The notes below the pieces were generated by a model. The model saw nothing but the letters and a program-made list of their open reading frames with translations, was not told the origin of the DNA and did no database searches. The position numbers and the translations under genes were made by a program. Of a DNA stretch of 64,000 bases, positions 1-64,000 are shown one piece after another. The DNA lies in assembly GCA_024742415.1 (NCBI GenBank), contig JANSYN010000006.1:222127-286126 (forward strand), read 5' to 3'. Within the stretch, counting starts at the first letter, position 1. Each line of letters begins with the position of its first letter. This stretch comes from Gammaproteobacteria bacterium. GTDB taxonomy: Bacteria; Pseudomonadota; Gammaproteobacteria; Pseudomonadales; Halieaceae.

Positions 1-1149
1 ACCGACTGGGAAACCGTCCAGGGCCTGGAAGACATCGGCTACCCGGTTGCAGAAATCAGCGCTGATGGCAGTTTCGTCTGCACCAAACCCGACCACACCG
101 GCGGGCTTGTCTCAACAGCCACGGTCGCTGAGCAGATGCTCTATGAAATTGGCGACCCACAGGCCTACATGCTGCCCGATGTGATCTGTGATTTTTCCAC
201 GGCCCGTTTTGAGCAGCTTGGGGAAAACCGCGTGCGGGTCATTGGGGCGACCGGCCGCCCTGCGCCAGACACCTACAAGGTCAGCGCCACCTACCTGGAT
301 GAGTTTCGCGGCGGTACCTACCTGAGTTTCTACGGCATCGATGCTGACAAAAAAGCACGCGCGCTCTGCGCCGCCGTGTTCCAGGCGGCGCGCAACACTC
401 TCTGCGCCCTGGGGCTGGCAGACTACAGTGAAACCAGCGTGGAGATCATGGGCACGGAGTGTCAGTACGGTGCGTTCAGCGAGGTTCAAGGCAGCCGCGA
501 AGTCGTGGCCAAAATTGCCGCAAAGCACCCCGACGCAGCGGGTATCGGGATTCTTCTCAAAGAAGCGGTGGGATTGGGATTGGCAACCCCTCCTGGCTTG
601 TCGGGGTTTGCCGGGAGTCGGCCCAGCCCATCGCCGGTGGTGCGCCTGTTTTCTTTCACCTTGCCCAAAGCCGAGGTGGATGTGTGCATTGAACTGGATA
701 ACACAACAACGCCATGCGCCCAGACCCAGGGGCAGGCCTTCGACGCCGCTACGCTCATCCGCCCGCAGGTACCGGCAGCGGACAGTCGCGAAGACCTGGT
801 CAAGGTAGCGCTGGTCAAGCTCGCCTGGGGGCGTAGCGGCGACAAGGGCAACAAAGCCAACATCGGCATTATTGCGCGCAGGGCAGAGTACCTGCCGTAT
901 ATCTGGGAGCACCTGACCGAGCGTGTGGTGACCGAGCGCTTCGCCCATTTTCTGGAGAATGCCCAGGCAGAAAGCGTTGAGCGCTTCCTGCTACCAGGCT
1001 GCAACGCCATTAACTTTCTGCTGCACGATGTGTTGGGCGGTGGCGGTGTCGCCAGTATCCGCAATGACCCCCAGGGCAAGGGTTATGCGCAACTCCTGTT
1101 ATCCTGCCCGATCGGTATTCCCGCCTCGCTTGCAGAGAAAATCCTATGA
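1..1149 (+). CDS. Acyclic terpene utilisation AtuA-like protein (DUF1446), 5'-truncated by window edge
   Basis: Frame 1 is open from base 1; internal sequence YLDEFRGGTYLSFYGIDADKKA..VEIMGTECQYGA fits AtuA/DUF1446; followed directly by carboxylase genes with a 4-nt ATGA overlap. Confidence 0.85.
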   Translation, partial: TDWETVQGLEDIGYPVAEISADGSFVCTKPDHTGGLVSTATVAEQMLYEIGDPQAYMLPDVICDFSTARFEQLGENRVRVIGATGRPAPDTYKVSATYLDEFRGGTYLSFYGIDADKKARALCAAVFQAARNTLCALGLADYSETSVEIMGTECQYGAFSEVQGSREVVAKIAAKHPDAAGIGILLKEAVGLGLATPPGLSGFAGSRPSPSPVVRLFSFTLPKAEVDVCIELDNTTTPCAQTQGQAFDAATLIRPQVPAADSREDLVKVALVKLAWGRSGDKGNKANIGIIARRAEYLPYIWEHLTERVVTERFAHFLENAQAESVERFLLPGCNAINFLLHDVLGGGGVASIRNDPQGKGYAQLLLSCPIGIPASLAEKIL

Positions 1150-2768
1150 CAGTATTCAACTCCAGGGTTAAAACCTCCTCGGAAGGATTCATCAAAAACC
1201 GCACCGAGATGCTGGCACTGGTCGACAAGCTGCAGGCGCTCAACGCCCGCGGCGCGGCGATCTCCGAAAAACGCAAACCGCGCTTCGAGGCGCGCGGCCA
1301 GCTCACGCCGCGTGAGCGCCTGGCACGCCTGCTCGACCCGGGCATGCCCTTCCTCACCGTGGGCAATCTTGCCGGTTACCTGGTTGATACCACCGAGGAA
1401 GAAAAATCCATTCCCGGCTCCACCGTGATCACCGGCATCGGCTTCATCGCTGGCGTGCGCTGCATGATCGTAGTGGACGACAGCGGCATCGCCGCCGGCA
1501 CGCTGACCTCGGGAACCGGCTATCGCGTGACCCGTTGTGAAGAAATCGCGCTGCAGCAAAAGCTGCCGTTTGTGCACCTGGTTGAAAGCGGCGGCGGTGA
1601 CCTCATCAACTACACGGTGCAGAGTTTCACCAAGGGCGGGGAACTGTTCGGCAATCTCGCCAAACTCAGCAAGGCGGGCATCCCGGTGATCTCCATCCTG
1701 CACGGATCATCCACTGCAGGTGGTGCCTACATGCCTGGCCTGAGCGACTATGTGATCGCCGTAAAAGGCAACGGCAAGGCGTTTCTGGCGGGGCCGCCGT
1801 TATTGCGCGCCGCCACCGGCGAAATCGCAACCGAGCAGGAACTGGGCGGAGCGGAAATGCACGCCAGTGTGTCGGGCCTTGCCGAATACCTGACCGAGAA
1901 CGATGGCCAGGCCGTACAGGTCTGTCGCGAGCTGGTGCAGCGCCTGCACTGGAACAAGGATTGCGCGAGGCCGCGTCGCGGCAGCTTCGCCGCCCCGCTG
2001 TACGACCCCGACGAACTGGCCGGTGTGATCCCCTGCGACTACCGCACGCCCTATGACATGCGCGAGCTGGTAGCGCGCGTGGTCGACGGCTCTGACTTTA
2101 TGGACTTCAAGGCACGCTATGGGCCGGCAACGGTTTGCCTGCAGGCTGAAATTTTCGGTATGCCCTGCGGCATTCTCGGCAACAACGGGCCGATTGACCC
2201 GGCCGGCGCTACCAAGGCTACCCAGTTCCTGCAACTGTGCGATCAGGCCAACATTCCCGTGATCTTCCTGCAGAACACCACCGGTTACATCGTTGGAACG
2301 CAATCGGAACGGGCCGGCATGATTAAACACGGCTCCAAGATGATCCAGGCCGTGACCAATCTCGAAGTACCGCGTCTCACACTGATGACAGGCGCCAGTT
2401 TTGGAGCGGGCAACTACGGCATGTGTGGCCGGCACTTCGACCCGGACTTTCTATTCACGCTACCCAATGCCGCCACCGGCGTGATGGGCGGTGAACAGGC
2501 AGCCAAAACCATGTCGATGGTGGCGCGCGGCAAGGCGCAGGCGAGCGGCCAGGACGTTAACGAGGAGGCGCTGGCCCAGCAGGAGGCGTATCTCACGCAC
2601 TTGTTTGACAGCCAGTCCAGCGCTTTCTACACCTCTGGCCATATGATGGACGACGGCATGATCGATCCGCGCCACACACGACAGACATTGGGATTTTTAC
2701 TGGAAACGGTGTGGGAGACACGACACCGTACAGTGCGCGAGAACAGCTTCGGCATCGCCAGGATGTAA
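1146..2768 (+). CDS. Acyl-CoA carboxylase carboxyltransferase (beta) subunit (AtuC / propionyl-CoA carboxylase beta-like)
   Basis: 540 aa; SGTGYRVTRCEEIALQ, HGSSTAGGAYMPGLSDY, GATKATQFLQLCDQANIPVIFLQNTTGYIVG motifs of biotin-dependent carboxyltransferases. Confidence 0.93.
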   Translation: MTVFNSRVKTSSEGFIKNRTEMLALVDKLQALNARGAAISEKRKPRFEARGQLTPRERLARLLDPGMPFLTVGNLAGYLVDTTEEEKSIPGSTVITGIGFIAGVRCMIVVDDSGIAAGTLTSGTGYRVTRCEEIALQQKLPFVHLVESGGGDLINYTVQSFTKGGELFGNLAKLSKAGIPVISILHGSSTAGGAYMPGLSDYVIAVKGNGKAFLAGPPLLRAATGEIATEQELGGAEMHASVSGLAEYLTENDGQAVQVCRELVQRLHWNKDCARPRRGSFAAPLYDPDELAGVIPCDYRTPYDMRELVARVVDGSDFMDFKARYGPATVCLQAEIFGMPCGILGNNGPIDPAGATKATQFLQLCDQANIPVIFLQNTTGYIVGTQSERAGMIKHGSKMIQAVTNLEVPRLTLMTGASFGAGNYGMCGRHFDPDFLFTLPNAATGVMGGEQAAKTMSMVARGKAQASGQDVNEEALAQQEAYLTHLFDSQSSAFYTSGHMMDDGMIDPRHTRQTLGFLLETVWETRHRTVRENSFGIARM

Positions 2769-2910
2769 GCGCCGCGGCGTCGCGTAGCGCAATGTTCAGC
2801 CTGCGCGCACGACAACCTGCGCACACTATCGGCGCTGCAACCACGACACAGAAAGAGCGTCTGTAGCGGCATCACAGGCACAACATTAAACAGGCGACGG
2901 AGAAACACCT

Positions 2911-3720
2911 ATGACAGCCCTGCCCGACACCCGCGATCTATTGCTTGAACCTGCCGGCAGTGTGCTCACCATCTGGCTGAATCGACCACAGGCAAAAAAC
3001 GCACTATCGGCAGAGATGGTAGATGAGTTGCATGCCGTGCTCGATGCCGCACGCGATGACCCGCAACTGCGCACGCTGATCATACGCGGCAAAGGTGGCG
3101 TATTTTGCGCAGGGGGTGACATCAAGGGTTTTAAATCTGGCCTGCAGGATGCACCGCCCGATGCAGCCGACGTCGCCAGGGGCAACCGCGAGTTTGGCGA
3201 CCTGATGATCAAACTCAACGAGCAACCACAAACCGTGATCATGCTTGTGGAGGGCGCTGCCATTGGCGGCGGCCTGGGCCTGGCCTGCATCGGCGATGTC
3301 ACTATCGTGACACGCACGGCCAGGTTTCGCCTGTCAGAAACCAGCCTCGGTATACCGCCAGCGCAGATCGCGCCTTTTGTTACCGAGCGCGTGGGCCTGA
3401 CGCAGGCGCGCCGGCTGATGCTGACCGGCGCACGCTTTACCGGTGAAGAAGCGGTGCGCCTGGGCATCGGCCACCTGCTGGCCGAGGATGCCGATGCCAT
3501 GAATGCACAGTGCGCCGCGGTACTCGAGCAAATAGCCCTGTGCGCTCCCGGCGCGAACCGGGTCACCAAATCCATTATGTTTGAGGGCACACGCCGGCCG
3601 CGCGCAGAAGCACTGGATTACGCCGCGCGCGGTTTCGCGCAGTGCATGCTTTCTGACGAGGGGCGAGAAGGCGTGGCCGCCTTCGTTGAAAAACGCAAAG
3701 CCGCGTGGGCCAATGACTAG
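2911..3720 (+). CDS. Enoyl-CoA hydratase/isomerase family protein (AtuE-like)
   Basis: Crotonase fold motifs GKGGVFCAGGDIKGF and EGAAIGGGLGLACIGDV. Confidence 0.92.
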   Translation: MTALPDTRDLLLEPAGSVLTIWLNRPQAKNALSAEMVDELHAVLDAARDDPQLRTLIIRGKGGVFCAGGDIKGFKSGLQDAPPDAADVARGNREFGDLMIKLNEQPQTVIMLVEGAAIGGGLGLACIGDVTIVTRTARFRLSETSLGIPPAQIAPFVTERVGLTQARRLMLTGARFTGEEAVRLGIGHLLAEDADAMNAQCAAVLEQIALCAPGANRVTKSIMFEGTRRPRAEALDYAARGFAQCMLSDEGREGVAAFVEKRKAAWAND

Positions 3721-3735
3721 CAAGGGAAGAACAGC

Positions 3736-5748
3736 ATGAGCCAATTCACCCGTGTACTGGTGGCCAACCGTGGCGAGATTGCCTGCCGCATTATTCGCAG
3801 CGCCAAAGCGCAGGGCTACACAACCATCGCCGTATACTCTGACGCCGACGCCGGTGCAGTGCATGTGCAGGCGGCCGACGACGCCGTCTGCATAGGGCCG
3901 GGGCCGGTGAATGAGTCGTACCTGGTGATCGACAACATCCTCGCGGCGGCGCGCAGCAGTGGCGCGCAGGCCATACATCCGGGCTACGGCTTTCTCAGCG
4001 AGAACGCTGACTTTGCCATCGCCTGTGACAGCGCCGGAATCACCTTCATCGGCCCAAGCCCTGAGGCCATTCGTGTGATGGGCAACAAGGCCGAAGCCAA
4101 ACGCCGCATGATCAAGGCAGGCGTACCCTGCGTACCAGGGTATGAAGGCGAAGACCAAAGCGATGAAACATTGCTGGCGGAGGCTACGGGCATTGGGCTG
4201 CCGTTAATGGTAAAGGCCGCAGCCGGTGGCGGTGGGCGCGGCATGCGCCTGGTGCACGAACAGGCTGAGTTGGCCAATGCCATTGCACTGGCGCGGGCGG
4301 AAGCGCAAAGCGCCTTTGGCAGTTCCGAACTGATCCTCGAAAAAGCGATTGTTCGCCCGCGCCATGTGGAAGTACAGGTCTTTGCCGACAGTCAGGGCAA
4401 TACGATCCACCTGGGCGAGCGCGACTGCTCGGTACAGCGGCGCCACCAGAAAGTCATTGAAGAGGCGCCCTGCCCGATCATGACAGCGGACCTGCGCGAA
4501 GCGATGGGTGCCGCGGCCGTGGCTGCGGCCGAAAGCATCCACTACTGCGGTGCGGGTACCGTTGAATTTTTACTGGATGAGTCCGGCGAATTTTACTTCC
4601 TGGAAATGAACACGCGCTTGCAGGTGGAACACCCGGTGACAGAAATGATCACTGGCCTGGACCTGGTCGCGCTACAACTGCAAGTCGCACAGGGGCACAG
4701 TCTCGGCCTGCAGCAACAGGACATTGTGCTGCAAGGTCACGCCATCGAAGCGCGCCTGTACACCGAAGACACCACCCAGGGCTTCCTGCCCACGGCGGGG
4801 CCGGTAGATTTGTGGTCGCCCGCAGCCGGCCCGGGCATACGCGTGGATGCCGGCATTGGCACAGGCCAGGCGGTGTCGCCGTACTACGACCCGATGGTCG
4901 CGAAGATCATCGCCAGCGGCCCAACGCGCGAAGTGGCTCGCCTGCGCCTGATCGAGGCACTCAACGACACCGTACTGTTTGGCACTCGACACAACCGCGA
5001 TTTTCTCATTGCCTGCTTGCAGAAACAGACCTTCGCAGACGGCCAGGCGACAACCGCCTTTATCGACGAAGAGTTTACGCCCGATGAACTGGCTGGCACT
5101 ACCCCCTCCTTTGCCGACAGCGCGGTCGCTTCCGTGATCGAAGCGGCGCTCGAGCACAGCACGGCCTACAGCAACAGCGTTGTGGTTGCCCCGGAGCTGC
5201 GCGACTGGGCCAGTGCCGGTGCGCTGGTCACACGCAAGCAATATGTTCACGGGGACACCTGTCATGACCTTGGCATTACGCCTATGGGCAACATGACTTA
5301 CACGGTATCAGACCAGGAACACAGCGTTACCGTCGCGCTACATGCCATGGAAGACACCAGCGCCCGTGTCAGCGTCGATGGGCGGCAGTGCGCCGTGCGC
5401 TTTTTGCTCGCCGAACCGGGCAAACTCCACCTGGCTGTCGAAGGTCGCGCTGCACACTATTGCGACATGATCCGCCTCGACGGCCAGGTGGACGCCGCCG
5501 CCGGCGGTGGCAACGCGGTGGCGCCGATGCACGGCCTGCTGATGGAAGTGCGCGTCTCTGCAGGCGATGTTGTGAGCCAGGGGCAGACCCTCGCCGTTCT
5601 GGAAGCGATGAAGATGCACCATGAGATTACCGCTGCCGCGGCCGGCACTGTTATCGCGGTCATTGCAGAAGCGGGCAGCCAGGTTGCCGCTGACGACTTG
5701 CTGATCGAGATCGCGGTGCCAGAACAGGGCGAGAGCGACAGCGGGTGA
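3736..5748 (+). CDS. Acyl-CoA carboxylase biotin carboxylase/biotin carrier (alpha) subunit (AtuF-like)
   Basis: VLVANRGEIACRIIRSAK N-terminus, AAAGGGGRGMR, biotinylation motif EAMKMHH at C-terminus. Confidence 0.95.
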   Translation: MSQFTRVLVANRGEIACRIIRSAKAQGYTTIAVYSDADAGAVHVQAADDAVCIGPGPVNESYLVIDNILAAARSSGAQAIHPGYGFLSENADFAIACDSAGITFIGPSPEAIRVMGNKAEAKRRMIKAGVPCVPGYEGEDQSDETLLAEATGIGLPLMVKAAAGGGGRGMRLVHEQAELANAIALARAEAQSAFGSSELILEKAIVRPRHVEVQVFADSQGNTIHLGERDCSVQRRHQKVIEEAPCPIMTADLREAMGAAAVAAAESIHYCGAGTVEFLLDESGEFYFLEMNTRLQVEHPVTEMITGLDLVALQLQVAQGHSLGLQQQDIVLQGHAIEARLYTEDTTQGFLPTAGPVDLWSPAAGPGIRVDAGIGTGQAVSPYYDPMVAKIIASGPTREVARLRLIEALNDTVLFGTRHNRDFLIACLQKQTFADGQATTAFIDEEFTPDELAGTTPSFADSAVASVIEAALEHSTAYSNSVVVAPELRDWASAGALVTRKQYVHGDTCHDLGITPMGNMTYTVSDQEHSVTVALHAMEDTSARVSVDGRQCAVRFLLAEPGKLHLAVEGRAAHYCDMIRLDGQVDAAAGGGNAVAPMHGLLMEVRVSAGDVVSQGQTLAVLEAMKMHHEITAAAAGTVIAVIAEAGSQVAADDLLIEIAVPEQGESDSG

Positions 5749-5870
5749 TGCGCCAGCCGCTGCCATGACCCGCTACCTTGTGGTTAACCTGCGGCCCGGT
5801 TGCACCGCCCTGTAGCGCGCCGCAGGCCTGCAGATGACCTTGATGCGGTCAGTTCACGTAGTTTTTACGC

Positions 5871-5920
5871 ACACCTGATCACAACTAATCACAACTGATC
5901 ACACCTAATCACAACTACCA
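5871..5920. repeat. 10-bp tandem repeat, about 5 copies (consensus ACAMCTRATC)
   Basis: ACACCTGATC ACAACTAATC ACAACTGATC ACACCTAATC ACAACTACCA read directly. Confidence 0.9.
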
Positions 5921-5940
5921 CGTACGCACTGACCCCGGCG

Positions 5941-7812
5941 TCAGGCCGCGCGCAACAGGCGGCCCAAACGCTCCTTGCCCAGTGCCGGCGTGAAGTCGCC
6001 CGCCTCCCACACCGGCTCACCGTTGATCAGCACGCAGCTGACCACGCCGTCCGAGCGGTTGAGCATCTGGTGGTGCTCAAACAGTTCGCGGTGCACGAAC
6101 TGACGGTTGTCGTTGCTGTCCCAGGCGGCGAGAGCCTCGGGATCAATCAGCACCATGTCTGCCTGCGCACCAATGTCGAGCCTGCCAACGTCCAGGCCAA
6201 AAAACTCGGCGGGCTCGCGCGTGAGGCGGCTGACCATTTTGCCCACGGTCTCCAGGCCTTTTCGCTGGGCATGTTTCAGGGACATCAGGTTAGCGTCAAA
6301 AAACGCCATGTTGGTGATGTGCGCGCCGGAATCATTAAAGCCGGGCATCGCATCCTTGTGCAGCAGTAGCTCAAGCGTGGTGTCGGCATTGAGATTGCCC
6401 ACGTCGACCCAGAAGCGAAAGCCCTTGTCGTAGCGGCGCATCAGGTGCAGCATCAGGTCGGCGTCATCGCGCAGGGGTTTTGGAAAGCTCTCCAGCGCCT
6501 CGCGCTCCGCATCAGAGCGCGCAGCATTGCTGGCACCGGCCTGAAAGCGCAGCACGCGTTCAAACAGCGCCTGTAGTGTTTCACCTTCCCAGTCGGCCAC
6601 CGGTGCACCGTCGAATACCATCAGCTTGAGTTCACGCACCACGAGGTTGTCGGGAAAGCCCAGCTTTGTCCGCAGGTGCGCAAGATTGCGACCGGTACGG
6701 CCATGCATCCAGTCTTTGCGGAAGCGCTCGACGAAGGCCGGGTCGTTGAGCAATGCCATGCGGCCCTCAACATCATCGTACTCCTTGGCGATGAGCTCGG
6801 CGGTGGAGTCGAGTTCCTCATACAGAGGCGACACAATGCCGTCCGACCAGATGCGGAAATTGGTGCCCAGCGCCTGGAAGTGGATATTGCCCTTGAAGAG
6901 TTTGGTGTTGAGCAACGTGGCCAGGCCAAGGAAGCTCTTGTGCGCGCCGGGCATCAGCACAAACTCCAGTACCGACAGCGCGCTGGTTTTCAGTGTTTTG
7001 CCAAACAGGCGGCCGCTGGTCAGCATAAAATAGAGCATCGCCTTGATGCGCTTTTCAATGATCGGCGTGGTCTGCCACACGCGATCGCGGTTGCGCACAA
7101 TGCGCAGCAAGCGCTTGAGTTCACCAAAGCTCGCAAACTGCGTTGGAATGCGCTTTTCCGTGTTGGGCGCATTGGACAAATAGTGGAAGGGCAGACCGTC
7201 GGTGCTCATGCCGAGGTAGCCCTGGTCCATCGCCTCTGACAGCAGTTGCTCCATGCGCTGCAGCTCTGCCTCGGTCGGCTCGCGCGTGACGCTGTTTTCC
7301 AGGCCCATGGCTTCAACGCGCAACATGGAGTGCGGCAGGAATGCCGCCACGTTTGGGCCCAGGGGCACGTTGTCGAAGTGATCCAGGTATTCGGTTGGGT
7401 TGCTCCAGGTCACCGCTTCAACGCACTTGTTCAATACCGGCTTGGGAATATTCTCGACGCGGGTAAAACAATCCACGATGGGGTTTTGCCCGTTCTCCTG
7501 CTGCTTGCCAAAGCTGGTCCCCAGGCTGCAGTTACCCACCAGCACCGTGGTGGTGCCGTGGCGCACAACTTCAGGCAGTCCCGGCTCCAGATCGACTTCC
7601 AGATCGAGGTGGGTGTGAATGTCCAGCAAGCCCGGCATCAGCCATTGCCCGGTCGCATCGATGACCCGGTCTGCCGGCGTGCGCGGCAGGTTTTGCCCGC
7701 GCGCCACAACCTTGCCGGCCTTTACCGCAACGTCCTGTTCCTGGGGCGCACCGCCACTGCCGTCAAATACCAGTGCGTTTTGAATCAGTATATCCCACGT
7801 TTTTCTCGACAT
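5941..7812 (-). CDS. Amidohydrolase family protein (N-acyl-D-amino-acid deacylase-like)
   Basis: LLDIHTHLDLEVD metal-binding motif, C-terminal GADMVLIDPEAL/NGEPVWEAG pattern. Confidence 0.88.
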   Translation of the reverse strand: MSRKTWDILIQNALVFDGSGGAPQEQDVAVKAGKVVARGQNLPRTPADRVIDATGQWLMPGLLDIHTHLDLEVDLEPGLPEVVRHGTTTVLVGNCSLGTSFGKQQENGQNPIVDCFTRVENIPKPVLNKCVEAVTWSNPTEYLDHFDNVPLGPNVAAFLPHSMLRVEAMGLENSVTREPTEAELQRMEQLLSEAMDQGYLGMSTDGLPFHYLSNAPNTEKRIPTQFASFGELKRLLRIVRNRDRVWQTTPIIEKRIKAMLYFMLTSGRLFGKTLKTSALSVLEFVLMPGAHKSFLGLATLLNTKLFKGNIHFQALGTNFRIWSDGIVSPLYEELDSTAELIAKEYDDVEGRMALLNDPAFVERFRKDWMHGRTGRNLAHLRTKLGFPDNLVVRELKLMVFDGAPVADWEGETLQALFERVLRFQAGASNAARSDAEREALESFPKPLRDDADLMLHLMRRYDKGFRFWVDVGNLNADTTLELLLHKDAMPGFNDSGAHITNMAFFDANLMSLKHAQRKGLETVGKMVSRLTREPAEFFGLDVGRLDIGAQADMVLIDPEALAAWDSNDNRQFVHRELFEHHQMLNRSDGVVSCVLINGEPVWEAGDFTPALGKERLGRLLRAA

Positions 7813-7968
7813 GTTCTGTACCTCGTTTGCTGACGCCTTCTACTTGCGCAAGACCCTACATTCTACGGTGTCAATCACGCGTGCAGGCCGGCGCCCATGG
7901 TATCGAAAGCCGGCGGTATGTTCTATGCTCTGTCGCACTGCGTAGCATGCGCGAACAGGAACAGATCA

Positions 7969-9441
7969 TTGCCAGCCCCCACTTTTGACAACAGCTACGC
8001 CCGCCTGTCGGACAAATTCTATACACGCCAGCCTCCCACGCCGGTGGACCGCCCCGGCAGCATTCGCATCAACCGCGAACTAGCCGGCTATCTGGGCGTG
8101 GACGCGCAGTGGCTGGCCAGCGATGAGGGCACCGCCACGGTGGCCGGCAACCACGTTCCGGCGGGGGCAGAACCGCTTGCAGCAGTGTACGCCGGCCACC
8201 AGTTCGGCAGCTACAATCCGCAGCTCGGTGACGGGCGCGCTGTGCTGCTCGGAGAAGTGCTGGCCGGCGATGGACGCCGTTTCGATATTCAGCTAAAGGG
8301 CTCCGGCCCTACGCCCTACTCACGCGGGGGCGACGGACGCTCGGCCCTGGGGCCGGTGGTACGCGAGTACATCGTCAGTGAGGCCATGGCCGCACTCCAG
8401 GTACCCACCACGCGCGCACTGGCGGCCGTTACCACCGGTGAACGCGTCGCGCGCGAGACACTGCTGCCCGGCGGCGTGCTGGCACGCGTTGCCAGCAGCC
8501 ATATTCGTGTTGGCACCGTGGAATACTTTGCCGCCAGGGGTGAGACAGACGCGCTGCATGAACTGGCCAACCATGTGATTGTACGCCACTTTCCCGAGTG
8601 CGCAGACTCCGACAACCCGACCCTGCACATGCTGCAGGCGATCATTGGCCGCCAGGCCGAGCTCATTGCCCGCTGGCAACTGCTGGGCTTCATCCACGGC
8701 GTGATGAATACCGACAACATGCTGCTGTGCGGCGAGACCGTCGACTACGGCCCCTGCGCTTTCATGGATGCCTTCAACCCCGCGCAGGTGTACAGCTCAA
8801 TCGACCACGCCGGGCGCTACGCCTACCGCAACCAGCCCGGTATGGGCCACTGGAACCTGTCGCGCCTGGCACAATCGCTGCTGCCGCTGCTGGACGACAA
8901 CCAGGAGCGCGCCATCGAGCAGGCGCAGGCGGCCATCAATGGCTTTCCCGCACTGTTTCTTGACGCCCACAGCCGCGGGCTCGCACAGAAACTCGGCCTT
9001 GCTGCACTGACCGACGATGACACCGCACTGGTAGAAGACCTGTTTGCCACCATGGCAAGCCAGCACCTGGATTTCACGCTGACCTTTGCACAACTGACGG
9101 ACCTGGCCGAAGACGACACCAGCAACGACAGACTCAGTGACGACTACCCCGTACCACCAGCACTAGAGCCGTGGCTGGCGCGCTGGCGCGCGCGCCTGCA
9201 AACGGACTCACTGACTCCGGGGGATCGCGTGCGACGCATGCGCCAGGCCAACCCGGTGTTCATCGCACGCAATCACCAGGTCGAAGCGGCAATCGTGGCG
9301 GCGTACCAGGGCGATTTTGCCCCCTTTCACGCACTGGTCGATCTGCTTGAGGCGCCATTGACCTACCGCGCCGAGCTGGCGTCTTACGCCGCGCCGCCGC
9401 AACCGGAAGAAATCGTTCAGCAAACCTTTTGTGGCACTTAA
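7969..9441 (+). CDS. selO: Protein adenylyltransferase SelO (YdiU/UPF0061); TTG start at 7969 preferred over the ORF-track ATG at 7897
   Basis: NSYARLSDKFYTRQ, AAVYAGHQFGSYNPQLGDGRAVLLGE, IQLKGSGPTPYSRGGDGRS, GVMNTDNM; homology appears to begin just after TTG. Confidence 0.92.
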   Translation: MPAPTFDNSYARLSDKFYTRQPPTPVDRPGSIRINRELAGYLGVDAQWLASDEGTATVAGNHVPAGAEPLAAVYAGHQFGSYNPQLGDGRAVLLGEVLAGDGRRFDIQLKGSGPTPYSRGGDGRSALGPVVREYIVSEAMAALQVPTTRALAAVTTGERVARETLLPGGVLARVASSHIRVGTVEYFAARGETDALHELANHVIVRHFPECADSDNPTLHMLQAIIGRQAELIARWQLLGFIHGVMNTDNMLLCGETVDYGPCAFMDAFNPAQVYSSIDHAGRYAYRNQPGMGHWNLSRLAQSLLPLLDDNQERAIEQAQAAINGFPALFLDAHSRGLAQKLGLAALTDDDTALVEDLFATMASQHLDFTLTFAQLTDLAEDDTSNDRLSDDYPVPPALEPWLARWRARLQTDSLTPGDRVRRMRQANPVFIARNHQVEAAIVAAYQGDFAPFHALVDLLEAPLTYRAELASYAAPPQPEEIVQQTFCGT

Positions 9442-9517
9442 CGCCGCAGCGTGCAAAGCGCCGGCGACGAAGGGCGGGTGCCTGTGCGGGCACAGCATGG
9501 GCCCGGGCAACCGGCGT

Positions 9518-10981
9518 TCAATCGTTCCACACAAAGCGATAGGTGGCAGACCTGAGCTTGTAGGCAAGCACATGCGCCCCGGGCGCAGCTTCACCCGGCG
9601 TAACTTCACCCGACGTAACTTCACCCGGCATAACTTCACCGGGCGCGGGTGGCACATCATGCGCCAGCGTCACCTGGACACCCTGCGCACGCACTGACGC
9701 ATCCAGGGCGATCACCAACTCGGCGCTCCGCAGGTCCAGCGTGTCGGACACACCGCCGTAACTGACGTGGGTCTGGCTGTACCCCTGGCCGTAAACCCCT
9801 TCCAGCGAGAGCACCAGGGCATCAGGCCCCGCAGCCGCGTGCGTCAGGGGAGGGATAAACCGGATCGCGGTGTTTGCGCCGATCGACCACACGCCGGTGT
9901 CCTCTGCGCCGCGCCAGCCCGAGCTGGGCTCGTCCGTGATCAGTTCAAGGTTGCGACCGGTCAGCAAACCACCCGACCAGTGTGCCACCGCAGGCTGCTC
10001 CAGCGCTGCATGCAGCGCCCGGGTGAACGCCGTATCAAGATTGGCACCCGCACCCTGGCGGGGTGCGGGCAGGTCAAAATCGTCGCTCTGTGCGGGCATG
10101 TTGCCTGGGCTGAATTCGGCGAAGAACGCGCGATTGCTGTCTCTGAAGTGGTCGGCGATCGCCTGCCGCGCAGGCCCCTCAAGAAACGCCGAACCGCTGG
10201 AGCCGCTCGCTGCAGTGGCCGCCATGAGTGCGCGCGACAACCTGGCCAGCCGCACATAGCTCACCCCCGACACCTTGGCAATGGCCAGCACCAGCGCAGC
10301 GCGGCTGTCCAGGCTCTCGTTGATTACGCCGGTCTCATGGGCAAACTCCGCGTCCTGTTCCAGGCCGAGCCAGTTGAGAAAATCCAGCACGCTGTCGCCA
10401 CCTGCCAGAAGCTGGCGACTGAAAACGCGCACGCCAATCTGCAGCCCACCGTGAAAGTTCGCTCTCCAACGCTGGAATACCGCATGAAAATCCAGGTACG
10501 GCGGCAAGCTGGCCGGAAGCTCGCCCGGCCCGAGGTGTTCCAGCAGCGGGCCAATGGCAAAGCGTTTCGCGCGCTGCAAGGTCAGTGATTCATACAGTGA
10601 TACCTGGTCGCGAACGTACGCTAACAGCTGCACCGCGTGCCCCTCGAGCGCATGGCTCAGTTCGCGGATATCTTGCTCGCCGAGCAGGGCAAAGCCCTCC
10701 CAGGACAACAGCGCAGCGCGATAACCCGCCGCTTCACACGCGGCCAACTCCTCGCGCAGCGACTGCCGGGTTGCGGCAAAGTGGCGGCGCTGGGTGTCAT
10801 CGAGCGGCGCATTGCGGGATTGTTCTGCGGCCAACAGGAAGCAGTGGCCAAGCCCTGCGGAATAGCCGGCCTGTACAACATAGAGGCCGCGCTTTGCCAG
10901 CCAGCCCTGGTTGGCAAAGATATGGGACTGTATGGCCGTGGACCCGGTTTTGGGATAACCGATATGCAAAAATACGTTCAT
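9518..10981 (-). CDS. Sulfotransferase-like P-loop protein; start probably ATG at 10981
   Basis: N-terminal MNVFLHIGYPKTGSTAIQ (5'-PSB-loop-like) after trimming the ORF; low-complexity PGEVT repeat near C-terminus. Confidence 0.72.
   Translation of the reverse strand: MNVFLHIGYPKTGSTAIQSHIFANQGWLAKRGLYVVQAGYSAGLGHCFLLAAEQSRNAPLDDTQRRHFAATRQSLREELAACEAAGYRAALLSWEGFALLGEQDIRELSHALEGHAVQLLAYVRDQVSLYESLTLQRAKRFAIGPLLEHLGPGELPASLPPYLDFHAVFQRWRANFHGGLQIGVRVFSRQLLAGGDSVLDFLNWLGLEQDAEFAHETGVINESLDSRAALVLAIAKVSGVSYVRLARLSRALMAATAASGSSGSAFLEGPARQAIADHFRDSNRAFFAEFSPGNMPAQSDDFDLPAPRQGAGANLDTAFTRALHAALEQPAVAHWSGGLLTGRNLELITDEPSSGWRGAEDTGVWSIGANTAIRFIPPLTHAAAGPDALVLSLEGVYGQGYSQTHVSYGGVSDTLDLRSAELVIALDASVRAQGVQVTLAHDVPPAPGEVMPGEVTSGEVTPGEAAPGAHVLAYKLRSATYRFVWND
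9589..9648. repeat. 15-bp in-frame tandem repeat (CTTCACCCGGCGTAA), about 4 copies
   Basis: Read directly; encodes PGEVM-PGEVT-SGEVT-PGEAA on the minus strand. Confidence 0.9.
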
Positions 10982-11341
10982 GTGCATCCAGTAGTGGTAC
11001 GCGGTGCCAACCCGGCGACCCTGCGGTTGCGAACGGCACAAGGCTGTTGAGCGCATACTCACTGAAAAAACGCCGAAAGTCTAACGACAGCGGCAGCCCC
11101 GAGGGCGACGGCACGCAGCCCGCACAGCCTGCATTGCGCCGCGCGGGAAGAACACACCACCTCACAACCTGGCGGCAATCTGCAATACCAACGCAGCCGA
11201 TTGTGCAGGTAAGCAATTTGTAACGAAGGCGCCCTTGCGGGCTGTCATATCCGGTGACAAGCGCTACACTGGAAGTAATCCGACAACGGCGGATCAACCC
11301 CATGACCACAACTCAACACTACACAACACAGGAGATCAGTA

Positions 11342-11680
11342 ATGGCGGGATGCTATGAACTGAAAAAAGCCAAGAACGGTGAGTTCTTTTTCAATCTGCT
11401 GGCGGCCAACGGCCAGAACATCCTCAAGAGCGAGATGTACAGCTCACGAGCAGCGGCCGAGAACGGTATTGCCTCGGTGCAATCCAACTGCACTGAAGAT
11501 GGCCAGTATGAGTGCAAGGAATCTTCCAATGGCAAAGCGTACTTCGTCCTCAAGGCGAAAAACCACCAGGTGATCGGGCAAAGCCAGATGTACGAATCAG
11601 ACTCTGGCTGCCAGAACGGCATCGAGTCGTGCAAAACCAACGGCACGAGCACTACCATCAAGGACCTCACCGCCGACTAG
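11342..11680 (+). CDS. YegP family DUF1508 protein
   Basis: Two tandem DUF1508-like repeats (YELKKAKNGEFFFNLLAANGQNILKSEMY / YECKESSNGKAYFVLKAKNHQVIGQSQMY). Confidence 0.9.
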   Translation: MAGCYELKKAKNGEFFFNLLAANGQNILKSEMYSSRAAAENGIASVQSNCTEDGQYECKESSNGKAYFVLKAKNHQVIGQSQMYESDSGCQNGIESCKTNGTSTTIKDLTAD

Positions 11681-11924
11681 CACACCCGGGCGCGGCCTGC
11701 CTCGCAGCGGGCCGCGCCCCTGGCGCCCCTGGCCTCTTTACCGTCCGCTCTTTTACGGTTAACTCACCCCCCACCGCCCGTTTGCCGCCGACCAATGGTT
11801 ACGGCACGGCAACTTCTGGGGCGCCGCGCGGCCCCGCTGGGCGACGCCGATCTCGTCGCGACGACTGCAAACCAGTATACTTGCGCACTCCATGCACTGA
11901 CTGCAGATTTGCGAGCCCCGCACC

Positions 11925-13544
11925 TTGAGTATCAACTTCTTTGGTAAAACCCTTTCCGGCCCCCTGACGGTGCCTTCCGGTATCGTGACGACGGCCACAC
12001 CGATCATCCAGTATTTTTTCGACCACATTCCCCAGGTGGGCGTGCTCACCACCAAAAGCATTGGCATGGCGCCTCGCGAGGGTAACCGCGAGCCGGTGCT
12101 CAGCCAGTATGCCCCCGGTTGTTTCGTCAACGCGGTGGGGCTGACCAACCCGGGCGCGGAGCGCTCCCTGGAACTGCTCGGCCAGCTGAACATACCCAGC
12201 GACCGCTTCCTGCTGACGTCAGTCTTTGGCGGCAGTGTAGCCGAGTTTGTCGAGGTCGCCAGGCTACTGGCGCCGGTCTCGGACGGTATTGAGTTGAACC
12301 TGTCCTGCCCGCATGCCAAAGGCTACGGTATGGCCATGGGCCAGGACCCGGACCTCGTGCACGAGATCACTGCCGCGGTAAAAGCGGTGGTGGATATCCC
12401 CGTGATCCCCAAGCTGACTCCCAACACGCCGGACATCGCCACGATCGCCAAAGCCGCCATTGCCGGCGGTGCCGACGGCCTATGTGCCATCAATACCGTA
12501 GGGCCGGGTTACACCTCGGCCCACGGCCACGCGGTATTGAGCAACGGGGAAGGCGGGATTTCAGGTAAAGGCGTGCTACCCACCGGCCTGAAGTGCGTGC
12601 GCGATATCGCCGCTGTCACCGACTGCCCCATCATCGGCTGTGGCGGCGTAAGCAGCGCAGACGATGTGCGCGCCTACATGAACGCCGGCGCAACCGTTGT
12701 GGGCGTGGGCTCTTCACTGGTTGGATTGACGACCGACGAGACCGCGGCCTACTTCAAAACACTGCACCAGGACCTTCAGGGCAACACCAACCGTGCGGAA
12801 TCACACATCCGCTATGACATCGACATGCAATTCCGCCCGGTCACGCTGGTCAAGAACGAGAAGGTCTGCGCAGACATCACGCTGCTGACCTTTGACCGCA
12901 AGGTCAACATACAGCCCGGCGAGTTTATTTTTCTCTGGGTACCGGGGCTCGGTGAGAAGCCCTTCTCTGCCCTCACGGACGACCCGTTCACCCTGGTGGC
13001 CATCGACGTCGGCGAGTTCACCCATGCCCTGCTTGACCTGCCGGTGGGCACCGAGGCCTACGTGCGCGGTCCGCATGGCATTCCGGTGGCACCCGGCGAG
13101 GATCAAAAAATCATCGCCGTGGCCGGTGGTACCGGTTTGGCAGCGGTCTACCAGGTGGCCCGCGATTTCGGCAACGCAGACATCTTCGTTGGCGCGCGCA
13201 GCGCCGATCGCCTTTACTACCATGATGAATGCCACGCCGTGGCCACCGTGCACGTGGCCACCGACGACGGCAGCGAAGGCTTCAACGGGCGCGTGACCGA
13301 ATTGCTGCGCGAGCGACTGCAGGCAATGACGGCCGAGGAACGGCAGGCGCTGGTCTTTTATAACTGCGGCCCCGCGCCCATGGTACACGCGGCAGAGGCC
13401 GTGCAGCGCGAGTACTGCTCGCCGCAGCAGATCTTCAGCGCGATAGACTACCTCACCAAGTGCGGCGTGGGCTTGTGCGGCGCCTGCGCGGCGCCCGATG
13501 GCCGCCGACTCTGCGTTGACGGGCCGTTTTTGCAAGCACACTGA
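11925..13544 (+). CDS. Dihydroorotate dehydrogenase (PyrD class 1B-like) fused to PyrK-like electron-transfer domain; TTG start
   Basis: N-terminal SGIVTTATP..TTKSIG, IELNLSCPH catalytic Cys, C-terminal FAD/NAD reductase domain and CGVGLCGAC..C [2Fe-2S] motif in one 539-aa ORF. Confidence 0.88.
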   Translation: MSINFFGKTLSGPLTVPSGIVTTATPIIQYFFDHIPQVGVLTTKSIGMAPREGNREPVLSQYAPGCFVNAVGLTNPGAERSLELLGQLNIPSDRFLLTSVFGGSVAEFVEVARLLAPVSDGIELNLSCPHAKGYGMAMGQDPDLVHEITAAVKAVVDIPVIPKLTPNTPDIATIAKAAIAGGADGLCAINTVGPGYTSAHGHAVLSNGEGGISGKGVLPTGLKCVRDIAAVTDCPIIGCGGVSSADDVRAYMNAGATVVGVGSSLVGLTTDETAAYFKTLHQDLQGNTNRAESHIRYDIDMQFRPVTLVKNEKVCADITLLTFDRKVNIQPGEFIFLWVPGLGEKPFSALTDDPFTLVAIDVGEFTHALLDLPVGTEAYVRGPHGIPVAPGEDQKIIAVAGGTGLAAVYQVARDFGNADIFVGARSADRLYYHDECHAVATVHVATDDGSEGFNGRVTELLRERLQAMTAEERQALVFYNCGPAPMVHAAEAVQREYCSPQQIFSAIDYLTKCGVGLCGACAAPDGRRLCVDGPFLQAH

Positions 13545-13649
13545 CAACACACGGGTTACCGGGCAAAAGCCGGGGCAGCCAGCGATGTGCTGCACACCTG
13601 CACCGGACCGGGCATACGCCGAACTGGCAGATTCACGGGGGCTGATGCA

Positions 13650-14300
13650 ATGCTGACGATCGATTACTACACGGACGTGCTGTGCGTCTGGGCCTGGATC
13701 GCAGAGCCGCGCGTGCAGGAACTGCAAAAACAGTTTGGCAGCGACATTCGCATCGTCGATCGCTACATCGACGTGTTTGGCAACACCGCGCACAAACTGC
13801 AACAGCAGTGGAGCCAGCGTGGCGGCCAACCAGCCTTCGCCGAGCACGTACAGGAAGCAGTTCAAGGCCATGAGAGCGCGCCGGTCAACCCTGACAACTG
13901 GGTAACCAACACCCCCACTACCTCTGCCAGTGCGCACCTGCACATCAAGGCTGTCGCGTTGACCATGGGGGTAGCGGCGGCCCGGAATTTCACGCGGGCG
14001 CTGCGCGAGGCCTTTTTTATCGATGGCCGCGATATCAGCCACGCACACACCCTTGCAGGGCTGATCGAATCATGTGACCTGGACAGCGCCGCTGTTAACG
14101 CAGCCCTGCACGACGGTAGCGCCATGGCCGCACTGATGAGCGATTACCAGGCCGCCCGTAGCCTGCACCTGCGCGGCAGCCCGTCCTACGTGATGAACAA
14201 TGAACGGCAGATTCTTTACGGTAACGTGGGCTACCGCGTGCTCAGTGCGAACGTTGAAGAACTGCTGCGCGAGGTGCCCCACGAAGCGAGCTGGTGCTAG
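13650..14300 (+). CDS. DsbA family/thioredoxin-fold oxidoreductase-like protein; start likely 13650
   Basis: MLTIDYYTDVLCVWAWIAEPRVQEL start and LRGSPSYVMNNERQILYGNVGYRV cis-Pro-like region. Confidence 0.78.
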   Translation: MLTIDYYTDVLCVWAWIAEPRVQELQKQFGSDIRIVDRYIDVFGNTAHKLQQQWSQRGGQPAFAEHVQEAVQGHESAPVNPDNWVTNTPTTSASAHLHIKAVALTMGVAAARNFTRALREAFFIDGRDISHAHTLAGLIESCDLDSAAVNAALHDGSAMAALMSDYQAARSLHLRGSPSYVMNNERQILYGNVGYRVLSANVEELLREVPHEASWC

Positions 14301-14349
14301 TCGCGCTTCGGCTCATTCTATTCATGGCTGGTATCCCGTCGCTGCACAC

Positions 14350-15240
14350 CTAGCGGCGGCGAAACGCCGTATTGCCTGGCAGCCCCATGCGGCGCGCTGC
14401 CTGCACTGCCGGATGGCCGGGCACGGCAAGGCGATCCAGCCACCTGCCCGCACGGCACAACAGGCGATGCTCACGCGCGCTCAGGACCTCAGTGCCCGGC
14501 AAGCCCAGGCGCTGCTGCACAGGCGCAGGCAGCAAGCTGATTGCTGCGCGTATGCACGGGCCCTGCAACCAGCGCAAGGGCCAGGGCAGCGCCGGCGTGG
14601 ACCACATGATATCGAGAAACTCGGTGACAATTGCATGGTCGCGCAGCAGTGGCAACATGGCCGCAAACAGCGCCTGTTGTTCTGCCTCACTGACGGGCGC
14701 ACCGGTTGCGCCATAGAGCTGCGCAGCAGGCTGCGACTCGCGGTAAAACTGGTCGCGCTCTGCCTGCGACAACGGCTGCACAAACTCATGGTAGGCGCGC
14801 AGAAAACCAAATGACGCGGTGGCCTGCACCCAGTTCATCAACTCGGGCTGCAGCGCCTGGTAGCCTTGCCCCTCGGGCGTAACGCCGCTGACCTGAGCGT
14901 GCATGCGGGTGATGCCGGCAATCATCGCTTCGGCAACGCTGCGCGGACCATACACCGTCACCATCGCTGCAAGTCCGGTACGCTGCATACGCGCCAACGG
15001 CTCGCTGCGAAAATTGCTGTGTTCCCAGACGCCGGTGCGCACCCGGGGCTCGGCCAACTCCAGCAGCACCGCGGTGATACCGCCAATAAACAGTGAGATG
15101 GGATTTTTAAACACGCGCCACGACACAGAATCCGCCGCTGCCAGGGCCGGTTCGCCTGCCGGCGCGGAAAAATCCACGACCGGCAAACCTGCCTTCTTGC
15201 CAAGGGTGCGCTGCACCAGCCCAGACACTGTGTTAGTCAT
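14350..15240 (-). CDS. Oxygenase MpaB family protein (DUF2236)
   Basis: WRVFKNPISLFIGGITAVLLELAEPRVRTGVWEHSNFR...RMQRTG and WVQATASFGFLRAYHEF pattern. Confidence 0.85.
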   Translation of the reverse strand: MTNTVSGLVQRTLGKKAGLPVVDFSAPAGEPALAAADSVSWRVFKNPISLFIGGITAVLLELAEPRVRTGVWEHSNFRSEPLARMQRTGLAAMVTVYGPRSVAEAMIAGITRMHAQVSGVTPEGQGYQALQPELMNWVQATASFGFLRAYHEFVQPLSQAERDQFYRESQPAAQLYGATGAPVSEAEQQALFAAMLPLLRDHAIVTEFLDIMWSTPALPWPLRWLQGPCIRAAISLLPAPVQQRLGLPGTEVLSAREHRLLCRAGRWLDRLAVPGHPAVQAARRMGLPGNTAFRRR

Positions 15241-15288
15241 GCCACACTGCCCGGTTCACACGCGCCAGTCATCTTGATGCCCTTTTCA

Positions 15289-17814
15289 TCAGAACCGGTA
15301 AGTCAACGTCGCACCATAGGTACGCGCCTTGCCCGGCAAGCGTACCCACGTGTTGGCGTTCTGGGTAACCGCCAGCCAGTAGTATTCATCGGTGAGATTG
15401 GAACCCCACAGGTTGATATCCCAGCTGGCATCCAGCGCGTAGATACCGATACCGCCGTTGAGCACACCAAAGGCGTCTACGCGGGCTTCGGCGCTGTCTT
15501 CCAGGTCCCCGGCGGAATCCGTCTGGTAGCGACCGTTCAGGTTGATACTCAGGCCCAGGCTCTGGGTGAGCGGGCGGTTGTACAGCAGCGTCAGGGTGCC
15601 GGACACTTCCGGGCTGTACAAAAACTTCGCCCCGTCGTAGTCGGCCGGCTGGCCCAGCGAATCGATGCCGATGTAATCCTGGATCTCCGTGTGCAGTAAC
15701 GTTGCCGCGGCGATCGCTGTGAAGTGCTCGGTGATGCCCCAGGTCAGCTCGGTATCCAGGCCATAGGCTTCCGACTTGGGTACATTGGCCAGCCGTGCAA
15801 GAATCGTAAAAATAGGATCACGAAAAAACACCGCCAGTTGTTTGTCGTCGTAGTCGTAATAAAACACTGACGCGTTCCACTGCATGCGTTGTTGCAGCAG
15901 TGTCGCCTTCACACCCAGCTCGTAGGCCAATAACTCTTCCTGGCCCACCGGTGCATTCTGGGTGGAAATATTCGCCGCGTTAACGGGCGTATTGCCGGCC
16001 TTGGCGCCCTGTGACACCGAACCATAGAGCAGCGTGTCTGGGTCGACAAACCAGTCCAGCTCAAGGCGCCAGGCGATATTGTCTTCGTTGGTTTGCGACT
16101 CCACCAGGCCGTAGGTGATGGTCTCGGGGTCAAAGGTATTGCACTCGCCCTGCTCGATCTCATCCACCAGTGCGCCGTACTCCGCCAGGAACAGCGCGCG
16201 GTTGGTCACGTTCACATTGGGCAGCATGTTGCCGTTGAAATCCCGTGAGCAACCGCCGTAATCCTGCGAATCTTCGGTATAGCGCAGCCCCGCGGTGAGC
16301 GAGAGGTCTTCCATCAGCTCCTGCGTGGCACTGGCAAACACGCTCCAGGATTCTACGTCCATGTGCGCCTCGTCACGGAACGTACGAAACGCCTGCGTCG
16401 CCTCTTCAACGGTGTAGCCGCCCGCGTTAAAGGGCGAGTCCAGCAGCGGCACCGTGAAGGCACGGATCAGGCCGACATTGGCATTTTGCCCCAGCAGCGT
16501 GCGGTTGGAATCGAGGATGTCGTCTTTGGCGTAGTAGGCCCCCAGCAGCCATTGGGTGTCGTTCCACTCACCTTCCAGGCGCAATTCCTGCGAGAGGCTC
16601 TCTATGCTGCCGTCCAAATCCTGCACCAGAAGCTCATAGGGTGCCCCGCCAAAATCGACCAGCGCCTTACGCTCGAGGTCCTGGTAGCCGGTCAGGGCAT
16701 TCAGGCGCATGCCGTTATCGAACTCGTAGTTGATGGCGAGCTTCAACGCGTGCAGCTCGCTGTCTTCGGCCAGGTCACCCCCCAGCCCCAGCCCGGTGCC
16801 GATATCAGCGCTGCGCTGCGCGCGCGGTGCCCAATCGGCCTCGTTGTTATTGCGCGGCGCGTTCTGTTCAATGTAATCCAACAGGCCGGGCGCGTTGAAG
16901 GCGCTGTCGGCGGTCGAGGCGCTCAGCCCGGTGGCCTGCGAGGCCAGCGTGTCAGACTGGTTTAGCCACCCGTTGTACGACACATCAATGGCTAACTGCG
17001 GCGTAGGCGCAAAGGCCAGCGCAGCGCGCAAGCCGTACTTGTGCACCTCACCCTGCGTGTCGCTGGAACTGTTGGATTTTTGCCAGCCTTCGCCGCTGTC
17101 TTCAGTGCGCAGTGCAAGCCGCCCGGAGAGTTGATCCGTCAACGGCCCGCTGACCATACCTTCGAAGTTGGTGGTTTCAAAGTTGCCCAGCTCCATGCGG
17201 GCCATACCTTCAAACGCATCGGCGGGCTTGTTGGTGACAAGGTTAATCAACCCGGCCGTGGTGTTGCGCCCGAACAGTGTGCCCTGGGGGCCTTTCAATA
17301 CCTCCACGCGCTGCATGTCGAACACGGGGCCAGAGTTCATAATCGGGTACGGGTAGGCCACTTCGTCGATGTACGTTCCCACTGTGGAGGTCGCCGACAT
17401 ATTCACCGTGTTGAAGCCGATACCCCGCAGGGTATACGTGGGCACACCCTGGTAGCTCTGGGCCACGGTAAAACTGGGCACCAGTGCGGTGAGGTCCGAC
17501 ACGCTGTCGATACGCAGGCGCTCCAGTTGTTCGCCGGTATAGGCCTGCACGTCCAGGCCGACATCGTTGGCGGTTTGTTCCATACGGCGCGCGGTGACGA
17601 TCACCATTTCCAGGGGCTTGACCTGCTCGGCGGACGATTCCGCCGCGCCTGACGACAACGGCAGCAGGGCCAGCAGTACCGGCACCACACAAGCTGTCGC
17701 ACTTGTCGCCACGCCTGTTCGAGCCACGGCAAGCCGCCCGGTGTTTGCCGTACCCATCCCTGCCGTATTCATCGTGGCGTTGAGGCTGGCACCGTCGTCG
17801 TTCTGCGTCGTCAT
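15289..17814 (-). CDS. TonB-dependent receptor; start likely ATG at 17814
   Basis: Plug motifs VEVLKGPQGTLFGRNTTAGLINLVTNKP; C-terminal aromatic YGATLTYRF; GAGG upstream of 17814. Confidence 0.95.
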   Translation of the reverse strand: MTTQNDDGASLNATMNTAGMGTANTGRLAVARTGVATSATACVVPVLLALLPLSSGAAESSAEQVKPLEMVIVTARRMEQTANDVGLDVQAYTGEQLERLRIDSVSDLTALVPSFTVAQSYQGVPTYTLRGIGFNTVNMSATSTVGTYIDEVAYPYPIMNSGPVFDMQRVEVLKGPQGTLFGRNTTAGLINLVTNKPADAFEGMARMELGNFETTNFEGMVSGPLTDQLSGRLALRTEDSGEGWQKSNSSSDTQGEVHKYGLRAALAFAPTPQLAIDVSYNGWLNQSDTLASQATGLSASTADSAFNAPGLLDYIEQNAPRNNNEADWAPRAQRSADIGTGLGLGGDLAEDSELHALKLAINYEFDNGMRLNALTGYQDLERKALVDFGGAPYELLVQDLDGSIESLSQELRLEGEWNDTQWLLGAYYAKDDILDSNRTLLGQNANVGLIRAFTVPLLDSPFNAGGYTVEEATQAFRTFRDEAHMDVESWSVFASATQELMEDLSLTAGLRYTEDSQDYGGCSRDFNGNMLPNVNVTNRALFLAEYGALVDEIEQGECNTFDPETITYGLVESQTNEDNIAWRLELDWFVDPDTLLYGSVSQGAKAGNTPVNAANISTQNAPVGQEELLAYELGVKATLLQQRMQWNASVFYYDYDDKQLAVFFRDPIFTILARLANVPKSEAYGLDTELTWGITEHFTAIAAATLLHTEIQDYIGIDSLGQPADYDGAKFLYSPEVSGTLTLLYNRPLTQSLGLSINLNGRYQTDSAGDLEDSAEARVDAFGVLNGGIGIYALDASWDINLWGSNLTDEYYWLAVTQNANTWVRLPGKARTYGATLTYRF

Positions 17815-18084
17815 ATTATTATCCTCTATTGACGTTGCTGCAGCGGTTGCGTGCGCCGATGCCATCGTCGAAGGCCGCCCGCTACTCGAAAGGCACCCCG
17901 CATGACACTGCGCGACTATTCCCTAGTAAAGTCATGTCCGGGCCATAAGTCCAGCGAGGTCTGATTGGCGTCGCAACTAGTTAAACCAGCTACCGGCTTC
18001 AATGCAGTGGCCTGAGCCGGGCGAGGCGCAGCAGCACGCACCTTGGTACGCTATACACCCAGGCAGCCATTGGACGCACACGCC

Positions 18085-19320
18085 ATGACCACACAGCCAT
18101 CGCCTTTTGATCCGCTGACCATCGGCCCACTGACGCTGCGCAACCGCTTCATCAAATCAGGCGCCAACGAGGCCATGTCGCTGCAAGGTCGGCCTACCAA
18201 GGCGCTGGTACAACACCACCGCACGCTGGCCGAGGGTGGCATTGGTATGACGACGGTGGCCTACATGGCCGTGGCACCGGAAGGACGCACACTGGCCAAC
18301 CAGATCTGGATGAACCCCGAGTACCTGCCAGACCTGCAGGCATTGACGCGCGCAGTGCACAACAGCGGCGCCGCAATCTCTGCGCAGATCACCCATGGCG
18401 GCTCCTTCGTGACCGGCCTCAAGGTCAAGGGCCGTTTGATCAGCGCCTCCTCCGGTTTTAATCCCGCAGGCTCGCTCAAGGGCAACTTCCTGCAGCGCGC
18501 CATGAACGAGGGCGACATGACATGCGTGATCGATCAGTTTGTCGCAGCGGCGCAACTGGCACGGGACTCCGGCTTTGACGCGGTAGAACTGCACATGGGC
18601 CACGGCTACTTGCTCAACCAGTTCTTGTCGCCGCTCAATAACAAGCGCAAAGACGCATACGGTGGCAGCGCCGAGAACCGCGTGCGCTTTCCCGCCCGGG
18701 TGCTGGCAGCGGTAAAAGCCGCCGTGGGCGATACCACGGCCGTCCTGGCAAAAATCAACGTGGCCGACGGCGTCAGCAAAGGCGCCAAGGTAGAGGATGC
18801 CATCGTCACGGCTAGGGCACTGGAAGCCGCCGGCGCCGATATGCTCGTGCTCAGCGGCGGGCGCAATGTGGAATCCACCTGGTTTATGTTCGGCAGCCGC
18901 ATGAATCGCGAAGAAGTCAGCAAGATTCTCAAACAGCAGGGCGAACGCCTGGCGGCATTTGCGATGAAGGCGGCCGCGTCCAGCGAACCGGACATTACCT
19001 TCAAGGAAATGTACTTCCTGGACTACTCGCGAAAAATACGCGCAGCCGTCAACCTGCCGCTGGCCTACCTGGGTGGCGTAAAATCCCTGGCCAACGCAGA
19101 ACAGGCGATGAGCGAAGGCTTCAACGCTATCGTACTGGCCAGGGCGCTGCTGCATGACCCGGACCTGGTGAACAAATTGCGCAGCGGCGAAATGACAGAA
19201 TCCGGCTGCGACAACTGCAACGGCTGCGTGGCCTACATTTATCACCCGGCGGGCACGCGCTGCGTGTGGAAGCCGCCGAACGATTTGGCGTTGAATCAGG
19301 TGTTTGCTTCGGCGGAGTAA
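18085..19320 (+). CDS. NADH:flavin oxidoreductase (old yellow enzyme family); start likely 18085
   Basis: DPLTIGPLTLRNRFIKSG, AQITHGGSF, FDAVELHMGHGYLLNQFLSPLNNKRKDAYGGSAENRVRF. Confidence 0.93.
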   Translation: MTTQPSPFDPLTIGPLTLRNRFIKSGANEAMSLQGRPTKALVQHHRTLAEGGIGMTTVAYMAVAPEGRTLANQIWMNPEYLPDLQALTRAVHNSGAAISAQITHGGSFVTGLKVKGRLISASSGFNPAGSLKGNFLQRAMNEGDMTCVIDQFVAAAQLARDSGFDAVELHMGHGYLLNQFLSPLNNKRKDAYGGSAENRVRFPARVLAAVKAAVGDTTAVLAKINVADGVSKGAKVEDAIVTARALEAAGADMLVLSGGRNVESTWFMFGSRMNREEVSKILKQQGERLAAFAMKAAASSEPDITFKEMYFLDYSRKIRAAVNLPLAYLGGVKSLANAEQAMSEGFNAIVLARALLHDPDLVNKLRSGEMTESGCDNCNGCVAYIYHPAGTRCVWKPPNDLALNQVFASAE

Positions 19321-19472
19321 ACAGGCGGGTCTTTCGGTTTTCTCACCGGAACAGCGCTGTTGTGACCCCCTGCGGGGCGCCTGCGCTGCGGATCGTGCGC
19401 GACTTCGAGTCTAAAACGCGCCTGCAAGCGCGTTTAGTCGAACGCCAGTTCTCGCTAGCGTAACCCCACCAA

Positions 19473-19498
19473 CCAAAAAACCCCCGCGGTGCGGGGGC
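19473..19498 (-). terminator. Intrinsic terminator downstream of tRNA-Val
   Basis: Minus strand reads GCCCCCGCACCGCGGGGG followed by TTTTTTGG. Confidence 0.88.
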
Positions 19499-19506
19499 TT
19501 GTTGTT

Positions 19507-19583
<77 letters not shown>

Positions 19584-19883
19584 AAAAGGGACGCCGATTA
19601 TAGGTGCCCTCCCCGTTTAGCTCAACTGTCGAATGGGAAAGAATACCAGCCTGCCAAGCGCAGGGGCGAAGCCTGCCTGGCCCTGGGTGGGCGCGGGGGG
19701 TAATTGCGCGGCCTGGGGTGATCTTTTTTACCAGTCCCACGTGAACCGCTGGGACATTGATCCGCGCCGAAACACGCGTACAGTGTGATTCGAGCTGCCC
19801 TGGAGCCGGCTGTGCCCAACAGGTGCACGCCGTTGTCGTGCCAGCGCTGGGCAGTCGCCAGCACTCAAGCCGTGGAGAACCCC

Positions 19884-20894
19884 GTGAAAGTCAGTGGCAT
19901 GTTGACCCAGGACCTGGAAATGGTGCCGCTGGCCGTGGCCGAGCTGGAGCGCCGCGGGTTTGACGCGGCCTTCTCGGCAGAGATCAACAATGACCCGTTC
20001 TTCCCACTGTTACTGGCCGCAGAACACAGTGAGCGCATCCAGCTGACCACATCGATCAGCGTGGCTTTCGCGCGCAACCCCATGACCACCGCCACCCTGG
20101 CCTGGGATTTAAACCAGTATTCCCGCGGCAGGTTTGCCATTGGCCTGGGTTCACAGATCAAGCCCCATATCACGCGGCGTTTCTCGATGCCGTGGTCACA
20201 GCCGGCGGCGCGCATGCGCGAGTTCATTGCCGCAATGCGCGCAATCTGGCACTGCTGGGAAAGCGGTGAGACGCTGGCCTTTCAGGGCGAGTTTTACCGC
20301 CACGACCTGATGACCCCCATGTTCGTACCCGCCAGGCGCGACTTTGGCGCCCCCGGTGTGACGCTTGCAGCGGTCGGCCCGCTGATGACAGAAACTGCCG
20401 CAGAAGTGGCCGACGGCATGATTGCACACGGTTTCAGCACCGCGCGCTACCTGCGCGAAGTCACCCTGCCCGCTGTTGAAAAAGGTCTACAGAAATCCAA
20501 CAGACAGCGCGAGGATTTCACCATCAGTGCACCGGTGATGGTCGTTGCCGGTAAAGATGAGCAGGCTTTCGCCGCCTCGAAGCAGGCCGTGCAGCACCAG
20601 CTCGCGTTCTACAGCTCCACACCCGCCTACAAGGGCGTGCTGGAGTTGCATGGCTGGGGCGACCTGCAGGCAGAAGCGCACCGACTCACGCGCGAAAACC
20701 GCTGGGATGAGCTAGGCGCCCTGATCAGCGACGACATCCTCGACACATTTGCGATCGTCGCCCAGAACATTGAAGATGTTCCAAAGTTACTCAGCGCCCG
20801 CTATGCCGGGCTGGTCGATACCTGGATGTGCACAGTAGAAACAGGAGACACCGATTTGCAACAGCAGCTGGTCAGCGCCGTACAGGCGGCCTGA
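19884..20894 (+). CDS. LLM class flavin-dependent oxidoreductase; GTG start at 19884 likely
   Basis: FSAEINNDPFFPLLLAAEHSERIQLTTSISVAFARNPMTTATLAWDLNQYSRGRFAIGLGSQ. Confidence 0.9.
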   Translation: MKVSGMLTQDLEMVPLAVAELERRGFDAAFSAEINNDPFFPLLLAAEHSERIQLTTSISVAFARNPMTTATLAWDLNQYSRGRFAIGLGSQIKPHITRRFSMPWSQPAARMREFIAAMRAIWHCWESGETLAFQGEFYRHDLMTPMFVPARRDFGAPGVTLAAVGPLMTETAAEVADGMIAHGFSTARYLREVTLPAVEKGLQKSNRQREDFTISAPVMVVAGKDEQAFAASKQAVQHQLAFYSSTPAYKGVLELHGWGDLQAEAHRLTRENRWDELGALISDDILDTFAIVAQNIEDVPKLLSARYAGLVDTWMCTVETGDTDLQQQLVSAVQAA

Positions 20895-20991
20895 GCGGTC
20901 AACAAAAACGGGATGCATCACCACCCACACCACAATAAACAGAACGCGGCGCACACGGCGCCCCCAGGCAACGCGTAAAGGACAGCACACC

Positions 20992-22173
20992 ATGAACATA
21001 GAGTTAACCCCCGAACAGCGGGCACTGCAGCAGGAAGTGCGTGACTACATGAAAACGGTCATGACGCCTGAACTGCTGGAAGAGATGAAAAACGACGAGC
21101 TCAAGGAAGGCGGCGGCCCCGAGTTTCGCAAGCAGTACGCGCGCATGGGCGCGGACGGGTGGATCGGCCTGTCGTGGTCAAAAGAGCTCGGCGGTAAAGA
21201 GATGTCGCACGTCGAGCAATACATTTTCACCGACGAGGTCGTGCGTTCGGGCTTTGCCTACCCGTTTCTCACCACGGAATCCGTGACACCGGTGATTGCA
21301 GCCAACGCCAACGCGGAGGTCCGCGAAGAGGTGGTCGGCGGCGTCAAGCAGGGCAAGGTGGTTATTGCCATTGGCTACTCAGAACCCAGCGCAGGTACTG
21401 ACCTTGCCAGCCTGAAGACCAAAGCGGTGAAAGACGGCGACCACTGGATCATCAACGGGCAAAAAATGTGGACCAGCCTTGCCAACTACGCCGATTACGT
21501 GTGGCTGGCCGCGCGTACCGACCCCGACGAAAGCAAAAAACACAAGGGCTTGACGATGTTCCTGGTGCCCACCGATTACGAGGGCTTTTCGGTCACGCCG
21601 GTGCACACGCTGGGCGTGCGCACCAACGCCACTTTCTACAATGACATCCGCCTGCCCGACAAATACCGCGTCAGCGAGGTCAACGGCGGCTGGAAGCTCA
21701 TCATGGGGCAGCTCAATGTCGAACGCCTGTCCCTCTTCACCCACGGCCAGGTGGATTCACTGTACGTCGACACCTGCAAATGGGCAGCAGAAACCGACGC
21801 GCCCGGCGGCGGTAAGGTGATTGAACAACCCTGGGTGCAGCACAACCTCGCCAAGGTCAAGAGCGGGCTCGAGGTGGTTAAACTGATTTGCTGGAAGCAG
21901 GCCTGGGCAATGGATCAGGGTCCGCTGGACATGGCCGCAGCCTCCACGGCGAAGGTCTACAGCAGCGAGTTTTTCGTTGAGCTGTATCGCATGTTGCTGG
22001 AGGTGCTCGGCGGAGCCGGCGTGATTGCCGCACATTCCCCCGGCGCGGTGCTCAAGGGCCGCATTGAATTTCGCTGGCGCGTGGGTTCGATTCTTACCTT
22101 TGGCGGCGGCGCCAATGAAATACAGCGCGACATCATTGCGATGGCGGGCTTGTGGATGCCACGCACTCGCTAG
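20992..22173 (+). CDS. Acyl-CoA dehydrogenase
   Basis: AIGYSEPSAGTDLASLKTKAVKDGDHWIINGQKMWTS motif; C-terminal GGGANEIQRDIIAM. Confidence 0.94.
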   Translation: MNIELTPEQRALQQEVRDYMKTVMTPELLEEMKNDELKEGGGPEFRKQYARMGADGWIGLSWSKELGGKEMSHVEQYIFTDEVVRSGFAYPFLTTESVTPVIAANANAEVREEVVGGVKQGKVVIAIGYSEPSAGTDLASLKTKAVKDGDHWIINGQKMWTSLANYADYVWLAARTDPDESKKHKGLTMFLVPTDYEGFSVTPVHTLGVRTNATFYNDIRLPDKYRVSEVNGGWKLIMGQLNVERLSLFTHGQVDSLYVDTCKWAAETDAPGGGKVIEQPWVQHNLAKVKSGLEVVKLICWKQAWAMDQGPLDMAAASTAKVYSSEFFVELYRMLLEVLGGAGVIAAHSPGAVLKGRIEFRWRVGSILTFGGGANEIQRDIIAMAGLWMPRTR

Positions 22174-22271
22174 CCCTTACCGATTAATGGTCGCTGCTCC
22201 ACCAACAGCGAGCGCGCCACTGCAGCGGCCTGTCGATGCCAGCCACTGCACACGTTACGGAGAAGAACAGC

Positions 22272-23405
22272 ATGGATTTTACAGTTTCGGAAGAACTACA
22301 CAGCGTGCAGCAATTAGCGGCACAGATACTCGGCGATTTCACCGATGTCGATACGCTAAAGCGCATAGAGTCGCAGGCAGAGCGTTTTGACCCTGAACTC
22401 TGGAAAGCACTGGCAGAAGCAGGCCTGCTCGGGCTGGACATACCCGAGGCGCACGGCGGCATGGGCATGGGCTTTTACAGCCTGACCACCCTGTGCGAGG
22501 AAGTCGGCCGCACGGTTGCGCCTGCACCGGTGATCGCCGTACTGGTCGGCGCAGCGGGCACGCTGCAGCGCTTTGGCAACGCCGCCCAGAAAGACCAGTG
22601 GTTACCGGGCATCGCCAACGGTTCGCACCTGCTTACCAGTGCGCTGGAAGAGTACGGCAATGACGACCCGACACAGCCAACCACTACCGCGCAATCCATG
22701 GAAGGGGGCTACGCCATCAGCGGCCACAAGTTTGGTGTGGAAAACGCCTGTAGCGCTGCCCGCATCCTGGTGGCGGCCAGTACCGACGATGGCGTCATCA
22801 TTGCGCTGGTTGACCCTAAAGCCGCCGGCGTTACCCTGACGGCGCAACAGGTCACCAGCGGTGAGACACGCTCCGAGCTCGCACTTGAAAATGTACAGGT
22901 ACCTGCCGAGGACGTCGTTGCTACCGGTGCAGAAGCACGCACCGCCATCGCCTGGGCAAGCCAGGCCACCCGCACCGCGATGTCGGCCATGGCCGTTGGC
23001 CTGTGCGACAAAATGATGCGCATTACCGGCGCTTACACTACCGAGCGTGAGCAGTTCGACCGCGCCATCGCTACCTTCCAGGCGGTCAGCCATCGCGTTG
23101 CAGACTGCTACATTGACGTTGAGTGCCTGCGGCTGGTGACGCAGCAGGCCGCCTCGTTAATCGACCAGGGCCGCCCGGCGGCCGACGCCGTGACCATGGC
23201 GAAAATCTGGTGCGGCGATGTTACCCACCGTGTCAGCCAGGCCTCGCAGCACTGCCATGGCGGCACCGGGGTTGATCGCGATTACCCGCTGTTTCGCTAT
23301 TGCCTGATGGCGCGCCAGATTGAGCTGTCCTGCGGCAACACCGCACAACTGACGGGCCAGCTGGGACAATCCATCGCGCAGGAATATCTGGCCGCGGCTG
23401 GCTAG
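22272..23405 (+). CDS. Acyl-CoA dehydrogenase (second subunit-like), start likely 22272
   Basis: ACAD-like N-terminus, AHGGMGMGFYSL, QASQHCHGGTGVDRDYPLFRY C-terminal motif. Confidence 0.92.
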   Translation: MDFTVSEELHSVQQLAAQILGDFTDVDTLKRIESQAERFDPELWKALAEAGLLGLDIPEAHGGMGMGFYSLTTLCEEVGRTVAPAPVIAVLVGAAGTLQRFGNAAQKDQWLPGIANGSHLLTSALEEYGNDDPTQPTTTAQSMEGGYAISGHKFGVENACSAARILVAASTDDGVIIALVDPKAAGVTLTAQQVTSGETRSELALENVQVPAEDVVATGAEARTAIAWASQATRTAMSAMAVGLCDKMMRITGAYTTEREQFDRAIATFQAVSHRVADCYIDVECLRLVTQQAASLIDQGRPAADAVTMAKIWCGDVTHRVSQASQHCHGGTGVDRDYPLFRYCLMARQIELSCGNTAQLTGQLGQSIAQEYLAAAG

Positions 23406-25108
23406 AAGGCCGCGTCCAGCCAGCGCGAGGGAAAGTAACTGCGGCACTCGCGCAGCACTGCCTCACCCTCTTGCCGGTTGCCGTAGTGGCGATGCACGCC
23501 CACCGCGATGTCGCAGGCGCGCTTGTTCCACGGCTGCACCTGGCGCACCTTTTGAGCGTAGCGCAGGGCCGCGCGTAAATCCTTGGCATGCACTGCCGCC
23601 ACCGATTGGGTGAGGTCACGCCAGGGCGTCTGCGGGGGGTCTGTGAGGTTTGGCGGTAACTGCACATCGGTGCGCACCAGCAGCCAGGCGTCAGCGTCCT
23701 GGTACAGGCCGCGCCAGCGCCCACTGTCAAACATTTCTTGCAGTTTCGCAGCGCCGGCAGCGCGCTGGTTCGGCCACAGCATGAATTCTGCACCGGTAGC
23801 TTCCACCCGAGCCAGCCAATCGGGGCTGGAGCGCAGCACCGCAACATAGTTCAGGTAGGTCGGTGCATCGTAGAGGGTATCCGCGCGCCCATCGATATAC
23901 ACTTTGAAGTCGCCGTCTGTGCGCCAGTGCAGGTAGCCGCCCCAGTTATAGTAGGCAAACACCTTGCCCTGCAGTTCATTGCGTACCACAAAGTTCACCA
24001 GGTCTACGGGATAGCTGAACTCGGCAATCAGGAAGTGAAAGGCAGGCCTGGCCTGCAACGGGTACGGAAACTGGCGCCACAGGGCAAACCACAGCACGGC
24101 AAAGGCCAGCACAACGTGCACAACCCGGCCCTGCACCTGTTTCAGCAACAGCCCCACCAGCGGCGCCATCAGCACGGCCAGCGAGATCGCAAAAATTGGA
24201 ATAAACCTGCGGCTGGTTAACGCCATGGCCAGCGTGAGTGCGGTAAGGCAAAGCCCCTCCCAGGGGACGCTGACTTTTTTTCGCACCCACGGCAGCGCGT
24301 ACAACGCAGCGGCCAACGGCAACCACTGGAAATAGAAAAACAACGGCGAGCGAATACCGCCGGGTTTATGCGGCGGATGCCATTCACCCAGGCTGCGAAA
24401 TGGCGAGGTTTCATCGAAAGCGTACTTCAGCGGGTAAAGAAAGGTGCCAAGGCCGGAAGGATTGAGAATTGCGGCGGCAGCACAGGCAATGCCCACCAAC
24501 AGAGCCGCCCTGAAGTTACTGAGGTTGAAATCACGCCAGGGAAAAATCAGGATGGCCAGGGCCATCAGGCCGAAAAAGAAACCGCCATGCAGGTTCACCC
24601 ACAGCACAAACAACGGTGCCAGCAGCCACACATTGGCGCGGCGCCCCAGCAACAGGTAGAGCAACAGGCAGAAATTCAGCAAGGTATACAGGTGCGGCCG
24701 CACATCAATGAACGGCGCGGCGATAGCGGCCGCACTGCCGGCGCAGAGCACCGCCGCCAGGTGGCTGCCACTGGTGCGCGCCAACGCCAGCTGCAGCAGT
24801 GTGAAAGTGGCGATCACCACCAGCCACTTCCAATAGACCAGCGCCTCCAGCCCAAACAGTGACACCCAACCGTAGTAAACGAGGTCCGCCAGCCACTCGT
24901 GATTAAGCCAGTCACTGCCATGTTCGGTGAAGGACCAGTCATCCACCATCCACACCGTGCCCGTCTGCAACAGCTCACGCCCGGCCGCCACGTGCCACCA
25001 CATGTCGGAGCCAGCCATTTCGGTGTAGCCGAAGGACAGATACAGAATCGGTGCGCCCACCATGAGCGCCCACAGGGCCAGCTTGTCGTAATCCGCCGCG
25101 CGCGTCAT
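23402..25108 (-). CDS. Multi-pass membrane protein, GT-C/glycosyltransferase-like
   Basis: Many hydrophobic segments; early acidic GSDMWWHVAAGRELL; start probably 25108. Confidence 0.6.
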   Translation of the reverse strand: MTRAADYDKLALWALMVGAPILYLSFGYTEMAGSDMWWHVAAGRELLQTGTVWMVDDWSFTEHGSDWLNHEWLADLVYYGWVSLFGLEALVYWKWLVVIATFTLLQLALARTSGSHLAAVLCAGSAAAIAAPFIDVRPHLYTLLNFCLLLYLLLGRRANVWLLAPLFVLWVNLHGGFFFGLMALAILIFPWRDFNLSNFRAALLVGIACAAAAILNPSGLGTFLYPLKYAFDETSPFRSLGEWHPPHKPGGIRSPLFFYFQWLPLAAALYALPWVRKKVSVPWEGLCLTALTLAMALTSRRFIPIFAISLAVLMAPLVGLLLKQVQGRVVHVVLAFAVLWFALWRQFPYPLQARPAFHFLIAEFSYPVDLVNFVVRNELQGKVFAYYNWGGYLHWRTDGDFKVYIDGRADTLYDAPTYLNYVAVLRSSPDWLARVEATGAEFMLWPNQRAAGAAKLQEMFDSGRWRGLYQDADAWLLVRTDVQLPPNLTDPPQTPWRDLTQSVAAVHAKDLRAALRYAQKVRQVQPWNKRACDIAVGVHRHYGNRQEGEAVLRECRSYFPSRWLDAAF

Positions 25109-25135
25109 ACAGCAGCGGCGCAATACAAGGGGTAG

Positions 25136-26848
25136 TTACTGGACAATTTTAAAGATCCGCAGATCGCCAACGAAGAGCTGCACGTTGCCATACACGCTGC
25201 GGTGGAACAACAGTTCAGGCATAAAGCTGTGCACGGGCAGTGTCAGCAGCGGCTGCAGCAGCGGGTGTTGCCCGGCGATTGCCGTTCGATAAAACGCGGC
25301 GTAGGCCGGGGTTGTTTTTACCAGGCGAGCCGGCTCGTGAACAAACGGCCCATTGAGTTCACTGGCAAAGGCGGTGTCGTACCAGCTTTCGCTCAATACC
25401 AGGTAGTCGCCCTGGCGCAGCGCTGGCGCATCACCGGCGGCGTACTCGGGGTGAAACAGGTGGTAGCGCCCGGGCGGAGGATTGACATAAAAGCTGCTGA
25501 ACACCGCCGCGTCAGGATGCTGCGCCGACCACTGGCGCAAGGCGATGCGCGGGTCCTGGTGGTAATCCACGACCACGTCCACCGCAAGCAGCGCAGGCCA
25601 GAGCAGAAAGAGCGCCAGCAGCCCCCGCCGGGTGTGCCCGGCGAGCGCACAAAAACCCCAGGCGGACAATATCGCCGCGACCGGCAACAACGGCAGGTAG
25701 TGGCGGTAATAGGTGATGGGCGACACGAATACCATAAACAGCGCGAACGCCAGCAGCGGCAGCAGGCAACACCAGGCACGGACAGCGCCCTGGCCACGCA
25801 GCAATAAACGCACGCCGTGAATCAGGCACAGACAAGCGGGGATGCCCAGGCTGACCAACAGGTACAGCGGCAGATTCAGGAAGTTGCGCGGCCACTTGTG
25901 CCAGCCAATCGCTGCGTAGCCGGTGCCAAAACGCCCCTCGGCGCTGCCCATCGTGAAGCGCTCGATCACATCTACCTGCCCCAGGGCATAAATCAGCGGC
26001 GGCACCAGCAGCCACACCACCGCCATCGGCCGCTTGATCCGGCCCCAGGGCACCAGCGCATACCACAGCGCAAACACCACGTAGGCACCTTGCGCACGGA
26101 ACTCCAGGTTGCTCATCAGGCCAAAGAGCGCCGCCGCGCCGAGCACCATAAGCACCCGATGCTGGAGCGTCAGGCCATGGCTGAGGTAATGCCAGGCACG
26201 CGCAGGCAAGAGGGCCAGGTAAGCCAGCAGCGCAAACACCCAGTACTTGGTCCACACCGCAAGCACCGCCAGCGGCACACTCGCCGCCAGACGCAGCCTG
26301 CTGCCGCGTGTGACCGCAACAGCCAGCACGGTGAGAAAAAGGTAAATGAAAAATGTGGAAGGTGCATCGACCGTACCGCTGAACGATTCGCCGATGTGCA
26401 CACCGCTGAGCGCAAGCAGCGCAGCGGCCGTCCACCCCACGGCGGGCGCCCCTGGTACCAGCAAGAACCCCAGCACCGCGGTTAGCACCACGGTCAATGC
26501 CCCTGCCACCGCCGCGTAGCTGCGCGCCACCCTGATATGCGCAGGGCTGTGGCAATAGGCTTTTACGGCGCGCTCATTACCCAGGATGCCCGCAGGCGGC
26601 GCGTGACCCAACAGCGTGGCAAGCGCAATGGTCTGGTGGCCAACAAAGGGCGTGTAGTCAAAACCGTGAAGGGCGGCGCGACAGGAGCCGGCCTCATCGA
26701 AGTTGACCAGCGTGAAGCTACCGGGGTGATCCCAGTGCCAGCCCACCTGCTGGGCACTGTAGCCACGCGGCAGCAGGGCCACCAGGAAGAGCAGGATCAG
26801 CCAGGCCACTGTGCGTGGGCGCCGAAGTGCGGTGATAGCGTCGTTCAT
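25136..26848 (-). CDS. Multi-pass membrane protein, ArnT/PMT (GT39)-like glycosyltransferase
   Basis: N-terminal TM then acidic NFDEAGSCRAAL, repeated TM segments, C-terminal soluble domain. Confidence 0.65.
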   Translation of the reverse strand: MNDAITALRRPRTVAWLILLFLVALLPRGYSAQQVGWHWDHPGSFTLVNFDEAGSCRAALHGFDYTPFVGHQTIALATLLGHAPPAGILGNERAVKAYCHSPAHIRVARSYAAVAGALTVVLTAVLGFLLVPGAPAVGWTAAALLALSGVHIGESFSGTVDAPSTFFIYLFLTVLAVAVTRGSRLRLAASVPLAVLAVWTKYWVFALLAYLALLPARAWHYLSHGLTLQHRVLMVLGAAALFGLMSNLEFRAQGAYVVFALWYALVPWGRIKRPMAVVWLLVPPLIYALGQVDVIERFTMGSAEGRFGTGYAAIGWHKWPRNFLNLPLYLLVSLGIPACLCLIHGVRLLLRGQGAVRAWCCLLPLLAFALFMVFVSPITYYRHYLPLLPVAAILSAWGFCALAGHTRRGLLALFLLWPALLAVDVVVDYHQDPRIALRQWSAQHPDAAVFSSFYVNPPPGRYHLFHPEYAAGDAPALRQGDYLVLSESWYDTAFASELNGPFVHEPARLVKTTPAYAAFYRTAIAGQHPLLQPLLTLPVHSFMPELLFHRSVYGNVQLFVGDLRIFKIVQ

Positions 26849-26919
26849 GCAAAGCCCGGCAAGGGAGCGTTACCGACAGTATCTACGTGGCTACGCGGGA
26901 AATAAACCCGCCAGGCCTG

Positions 26920-27915
26920 TCAGGCGTAGCCGTTTTCCCGAAACCAGGCGATAGAATCCTTCACCGCCGTTTCAATCGGCGTTTGCGGCAGGCCCAGCTC
27001 TGCAATGGCTTTGCTTGGGTCCACGTAACCATGTTGCAGCACATACATGGTGTTCTTGTAGGTGGTAACAGGGGCCTTGCCGGTGATTTTTGACCACAGC
27101 TCCGCCATTTTCGCAACGCGCAGCATCACCTTGCCCGAGACCTCGCGTGTGGCTACACCCTCAACCCCGGCGATCCGGCCAACCAGCGTCAGGAATTCCT
27201 TGTTAGTCATGTTGCCTTCCTTGTTGGCCAGAATATAGGACTCACCAATGCGGCCTTTCTCCATCGCCAGCACATGCCCCGCAGCGACGTCGCGCACATC
27301 CACAGGGCAGACGCCGCCGTCCCAGAAGTTTTTCATCTGACCCTGCAAGGTGCGGATGATCATGGTGCCCGTCGGTGTCGGCGCGCGATCACCCGGGCCA
27401 AATGGCAGGCCCGGCATCACCATGGTCACCGGCAGGCCATCACTGACCATACCCTTGACCAGTTGATGGCTGATGAACTTGGAGAGGATGTACTCGCTTG
27501 CCCAGGGCCAGGCATTGAACGCGGTGTCTTCATTGGACGGCTGCCCGTTGCCCACAATACCGATCGCCGCAACACTGCTGGTATACACGATCTTCTCAAT
27601 GCCCTCGGCGAGCGCCGCCTGCATGATGCCGCGGGTGCCGTCGACGTTGATCTTGTAGTGCAGGTCCGGATCCTTGGTCCAGATAGCGAACATCGCGGCC
27701 AGGTGGTAGAGCTGCTCCACGCCGCGCACCGCAGCCTTGAGCGAATCCTCATCCAGGAGATTGCCTTCCACGAACTCTACGTCCATGCCGTTCAGCGGGG
27801 AACGGTCTTCACCGGGCATCACCATCACCCGCACCTGGTCGCCTTTTTCAAGACACAGTCGGGTGACATGGTTGCCAATAAATCCGGTGGCGCCTGTTAT
27901 TAGTACTTTGCTCAC
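26920..27915 (-). CDS. NAD-dependent epimerase/dehydratase (dihydroflavonol 4-reductase-like); GTG start at 27915
   Basis: KVLITGATGFIGNHVTRLCLEKGDQVRVM Rossmann motif; AGGAG upstream of GTG. Confidence 0.9.
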   Translation of the reverse strand: MSKVLITGATGFIGNHVTRLCLEKGDQVRVMVMPGEDRSPLNGMDVEFVEGNLLDEDSLKAAVRGVEQLYHLAAMFAIWTKDPDLHYKINVDGTRGIMQAALAEGIEKIVYTSSVAAIGIVGNGQPSNEDTAFNAWPWASEYILSKFISHQLVKGMVSDGLPVTMVMPGLPFGPGDRAPTPTGTMIIRTLQGQMKNFWDGGVCPVDVRDVAAGHVLAMEKGRIGESYILANKEGNMTNKEFLTLVGRIAGVEGVATREVSGKVMLRVAKMAELWSKITGKAPVTTYKNTMYVLQHGYVDPSKAIAELGLPQTPIETAVKDSIAWFRENGYA

Positions 27916-28203
27916 GGAACTCTTCTCCTGATGCTGTGATCGAACGGTGTGCCATTGCAATGCTGGGGTGCACACGCGAAGGCTGCACTGCCACGGTTGC
28001 GCCGCGTCTGTCGCTGCGAGTATTGTGGCCGGCACTTGCGGCAATTGTAGCGCGTACAGGGGTCAATCAGGCGTCAACTGGTTTACCATGGTGCGCCGAT
28101 TGATCCTAACACCGGCCAGTGCCGACTTGCCATGCCTGAACGGTCGCTGCATATTCAACGCATCACCCCCGGCGTCAGAACATCCCACAAGGAGATCCAA
28201 GCA

Positions 28204-29046
28204 ATGAACAAGCTCTACACCGCGATAGCGACCTCACTACTGCTACTGTGCAGCAGCGCCCTGGTCAGCGCCGATACGCACAACGCCCAACTGCAGGCCG
28301 TTATTGACAGTCGCAGTGAAGAAGATCGCAGCCGTGATGCTGCGCGCCACCCTGGCGAAACCCTCGCATTCTTCCAGGTAAAACCGGGCATGACCGTTGC
28401 CGAGGGCTTGCCCGGCAGGGGCTGGTACACCACGATTCTGGCCAACTACCTCGGCAGCGAAGGCACGCTCTACGGCGTGAACTATGCCGAGCGTATGTGG
28501 CCGATGTTCGGTTGGGATGACGAGCTGGTTGCCTCGCGGGTTGCATTGACTGCGCAGTTTCCGCAGATGGTCGCCTCGCTCACAGACAACGGCATCAAGG
28601 CACAGGGCTTTACGTTTGAATCGGTCCCCGAAGACGTGGTCGGCACCGTGGACCGCGTGCTGTTGATTCGTGCATTACACAATCTCAACCGTTTTGAAAA
28701 AGACGGCGCAACTGCCAGCAAAGCGCTGCAATCAGTGCATGAAATGCTCAAACCCGATGGCCTGGTCGGCGTGGTGCAGCACCGTGCGCCTGAGTCCGCA
28801 AGCGATGCCAGTGCCAGTGGTCATCGCGGCTACCTGAAACAGTCCGCCGTTATTGCACTGTTTGAAAAAGCCGGCTTTGAGCTGGTCCAGAGCAGCGAGA
28901 TCAACGCCAATCCCAAAGACATGCCGGGTGAAGACGCTATCGTATGGCGCCTGGCGCCGACGCTGCGCGGCACACAAGAGACCGCAACGGAACGCGCCGC
29001 TATCGGCGAATCAGACCGCATGACCCTGTTGTTCCGCAAGCAGTAA
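28204..29046 (+). CDS. Predicted exported class I SAM-dependent methyltransferase (COG4798-like)
   Basis: Signal peptide MNKLYTAIATSLLLLCSSALVSA; FFQVKPGMTVAEGLPGRGWYTTILANYLGSEGTLYGV. Confidence 0.85.
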   Translation: MNKLYTAIATSLLLLCSSALVSADTHNAQLQAVIDSRSEEDRSRDAARHPGETLAFFQVKPGMTVAEGLPGRGWYTTILANYLGSEGTLYGVNYAERMWPMFGWDDELVASRVALTAQFPQMVASLTDNGIKAQGFTFESVPEDVVGTVDRVLLIRALHNLNRFEKDGATASKALQSVHEMLKPDGLVGVVQHRAPESASDASASGHRGYLKQSAVIALFEKAGFELVQSSEINANPKDMPGEDAIVWRLAPTLRGTQETATERAAIGESDRMTLLFRKQ

Positions 29047-29080
29047 GCCTGGCCACTGATGCGGCAGGCGCCGCGTCAAC

Positions 29081-30106
29081 TCACGCGCCCTGCAGGTAGG
29101 GCGCGGTCATTTCCTCGGAGACCGCCCACAGACGCTGCGCCATCGGCACATCAAATATATGGTGATCACCGCTCACGTTGACCGGATTGCAGTCTTCAAA
29201 ATACGCGCCGCTGACACCCTTGATGGCCGGATGGGTTGCCACATACACCTGCGTCGCCGCACCCTGGGCGGGTGATTTGGCGATGACGCCACCGAACAGG
29301 TCAAAGGCAGAACGCAGCCAGCCCGGCGCGGTGCGCGCGATGTTGGTTTTGACCAGGCCGGGATGAATCACATTGGAAGTTACCCCTGTGCCTTGCAGGC
29401 GCCGCGACAGCTCCAGAGAAAACAGCGCGTTGGCAAGTTTGGAACGGCCATAGGCCTGCTGCGCGTCAAACACCCCCTCGCCGCGCAGGTTGTCGAAGTC
29501 GATGCCTTGCGCGGGCGCACCGGTATACGCAGAGCGGCTGCCTACATGCACAATGCGCGCACTGCCAGCAGCACGTAACGCGGGCAACAGGTGGTTGATC
29601 AACACAAAGTGGCCAAGGTGATTCACAACAAACATCTTCTCAATGCCGTTGACCAGTTCCAACTCACCGAAGGTGTTAATGCCCGCGTTGCAGATCACCA
29701 CATTGGGCAGCAGGTTCTGCGCCTGCAATTGCGCCGCGCAATCCACTGCCGATTGAAAGCTGGACAGCTCCAGCGCTACCGGGGTGGCCTTGCCCTCGAC
29801 ACTGGCGCAGGCCTGGGCTGCTTTTTCCAGCGTGCGACCGGTGCCAATCACGTGAGCGCCACGCAGGGCCAGCACGCGCAGCGTTTCGTAACCCAGGCCG
29901 GAGTTGCAGCCCGTCACCAGCACGGTTTGTCCGGCCAGGTCCATGCCTGCGGTGACCTCTTCGGCGGTTGATTCAGCGCCGAACGGCCCGTTGGGCAGGC
30001 TCGTGTCTACAGTCACTGTGGGTCCGTCAGTGCCACAGCCCGCGACCAGTGGTGTAGCGGCCGCCACGGCCGATAGTTGCAACATGCGTCTGCGACCCAG
30101 GTCCAT
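29081..30106 (-). CDS. Short-chain dehydrogenase/reductase with Tat-like/lipoprotein signal
   Basis: MDLGRRRMLQLSAVAAATPLVAGCGTDG leader; TVLVTGCNSGLGYETLR and YGRSKLAN motifs. Confidence 0.88.
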   Translation of the reverse strand: MDLGRRRMLQLSAVAAATPLVAGCGTDGPTVTVDTSLPNGPFGAESTAEEVTAGMDLAGQTVLVTGCNSGLGYETLRVLALRGAHVIGTGRTLEKAAQACASVEGKATPVALELSSFQSAVDCAAQLQAQNLLPNVVICNAGINTFGELELVNGIEKMFVVNHLGHFVLINHLLPALRAAGSARIVHVGSRSAYTGAPAQGIDFDNLRGEGVFDAQQAYGRSKLANALFSLELSRRLQGTGVTSNVIHPGLVKTNIARTAPGWLRSAFDLFGGVIAKSPAQGAATQVYVATHPAIKGVSGAYFEDCNPVNVSGDHHIFDVPMAQRLWAVSEEMTAPYLQGA

Positions 30107-30227
30107 TGTTGTTCTCTCCAGCGGTAATCAGGGAGCGCTAGTTTAGCCGCCCCTGACGGTAGCGGATACGCCTGCATTATTCGTTTTTAGAATATCGTAT
30201 TATAATAAAATATCATGCAGTTATTTC

Positions 30228-30255
30228 TTGAGTAATCGCCAAGGCTCCCTATACT
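30228..30255 (+). promoter_or_regulatory. Sigma70-like promoter candidate
   Basis: TTGAGT (30228-30233), 16-bp spacer, TATACT (30250-30255). Confidence 0.55.
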
Positions 30256-30261
30256 GGATTT

Positions 30262-30460
30262 GTGGCGGTTATTGGGTGACTCCAATTTTGAGGGCAACCG
30301 TCACTTTAAAGGGAAAGCTGACAGACATTTGTCAGAGGTGTTTGTCGCCAGGGGACGTTTTTCGGTTTGCGGGCCGAAACTTGGTTTCTGGGCAGAATTT
30401 GAAAGAGCTTTTACCCTATACAGCGCCGTCGCTACCTGCCTTGCGACGGCGCTTTTTTAT
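30262..30460 (+). ncRNA. Candidate structured small RNA or long attenuation leader upstream of gpsA
   Basis: Promoter-like sequence, nested 5' hairpin, two further hairpins, perfect 10-bp terminator stem; no supported CDS. Confidence 0.5.
30423..30460 (+). terminator. Strong intrinsic terminator
   Basis: GCGCCGTCGC-TACCTGCCTT-GCGACGGCGC followed by TTTTTTAT. Confidence 0.92.
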
Positions 30461-30589
30461 GCCTGCAATTTACCCGAAGCGGCCCTGCCCGGCACTGCCT
30501 GCGCTTGCATCCCCTGATGATTTGTCCATTATTAGGCGCGGGAGCTGGCCAGCTGAAACCAATAATGTTCACGTTCCGGGGATGACACA

Positions 30590-31585
30590 TTGCATGTAGC
30601 CGTATTGGGCGGAGGGTCCTGGGGCACGACTGTCGCTGCGCTGGTCTGTCGCAAAGCCAACGTTCAGCTGTGGGCCCGCAACGCCGACACCGTTGCCCAG
30701 ATCAACACACAGCACACCAACACCACCTACCTGCCCGATGCACAACTGCCGGACAAACTCGTCGCCAGCACAGACCTGGGCGCGGTGGTGCGCGGCGCCG
30801 ATGTCGTCATTATGGGCATTCCCTCGCAATATTTTCGCGCGGTGCTGAACGACATCAAACCGCTGCTGCTTCCCGACACCCCTGTCATCAGCCTCAGCAA
30901 AGGGCTGGAAGCCGACACCCTTCTGCGCATGACCGAAATCATTGCACAGGTACTGCCCGAGCACCCGGCCGGCGTAATGACCGGCCCTAATCTGGCGCGC
31001 GAAGTCATGGCGGGTAAGGCCGCGGCCAGTGTGATTGCCATGGCTGACGCCTCTCGCATACCACCGTTACAGGCCGCTATCGGCAGCGGGCTGTTTCGCG
31101 TTTACTCCAATACCGACGTCATCGGTTGCGAACTCGGCGGAGTCCTCAAAAACATTATTGCGATTGCCGTAGGCATGGGCGATGGCCGCGGCGCCGGGGA
31201 TAACACTCGCGCAGCCCTCATTACCCGCGGGCTGGCGGAAGTCACGCGCCTGGGCGTGGCGATGGGCGGCAAGCCTGAAACTTTCGCGGGGCTGGCCGGC
31301 ATGGGCGACATGATCGCGACTTGCACCAGCCCACAGAGCCGCAATCACCATGTTGGCGTGGAACTGGGCAAGGGCCGCAAGCCGGCCGATGTTCTTGGTG
31401 AGATGGTCATGGTAGCCGAGGGCGCACGCAGCGCACCGGCCGTGATGGCACTGGCCGAACAGTACGGTGTCGAGATGCCCATCGCGGCGGAGGTTCACCG
31501 TGTACTGTCCGGCAAATCCAATGCGAGCAAGGCCTTCCGGGGGCTGTTGCGTGTGGTTGCGGGCGCGGAATCCGAGCCGGGATAA
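30590..31585 (+). CDS. gpsA: NAD(P)-dependent glycerol-3-phosphate dehydrogenase; TTG start
   Basis: VAVLGGGSWGTTVAAL, TGPNLAREVMAGKAAASVIA, GGVLKNIIAIAVGMGDG. Confidence 0.96.
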   Translation: MHVAVLGGGSWGTTVAALVCRKANVQLWARNADTVAQINTQHTNTTYLPDAQLPDKLVASTDLGAVVRGADVVIMGIPSQYFRAVLNDIKPLLLPDTPVISLSKGLEADTLLRMTEIIAQVLPEHPAGVMTGPNLAREVMAGKAAASVIAMADASRIPPLQAAIGSGLFRVYSNTDVIGCELGGVLKNIIAIAVGMGDGRGAGDNTRAALITRGLAEVTRLGVAMGGKPETFAGLAGMGDMIATCTSPQSRNHHVGVELGKGRKPADVLGEMVMVAEGARSAPAVMALAEQYGVEMPIAAEVHRVLSGKSNASKAFRGLLRVVAGAESEPG

Positions 31586-31694
31586 TGCCGTTTCGCGGTG
31601 TGGAGCTTTACCGGATTGTCAGGCAGAATAAAGATTCCAGGCTGGGGCCGGGTGAGTTCTGGCCGCACAGTCCGTGCGACAAAAACAGATCCAC

Positions 31695-31751
31695 GAATAC
31701 AAATACAACGACAAATACAACGACAAATACAACGACAAATACAACGACAAT
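31695..31751. repeat. 12-bp tandem repeat (TACAACGACAAA), 4 copies plus partial
   Basis: Units at 31704, 31716, 31728, 31740 read directly. Confidence 0.93.
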
Positions 31752-31776
31752 AAAACCATCCAGGGGACGGGGTGAC

Positions 31777-32619
31777 ATGAAACGTACGAGGGGCCTGGCT
31801 TTTGTGCTGGCGCTGGTCGTGGTCAACATGATCGGGGCAACGCACGCTTTCGAACCAAAATTTGTCGGGCTGCAGGGCAACCCAGACCTGCGCTCTGCCT
31901 CTGTGCTGGTGCTCGACGCCAACGGCAATACCATCTACGGAAAAGATGTCGACAGCGTCAGGCCGATTGCGTCTATTACCAAACTGATGACGGCAATGGT
32001 CATCCTCGACGCCGATATCAGCCTGGACGAGCACATCACCATTACCCGGGCCGACCGCGACACAGTACGCATGACGGGCTCCAGGCTGGACTACGGCGCC
32101 ACACTGACGCGGCGCGAGCTGATACTGCTGGCCGTGATGTCTTCAGAAAACCGCGCAGCCGCCGCATTAGGGCGCACTTATCCTGGCGGCATGCCTGCGT
32201 TCATCGAGGCGATGAACAACAAGGCCCGTGAACTGAATATGCCAAACAGCCGCTTTGCTGACCCTGCGGGCCTGAAATCTGAAAACGTCTCTACTGCATC
32301 TGACCTTGCCAGGATGCTCGCTGCCGCCGAGCACTACCCCTTGATCGCCCAGGCCAGCACCACCACACGCATGGAAGTACGCCCCTGGAAAAACCGCGGC
32401 CCGCTGGCCTACGGCAATACCAACCGGCTACTGAAGAATGAGAAATGGGACATCGAGTTGAGCAAGACCGGCTACATCAACGAAGCCGGCCGCTGCCTGG
32501 TGATGCAGGCGAACATAGACGGTGAGGATGTGTCCATCGTGCTGTTAAACTCGTTCGGTAAGCTCACCCCCTTCGGGGATTCCAACCGGTTACGCAAATG
32601 GATGCTCGGCAGCAGCTAA
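31777..32619 (+). CDS. pbpG: D-alanyl-D-alanine endopeptidase, PBP7/PbpG-like; start likely 31777
   Basis: Signal peptide MKRTRGLAFVLALVVVNMIGATHA; SITKLM (SxxK), SSEN (SxN), KTG motifs. Confidence 0.88.
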   Translation: MKRTRGLAFVLALVVVNMIGATHAFEPKFVGLQGNPDLRSASVLVLDANGNTIYGKDVDSVRPIASITKLMTAMVILDADISLDEHITITRADRDTVRMTGSRLDYGATLTRRELILLAVMSSENRAAAALGRTYPGGMPAFIEAMNNKARELNMPNSRFADPAGLKSENVSTASDLARMLAAAEHYPLIAQASTTTRMEVRPWKNRGPLAYGNTNRLLKNEKWDIELSKTGYINEAGRCLVMQANIDGEDVSIVLLNSFGKLTPFGDSNRLRKWMLGSS

Positions 32620-32642
32620 GCGCGCTGCAAGCAAAGGTCATC

Positions 32643-33338
32643 ATGATGAAACGCCACTTAGCCCTCCTCTTCGCGTGCACACTGGCGCCGGCGGGCGTTA
32701 CGTTGGCCCAGCCAGCGGAGCAGTCTGAGCCCTACGATATACAGGTGTACTTCGGCGCCCTGAAACTTGACGACCAAACGGCGCAGTGGAGCGAGATCTC
32801 CGACCCAGCGGTTGAGGTCGACTTTGACACGCTACCTGTTTTTGGCATTGAAAGTGAATACGTGCTGCATGAGGGCTGGGTGCATGTTGGCCTCAATCCT
32901 GGTGGCAGCATCGCGTGGCAGAATGACGGCACCCGCTTTGCCGGCAGCATTGGTAGTGGCGGCGGCAACCTGGTGGTTGAGCTGGATAACTCCATGTTTC
33001 TTGCCGAGGTGCACCTGGGCGGTTTTGTGCGCGGGCGCCTGCACGAAAAAATCACGACCTACGCCGCGGCCGGCCCGATGTTCCTGTACGGCTCACATGA
33101 AGTTGAAGACCAAACCATCAGCGGCGGCGCAAGCGCCCCGGCACTGTCGCAGGACAGCGCCTCTGATTTCAACATGGGGTACTACGCGCGCGCGGGGATC
33201 GACTTCGAGATTCGACGCAGCCAGCACCTTGGCTTTGGCCTGCGCTACTACTCGGTAGAAATGGATTTCGACGACACCATCGGCAACATCGACCTGGAAG
33301 GCCCGCAATGGGTATTCAGCTTCCGACAGCAGCTGTAA
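32643..33338 (+). CDS. Predicted outer-membrane beta-barrel protein, OmpW-like size
   Basis: Signal peptide MMKRHLALLFACTLAPAGVTLAQ, alternating beta pattern, C-terminal WVFSFRQQL. Confidence 0.65.
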   Translation: MMKRHLALLFACTLAPAGVTLAQPAEQSEPYDIQVYFGALKLDDQTAQWSEISDPAVEVDFDTLPVFGIESEYVLHEGWVHVGLNPGGSIAWQNDGTRFAGSIGSGGGNLVVELDNSMFLAEVHLGGFVRGRLHEKITTYAAAGPMFLYGSHEVEDQTISGGASAPALSQDSASDFNMGYYARAGIDFEIRRSQHLGFGLRYYSVEMDFDDTIGNIDLEGPQWVFSFRQQL

Positions 33339-33559
33339 CGCCTGTTGCCTGCGGCACCGCCGGGTGATCGGCGGCTGATCGCGCGGCTGTTCGCGCGGCC
33401 GCGTCAAACCAGCATATCGCTTCACGCCCGTCTACCCATCCAGCCTATCCAGCCCGGACTGGCTAACCCGGCCCTGCACTAACAGGGCTACAGGCCCGAC
33501 CCACCAATCATCAGCGCAGGCTTGCTCGCGCGGAAGGCGCACATGCCCGCGCAGGCTGC

Positions 33560-34621
33560 CTACCAGGTGTAACCGATTCTCAGGCTGTAGGTCTCATCCA
33601 GGTCGTCAACATTTTCTACCGCGCCGGAATCGTACTCCCACAGCACCTCGGCAGCCGCCTCTATGTTCCACAGCAGTGGGAAGGCCAGGCCGAAGGTGGA
33701 ATCGATAATAATGTCACCGGTTTGATCCAGGTTCCAAACGCCGCGCTGGTCAAAGTACAGCCTGGAATCACCGCCCAGATAATTGCTGCCCACCTTCAGG
33801 CGCCACGTCGCCGCGCCGTATTCCTGATCATCGGCAACAATAAAATCTTCGTTGGTGTATGCAAAGCCCGCTTCTGCCTCCAGCGACAACAATGGCCTGT
33901 CATAGAACTTGCGACCAATGTGCGGGCCAATAACGTAGCGCAGATCAATGTCCGCGAACTCGTCGTGCTCGGCGCTACCTGAAATACCTGTGTACCAGGG
34001 GTCCACCAGAAAATAGTCATACTTGAGTCGCGCAATCCAGTTGTCGGCCGTGCGCAGGCCGTTGGTCTCGTCCGATTCACCGCGCCAATCGATCGAGTAG
34101 CGATCGCGCGTGCTGACCCACTGGGTTTCCAGTTTGTAATCGAGCTCGTCGTTTTGCGTATTGCCGCGTTCGAGTTTGAGTGCAAAATTTGCCAGACCCG
34201 TCCAGTTGTAGCCGTCACCCAGTTCCCACGGCGCGGGGTTCATCACCTTGAGCTGATCCAGGGCAATCACGTCGCCATCTGCTGCACTGGTGACCAACGC
34301 GGCATCCTCAATGGTTAACGGCTCAACCTCTACCACGCGTTCGTCCTGCAACAGCAGCGTGGCATTTTCTTTTGCGCTCAGAGACTCCACCTTATCCAGG
34401 GGGATACTCAGGTCGCCGGCAAACTCGGTGCTGATGGTGACAACACCATCACGCACGCCCTTCACTTCACCCAGCACGCGCGAACCGTCTTTCAGGACGA
34501 TTTCATCGCGCGGGGCTTGGGCTGCGGCAGCTTGCTCTGCCGCTTCCTGTGCCACGCCAGGCATGGCCAGTGACATACCCAGGCCCATTGCGCCCACGTA
34601 ATGTAAAAGCTGTGATTTCAT
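33560..34621 (-). CDS. DUF481 (YdiY-like) outer-membrane protein
   Basis: Signal peptide; NFALKLERGNTQNDELDYKLETQW...; C-terminal YSLRIGYTW. Confidence 0.82.
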   Translation of the reverse strand: MKSQLLHYVGAMGLGMSLAMPGVAQEAAEQAAAAQAPRDEIVLKDGSRVLGEVKGVRDGVVTISTEFAGDLSIPLDKVESLSAKENATLLLQDERVVEVEPLTIEDAALVTSAADGDVIALDQLKVMNPAPWELGDGYNWTGLANFALKLERGNTQNDELDYKLETQWVSTRDRYSIDWRGESDETNGLRTADNWIARLKYDYFLVDPWYTGISGSAEHDEFADIDLRYVIGPHIGRKFYDRPLLSLEAEAGFAYTNEDFIVADDQEYGAATWRLKVGSNYLGGDSRLYFDQRGVWNLDQTGDIIIDSTFGLAFPLLWNIEAAAEVLWEYDSGAVENVDDLDETYSLRIGYTW

Positions 34622-34687
34622 TGCTGCATCCTTACTGCTTTTTTATTGGTGAATTTTGATCGTTGTATTTTCGATCAGGGGTTTAAA

Positions 34688-35467
34688 CTACCAGCGCAGG
34701 GTAACGCCCGCTGCTGGCCCGGCCTTGGTGCCATCAAATCCAAACTCGTCCGAGTTCAGGTAGTCCAGATACAAATAGCGCGCACCGATAAAAGCGGCAC
34801 CCCAATCACTGAAGCGGTAATCAAACATCAAGGAGGCGTTGAAGGCGGTATTATCCGTGCCGCCATAGCCCAGGTCACCGCGTGCGCGCAAGGTCCAGCG
34901 GTCGCTGAGGCTGTGCGCCACCCGCAGCCCGGCAAACATATGCCACCAGTCATCGCCACCGCGAACGGCAGTGACACGCTCCTGCTCCGGCAGCGTCAGC
35001 GTCAACGTCCCTTTCAACTCCTGGTCAATATAGCGTGCGCCGCCGAGAAATTCCCAACGCGTGGCCTGCGTCTCACTGATTGCCCAGGTGGCGCCCACTT
35101 CGCTGATCAACTCTTCAAAATCGACGTCAACATTGGCTTGGGCAAGCTCACCCGTGGCCTCTGCGCTCGGCTCCAGGTCGGAGAACATATACTGGGCAAA
35201 CAGCGTTGCCTTGCCCCGGCGCGCCTCGACATGGAACGTCAATGCACCTTCGAGGTTGGTCAGAATGTCGTCCTTGAAATCCAGATCCAGTTCAGAGGTA
35301 TTACCGCGCAGGGTTGAGTCCCCGTTAACGCTCTGCGCCCAGAGGAACAACGGCGAGAGCGCAAATTCCCATTCCTGGCCGGCCTCGCTCGCGCTGGCCG
35401 CCTGCGGCAGCGCCAGCAGCGCGGTCGTACAGACAGCCACCCGAAAACACCCGTTTGTTAAGCGCAT
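34688..35467 (-). CDS. Predicted outer-membrane beta-barrel protein (start trimmed to 35467)
   Basis: Signal peptide MRLTNGCFRVAVCTTALLALPQAASA; beta-barrel pattern; C-terminal VTLRW. Confidence 0.72.
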   Translation of the reverse strand: MRLTNGCFRVAVCTTALLALPQAASASEAGQEWEFALSPLFLWAQSVNGDSTLRGNTSELDLDFKDDILTNLEGALTFHVEARRGKATLFAQYMFSDLEPSAEATGELAQANVDVDFEELISEVGATWAISETQATRWEFLGGARYIDQELKGTLTLTLPEQERVTAVRGGDDWWHMFAGLRVAHSLSDRWTLRARGDLGYGGTDNTAFNASLMFDYRFSDWGAAFIGARYLYLDYLNSDEFGFDGTKAGPAAGVTLRW

Positions 35468-35720
35468 GACATTCTCCAGAAGCCACGCCCGGCCACTGCC
35501 TGCATCGAGGCAACACCACCCGGCGGGGGTTAACGCCGACTGGCACCGCACCGAGTCCCGATGCCATGCCGTCCGCAAGCGCCCAAGCGGCGCCGTAAAG
35601 GGGGCGTAGACTAATTGCCCGACACCACCAGCGTCAAGCCGCAGCCTTGCCGGCAACCGGCTGATCCTTGACCGCCAGCCCTGCGCCTGAAACACTGCCA
35701 CTGTTTTATTCAGGGGGCCC

Positions 35721-36650
35721 ATGATGATCACCCGTCGCAAGATTCTACAGATTCCGGCTGTAACGCTGGCACTGCCCTCGATGGGCTTGCTGGCCGCTGA
35801 TCCGACACCCGACGCGCCTGCCCTGGACGCCCGACCAATACCCAGCACCGGGGAGTTGATTCCCGCCGTTGGCATGGGCACATCCCGCACTTTCAACACC
35901 GACGCCAACAGCACTGCGCTGCAGAATCTTACGGCCGTGATGCGCGCGTTCAGCGCAGGGCAAGGCACTGTGATTGACTCCTCGCCCATGTACGGCCAGG
36001 CGGAGGAGCGCGTTGGCGATGTATTGCGCAGCCTCACCCCGCGACCGGCGATTTTTGCAGCCACCAAGGTCTGGACCGAGGGCAAGGCAGAGGGTATTGC
36101 GCAGATGGAAACCTCGGCAAAGCGCATGGGCGTGGAGCGCTTCGATCTTATCGCGGTGCACAATCTCAAAGACTGGAAAACACAGCTACAGACCCTCAAG
36201 GAATGGAAAGCGGCGGGCAAGGTACGCTACATCGGCATTACGACCTCACATGGGCGTGCACACGACGAGTTCCTGCAGATCATGCAGAGCGAGCCGCTGG
36301 ACTTTGTGCAGTTCAGCTACAACATCCAGGACAGGTTTGCCGAGCAACGCCTGTTCCCCACCGCCCGCGACCGGGGCATTGCGGTGATGGTCAACAGGCC
36401 ATTCCAGCGCGGGGAGCTGTTCAGCAAGGTCAAGGGAAAGCCAGTGCCGGAGTTCGCGCGCGAGTTCAACTGTCATACCTGGGGCCAGTTTTTCCTCAAG
36501 TTTGCGCTGTCTGAGCCCGGTGCCACCTGTGTTATCCCGGCAAGCTCGAAAGTCGAACACATGATAGACAACATGGGCGCCAACTTTGGTCGCATGCCGA
36601 CTACAGTAGAACGCATAAAAATGGTAAGAGCGGCACTGAAGAGTTTCTAA
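35721..36650 (+). CDS. Aldo/keto reductase family protein with Tat-like signal
   Basis: MMITRRKILQIPAVTLALPSMGLLA leader; VIDSSPMYGQAEERVGDVL, FDLIAVHNL. Confidence 0.85.
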   Translation: MMITRRKILQIPAVTLALPSMGLLAADPTPDAPALDARPIPSTGELIPAVGMGTSRTFNTDANSTALQNLTAVMRAFSAGQGTVIDSSPMYGQAEERVGDVLRSLTPRPAIFAATKVWTEGKAEGIAQMETSAKRMGVERFDLIAVHNLKDWKTQLQTLKEWKAAGKVRYIGITTSHGRAHDEFLQIMQSEPLDFVQFSYNIQDRFAEQRLFPTARDRGIAVMVNRPFQRGELFSKVKGKPVPEFAREFNCHTWGQFFLKFALSEPGATCVIPASSKVEHMIDNMGANFGRMPTTVERIKMVRAALKSF

Positions 36651-36651
36651 T

Positions 36652-37974
36652 ATGAGTAACAACAACGTTCCATTCATACGTAAGCTGCTGATGTACGCCT
36701 GCGATATCCAGCCACAGGAAACACGCGTCACACTGGCATCTTTCACCCTCGTCATGATGATGATGGGCTCCTATTACATTCTCAAACCCGTGCGCGACGC
36801 GATGGCCTCCGACTGGACCGATGCCGAGGTCAGCTGGCTGTGGACGGCCACCTTCTTCTTCAGCTTCATCGCCGTGTCCCTCTACGGGATCGCCATTAGC
36901 CGCGTGCGTTTCAAACGGCTCGTTCCTGCGGTCTACGGGTTTTTTGCGCTGAGTTTCGTACTGTTCTACCTGGGCACACAGTGGGTGGCTGAGCGCACCT
37001 CACTGGACAAGAGCTTCTACGTCTGGATCAGTCTGTTCAGCCTGTTCCACATCTCGGTGTTCTGGAGCTTCATGGCAGACACGTTCTCCAGGCCCCAATC
37101 CATGCGTCTGTTCGCGTTCATCGGCGCCGGCGCCAGTATCGGCGGTCTGCTGGGGCCCGCTATTGCCACTTTCCTGGCTGGCGACCTGGGCACCGATAAC
37201 CTCATGCTGATTGCCTCGGCAATGATGGTGTTGGCGCTGCCGCTGGTGAGCTGGGTGCAGCATCTCAAACTCACTGACCTCAACAATGCAGGCGTCAAGG
37301 CCGACGCTCGCGACCTCCAGTACATCGGCGGTAATCCGCTGGCGGGGTTTAACGACTTTATCAAGAGCCCCTACCTGCTCGGAATCGGATTGTTCATCTT
37401 CCTGTACACCTCGATCAGTTCCTTCGTCTACTTCGAGCTGAAGAACCTGCTCGAAGTGTATGAGCAGGAAACACGCGCGCAAATCTGGGCAGGCATGGAC
37501 CTGGCCGTCAATTCGCTTACCATTGTCATTGCCGCGTTCGCCACAGGGCGAATCGCCAAGCGCTTCGGACTGGCCATCACGCTGTCTTCCGTGCCCGTGA
37601 TCGTCGGTGCGGGCATGCTGATCCTTTCTGCGCTGCCCATGGTGGCAGTAGTGGTTGCGTTGCAGGTGGTAAGACGCGCGGGCAACTTTGCCATTTCGCG
37701 GCCGGCGCGCGAAATGCTGTTCACCGCCGTCGACAGGGAGACCCGTTTCAAGGCCAAGCCGGTGATCGATATTGTGATTTATCGCGGCGGCGACATGCTC
37801 AATGCATGGGCATTTACCCTGCTGACGCAGGGCCTGGGGCTTGGGCTGGCCGCCGTTGCCGCTGTAGGCGCCGGCATCGCTCTGCTCTGGGCTGCAACCG
37901 GCTGGTACCTGGGCAAGCACTTTCACAGCCTGGAACCTGAACCCGCAGGCGCGGCAGCACAGGCGACAAGTTGA
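36652..37974 (+). CDS. NTP/NDP exchange (ATP:ADP antiporter-like, AAA/TLC family) or MFS-related transporter
   Basis: About 12 hydrophobic segments; GSYYILKPVRDAMAS, KFRAKPVIDIVIYRGGD-like region (FKAKPVIDIVIYRGGDM). Confidence 0.75.
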   Translation: MSNNNVPFIRKLLMYACDIQPQETRVTLASFTLVMMMMGSYYILKPVRDAMASDWTDAEVSWLWTATFFFSFIAVSLYGIAISRVRFKRLVPAVYGFFALSFVLFYLGTQWVAERTSLDKSFYVWISLFSLFHISVFWSFMADTFSRPQSMRLFAFIGAGASIGGLLGPAIATFLAGDLGTDNLMLIASAMMVLALPLVSWVQHLKLTDLNNAGVKADARDLQYIGGNPLAGFNDFIKSPYLLGIGLFIFLYTSISSFVYFELKNLLEVYEQETRAQIWAGMDLAVNSLTIVIAAFATGRIAKRFGLAITLSSVPVIVGAGMLILSALPMVAVVVALQVVRRAGNFAISRPAREMLFTAVDRETRFKAKPVIDIVIYRGGDMLNAWAFTLLTQGLGLGLAAVAAVGAGIALLWAATGWYLGKHFHSLEPEPAGAAAQATS

Positions 37975-38083
37975 ATAGTTAAGCCAAGGCTCGCTGCGTT
38001 CGCGTATTGGGCGGCGGAAACACACGCATTGGCAGCACTGAGACTATACTCGCGGCAATGGTTGTTAACGAAGGTACAGCAGC

Positions 38084-39172
38084 ATGGCAAAAACTGTAGA
38101 TTACGAACTGGGCCCCAACACGTTTCCGCGCGGGTGGTTTGTGGTTGCCGAAAGCTCCGAACTCGACAAAGGCCCTATGGCCGTGAGCTACTTCGGACAG
38201 GATTTTGCGCTCTATCGAGGCGAGAGCGGACGCCCGGTCATGCTCGACGCCTACTGCGCCCACATGGGTACGCACCTGACCGCCAGCACCAGTGCCATGA
38301 TCGTCAAGAATGGCGAGCAGATAGAAGGCGACTCCATTCGCTGCCCCTACCACGGCTGGCGCTACAATGCTGAGGGTGATGTCGACGACATCCCCTACCA
38401 CGATGGCCCCTGTCCCAAATCTGCCTCGATCCGCTCTTATCCGGTGGTCGACAACATGGGCTGCATCATGGCCTGGTACGACCCGGAAGGCCGCGAGCCC
38501 GACTACCCCGCCCCGTTCCTGCCCGAATGGGACGACCCGCAGTGGGTACGCTGGGAACTGGACCACCTCGGTGAGTTGCACATCCACCCACAGGAAATTC
38601 TCGACAACATGGCCGACGTGCGCCACCTCGGCCCCACCCACGGCGCGCCCAGCGAGTACTTCGAGAACGAATTCAAGGATCACCTGTGCATACAGCGCCA
38701 GGGTGGCCCAATGCAGCTTTACCAGACGTATCTTTACACCACGACCTGGTACACCGGTCCGGGGATACTCCTGTCCAAGCAGGTGTTTGGCGATAACGTT
38801 ATCTATGAGCTGATCGCCAACACGCCGGTGGAAGATGGCGTGTCAAAATGCTTCCACGGCTGCCTGTATAAAGGCAGCGCTGCTACTGCCACGGAGGAAG
38901 ACGTCGCTGCTGCGAAGCAGGCGCAGGCTGGCGCGCTCGAAGCCTTCGGTGCCGATTTTAACGTGTGGGCGAACAAGCGTCCGGCGCTGAAAATCATGCA
39001 GCTCAAAACAGACGGCCCCTTCAAGATCAACCGCAAATGGTATTCGCAGTTCTACGCGACACCCGAGCAGGCCGCCGAGATACGCAAAGAAGTCAACGGC
39101 GTGGTGGGCACACAAGGCATGGCATCGCCCGCCGATGCCAACCACAGCATCGACGAAGGCCTGCCCCTGTAA
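38084..39172 (+). CDS. Rieske [2Fe-2S] oxygenase, 3-ketosteroid 9-alpha-hydroxylase (KshA)-like
   Basis: CAHMGTHL...CPYHGWRYNAEG Rieske motif; PRGWFVVAES N-terminus; ADVRHLGPTHGAP. Confidence 0.87.
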   Translation: MAKTVDYELGPNTFPRGWFVVAESSELDKGPMAVSYFGQDFALYRGESGRPVMLDAYCAHMGTHLTASTSAMIVKNGEQIEGDSIRCPYHGWRYNAEGDVDDIPYHDGPCPKSASIRSYPVVDNMGCIMAWYDPEGREPDYPAPFLPEWDDPQWVRWELDHLGELHIHPQEILDNMADVRHLGPTHGAPSEYFENEFKDHLCIQRQGGPMQLYQTYLYTTTWYTGPGILLSKQVFGDNVIYELIANTPVEDGVSKCFHGCLYKGSAATATEEDVAAAKQAQAGALEAFGADFNVWANKRPALKIMQLKTDGPFKINRKWYSQFYATPEQAAEIRKEVNGVVGTQGMASPADANHSIDEGLPL

Positions 39173-39202
39173 CGCTGCGCTGACCAGTACGGATTTACCT
39201 GC

Positions 39203-40027
39203 ATGAGAAGACCAACCAGCACACTGTTTATTACGCTGCTAGGTGCGCTGCTCACTGCCTGTGCTACAAGCCCAACAGGCCGTTCGCAATTAATGCTGAT
39301 CTCTCCGGAATCAGCCATCGTCGAATCGCAAAAGGCCTATATCAGCACCGTGGATGAGCTGGGCAAGGAAAACAAACTCGTCAACGACCCTGTATTGGCA
39401 GACAGGGTGTCGCGCATCACCGGGCGATTGGTCAGCGTGGCGATTGAGCAGTATCCCAATACCGCCGACTGGCAGTGGAGCGTTGCCATCATCGACGACC
39501 CGAAAACAGTCAATGCCTGGTGCATGGCGGGCGGGCGTATGGCGGTCTACACCGGCCTTTTCGAGAAACTGCAGCTGACGGATGACGAGTTTGCACACAT
39601 CATGGGGCATGAAATCTCCCATGCGCTGGCCAATCACACCGCCGAGCGCATGTCGCGGGCAATGGCCACCAGCCTGGGCGTGGTTGCGGTTGGCGTGTTG
39701 TCAGACAAGCCGCTGGCCACCATGGCCGGGGCTGGCGTCGCCGCAAAACTGGCACTGGAACTGCCCAACAGCCGCACCGCAGAAGCCGAAGCCGATCAAC
39801 TGGGTATGAACATCGCCGTCACCGCGGGCTACAAACCCGAAGCGGCTGTTACCCTGTGGCAAAAAATGGGCGCGCAAAGCGGTGGCTCTCAGCCCCCTGA
39901 ATTCATGAGCACGCACCCGGCACCGGCCAACCGTGAAACCGCCCTGGGCAACATGATTCCGCAGGCACGCAAGCTCAATCCTTCCGGCAAAAAAGCGCCG
40001 GTGCATCCGATCATCATCGAAACCTGA
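39203..40027 (+). CDS. M48 family metalloprotease, predicted lipoprotein
   Basis: Lipobox LLTAC; HEISH zinc motif; AEADQLGMNIA. Confidence 0.92.
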   Translation: MRRPTSTLFITLLGALLTACATSPTGRSQLMLISPESAIVESQKAYISTVDELGKENKLVNDPVLADRVSRITGRLVSVAIEQYPNTADWQWSVAIIDDPKTVNAWCMAGGRMAVYTGLFEKLQLTDDEFAHIMGHEISHALANHTAERMSRAMATSLGVVAVGVLSDKPLATMAGAGVAAKLALELPNSRTAEAEADQLGMNIAVTAGYKPEAAVTLWQKMGAQSGGSQPPEFMSTHPAPANRETALGNMIPQARKLNPSGKKAPVHPIIIET

Positions 40028-40039
40028 TCGGCTTTTATT

Positions 40040-40312
40040 GTGGATTGGCGCGTATTCCTTACTGTCTTCGGCGCGGTCTTCATCGCCGAACTGGGTGACA
40101 AGACCCAGCTCGCAACCATGCTCTTTGCCGCCGACAAGGACGTCAGCCCGTGGACGGTGTTCCTGGCCGCTTCAGCCGCGTTGATTGTAGCCTCGGCCAT
40201 CGGCGTTGTGGCCGGCTCGTTGTTGTCGCAGTACATCGACGAAAAGTACCTGCACTACGTGGCCGGCATCGGGTTTATCGTCATCGGTGTGTATACGCTG
40301 TACCGGGCATAA
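40040..40312 (+). CDS. TMEM165/GDT1 (UPF0016) family protein, single-domain; GTG start
   Basis: FGAVFIAELGDKTQLATMLFAA (E-x-G-D-K-T motif). Confidence 0.92.
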   Translation: MDWRVFLTVFGAVFIAELGDKTQLATMLFAADKDVSPWTVFLAASAALIVASAIGVVAGSLLSQYIDEKYLHYVAGIGFIVIGVYTLYRA

Positions 40313-40381
40313 CGCGCTGCTGCCGCGCCTTACGCGAACTGCAGCGTAAGCCGCCGGGCGCGTCCGTGCCCGGCACCATTC

Positions 40382-41905
40382 TCAGCTGTAACCCAGGTCC
40401 TCGCCGCGCGCCCAGGAGGCGTGAAAGCCAAAAGGCACACGTTGCGGCATGTGCACCCGAGCGACAGGGCCCTGTGCGATGTCGGTTGCATCAAACACCA
40501 GGGTCTGCGAGTTCCAGTCGCGCGTATCGGTCACCAGGGTGATCACGTAGCCGTCATCTTCCGCACTGCTGCGATCCGCGCCGCGCCGGGGTGCAAATAC
40601 CGCCTCACTGCCGTAAACGCCGGTGCCGTAGTCCCACTGCGTTGACTGCCCGCTGTCGTTGTCGTATTTCACCAGCCCCGTAAAGCGCAGCGTATGGCCA
40701 CCCTCATGCAGCAACGGTATGCGCTGGTGATAGGAATACCGGCTTTTCACACCGTGGAAGAGGGGGTTGGACTTGTTGAATTCGGTATTGAGGTCATCGA
40801 TATCGCCTTCGCGCACCTCGCCTGTTTTCAGATTGAATCGCCAGCGGTAGGCGTTTGCCTCCAGGCGCATGTAGGCCAGCATCGATGCCAGCTCGCCTTC
40901 TCCCTCACGCACGTCGGGCATGGGGTTTGTCGAGCGGCAGCCGTCCATCACCACCCAGTCGCCGGCTTCCCAGCAGTTGGTCACATGCAGGATGTAGCAA
41001 GGCTCGCACTCAAACCAGCGCACATCGGCGCTCTGCCCGCGTCGTGGAATGATGCCAAAGCGTGTGGGAATGTCGCGGTGAAACGTCAGCACACGGTATT
41101 TGTGGCGTCGCAGTACTTCAAGATCGTGGAAGAACGGTAAATCGTGCAACACCGCATAGTTTGTCGTGAAGCCAATATCATGCGGCAGCCGCGCGCCGGG
41201 TAAATCGATGTGGGCCTGATGCACGAGCATGCCCTGGGCATCCGCGACACCATAGGTCATGTAGGGCGGCTCATCGCCGTAATCAAAAAACAGCAGCTCA
41301 CCTGACGCCCAATCAACCTTGGAATGCGCAGACATGCGCAGCTGCTCGCGCCCGGGCAATGCAAAGTGGCCCTTGGTTTCCAGCGTGTGGCTGTCCAGCC
41401 GATACGGGTGGCCGGCGTTGTACCACAGTGTCATGACGTCACCGGCGTAACTGAAAACATCGGTATTTGAGGTGTCCTTGATGCCAAACTCCGACACCGA
41501 GTAATCAAAGGGGCCCATCACGCCGGGCGATACCGAGCGACCATCTTCGCGCTCTTTTTGCAGGGCTGCGGTTTGCACGTAGCGATTGCGATAACTCACA
41601 ACCCCTTCGCGAAAGTAGACCGCGTGCACCATGCCGTCACCATCAAAGGGATGGTAACGGTTAGCCGACTCAAACACGGGGTTGGGACCATTGCGGAAAT
41701 AGGCGCCCTGCAGGTCGGCTGGAATTTCGCCTTCAACGGTCAACGCCGTTGCACTGAGCTCGTCAAGGATAGGGGCGTACGCACCGTGCAGATAAGGGTT
41801 GTCATGTTTGTAGATCCACTGCGGTGCGTCATCAAACTGCGCCACGCCGCCCAGGCAGCGCTCTGTCGTGGGGTATTGCCCTGGTGCTTTTTCTGCTGAT
41901 CCCAT
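40382..41905 (-). CDS. Carotenoid oxygenase family protein (start trimmed to 41905)
   Basis: GEIPADLQGAYFRNGPNPVFE, FDGDGMVHAVYF, HDIGFTTNYAVLHDLPF, HASWARGEDLGY. Confidence 0.92.
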   Translation of the reverse strand: MGSAEKAPGQYPTTERCLGGVAQFDDAPQWIYKHDNPYLHGAYAPILDELSATALTVEGEIPADLQGAYFRNGPNPVFESANRYHPFDGDGMVHAVYFREGVVSYRNRYVQTAALQKEREDGRSVSPGVMGPFDYSVSEFGIKDTSNTDVFSYAGDVMTLWYNAGHPYRLDSHTLETKGHFALPGREQLRMSAHSKVDWASGELLFFDYGDEPPYMTYGVADAQGMLVHQAHIDLPGARLPHDIGFTTNYAVLHDLPFFHDLEVLRRHKYRVLTFHRDIPTRFGIIPRRGQSADVRWFECEPCYILHVTNCWEAGDWVVMDGCRSTNPMPDVREGEGELASMLAYMRLEANAYRWRFNLKTGEVREGDIDDLNTEFNKSNPLFHGVKSRYSYHQRIPLLHEGGHTLRFTGLVKYDNDSGQSTQWDYGTGVYGSEAVFAPRRGADRSSAEDDGYVITLVTDTRDWNSQTLVFDATDIAQGPVARVHMPQRVPFGFHASWARGEDLGYS

Positions 41906-42093
41906 TGTCTGCTTCCTGTTTTTCGTTGGGCTGTCGGTGGGCACCGTGAGCACACCGGTGCGGGCCCCCTTGCCAAACGGCCAGCGCGGCCCTGACACGA
42001 CAACGAAGCGTCACCTGCATTGTAGCGGTGGCGCGTGTTTACACAAGCCGCCGCGTGGCCCGCCGCAACACTATAAAAACGTGCACGAAACCC

Positions 42094-43302
42094 TCACACA
42101 CGCTCAATCAACAGCGCACTGCCAGAGCCGCCAGCGCCACTGGCAGCGACCAGTCCAAGCCGCTGGTCGCGCCGCTCAAGTTCGTCCAGTAGCGTGATGG
42201 TAAGCATCGCACCGGTGGCGCCCATGGGGTGTCCCAGTGCGATCACCCCACCGTTGACGTTCATTTTGTCGGCGGGAATATGCAACTCGCGCTGTGCCTT
42301 GACCATTGTGGCGGCGAAGGCCTCGTGGATCTCGAACAGGTCTATGGCGTCCACCGTGAGGTGTTGCTCGCTCATCAGTTGGGAGGTGGCGGCAATACAG
42401 CCGCTCAGCACTTGCAGTGGCTCGTCTGCCGCCGTCGTGGCAGCGCTGATTCGGGCGCGCGGCGGCCTGCCAAGTACGCGGCCGAACTCTTTTGATCCGA
42501 CAAGCAACAGCGCCGCGCCATCGGCCATGGCCGGTGAATTACCCGCTGTGTGAATATGCTCGATGCGCTCAAGATGCGGGTAGGCCGCCAGCTGTTGCGC
42601 ATCGGCACCGCTGGCACCGAGGTCGGCAAATGCCGGATTCATCGCCTTGAGCGATTCCAGGCTGGTCTGCGGGCGCACGCATTCGTCAGCTTCAACCGCG
42701 CTGCCCCGCATGGGGTTGATCACCGGCACAAGCGATCGAAAATAACCGGCATTGATCGCATTGGCGGCGCGCTGCTGACTTTGCCAGGCGACGTGGTCAG
42801 CCTGTTCACGCGTCACGCCGCACAGAGTTGCAATAAGATCGGCTCCCGAGCCCATCAGCAGCATCTGGCAGCGCGCCGCATAGGCCGGGTCAGAAAACAC
42901 ACTGGCCTGGTCCGACAGCATCGGCGCGCGCGACATCATTTCAACGCCGCCCGCGACCACTGCCGTTGCCTGGCCAGCGCCGACCTTCAGGGCGGCGATG
43001 TTAATGGCATCGATGCTGGACGAACAAAAACGATTCACCGTGAGGCCGCTGACCTGATGCGGCCAGCCGGCATACAGTGCCGAGGTCCTGGCGATGTTGC
43101 CCGCCTGCTCCGCGTGCTGCGTGACGCACCCAAGGATCACGTCAGCCACGACACCAGGATCCAGCCCCGTGCGCGTTACCAGGGCATCGTAGAGGTGCCC
43201 GAGCAGCGCGTGCGGCGTCAGGTCATGCAGCGCACCTCCGGCTTTTGCGCGGCCGCGTACGCTGCGCACCGCATCAAAAATATAGGCATGCTCCAACTGC
43301 AT
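42094..43302 (-). CDS. Thiolase family protein (acetyl-CoA C-acyltransferase-like)
   Basis: NRFCSSSIDAINIAA nucleophile region; GGVIALGHPMGATGA; C-terminal GLVAASGAGGSG. Confidence 0.9.
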   Translation of the reverse strand: MQLEHAYIFDAVRSVRGRAKAGGALHDLTPHALLGHLYDALVTRTGLDPGVVADVILGCVTQHAEQAGNIARTSALYAGWPHQVSGLTVNRFCSSSIDAINIAALKVGAGQATAVVAGGVEMMSRAPMLSDQASVFSDPAYAARCQMLLMGSGADLIATLCGVTREQADHVAWQSQQRAANAINAGYFRSLVPVINPMRGSAVEADECVRPQTSLESLKAMNPAFADLGASGADAQQLAAYPHLERIEHIHTAGNSPAMADGAALLLVGSKEFGRVLGRPPRARISAATTAADEPLQVLSGCIAATSQLMSEQHLTVDAIDLFEIHEAFAATMVKAQRELHIPADKMNVNGGVIALGHPMGATGAMLTITLLDELERRDQRLGLVAASGAGGSGSALLIERV

Positions 43303-44573
43303 CAGGCGCCTGCGGGGCGGGCTCTGCCGGCCGCGCCCACGCCAACGACGAAACTGACGCAGGTCGTGGTGCTGCCACCCACATTGAAGGTCATCATGTT
43401 TTCGGCGCGTGCTAGCTGGTAACCACCGGCTCGCGATGTGACTTGCCGCGCGCAGTCGAGCACCATCCGCACGCCGGTGGCACCCACAGGGTGTCCCAGG
43501 CCAATCAGCCCGCCGCTGGGATTCACGGGGAAGTCACCGTCGCGGGTGATGCGGCCGTCTTCAATCGCCTGCCAACTCTGGCCTGGTGGCGTGAGCCCCG
43601 CGTGATCAATCGCCATGTACTCAGTCATCGAAAAGCAATCATGGGTTTCCAGTCCGTCCAGTTCTGCCGGCGCTGCAAACCCGGCGCGCTGCGCCGCCTC
43701 CAGCAGGGTTGCCTGCGCATGCGGAAAGACCAGCGGGGCGTCTGCGCTCAGTGCCAGCTTCTGGTCCAGCAGGATGGGGGCTGAACGATGACCCCAACCC
43801 TTGATACGAGCGATGTCCTGCAGTTTCAGGCCGTGCCGGGCAGCGTGTTCGCGCGCGGCCTTTTCGCTGGCGAGAATCACGCAGGCCGCACCATCGGTGA
43901 TCTGGCCGCAATCCTGCTTGCGCACACGGCCTTCGATCACCGGGTTGAGCGCGTCGTCACAGCTGAATGCGCCCTCGGCAAAACGCCAATCGCGTGTTTG
44001 TGCGCGGTGGTTGTCGCGCGCGTTGGCGAAGTTCAGTTCGGCGATGCGGTTCAGGTGCTCGGCGCGTATGCCGTAACGACGATCGTATTCCTGTGTCAGC
44101 CGGTCAAACATATGGGGCCAGGGGAAATCACACTCCTCGGGCCGCGCCTCATGGCCCCACCAGGCCGCAGACCCAAGGTACTCTGCGCCGGTTTTGCCAT
44201 CCACATTGCGCATTAACTCCAGGCCCAGTACCGCCGCAACATCATAATGCCCCGCTTCGATATCGCGCATCGCCGCCAGAATGGCAATAGAGCCGGAGGC
44301 ACAGGCCGCCTCGTGGCGCGACGTGGGTATGCTTGCAAGCTCCGGGTACACCTGGCCAAAAAAACCGCCGATCAACCCCTGCCGGGTAAACAACTCGCCC
44401 ACGAAATTACCCACGTGCCCGACTTCAATCTGGGCAGGGTCTATTGCCGCGTTAGCCACGGCTTCTTCGAGCGTCTGGGCAAACATGTCGTAGATTTCCA
44501 GGCCCTCGCGGGCCCAGTTGCGGGCAAAGTCGGTCTGGCTGCCACCGAGAATATAGATATCGGGATGGTGCAT
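43302..44573 (-). CDS. Thiolase family protein, SCP-x/acetyl-CoA acetyltransferase-like
   Basis: EAACASGSIAILAAM, LETHDCFSMTEYMA, GGLIGLGHPVGATGVRM; 1-nt TGATG overlap with next gene. Confidence 0.9.
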   Translation of the reverse strand: MHHPDIYILGGSQTDFARNWAREGLEIYDMFAQTLEEAVANAAIDPAQIEVGHVGNFVGELFTRQGLIGGFFGQVYPELASIPTSRHEAACASGSIAILAAMRDIEAGHYDVAAVLGLELMRNVDGKTGAEYLGSAAWWGHEARPEECDFPWPHMFDRLTQEYDRRYGIRAEHLNRIAELNFANARDNHRAQTRDWRFAEGAFSCDDALNPVIEGRVRKQDCGQITDGAACVILASEKAAREHAARHGLKLQDIARIKGWGHRSAPILLDQKLALSADAPLVFPHAQATLLEAAQRAGFAAPAELDGLETHDCFSMTEYMAIDHAGLTPPGQSWQAIEDGRITRDGDFPVNPSGGLIGLGHPVGATGVRMVLDCARQVTSRAGGYQLARAENMMTFNVGGSTTTCVSFVVGVGAAGRARPAGA

Positions 44574-44989
44574 CGTGCACTCCTTATTGCTCTGGCTGGA
44601 CGCTCAACGGCATGACGACGACAACTCGCACAGTGATTACAGTCGGTTCCAATCACGCAACACTGTCCGCAACGTCGCAGGCGATACCTGCCGAATGTAG
44701 CGCGAATCAAAGCGCGCTGCCATGGGTGATGGGCAGGCGCCGCTGGAGAGCGCCGCGCCGCACGCTACAAAAACCCGCACACTGGCTGGTTTAGCAAACT
44801 GCCACGGGCAGCAAGATGCATTATGATTGCTCACGCTGCGCATTGCCTGGCTCCATGACGCCGCCCACGCACGGCAGCAGTAGCACAGCCATGCCTTGGT
44901 GCCTCTACCCATGGGTCACTACCGCAGGGTCAGAGAGAACAATAAACACAGGCACTAGCAACACCCCTTATACGACAAGGACTACCGTA

Positions 44990-45571
44990 ATGAGCGAACG
45001 TCAGGTACTGAACAAGAAGAACATGGGCATCAACAGCGGCTTGCCCCTGCAGGCCAGCGAGGGTGGCATCGATGAGCTACGCCGTGACATCCAGCGCTTG
45101 ATGGACATCGAAGCCATCAAGCAGCTCAAGCACGCCTATTTTCGCTGCGTTGATACTGCCAACCTCGAAGAGCTGGCAACGTTGTTTCATGACGAGGTTT
45201 GCGTGCGCTTCAAGGGCGGCGGCTACGAATGGAACCTTGATAGCAAACAGGAATACGTGGACAACATCGGCATGGCCTTCAGCAAGGAGGCAATCGGCCA
45301 GCACAATGCACACCACCCGGAGATTCAGATCATCAGCGAAACCGAGGCCACCGGCATCTGGTACCTGGCCGACAATATGTGGATCCTCAACCACAACGCG
45401 CTCACTACCGGTACCGCCCTTTACTGGGATCGCTACCTGAAGGTTGATGGCAAATGGCTCATCAAGGACACCAACTACGAGCGCATCTATGAGATCAATC
45501 GCTCAGTGGATGACCGCCCACACCTGAGTTCACACTACCTGGGCGTACACGGCGCGGACGCCAGTTTCTAG
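44990..45571 (+). CDS. SnoaL-like/NTF2-fold protein
   Basis: DIEAIKQLKHAYFRCVDTANLEELATLFHDEVCVRF; start trimmed to 44990. Confidence 0.85.
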   Translation: MSERQVLNKKNMGINSGLPLQASEGGIDELRRDIQRLMDIEAIKQLKHAYFRCVDTANLEELATLFHDEVCVRFKGGGYEWNLDSKQEYVDNIGMAFSKEAIGQHNAHHPEIQIISETEATGIWYLADNMWILNHNALTTGTALYWDRYLKVDGKWLIKDTNYERIYEINRSVDDRPHLSSHYLGVHGADASF

Positions 45572-45630
45572 CACCATCGCCGAGCCATCACTGCCCCATC
45601 GCGGCGCCCACGGTGGTCAGGTCGGCAAAA

Positions 45631-47226
45631 TCAGGCGAGGTACTCGCGCAGCCGCTCGTCGGCCTCGTCGCCAAAGAGAATTTCGCAGGCCTCGCGCAGT
45701 CCGGGCGCGTCGGCGATCACTTCCTTGCGCACGACCTGCTCAATCTTCGAACGCCGTCGCATAAAGTCCTCAAGCTTGACGATCATCTCCCGGCGCGCGG
45801 CGAGTTCGATCTCGCAGCGCGTGTACTCCGCGTTTTCGATGAGCAGCTCGACGCAGCTTTTGTCTTCACGGATACGTTCGAGCAAACCAAACGCGCTTTC
45901 ACCGTAGCGCCGCCAGAAGCGCTCCGACAACGGCTCGGATGACGACGCCGCGGTCAGCGCATCGAGCTGCATCAGTTTCGCCTGTAACATAAACTCCGCG
46001 CGCAAATCTGCTCCGGGCTCGCCGTACCAGAGATTGTCTTTCTCCGGCACTGCAACGCCCAGTCGCTCAACCCACTGGGCGATTTCATCGCCCACGTTCA
46101 GGCAGTCGGTCAACTTGCCGCCAAAAATACTGACGTGCCGGGTTGCCTCGTTCACCTCCACTACGTGCTTGCGCGACAGCTGCACCCAATCGGCGTCTGA
46201 GCCCTCACCCTTGACCGCCAGCGGCCGCACACCCACGCGCTCTGCGATAACATCGGCCTGGGTGAGCGGTGGATCGAGGTCTGTCATGGCGTTGACGTTG
46301 TCGAGCACGAACTGGCGGTCTGCATCAGTCACAGAGACCGCCGGGCTGTCCTCCTGCGTATCGGTGGTGCCGATACAGGTTTTCGGGCCCATGGGAATCA
46401 TGAAGAAGAGCCGGCCATCGCTGGCAAAAAACGCCAGCACGCGCTTGTTATCGGTCACACGATCCACAATCAGGTGGATGCCCTTGGAAAACAAATGGCG
46501 GTAACGGGTGTGCTGCGCAACGCGCGCATTGTACGCATCGACCTCGGGCCCACAGGCATTGATCACCACCTTGGAAGAGATGCTAAACGTGTCGCCGCTG
46601 ACAACATCACGCGCCTGCGTCAACCAACGCTTTCCGTCGTGATGACTGGCGACAGACTCTACATAGTTCGCCGCAATGCCACCGTAATTGAGGCTCTTGC
46701 GGACGAAGTTGAAAACGAACCGCGCGTCGTTGTCGTAGAGGTAGCAGTCCGAATACTCCAGCCCACCAGAGGCATTACGCGTATCGATAACCGGCTCAGT
46801 GCGCTCAATGGCGGCTGGCGGCAAGTAGCGTGGCGCGCGCGTTTCAAAGCGACCGATCACCCAGTACAGCAAGCTGCCCAGGTACACAAAGAATGGCCAG
46901 AAGCGAAAGCCTTTCTGAATGGTCGTCAAAAAGCGCACTTCCTTGACCGTGGAAGGGTAGGCGTGCATCAAGCGGTTGCGCGACTTGCACAGCTTGTTCA
47001 CCAGCAGCAGTTCGCCGCTTTCGAGGTACTTGATGCCGCCCCAGGCCAGGTTGGAAGAGTTGGAGCTGACGCCACCGGCGAAATCGCCTTTATCGATCAG
47101 TGCCACGCGTACACCGCGCCCGGCCAACGATGCGGCAGACACCGCACCATTAATGCCGCCGCCGACAATGAGCACATCGAAATCATCGCTGCGCAGCTTC
47201 TCGACATTGCTCGTGCGCAAAGTCAT
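45631..47226 (-). CDS. glpD: FAD-dependent glycerol-3-phosphate dehydrogenase/oxidase
   Basis: DVLIVGGGINGAVSAASLAGRGVRVALIDKGDFAGGVSSNSSNLAWGGIKYLE. Confidence 0.92.
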   Translation of the reverse strand: MTLRTSNVEKLRSDDFDVLIVGGGINGAVSAASLAGRGVRVALIDKGDFAGGVSSNSSNLAWGGIKYLESGELLLVNKLCKSRNRLMHAYPSTVKEVRFLTTIQKGFRFWPFFVYLGSLLYWVIGRFETRAPRYLPPAAIERTEPVIDTRNASGGLEYSDCYLYDNDARFVFNFVRKSLNYGGIAANYVESVASHHDGKRWLTQARDVVSGDTFSISSKVVINACGPEVDAYNARVAQHTRYRHLFSKGIHLIVDRVTDNKRVLAFFASDGRLFFMIPMGPKTCIGTTDTQEDSPAVSVTDADRQFVLDNVNAMTDLDPPLTQADVIAERVGVRPLAVKGEGSDADWVQLSRKHVVEVNEATRHVSIFGGKLTDCLNVGDEIAQWVERLGVAVPEKDNLWYGEPGADLRAEFMLQAKLMQLDALTAASSSEPLSERFWRRYGESAFGLLERIREDKSCVELLIENAEYTRCEIELAARREMIVKLEDFMRRRSKIEQVVRKEVIADAPGLREACEILFGDEADERLREYLA

Positions 47227-47344
47227 GCTACTACTTCTCCAGAAAAACAGCCCTATGGCCCGCTGTGACTAACCCCGGAGCCTGTTAGACCCTCTGACAC
47301 CTGTTAGCAAACCCAACCTGAAACCGGTTATACGACCCAGAAGC

Positions 47345-48235
47345 CTAGGACAAACCCCAGAAACGTTGGCACAGCTGGATAAAATTCACTGCGCTACCGC
47401 TCATTGAACGGCCCGCACGGTAGTACAGTCCTACCTCTTTGTCGATGCGCCCGAAAGACACATCGTCCATGATACGAAATGTTGCACAGGTTGGGTGTTC
47501 GTCGAGGAGCTTGCGGTCCACAAAGGCCACTCCCATGCCCTCGTTCACCATATGGATGCGCAGCGACAGGCTGCTGACTTCCCACACGGTGCTGAACTTG
47601 TCCCGGATACGCTGGATTGAGGGGCGCAGGTCCGGATTGTCCAGCGCCGAGGTAATCAGCGGCGTCAGTTTCAGGGCGCGCTCGTCACCGTCGATCATAT
47701 CCAGGTAGCGCGGATGCCGCGGACTCACCACCAGATGCCGCGAATCGCTGTACAGGGGCACGGTCGCAAACTGGCCCATGTCGCGCTGGAAGGGACCAAA
47801 GCCCATTTCTACCTGTCCCGAAAGCACCGCAGAAATAATGCTGCGCGCGGGCATCTCAGCGACCTTCAACCGGGTATGCGGGTTCTCGCGGCAGTAGCTG
47901 CTGATCAGTTGCGGCGCAAAGAAGCGGTTGATGGACGCGCTGAGTGCCAGATTCAGGGTCTCGTGTCTGCCGCGCTTGAGCTGGGCGATATCCTCGAGGG
48001 TTTGCTGTTCCTCGCGCAGCACGTCTACCGCATGCTGGAACAGGCGCTTGCCGACATCCGTCAGCTGCAGGTCCTTGCCGCGCTGCACCAGGGCAGCGTC
48101 CACTTTGGCCTCCAGGCCGGCTATCGCCTGGCTCACCGCCGACTGACTGATATGCAGGGACTCAGCCGCCCGTTTGAACCCGCCTTCTTCGATCACCGCC
48201 CTGAGTGCGCGGAGTTCACTGTTCTCCAGCCGCAT
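47345..48235 (-). CDS. LysR family transcriptional regulator
   Basis: N-terminal wHTH LRALRAVIEEGGFKRAAESLHISQSAVSQAIAGLE. Confidence 0.95.
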   Translation of the reverse strand: MRLENSELRALRAVIEEGGFKRAAESLHISQSAVSQAIAGLEAKVDAALVQRGKDLQLTDVGKRLFQHAVDVLREEQQTLEDIAQLKRGRHETLNLALSASINRFFAPQLISSYCRENPHTRLKVAEMPARSIISAVLSGQVEMGFGPFQRDMGQFATVPLYSDSRHLVVSPRHPRYLDMIDGDERALKLTPLITSALDNPDLRPSIQRIRDKFSTVWEVSSLSLRIHMVNEGMGVAFVDRKLLDEHPTCATFRIMDDVSFGRIDKEVGLYYRAGRSMSGSAVNFIQLCQRFWGLS

Positions 48236-48245
48236 ATAAGACCCT

Positions 48246-48261
48246 CTTATATAGCGATAAG
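48246..48261. promoter_or_regulatory. Candidate LysR operator (CTTAT-N6-ATAAG dyad)
   Basis: CTTATATAGCGATAAG contains T-N11-A; sits between divergent lysR and citrate synthase genes. Confidence 0.5.
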
Positions 48262-48335
48262 TATAATTAACCTGCCTAATGGCGAGTGGGGTGTATACTG
48301 TGAAAAATTACCAAATTGTACAGGGGGAACCGGTA

Positions 48336-49472
48336 ATGTCCGAGTCAGCACCCATTCGTTCCGATGACCTTGACGGCGTGATCGTCGGGGAAACAGCCAT
48401 TTCCGACGTGCAGGGCCAGACGGGCCTGCTGAGCTATCGTGGTTTTGCGATCACTGAACTGGTCGATGTGCCCTACCTTCACGTTGTGTGGATGGTGCTC
48501 TTTGGCGAATGGCCAGACGAGCAACAAAAGAGCAAGCTAAAGCAGTTCATGGTGCGTCATACCAAGCTCAACCACGCCGAAATTGACCTGCTGCAACAGG
48601 TCGGTCGCGACCTGCACCCCATGCTGATGCTGCAGGGCATGGTGCCACTGCTGCAGATCCCTGACGACAGAATGCTGGGGGTGGATGACGACGCCGAGCA
48701 CGGCCTGTTCATCGCCGCCAAGATCACCGGCCTGATCGCCGCACATTATCGCCTGAGTCAGAGCAAGGTGATCATGACACCGGTGCCGGGCAAACTGTTT
48801 CACGAGAACTTCCTGCAAATGTTCCATGGCACGCTCCCCACGCCAGAGCAGCGGCACATGCTCGATGCCGCGCAAATTCTTCAAATGGAGCACAGCTTTA
48901 ACGCCGGCACCTTCGCCGGACGCGTCTGCGCCAGCACGCTGGCGCCCATACAGTCGAGCATTTCTGCGTCTATCGGTACTCTCTTTGGCAAACTGCACGG
49001 CGGCGCCGACCAGGCCGCACTGGAGATGGCCATGGAGATAGGCAGCCCCGACAAAGCCGATGCCTACGTCAAGGAGTGTCTGGCGAACAAAGTCAAAATC
49101 ATGGGCATGGGGCACCGCGAGTACAAAACCGTTGATCCGCGCGCAAAAATACTCAAGCCCATGGCCGTAGAGCTATGCCAGGATGAAGAAAGCAAACGCC
49201 TGCTGGCCACACTGATAGCGGTAGAAGAAGCCTGCCAGAGAGAGTTTGGCGCCAAGGGCAAGGAAATCTGGGCAAACGTGGAGTTCTACAAGGGCGCCGT
49301 TTTTCATAGCCTGGGCATTCCGACACATTTCTTCACCGCAATGTTTGCCATGGCTCGCGTGTACGGCTACGTGGCGCACTACCTCGAGTTCAAGAAGAAC
49401 AGCCGCCTGATCCGGCCACGCGCCGAGTACGTCGGTCATCCCGCTGGCTCACGGGATCGCACGGCAGCCTAG
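48336..49472 (+). CDS. Citrate synthase/2-methylcitrate synthase family protein
   Basis: GLLSYRGFAITEL, LFGKLHGGADQAALEM, MGMGHREYKTVDPRAKIL. Confidence 0.93.
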   Translation: MSESAPIRSDDLDGVIVGETAISDVQGQTGLLSYRGFAITELVDVPYLHVVWMVLFGEWPDEQQKSKLKQFMVRHTKLNHAEIDLLQQVGRDLHPMLMLQGMVPLLQIPDDRMLGVDDDAEHGLFIAAKITGLIAAHYRLSQSKVIMTPVPGKLFHENFLQMFHGTLPTPEQRHMLDAAQILQMEHSFNAGTFAGRVCASTLAPIQSSISASIGTLFGKLHGGADQAALEMAMEIGSPDKADAYVKECLANKVKIMGMGHREYKTVDPRAKILKPMAVELCQDEESKRLLATLIAVEEACQREFGAKGKEIWANVEFYKGAVFHSLGIPTHFFTAMFAMARVYGYVAHYLEFKKNSRLIRPRAEYVGHPAGSRDRTAA

Positions 49473-49498
49473 TTCCCGGTACCGCGGCCCGCTTTTGA

Positions 49499-49529
49499 AG
49501 GCGCACCTCATACGGGGTGCGCCTTTTTC
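49499..49529 (+). terminator. Intrinsic terminator after citrate synthase gene
   Basis: AGGCGCACC-tcatacgg-GGTGCGCCT-TTTTC stem. Confidence 0.85.
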
Positions 49530-49681
49530 ATGTGTCGCTGCAACCGCCAGTCGCCCGGCACCCGCGCACTGTGCAACCGCCGCGCACCCGAGGCATCACT
49601 AACCCACCCCGCGGCGTTGCATACCACGTCATGCGCGCGTATAAGCAATCAGGTGCATCTGATCGGGCAGGTAGGCCAGCC

Positions 49682-50686
49682 ATGCTGAACGCATCCCAAC
49701 CACGAATAGACACACTGCTGTACCGTTGTGCAGCCTTCCGTCTGCCGTTGCGCCCGCTGGCGCTGACGCTGCTGCTTATCACCGGCTGCACAGAACAGAC
49801 CGCCAACCAGGCCCTTGGCACGCTGGAGCGTGACCGCATTATTCTCAAGGCCACCGCCGACGAGATTATTGTGGAAGAGCCGGTTCCCGAGGGCAGCAAC
49901 GTCACTGCAGGCACAGTTCTGGTGAAGCTGGACGATCGGCAGCAGCAGGCCGTGGTCGCGCGCGCCAGGGCAGAAGTAGCGCGGGCGCGCGCAAGCCTGG
50001 AAGAACTGCGCAACGGTGCCCGCGCTGAAGATATTGCCGCGGCCTCGGCCCAGGTGAACGGGGCCAGGGCCGAACTGGTGGAGGCAACCGCGCAATACCA
50101 GCGCACGCTGGAACTGCGCCGGCAAAAACTGGCCGCACAGGCCAACCTGGATCGCGCGCTGGCCAAGCGCGATGCCGCCGAGGCGGCGCTGGCCTCGGCA
50201 CGCGAAAACCTGTTGCGCCTGACCAACGGCACACGCCCTGAGCAACTCGACCAGGGTAAAGCACAGCTGGCAGCGGCGCAGGCGCAGCTCTCCCTTGAAG
50301 AGTTTCGCCTGTCTGAACTCACCGTAGTGGCCACGCGCGATGCGTATCTGGACAGCCTCCCCTGGAACGTTGGTGAACGGGTCTCGCGCGGCGCAACGCT
50401 GGCGGTGTTGCTGGCTGACACCAAACCCTATGCCCGCGTTTACGTCCCTGAACCCTGGCGCGCCAGCCTGCGCATTGGCGACAAACGCCCGGTCCGCATC
50501 GACGGCGTCGACAAAGCACTGACCGGCCAATTGCGCTGGATCGCCACCGACCCGGCCTTCACCCCCTATTACGCCCTCAATGCCAGTGATCGTGCGCGCC
50601 TGGTGTACCTGGCGGAATTCGACCTGGACAACGCCGACCAACTGCCCACCGGTGTGCCGGCGCAGGTGTTGTTGTCCGGTGACTGA
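49682..50686 (+). CDS. HlyD-family periplasmic adaptor (YbhG-like)
   Basis: Lipoprotein-like LITGCTEQ; coiled coil ARAEVARARASLEELRNGARAEDIAAA. Confidence 0.88.
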   Translation: MLNASQPRIDTLLYRCAAFRLPLRPLALTLLLITGCTEQTANQALGTLERDRIILKATADEIIVEEPVPEGSNVTAGTVLVKLDDRQQQAVVARARAEVARARASLEELRNGARAEDIAAASAQVNGARAELVEATAQYQRTLELRRQKLAAQANLDRALAKRDAAEAALASARENLLRLTNGTRPEQLDQGKAQLAAAQAQLSLEEFRLSELTVVATRDAYLDSLPWNVGERVSRGATLAVLLADTKPYARVYVPEPWRASLRIGDKRPVRIDGVDKALTGQLRWIATDPAFTPYYALNASDRARLVYLAEFDLDNADQLPTGVPAQVLLSGD

Positions 50687-51617
50687 GCTTGCCATCTGCA
50701 CGCGCCAGCTCACGCGCCGTTTTGGCGACGCGACCGCCGTCGGCGGCGTCGATCTCAACATCGCTCGCGGGCAAATTTATGGCTTTCTCGGGCCAAACGG
50801 TTCGGGCAAAACCACCACGATTCGCATGCTGTGCGGACTGCTCACCCCTACCGAGGGCAGTGTCGACGTGTTGGGCATGCGCATCCCCGACGAAGCCGAG
50901 GCCCTGCGCCGGCGCATCGGTTACATGACGCAGAAATTCGCGCTGTACGATGATCTCACCGTTGAAGAGAACATGCGTTTTATCAGCAGGATTTTTGGCC
51001 TGGGCCGCGCACAAACAACTCAGCGCATCAACGAACTGCTCGAACATTACGACCTCGTAGCCATGCGCCGCAGGCGCGCCGCAGACATGAGCGGTGGTCA
51101 ACGGCAACGACTCGCACTGGCCACCGCAACACTGCACCGGCCAGAGCTGTTGTTTCTGGACGAGCCCACCTCGGCGGTAGACCCCGAGAATCGGCGCGCG
51201 TTCTGGGAGAAGCTCTTTGATCTTGTAGACCAGGGCACCACCATTCTTGTGTCCACCCATTACATGGACGAAGCAGAACGCTGCCACGAACTGGCGATAC
51301 TGAACCTGGGCCAGCTGTGCGCCCAGGGCAGCCCCGCCAGGCTAATGCATCAACTTGGCGGGCGTGTTGTGGAAGTACACGGCCCAAAGCTGCGCCAGGC
51401 CAAGGATGCGTTGCTGCAACTGCCCCAGGTGCAATCTGCGGCGCAACAGGGGCTGGCGCTGCGTGTGTTGCTGCGCGAGCCCTGCCAGGACGCGGCGACA
51501 ATACTGGCAAGCGCGCTGCCCGGCGGTGAGCACAGCTTCGAAGAGGCGCGCGCCAGCCTCGAAGACGTTTTTGTCGCATCAACCGGCGACAACCCACACG
51601 CCGAGCGACACCAATGA
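50679..51617 (+). CDS. ABC transporter ATP-binding protein; GTG start 50679
   Basis: GPNGSGKTTTIRML Walker A, MSGGQRQRLALA signature, ELLFLDEPTS Walker B. Confidence 0.93.
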   Translation: MTELAICTRQLTRRFGDATAVGGVDLNIARGQIYGFLGPNGSGKTTTIRMLCGLLTPTEGSVDVLGMRIPDEAEALRRRIGYMTQKFALYDDLTVEENMRFISRIFGLGRAQTTQRINELLEHYDLVAMRRRRAADMSGGQRQRLALATATLHRPELLFLDEPTSAVDPENRRAFWEKLFDLVDQGTTILVSTHYMDEAERCHELAILNLGQLCAQGSPARLMHQLGGRVVEVHGPKLRQAKDALLQLPQVQSAAQQGLALRVLLREPCQDAATILASALPGGEHSFEEARASLEDVFVASTGDNPHAERHQ

Positions 51618-52720
51618 GCGCCATCGCTCGCATTGGCGCGGTTGCTGACAAAGAGTTTCGACAGCTCTCGCGTGACCGCATTACCTTTGGCATGGTCGTC
51701 ATGCTGCCGCTGATTTACCTGCTGCTATTTGGCTACGCCATCAACCCCATGGTGCGCGACCTGCCGATCGGGATTGTTGACCTTAGCGGCAGCGCGGCGG
51801 TACGCGCGATCACCGAACAGGTGCGCGTCACTCAGGTGGTAGACATTGTGGCGACCTACGCGACACCGGCAGAGGCAGAGGCGGCGCTGATCGCCGGCGA
51901 GGTGCGGGCGGTGCTGGTGTTCCCCCACAACCTCACGCAACGGCTGGCCAGTGGCGATGTGGTGGCACAGTGGATGGTCGATGGTTCTGACACCATGATT
52001 GGCAACGCACTGCTGGGCCTGCGTGAGATGCCCCTGCAACTGGAGGCAGGCGTGCCCGTGGGGGCTTACGGGCCGCGCAAGCCCAGCTTCGAGGTTGCCC
52101 TGTTTTTTAATCCCGAGCGCCGCTCGGCAGTCAATATTGTGCCGGGCCTGGCGGCAATCACCCTCACCATGACCATGATCCTGTTCACCTCGGTTGCCCT
52201 GGTTCGCGAGCGCGAGCACGGCAATCTCGAGCTGCTGATCACTACGCCCATACATCCACTGGAATTGATGATCGGCAAACTACTGCCCTACGTGCTCGCA
52301 GGACTCGTGCAATTGGTGATCATACTGGGCCTGGGCAGCGTGCTGTTCAGTGTCGCCTTCCAGGGCAGCCTGGTTCACCTGGGGGTAGTCACCGTGCTGT
52401 TCATTGTGGCCAATCTTGCGCTGGGCCTGCTGATTTCCACCATTGCGCAAACGCAAATGCAGGCCATGCAGCTGACTATTTTTGTCCTGCTGCCCTCAGT
52501 ATTGCTCAGCGGCTTCATGTTCCCGTATGAAGCGATGCCAGTCGCTGCACAATACATCGCCGAGGTGTTGCCCGCCACACACTTCATGCGACTGATCAGG
52601 GGCGTTTTTCTGCGCGGCGCCGACTCCATGCAGCTCTTGCCGGACGTACTGTGGCTGGCTGCCTTTACCGCCATAATGCTGGCGATCGCCACACATCGAT
52701 TCACCAAAACCCTGGACTGA
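51614..52720 (+). CDS. ABC-2 type transporter permease
   Basis: N-terminal TM FGMVVMLPLIYLLLFGYAI, C-terminal TM cluster; ATGA overlap with ATPase gene. Confidence 0.92.
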   Translation: MSAIARIGAVADKEFRQLSRDRITFGMVVMLPLIYLLLFGYAINPMVRDLPIGIVDLSGSAAVRAITEQVRVTQVVDIVATYATPAEAEAALIAGEVRAVLVFPHNLTQRLASGDVVAQWMVDGSDTMIGNALLGLREMPLQLEAGVPVGAYGPRKPSFEVALFFNPERRSAVNIVPGLAAITLTMTMILFTSVALVREREHGNLELLITTPIHPLELMIGKLLPYVLAGLVQLVIILGLGSVLFSVAFQGSLVHLGVVTVLFIVANLALGLLISTIAQTQMQAMQLTIFVLLPSVLLSGFMFPYEAMPVAAQYIAEVLPATHFMRLIRGVFLRGADSMQLLPDVLWLAAFTAIMLAIATHRFTKTLD

Positions 52721-52797
52721 CCACCCGCGGCGCTGGCAGCAGGTCACGGGTTTGCGCTACAGTAGGTGCCCCGTCGTCATGCAGTAAAGAGCAAAAC

Positions 52798-54420
52798 TTG
52801 GCCTTTCTTATCCGATCATTCTTCCTGGCTGTCAGTGCGCTGGTGCTGGCGTCTTGCGCCGCCGGTGAATCAAACGTCGAGAGTGGTAATCGCGAGGGCA
52901 TCTTGCACTACGGCAATGGCGCCGAACCGCAGGGGCTGGACCCACACATTGTTACCGGCGTGCCTGAAAACCATATCGTCAGTGCCCTGTTTGAGGGTCT
53001 GACCAGCAAAAATCCCTACACACTTGAACCGGAACCGGGCGTTGCGCAGCGCTGGGAGATCAGCGACGACGGTCTCGTCTATATCTTTCACCTGAACCCC
53101 GAGGCGCGCTGGTCCAACGGTGACACGGTTGTCGCTGCAGATTTTGTCTGGTCATGGCAGCGTGCACTGAGCCCTGTTATGGGCAACCAGAATGCCTACA
53201 TGCTATTCCCCGTGAAGAACGCCGAAGAGTACGCCACCGGCAAACTGGAGAATTTCAACGAGGTTGGCATTCGCGCCATCGATGCGCATACCTTGCGCAT
53301 CGAGCTGAATGCCCCTACGCCCTTCTTCCTGCAGCTGCTTGACCACTACAGCACCTTTCCCGTGCACAGGCCCACACTGGAGAAGTTCGGCAAGGGTACC
53401 GATCGCTTCACACCGTGGACGCGCGTCGAAAACCTGGTCGGCAACGGGCCTTTTGTATTGACTGAGTGGAAACTCAACCGCCGCATCAAAGTGCAGCGCA
53501 GCCCAACGTACTGGGATCGCGACAAAGTACGACTCAATGGCGTGGTGTTCTATCCCACCGAGAACGTTGCCACCGAAGAGCGCATGTTCCGTGCCGGGCA
53601 GCTGCATTACACCGGTACGATCCCACTGGACAAAATCCCCGTTTACAAGGCCATGGAAAACTCGCCCTATGTCAACGCCCCCTACCTTGGCACCTACTAC
53701 TACCTGCTCAACACCCAGGCTGCGCCGCTGGACGACGTGCGCGTGCGCAAGGCGCTGGCAAAATCCATCAACCGCAGGCAACTCATCGACAGCGTGATGC
53801 ATGGCATCAACGAACCGGCCTACAGCATTACGCCCCCGGACACGCTCGGCTACTTCCCGCCCAAGCTGCTGGAGTACGATGTAGACCTGGCGCGACAGCT
53901 GCTGGCAGAGGCCGGGTATCCCAATGGCGAAGGCTGGCCCGGCCTGGAACTTCTATACAATACACATGAAGCGCATCGCAAGATCGCAGTCGCCCTGCAG
54001 CAAATGTGGAAAGACACGCTGAATATCGACATCACACTGGCCAACCAGGAATGGAAGGTGTACCTGCACACCGTTGACCAGATGAACTTCCAGATGGCGC
54101 GCCGGGGCTGGATTGGCGATTACGTTGACGCCAACAACTTTCTTGACCTCTTCCTCTGTGGCGGTGGCAATAACAGTACGGGGTTTTGCGACGCAGAGTT
54201 TGACGACATGGTGCAGCGACAGGCACCGCGCGCCACATCACGCGAGGAGCGTTACGCGATTTTCTACGCAGCAGAAACACGCCTCATGGAAGCGGTACCC
54301 ATCATTCCCATTTATACCTATTCCAGCAATCACCTGATTCACCCCAGCGTCAAAGGCATGCCTTCGAACCTGATGGATTCACTGAATCTCAAATACGTCT
54401 GGCTTGAGGCGACTCCCTGA
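52798..54420 (+). CDS. Peptide ABC transporter substrate-binding lipoprotein (OppA-like); TTG start likely
   Basis: Lipobox LASCAAG; GAEPQGLDPHIVTG, FHLNPEARWSNGDTVVAADFVWSW. Confidence 0.92.
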   Translation: MAFLIRSFFLAVSALVLASCAAGESNVESGNREGILHYGNGAEPQGLDPHIVTGVPENHIVSALFEGLTSKNPYTLEPEPGVAQRWEISDDGLVYIFHLNPEARWSNGDTVVAADFVWSWQRALSPVMGNQNAYMLFPVKNAEEYATGKLENFNEVGIRAIDAHTLRIELNAPTPFFLQLLDHYSTFPVHRPTLEKFGKGTDRFTPWTRVENLVGNGPFVLTEWKLNRRIKVQRSPTYWDRDKVRLNGVVFYPTENVATEERMFRAGQLHYTGTIPLDKIPVYKAMENSPYVNAPYLGTYYYLLNTQAAPLDDVRVRKALAKSINRRQLIDSVMHGINEPAYSITPPDTLGYFPPKLLEYDVDLARQLLAEAGYPNGEGWPGLELLYNTHEAHRKIAVALQQMWKDTLNIDITLANQEWKVYLHTVDQMNFQMARRGWIGDYVDANNFLDLFLCGGGNNSTGFCDAEFDDMVQRQAPRATSREERYAIFYAAETRLMEAVPIIPIYTYSSNHLIHPSVKGMPSNLMDSLNLKYVWLEATP

Positions 54421-55352
54421 TGTGGCGCTTTATTGGCATCCGCCTGTTGCAGGCTATCCCCGTGATCATTGCCGTGGTAACGGTCACCTTCTTCCTGGTG
54501 CGCGTTGCACCCGGAGGACCCTTCGACGGTGAAAAGGCCGTGATGCCCGAGGTCAAGGCCGCGCTGGAAGCACAGTACCGGCTGGATCAGCCCATGCTGC
54601 AACAATACGCCGCCTACATGGGCGACCTGGCGCGCGGTGACCTGGGCCCGTCATTCAAGTATCCCGGTCGCAGCGTTAACGAATTGATCGCTGCCGGTTT
54701 ACCGGTCACGGCAGAGCTTGGATTGTATGCGCTACTGGTGGCGGTGATCATCGGCGGGCTGGCCGGTGTTATTGCGTCTCTCAAACCCAACACCGCGCAG
54801 GACTACATCCCCATGTCGGCCGCCATGATTGGCATCTGTATGCCGTCGTTCCTGCTTGGGCCCATTCTCTTGCTGGTTTTCGGCATTTATCTTGAATGGC
54901 TGCCGGTGTCGGGCTGGGGCGACATTCCCGGCGACAAGATTCTGCCTGCCATCACACTGGGCTCCACCTATGCGGCGTACATTGCCCGCCTGAGCCGCGC
55001 GGGTATGCTGGAGGTGTTGAACCAGGACTACATTCGCACGGCGCGCGCCAAGGGGCTGCCGGAGTGGCAGATTGTGGTAAAGCACGGGCTGCGAGGTGGC
55101 ATGATTCCCGTGGTGGCTTTTCTTGGCCCCGCCTTTGCGGGCGTGCTTGCCGGGTCATTCGTGGTTGAGACTATTTTCCAGATCCCTGGCCTTGGACGCT
55201 TCTATGTGCAGGCCGCGTTCAACCGTGACTACACCATGATACTGGGCACCACCGTGTTTCTGTCGACGTTGATCGTACTGTTCAACCTGCTCTCGGATAT
55301 CCTTGCAGCGTGGATGAATCCTCGCCTGCGCGCACAGTTTGGAAAGCGCTGA
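54420..55352 (+). CDS. Oligopeptide ABC transporter permease (OppB-like)
   Basis: FFLVRVAPGGPFDGEK; YIRTARAKGLPEWQIVVKHGLRGGMIPV. Confidence 0.94.
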   Translation: MWRFIGIRLLQAIPVIIAVVTVTFFLVRVAPGGPFDGEKAVMPEVKAALEAQYRLDQPMLQQYAAYMGDLARGDLGPSFKYPGRSVNELIAAGLPVTAELGLYALLVAVIIGGLAGVIASLKPNTAQDYIPMSAAMIGICMPSFLLGPILLLVFGIYLEWLPVSGWGDIPGDKILPAITLGSTYAAYIARLSRAGMLEVLNQDYIRTARAKGLPEWQIVVKHGLRGGMIPVVAFLGPAFAGVLAGSFVVETIFQIPGLGRFYVQAAFNRDYTMILGTTVFLSTLIVLFNLLSDILAAWMNPRLRAQFGKR

Positions 55353-56239
55353 TGAACGACCAGGCAATTAACATGATCGCACAGGCACCACCGGGCAGTT
55401 CACTGTGGCGGGATGCCTGGCATCGGCTCAAGCGCAATCGGCTTGCGCTGTTCGGTTTGGCGGTACTGTCGTTTTTTATCCTAATCGCACTACTGACGCC
55501 GTGGATTGCGCCCTATGGCTACGCCGACCAGAACCTGGACCTTGGCGCCTCGCCGCCCTCAGCGGAACACTGGCTGGGTACCGATGTTTTCGGGCGTGAC
55601 CTGCTCACCCAGATCATGTACGGCGGGCGCATATCACTGGCCGTTGGTTTTGTAGCCACCAGCGTGGCGCTGCTCATCGGTGTCACCTGGGGCGCGATCG
55701 CGGGCTATGTGGGCGGGCGCGTGGATGCGGCCATGATGCGCATGGTCGACATTCTCTACGCCTTGCCCTTCATGATTTTCATTGTGCTGTTGATGGTGGT
55801 ATTCGGACGCAACCTGATTTTGCTGTTTCTGGCTATCGGCGCCGTTGAGTGGCTGACCATGGCGCGCATTATGCGCAGCCAGGTACAAACACTGCGCCAG
55901 CAGGAGTTTGTGGAAGCGGCAATTTCGATTGGCCTGCCTGCCTCAACGATTGTACGGCGCCACCTGATTCCAAACGCGCTGGGGCCGATTATCGTTTACA
56001 CCACACTGACGATTCCCAGCGTGATGTTACTCGAAGCGTTCCTGAGCTTTCTCGGGCTGGGTGTGCAGCCGCCGCAGACTTCCTGGGGGCTGCTCATTTC
56101 CTATGGTGCCGAAACCATGGAAGAGTACCCCTGGCTGCTGATATTCCCGGGGCTTGCGCTAACGCTGACGCTGTTTTCGCTGAACTTCCTTGGTGATGGA
56201 CTGCGCGACGCGCTCGACGTGCGCGGCGCAGGAGATTAA
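55352..56239 (+). CDS. Oligopeptide ABC transporter permease (OppC-like)
   Basis: WLGTDVFGRDLLTQIMYGGRISLAVG; FVEAAISIGLPASTIVRRHLIPNALGPI. Confidence 0.94.
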   Translation: MNDQAINMIAQAPPGSSLWRDAWHRLKRNRLALFGLAVLSFFILIALLTPWIAPYGYADQNLDLGASPPSAEHWLGTDVFGRDLLTQIMYGGRISLAVGFVATSVALLIGVTWGAIAGYVGGRVDAAMMRMVDILYALPFMIFIVLLMVVFGRNLILLFLAIGAVEWLTMARIMRSQVQTLRQQEFVEAAISIGLPASTIVRRHLIPNALGPIIVYTTLTIPSVMLLEAFLSFLGLGVQPPQTSWGLLISYGAETMEEYPWLLIFPGLALTLTLFSLNFLGDGLRDALDVRGAGD

Positions 56240-56243
56240 CGCC

Positions 56244-57830
56244 ATGTTGCAGGTAGAGAACCTCAGCGTCAGCTTTCATACCCGCATGGGCTCCACCCAG
56301 GCCGTTGACAACGTCAGCTTCGGTGTTGAATCCGGCAAGATCACAGCGATCATAGGCGAGTCCGGTTCCGGCAAATCCGTTGCCTGCTACAGTTTACTGG
56401 GGCTGGTGCCCTGCCCGCCCGGACGCATCGACAGCGGCACAGCACTGTTCGAGGGGACCGACCTACTGGCGCTTTCCGAGCACGAACTGCGCGCCATTCG
56501 CGGTCGCGATATTGCGATGGTCTTCCAGGATCCGATGACCTGCCTGAACCCCTATATGACGATCGGCAAGCAGCTCATGGAGCCGCTGATGTATCACCAG
56601 GGCGTCAGCACCGCGCAGGCCAGAACTCGCGCGCTTGAGTTGATGCAAGAAGTCGGCATTCGCGATCCAGAATCAACCTTCGACAACTTTCCGCACCAGT
56701 TCTCAGGCGGTATGCGCCAGCGGGTAATGATTGCCATGGCCTTGATCAACCAGCCCAAGTTGCTCATTGCCGACGAACCTACCACCGCCCTGGACGTGAC
56801 CATCCAGGCGCAGATACTGCAGCTGCTGGCCGACCTGCAAACGCGTCATGACATCGGCATTATTTTTATCAGTCACGATCTATCAGTGGTTGCTGATATC
56901 GCAGACGACATCATCGTAATGGAAAAAGGCCGCGTCGTTGAAAGCGGGAATCGCGACGCCATTTTTGAAACGCCCTCACACCCTTATACACAAAAGCTGC
57001 TGGCCGCCATTCCCACGGGCCACAAGGACTCCGCAGCGTCCACGGCAGATCCCTTGTTACGCGTTAACAATCTGTGCACCTGGTTTGGCGAAGGTGATAA
57101 AACCGTCAAAGCCGTGGATGACGTTTCGTTCAACATACTGCACGGCGAAGTGCTTGGCCTGGTCGGCGAATCCGGCAGCGGCAAGTCGACCATTGGACGT
57201 TCACTGCTGCGCCTTGTGCCGGCCACCTCTGGCACCATTACCTTCGACGACATCGAAGTGACGCAGTTGAGCGCAAGGCCAATGAAAGACCTGCGTCGGC
57301 GCATGCAAATCATTTTTCAGGACCCTTTTGCATCGCTCAACCCGCGCATGACGGTGCACGACACACTGGCAGAGCCTCTGCTGTTACACGGCATCGTGAA
57401 TCGCAAAAATGTTAGCCAGGCAATTCTGAAGCTGATGGATGATGTCGGCCTGGCACGTGACGTGGCGCGCAAGTATCCCCATGAATTTTCAGGCGGACAG
57501 CGGCAGCGTATCGCCATTGGCAGGGCGCTCGCAACGCGCCCGGAGTTCGTGGTTGCGGATGAGCCGGTTTCTGCACTGGATGTCACAATACAGGCACAGA
57601 TTCTGCAGCTCATGCTGGAACTGGGCAAAGAGTATGGATTGACCATGCTGTTTATTTCACATGACCTTGCCGTGGTCAGGGAAGTTGCTGATCGTATTCT
57701 CGTTTTGTACCAGGGAAAAATCGTGGAAGAAGCGCGCTCCGAAGCGCTGTTTACCGATGCCAAAGACGCTTACACACAGCGACTGCTGCAAGCCATACCA
57801 GGGCGTTCACTGCTAACAGGCATAAGCTGA
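56244..57830 (+). CDS. Fused OppD-OppF-like dual ATP-binding protein
   Basis: Two Walker A (GESGSGKS) and two signature FSGG motifs in one ORF. Confidence 0.94.
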   Translation: MLQVENLSVSFHTRMGSTQAVDNVSFGVESGKITAIIGESGSGKSVACYSLLGLVPCPPGRIDSGTALFEGTDLLALSEHELRAIRGRDIAMVFQDPMTCLNPYMTIGKQLMEPLMYHQGVSTAQARTRALELMQEVGIRDPESTFDNFPHQFSGGMRQRVMIAMALINQPKLLIADEPTTALDVTIQAQILQLLADLQTRHDIGIIFISHDLSVVADIADDIIVMEKGRVVESGNRDAIFETPSHPYTQKLLAAIPTGHKDSAASTADPLLRVNNLCTWFGEGDKTVKAVDDVSFNILHGEVLGLVGESGSGKSTIGRSLLRLVPATSGTITFDDIEVTQLSARPMKDLRRRMQIIFQDPFASLNPRMTVHDTLAEPLLLHGIVNRKNVSQAILKLMDDVGLARDVARKYPHEFSGGQRQRIAIGRALATRPEFVVADEPVSALDVTIQAQILQLMLELGKEYGLTMLFISHDLAVVREVADRILVLYQGKIVEEARSEALFTDAKDAYTQRLLQAIPGRSLLTGIS

Positions 57831-57867
57831 TTGTACAGGCGTGCCGGCGTCAGCCGCTGGGTCAGCA

Positions 57868-57901
57868 GCGATGTCTGCGGCGATGTCAGCGGCGATGTCA
57901 G
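57868..57901. repeat. 12-bp tandem repeat (GCGATGTCWGCG), 2.8 copies
   Basis: Read directly after the opp operon. Confidence 0.75.
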
Positions 57902-58048
57902 AAAATACGTCGGGAACAAAGTCGCAACCCGTTCAGCCGGTGCGTGGTCGGCTGCGTCAGCCACCTCGCCAGCCAATACGCTGTGCGACGGTGTGGTTAC
58001 CGGAACACTGTGTGAAAATTGATGCGGGGGTGAAGACGTGTACCTGTG

Positions 58049-58240
58049 TCAGGCCTGCTGAGACAGCAAGCCAGAGCCGACTTTGCGGATGTACACTTCC
58101 AGTTGTGTGTGCGCTTCCAGCGCGTCGCGAAAAGGGCCCACTTCCTTGCCTTCACGCGTATTAAAAAACCAGCCGGTGTCTTTCTGGTACATTCGTGTTG
58201 AGCGGGCTGTTGTCGATTTGTTGGTGTCGCTGCTTCTCAT
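58049..58240 (-). CDS. Small conserved-looking protein (possibly DUF6316-like)
   Basis: RMYQKDTGWFFNTREGKEVGPFRDALEAHTQLEVYIRK pattern. Confidence 0.5.
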   Translation of the reverse strand: MRSSDTNKSTTARSTRMYQKDTGWFFNTREGKEVGPFRDALEAHTQLEVYIRKVGSGLLSQQA

Positions 58241-58374
58241 TTTATTATCCTGAACGGCTGTTAACGCTTCGCTCTATTTTTATAGAGCACATTGGCGCAT
58301 TACCCAAATGGAAACTGTGAGTAAGTTCGCAAATCAACCGCATTTAGCCAGTCGCAGCGTGTAAACCGCGCCTG

Positions 58375-59079
58375 TCACGACTTGAGTTCTATCCATGTTG
58401 TCCTGGCGCTGGCATAGACCTCACCGCTGGCGCTGGCAACGGCAGTACCACCGTAGTGCTTTCTGCCGTCGTTACCCATCGGCCAGGCGTACACAACCAG
58501 TGTCTGGCCGGCGGCGACCGGTGCGAGCAACTGGCCTTCGAGCTGGCCGAGCACCGCGTGACGCATTTCACCGCGCAAGGCCGCGTAGTAGCCTGGACAA
58601 TCCAGCGCGGACCACATGAACTCCGCACGGATATTGCCGTTGTCGTCGGCGAAGCTGGCATCTGGATGCCATACACAGGCCAGCAGATTCCAATCGTTGA
58701 CGGGGCCGGGGTACAACTCCATGCCATCGTGCTGCGGCCGCTTGGTTCCACACACGAAACAGGTAGGAAACATGTGCGCATCGCGCGCGGGGTGACGCGC
58801 CATGGCGGCCGCCGCTTCCTCCACACCGGGAGCGGCCGGCACCTCCAGCGCCAGTTCAGTTGGCGCCGCACTTGCCACCAGCGTGCTGGCGTCACGCAAT
58901 TCGACACGTCCGTCTGCAAAGGTGGCAACGGTCATCGGGGTATCCAGCGGTGGCGGTACGTGCAGTCGCACGCGTGCCGGCCCATCAATGAAGTTGGCCA
59001 CCACACCACAGCTATAGCCACCATTGCCAGAGTCCGGAGGACCGTTAAACCGTGAAGGGATGTGTATCTGCGCAGCCAT
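58375..59079 (-). CDS. Thioesterase-superfamily (hotdog) protein
   Basis: HIPSRFNGPPDSGNGGYSCGVVANFIDG; CFVCGTKRP; EFMWSALDCPGYYA. Confidence 0.78.
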   Translation of the reverse strand: MAAQIHIPSRFNGPPDSGNGGYSCGVVANFIDGPARVRLHVPPPLDTPMTVATFADGRVELRDASTLVASAAPTELALEVPAAPGVEEAAAAMARHPARDAHMFPTCFVCGTKRPQHDGMELYPGPVNDWNLLACVWHPDASFADDNGNIRAEFMWSALDCPGYYAALRGEMRHAVLGQLEGQLLAPVAAGQTLVVYAWPMGNDGRKHYGGTAVASASGEVYASARTTWIELKS

Positions 59080-59342
59080 GGCAACAATTCCTTAACACTC
59101 GAAGCAGCAGTCTACCATGTGCGCGCGCTGTGCGGCCGCGCCAAGCGCCGCGGGCAAACACAAAAAACTACGCAACTGCGGCGCAGCTGGTGTGCTGCAG
59201 TTGCGGTGTGTTGTTGCCCGGCCCCAGGCGGACAGTTGGTGCAGATCATGCGGCAGACCCAGGCGCAGATGTGGCAAACAACCCGGTGCAATAGTGTCAG
59301 AATAAGTATCCATTTTTATACTGTTGAGATACACATTCGATA

Positions 59343-59362
59343 AAGACAGTATACGCTGTCTT
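59343..59362. promoter_or_regulatory. Candidate operator palindrome AAGACAG-N6-CTGTCTT
   Basis: Perfect 7-bp arms in the divergent thioesterase/esterase intergenic region. Confidence 0.45.
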
Positions 59363-59527
59363 ATGCGATGAAAATGCCGCTGCGCAAGGCGATGGATACT
59401 TCGGGGCCGTGCGACGACAACGCCGTGCTGCACTGCATCAACAACACCTTTTACCGTATTTTCGGCCGCATCGCGCAGCAGAAGAACGAGCACCGCCACC
59501 ACAACATACGATGCGAGAGAGCCCGTC

Positions 59528-60535
59528 ATGAGCGATACCAATAGCTACAACAACAGCCACAACAACAGCCACAACAACAGCTATAACTTCGACCCCGAAC
59601 TCGCCGCGGGACTGGAGTTTTTGCCAGAGGGAGGGCTGGACCTGACCAACCCCGAACAGACGCGCGCGGCCTTTCTGGACATGATCGGCCAGATGAATGC
59701 CGGGCTGGATAAAAGCGGCATCACTATGGAAGACCGCAACATACCCGGCCCGGATGGCGCGCCCGACGTGGCCATTCGCATCTACACACCGCAGGGCTTA
59801 AGCACCACCGTGCCCTGCATATTGCATATTCACGGCGGCGGCTTTGTAGTGGGCAACCTCGACAGCGAGCTGGGCTCATGCCTCACCCTTTGCCGCGCAT
59901 TGGGTGTGGTTATCGTGTCAGTGGACTATCGCTTGTCTCCCGAAACACCCTACCCAGGGGGCCTGGAAGACTGCTATGCCGCCCTGCAATGGGTACACGA
60001 CAACAGCGGCTCACTCAGCATCGACCCAACCCGAGTCGCCGTACTGGGCATGAGCGCTGGCGGCGGCCTCAGTGCCGCTACCAGTTTGCTGGCACGGGAC
60101 AGGGGCGGCCCGCCGATATGTTTCCAGTACCTGGGCATTCCCGAAATCGACGACAGGCTCACCACACCGAGCATGCAGGCTTTTGTCGACACACCAATGT
60201 GGAATCGGCCCAATGCCGAAACAAGCTGGGACGCCTACCTCGGTGAGCACTACACACGCGGTGCCGACAACGTGCCCTATCTGGCTGCCCCCGCGCGCGC
60301 CGAGGACCTGACCGACTTGCCGCCGGCTTATGTCAGCACGATGGAGTTTGACCCTCTGCGCGATGAAGGCATTGAGTATGCCCTGCGGCTGCTGCAGGCA
60401 GGCGTTGCCACAGAATTACACAGCTTTGCTGGTACCTTTCACGGCTCCAGCCTGTTCACCCATGCGCAGGTCAGCCAGCGTGAGGCGCAGGAGCAACTCG
60501 CCGTGTTGCGCAGGGCGCTGCAACTGGACGCATAG
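59528..60535 (+). CDS. Alpha/beta hydrolase (HSL-family esterase-like)
   Basis: HIHGGGFVVGN oxyanion motif, GMSAGGGLSAA nucleophile elbow. Confidence 0.93.
   Translation: MSDTNSYNNSHNNSHNNSYNFDPELAAGLEFLPEGGLDLTNPEQTRAAFLDMIGQMNAGLDKSGITMEDRNIPGPDGAPDVAIRIYTPQGLSTTVPCILHIHGGGFVVGNLDSELGSCLTLCRALGVVIVSVDYRLSPETPYPGGLEDCYAALQWVHDNSGSLSIDPTRVAVLGMSAGGGLSAATSLLARDRGGPPICFQYLGIPEIDDRLTTPSMQAFVDTPMWNRPNAETSWDAYLGEHYTRGADNVPYLAAPARAEDLTDLPPAYVSTMEFDPLRDEGIEYALRLLQAGVATELHSFAGTFHGSSLFTHAQVSQREAQEQLAVLRRALQLDA
59543..59587. repeat. 12-bp in-frame tandem repeat (AGCYACAACAAC)
   Basis: 3 full plus partial copy; encodes SYNNSHNNSHNNSYN. Confidence 0.9.
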
Positions 60536-60593
60536 AATTCAACACCTGCAACTGTACCACTGACATCATCTACTCATTTATTCCGGAGCCGCT

Positions 60594-62174
60594 ATGACAA
60601 CCGAAGTTTTGCACCAACCGCCCCTGATGCCGCACCTGCTGATCGAGGGCCTGAATCGTTATAACGACGAGCCCTGTCTCTTTCTTGGCGACAAAGTGGC
60701 CACCTATAAAGATGTGCGTGAAAGTACCAGCCAGATGGTGCAGGCACTGCAATCAAAGGGCCTTGGCGTGGGCAGCCGCGTGGCGATCATTTCTGCGAAT
60801 CGCCCTGAGGTGCTGTCGAATATCGCCGCCATGCAGTTAACAGGCTGCATCGGCACACCACTCCACCCACTGGGCTCGCTGGATGATCATGCGTACGTTA
60901 TTGAAGCCGCCGATATCGATACGCTGGTGTTTGATGCGGCCGTTTTCTCTGAAGTGGCCGCAGCACTCAAGGCGCGGATTCCGGCATTGAAGAACCTGCT
61001 CGGGTTTGGGCCCAACGACATCGGTGACGACTACATGGCCCTGGCGGCAACCTTCGAACCGAAACCACTGGTAGCGCCCGATATTGGCCCGAATGATATT
61101 GCCTCGGTCAACTTTACCGGGGGCACCACCGGCAAACCCAAAGGTGTTATGAGCCCGCATCGCGTGAGCGCCTACATGACGCAGATACAAATGGCCGAGT
61201 GGGAATTCCCACAGGAGGTGCGCATGCTTATGGCCACCCCGCTGTCTCATGCTGCGGCGGCTTTCTTTATTCCCGTGCTGCAAAAAGGCGGTGCGTTCTA
61301 CGTGATGCAGGGCTTCAGCCCGGATGAGTTTTTTGACACGGTAAAACAACACAAGATTACCTGCACCATGCTGGTACCGGTCATGCTGTACTTTCTGCTG
61401 GACTCGCCGCGTGCAACCGACGGCAGCATGCAAAGTATGGAGACCATTTTCTACGGCGCATCACCCATGAGCCCGGCGCGCCTGCAAGAGGGCATCGAAA
61501 AGTGGGGGCAGATTTTCTATCAGTTCTTTGGTCAATCTGAATGCCCCATGGTGATTGCCAATATGCGTAAATCCGACCACGACCTCAGCAAGCCTGAGCG
61601 TTTGTCATCATGTGGAAGACCCTCACCCTGGGTACACGTTGCGCTGCTGGACCCGGATCACAACGAAGTCCCCCAGGGAGAGGCCGGCGAAATCTGTGTG
61701 CGCGGGCCGCTGGTGATGGGCGGCTATAAGGACATGCCGGAACAAACCGCTGAAGCCTTTGCCGGCGACTGGCTGCATACCGGTGACGTAGGCAAACTGG
61801 ATGAAGACGGCTTTCTCTACATTGTTGATCGCACCAAGGACATGATCGTAACCGGCGGCTTTAACGTCTTCCCACGCGAAGTTGAAGACGTGATGACCAC
61901 CCACGACGCCGTGGGCCAGGTGGTCGTAATTGGCGTGCCCGACGAGCAGTGGGGCGAGGCGGTTAAAGCCGTAGTGGTGCTCAAACCGGGTGTTGATCCC
62001 TCAGACGCGCTGGTTGCTGAACTACAGGGCCTGGTGAAAGAGGCCAAAGGCTCAGTGCAATCACCCAAGTCGATCGACTTTGTTGATGCGATTCCCCTAA
62101 CGCCCGTTGGCAAGCCCGATAAAAAGGCAGTACGTGCAAGCTACTGGGAGGGTTCTGAGCGGGGCGTTGGCTAA
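60594..62174 (+). CDS. AMP-dependent acyl-CoA synthetase/ligase
   Basis: NFTGGTTGKPKGVM, FGQSECPM, WLHTGDVGKLDEDGFLYIVDRTKDMIV. Confidence 0.95.
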   Translation: MTTEVLHQPPLMPHLLIEGLNRYNDEPCLFLGDKVATYKDVRESTSQMVQALQSKGLGVGSRVAIISANRPEVLSNIAAMQLTGCIGTPLHPLGSLDDHAYVIEAADIDTLVFDAAVFSEVAAALKARIPALKNLLGFGPNDIGDDYMALAATFEPKPLVAPDIGPNDIASVNFTGGTTGKPKGVMSPHRVSAYMTQIQMAEWEFPQEVRMLMATPLSHAAAAFFIPVLQKGGAFYVMQGFSPDEFFDTVKQHKITCTMLVPVMLYFLLDSPRATDGSMQSMETIFYGASPMSPARLQEGIEKWGQIFYQFFGQSECPMVIANMRKSDHDLSKPERLSSCGRPSPWVHVALLDPDHNEVPQGEAGEICVRGPLVMGGYKDMPEQTAEAFAGDWLHTGDVGKLDEDGFLYIVDRTKDMIVTGGFNVFPREVEDVMTTHDAVGQVVVIGVPDEQWGEAVKAVVVLKPGVDPSDALVAELQGLVKEAKGSVQSPKSIDFVDAIPLTPVGKPDKKAVRASYWEGSERGVG

Positions 62175-62226
62175 ACCCGCCCGCCTGCCCCTACCGAGGG
62201 TTTGATCAGCATGCCGTCATCTGGCG

Positions 62227-62260
62227 GCTTGCTGCTTGCTGCTTGCTGCTTGCTGCTTGC
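62227..62260. repeat. 7-bp tandem repeat (GCTTGCT), about 4.9 copies
   Basis: Read directly: gcttgctgcttgctgcttgctgcttgctgcttgc. Confidence 0.92.
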
Positions 62261-62382
62261 ATAAAGATCAGCTACATCACCCACTTGACGCGATCCGAAG
62301 GCCACATTTCTTCCCCCAAACCTGACACCCACTGTGCGATATAAAACAGCCCCACCCCGGCCCTCACCAAAATAACTGTGGA

Positions 62383-63528
62383 GTGCCGCTCCTCCCGGTG
62401 TACGATAGTGTGCAAGACAGACAACTGGAAAGACGCGTGCACAACACCGATAGCGATCAAAAACACGAACACTACAAGGGGCTGGACTACCCCTGGAGCC
62501 GCACCTGGGGCCCGGAACCTGGCGACGCGTACCAGATCGCCGAGGGCGTTTACTGGGTACGTTTTGCGATGCCCATGTCGCTGGACCATATCAACCTGTG
62601 GCTGCTTGAGGATGATGACGGTTGGACGGTCGTTGATACCTGCCTGAACATGCCCAGCGCACGCGAGACCTGGGAAGCGCTGTTCGCCGGCGTCATGGGT
62701 AACAAACCGATCAAGCGCGTCATTTGTACGCACCTGCACCCCGACCACGTTGGCCTGGCCGGCTGGCTGACCGAACGCTTCGATTGCGAACTGTGGATGT
62801 CGCGGGAAGAATTCCTCATGTGCCGCGCCATGACGGCCGACACAGGCCGCCCCGCTCCGGATGTTGCCATTCGATTTTATCGTGCCGCTGGCTACGATGA
62901 AGAACAGCTTGAACGCTATCGACAAAAATTCGGCAACTTCGGACGCGCAATTTCACCGCTGCCGGATTGCTTTCGCCGACTGGTCGACCGCGAAACACTC
63001 ACTATTGGTGACCGCTACTGGCAGGTGATTATCGGCAGCGGCCACTCGCCGGAACACGCCACGCTCTACTGCCCCGCCCTGAAGCTGCTGATCTCGGGAG
63101 ACCAGGTGTTGCCGCGCATCACGCCAAACGTCAGTGTGTTCCCTACCGAACCGGAGGGCAATCCACTGGAAGAGTGGCTGCGCTCAAGCGCACGACTGCG
63201 GGAGATACTGCCCGATGACTTACTGGTGCTACCTGCACACGAAGCACCGTTTTACGGACTGCACGTGCGCATGACCCAACTTATAGAAAGCCACGAACAG
63301 GACCTGGACAGCCTGTTCCATTACCTGACGGAACCACGGCGCGCCGTTGATTGCTTTCCCGCGCTTTTCAACCGCGAAATCACCGGCGGTTCACTGGGCC
63401 TTGCCACGGGTGAAACCATGGCCCACCTCAACTGTTTGCTTTCGCAGCGCAGAATAGCGCGCGTAAAAGACGAGCACGGCGTTTACTGGTATACGCAGAT
63501 AGCTGCAACTGCGGAGTATGATGACTAG
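62383..63528 (+). CDS. MBL-fold metallo-hydrolase; GTG start (62383 or 62437)
   Basis: THLHPDHVG metal motif; GSGHSPEHATLYCPALKLLISGDQVLP. Confidence 0.92.
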   Translation: MPLLPVYDSVQDRQLERRVHNTDSDQKHEHYKGLDYPWSRTWGPEPGDAYQIAEGVYWVRFAMPMSLDHINLWLLEDDDGWTVVDTCLNMPSARETWEALFAGVMGNKPIKRVICTHLHPDHVGLAGWLTERFDCELWMSREEFLMCRAMTADTGRPAPDVAIRFYRAAGYDEEQLERYRQKFGNFGRAISPLPDCFRRLVDRETLTIGDRYWQVIIGSGHSPEHATLYCPALKLLISGDQVLPRITPNVSVFPTEPEGNPLEEWLRSSARLREILPDDLLVLPAHEAPFYGLHVRMTQLIESHEQDLDSLFHYLTEPRRAVDCFPALFNREITGGSLGLATGETMAHLNCLLSQRRIARVKDEHGVYWYTQIAATAEYDD

Positions 63529-63834
63529 CGCAGTAGCATGCAGCGTGACAACCGCATGCCGGCTGCGCAATCACTGCACAAGTTGAGCCTGCGTCAGGGG
63601 ACCGAGGTAGAAGCGGAGACTTTTGGTGGGTACAGGTCTATGATTATTAAAGGGTTTGCATTGAGCGATTGCACGCGACAAGGGTATGCGTGAAGGTTTA
63701 CTACAAACCAGTTGGCTTTTGTTCTACGGTTTTTAATGGCGTGAGCTATTAGGCAGTTGATACTAAAGACTTTTTCTGGAGGTGTGTTGATGTCCGCGCG
63801 TGCATACAAGTGACTATGGTCTCTCGTCAAGTAT

Positions 63835-64000
<166 letters not shown>

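Follow-up and report, generated by a model that had tools for sequence, protein, structure and literature searches.

Within the window, a 64,000-nt stretch of the genome of a Halieaceae bacterium, sequence comparison supports a free-standing gene for a structured RNA of ~198 nt, previously undescribed and predicted to have its own promoter and terminator (Table 1). On balance, and with some reserve, we read it as a Halieaceae small RNA (sRNA) whose promoter would be governed by an operator, which would pair with targets in trans through its loops and which may be bound by Hfq. The homologous loci keep promoter, structure and terminator as a single unit, and three features expected of an sRNA gene, namely its own conserved promoter, a covarying structure and an intrinsic terminator with a U-run, are found here. 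An earlier note on this DNA had proposed an independent transcription unit of about 200 nt, a proposal upheld by this joint conservation, by covariation and by the lack of any Rfam match, all of them arguments from sequence.

The promoter pointed out in that note consists of TTGAGT (30228-30233) and TATACT (30250-30255); it is conserved in relatives and is the sole sigma-70-like match in 1 kb, where 0.3 would be expected. RNA polymerase would start at ~30262 and transcription would end close to 30459, at a strong intrinsic terminator. The 10-bp stem and T-run claimed for this terminator are confirmed (30423-30432 with 30443-30452, then T6), and both-sided changes were seen in nine of its 11 aligned pairs among 30 sequences.

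Table 1. Coordinates of the predicted RNA gene, its structural elements and its neighbours in the window
Feature	Position	Strand	Remarks
AT-rich block with inverted half-sites (GaWATAAC..., GAtATAA, ATATCATnnnGTTATTTCTTG)	30170..30230	+	conserved in 32 aligned loci
Sigma-70-like promoter TTGAGT-N16-TATACT	30228..30255	+	TTG and TATACT-like hexamer kept in the aligned loci
Structured small RNA (predicted)	30262..30459	+	~198 nt; ends placed from promoter and terminator
5' hairpin	30262..30304	+	outer stem GUGGCGGUU/AACCGUCAC, inner stem AUUGG/CCAAU
P1, 5' strand GGGAAAGC	30311..30318	+	long-range closing helix; 93% of cells paired; in minimum-energy structure
P1, 3' strand GCUUUUACCC	30407..30416	+	pairs with 30311-30318; from alignment and minimum-energy structure
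P2 hairpin	30320..30346	+	7 of 11 pairs with both-sided changes
P3 (GCC/GGC + GGG/UCU)	30347..30393	+	encloses conserved joint GCCANRGGRACG and P4; from alignment
P4 hairpin UUUUCGG/CCGAAA	30358..30380	+	5 of 7 pairs with both-sided changes
Intrinsic terminator	30423..30458	+	10 G-C-rich pairs and U6; stem 30423-30432 / 30443-30452
gpsA, NAD(P)H-dependent glycerol-3-phosphate dehydrogenase	30590..31585	+	TTG start; outside RNA unit
SDR-family oxidoreductase	29081..30106	-	divergent neighbour
Methyltransferase-like secreted protein gene	28132-29046		conserved upstream neighbour of RNA; no Pfam or NCBIfam match

The segment 30262-30459 has a folding energy of -81 kcal/mol (z = -4.95), which no dinucleotide shuffle out of 200 equalled; with the promoter included (30228-30460) the z-score is -4.4. 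The minimum-energy structure of the segment matches the conserved fold, and the transcript would accordingly begin with a 5' hairpin and end with the terminator, between them a branched domain in which P1 encloses P2 and P3/P4. The 5' hairpin proposed in the earlier note (GGCGGTT, 30264-30270, with AACCGTC, 30296-30302) is present; all 14 pairs of the hairpin are changed on both sides among 30 sequences, several are significant in the tree-aware test described below, and its loop reads GCAUGGG in most genera. The hairpin TTTCGG/CCGAAA (30360-30379) likewise stood and is our P4, with the loop UUUGCGGG in this genome as opposed to UAGCGGG in most genera. A third suggested hairpin, CTGACA/TGTCAG at 30318-30335, had to be given up: the letters are there but the pairing breaks in relatives (e.g. 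CTGGCA...TGTCAC), and this unconserved stem is replaced by the longer, conserved and covarying P2 helix of GACAGACAUUU (30320-30330) with AGGUGUUUGUC (30336-30346). The loop of P2 with its flanks, UUWGUCAGAG, is nearly invariant across the family, whereas the P2 stem covaries. The long-range P1 helix had not been among the elements first listed.

Of the cells in an alignment of 30 sequences 91% are paired, and 39 of the 58 pairs have changed on both sides, with a covariation score of 0.354 against at most 0.091 in controls with slid partners. We also applied a tree-aware test modelled on R-scape, in which parsimony substitution counts on a FastTree tree are redistributed at random, the statistic is the APC-corrected G and pairs are called significant at E<=0.05. 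With 35 sequences 17 of 58 pairs were significant (simulations: mean 0.03, maximum 1) and with 30 sequences seven of 58 (simulations: mean 0.12), in alignments fitted to a covariance model, a procedure that favours the structure. In a stricter version covering all column pairs two pairs remained, and both belong to the structure. Model-based alignments were used because MAFFT, applied to just the core, put P4 in the wrong place; the initial MAFFT-only alignment of eight sequences already contained 13 pairs with both-sided changes. Covariation in relatives, which the earlier note had set as a check on its candidate, is thus present, at 17 of 58 pairs in these model-fitted alignments.

A DNA search detected the RNA region in eight of 18 related genomes, and the first covariance model, built from those eight sequences, found matches in 13 of 18 genomes of the genus and in 33 of 140 Halieaceae genomes, spanning nine of 28 genera. 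A second model, and a search for the promoter element, added divergent copies in four further genera (g32, g10, g31 and g23, the last at 42 bits), bringing the total to ~37 of 140 Halieaceae genomes and at least 13 genera. The conservation among relatives asked of the candidate is therefore found both within the genus and across the family. Named carriers include Pseudohalioglobus sediminis, Pseudohalioglobus lutimaris, Mangrovimicrobium sediminis, and Haliea and Halioglobus MAGs. In 392 genomes sampled from other families of the order no covariance model match was accepted: the candidates there (L040, L042-L052; none above 32 bits) were rejected, resting on the terminator where alignments were inspected, and one of them lies where a sucD-like coding sequence ends. 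Exact-pattern matches in other phyla were in no case confirmed by the covariance model. Within the genus, five genomes of 3.0-3.3 Mb have the RNA missing or degenerate, and its absence or decay in this small-genome clade indicates that it is dispensable rather than essential. One genome (G006; L111, ~1480-1620) has the RNA deleted, so that the RNA promoter directly precedes that of a HAD-PlsC acyltransferase gene. Two others (L118 in G020 and L110 in G005) retain the promoter and operator block, but unrelated sequence stands where the RNA core would follow, an arrangement that is either a remnant or a replaced transcript.

No Rfam 15 family matches the RNA at gathering score, whether in the window itself or at nine homologous loci; the only match at that score elsewhere in the window is a tRNA. 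At relaxed E-values the nearest were the Burkholderia sRNA ncS025 (RF02869), ncS54 (RF02871) and mmgR/suhB (RF00519) at 16-18 bits; these have a similar G-C-rich terminator, and were rejected since they stay below half of their gathering thresholds with scores carried mainly by the terminator. The literature search returned nothing relevant on this RNA. With neither an Rfam 15 match nor a description in the literature searched, it would represent a new family of a known kind of RNA. The earlier note had not recognized the RNA as 6S, tmRNA, RNase P, SRP or Rsm RNA, and this holds: none of these matches, and GGA loops of the Rsm type are lacking. Alignment inspection found no series of GGA in hairpin loops as in CsrA-titrating RsmX/Y/Z-type RNAs; the UUWGUCAGAG and UAGCGGG loops are without GGA, a GGA in the 5' loop is variable, and one GGA is conserved in a joint. 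The RNA resembles 6S RNA (RF00013) in being ~190-200 nt, highly structured and free-standing, but it does not match the 6S model and its branched fold of three domains differs from the long rod with central bubble of 6S.

Upstream of the promoter lies a conserved AT-rich block of ~60 bp with the pattern GAWATAACC-N3-GGTTAT, GANATAA, ATATCAT-N3-G(T/A)(T/A)ATTTCTTG in all 32 loci, its distal half being degenerate in this genome. The proximal 21-mer is single-copy in this genome and in most of those bearing the RNA, and is rare elsewhere; its reversed control pattern had a single match in 140 genomes. This block is probably a multi-site operator, a palindromic array that would govern the promoter. 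As it is nearly unique and sits upstream of the promoter, expression of the RNA is probably tightly regulated, and the arrangement suggests that a dedicated regulator binds at several sites, possibly a tetramer of the LysR-like type. Other operator-like sites were isolated and not convincing, and were rejected. One genome (G074, contig C155; L113, ~1500-1620) has a second operator and promoter block directly before a gene for a secreted-looking protein of 359 aa (MAYSAKSTLSENW...), so the regulator may, in some species, have targets besides the RNA gene.

The main alternative raised at the outset was a gpsA leader that terminates transcription conditionally, in the manner of a riboswitch or attenuator. 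Such leaders share with our RNA a structured transcript, an intrinsic terminator and a metabolic gene downstream, and a same-strand lipid-metabolism gene does follow in nearly all loci, into which a small fraction of transcripts could read through. That gene, however, is a HAD-PlsC acyltransferase in 24 loci and gpsA in seven, gpsA being downstream only in a subset of the genus, and in one locus (L016) no homologous downstream gene was seen; the RNA has persisted while its neighbour changed. Upstream, in 32 loci, lies either a conserved small methyltransferase-like gene, assigned by appearance in the absence of any Pfam or NCBIfam match, or the divergent SDR gene. The acyltransferase gene moreover has its own conserved promoter-like sequence aatnCGCTATGCTt (-10 GCTATGCT) and a ribosome site after the terminator. 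The terminator arms were no more complementary to the RNA upstream of them than in shuffled sequence (13.7 against 15.5 and 14.6 against 15.5), so no antiterminator is seen, though the terminator arms have diverged. These comparisons show the RNA, as far as gene order and sequence can tell, to be independent of the downstream gene and not a gpsA leader; we regard conditional termination as improbable. Even less probable is that the transcript encodes a protein or a leader peptide. In this genome two ORFs, of 85 and 123 aa, overlap the region, and AUG-GGG-UGA occurs in the 5' loop of some relatives; on inspection of the alignment, however, reading frames and stop codons prove not to be preserved and the tiny ORF varies by genus, many indels are not multiples of three, and substitutions track base pairs. 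Downstream, 3' of gpsA, a perfect 12-bp tandem repeat (ACAAATACAACG x 4.3) at 31699-31750 precedes the likely start of a D-alanyl-D-alanine-carboxypeptidase-like gene.

How the RNA acts is a matter on which the near-invariant P2 loop, the covarying stem that carries it, an Hfq gene in the genome (PF17209 at 100 bits) and the U-rich terminator bear together, and a trans-acting sRNA that pairs with its targets would be the most economical reading of them. Pairing would take place through UUWGUCAGAG and, in most genera, also through GCAUGGG of the 5' hairpin, and Hfq may bind the U-rich 3' end. OxyS, PhrS and RyhB exemplify trans-acting sRNAs that depend on Hfq and have a promoter and terminator of their own; our RNA is like this class in its intergenic free-standing gene, its apparently dedicated and regulated promoter, the U-tailed terminator, the unpaired conserved loop and a length of ~200 nt, and unlike it in being larger and more structured, with a branched core closed over a long range, and in its lack of Rfam similarity. 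A search of this genome for complements of the seed gave eight sites other than the RNA itself, and only that in ihfA is at a start codon, where 10 nt in codons 3-6 (CTCTGACAAA; L138, G000:C12:200304-200335) are complementary to the P2 loop. In the genus the ihfA site reads CTCTGAC in 11 RNA-bearing genomes with the match and CTCTTAC in five without the RNA, the latter five probably forming one clade. The complementarity is not kept in the other RNA-bearing genera and no conserved target was found; ihfA is only a weak lead. Conservation in the internal core (RGCCANRGGRACG, CCGGUAGCGGGCCGG) exceeds what is usual for a seed-type sRNA, and for this reason an RNA that binds a protein or ligand fits too. 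6S and Csr RNAs bind and sequester proteins, and a structured scaffold of that manner, or one that binds a ligand, is the main rival to trans pairing, though in our judgement an unlikely one. The invariant joints and loops around the P1-closed branched core, kept across genera, and the strength of the fold (z = -4.95) speak for it; against it, the RNA resembles neither 6S nor any other Rfam family in a genome that has its own 6S gene elsewhere (G000:C8), one conserved GGA in a joint stands in place of a series of GGA loops, and the P4 loop differs in the window's genus and in g31. Tentatively, the invariant core of UUWGUCAGAG, RGCCANRGGRACG and CCGGUAGCGGGCCGG might mark a new class of free-standing Halieaceae RNA that binds a protein or ligand, is switched on by its own dedicated regulator and differs from an ordinary antisense sRNA.

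Whether by trans pairing, which we favour, or otherwise, the sequence would represent a new family of RNAs, with no counterpart in Rfam 15, in the widespread marine family Halieaceae, for which the literature searched describes no regulatory RNA of its own. The loss of the RNA in a small-genome clade offers a natural comparison, and with a covariance model, a single-copy operator and cultured hosts (Pseudohalioglobus, Mangrovimicrobium) in hand, its expression, regulator and targets are directly testable.
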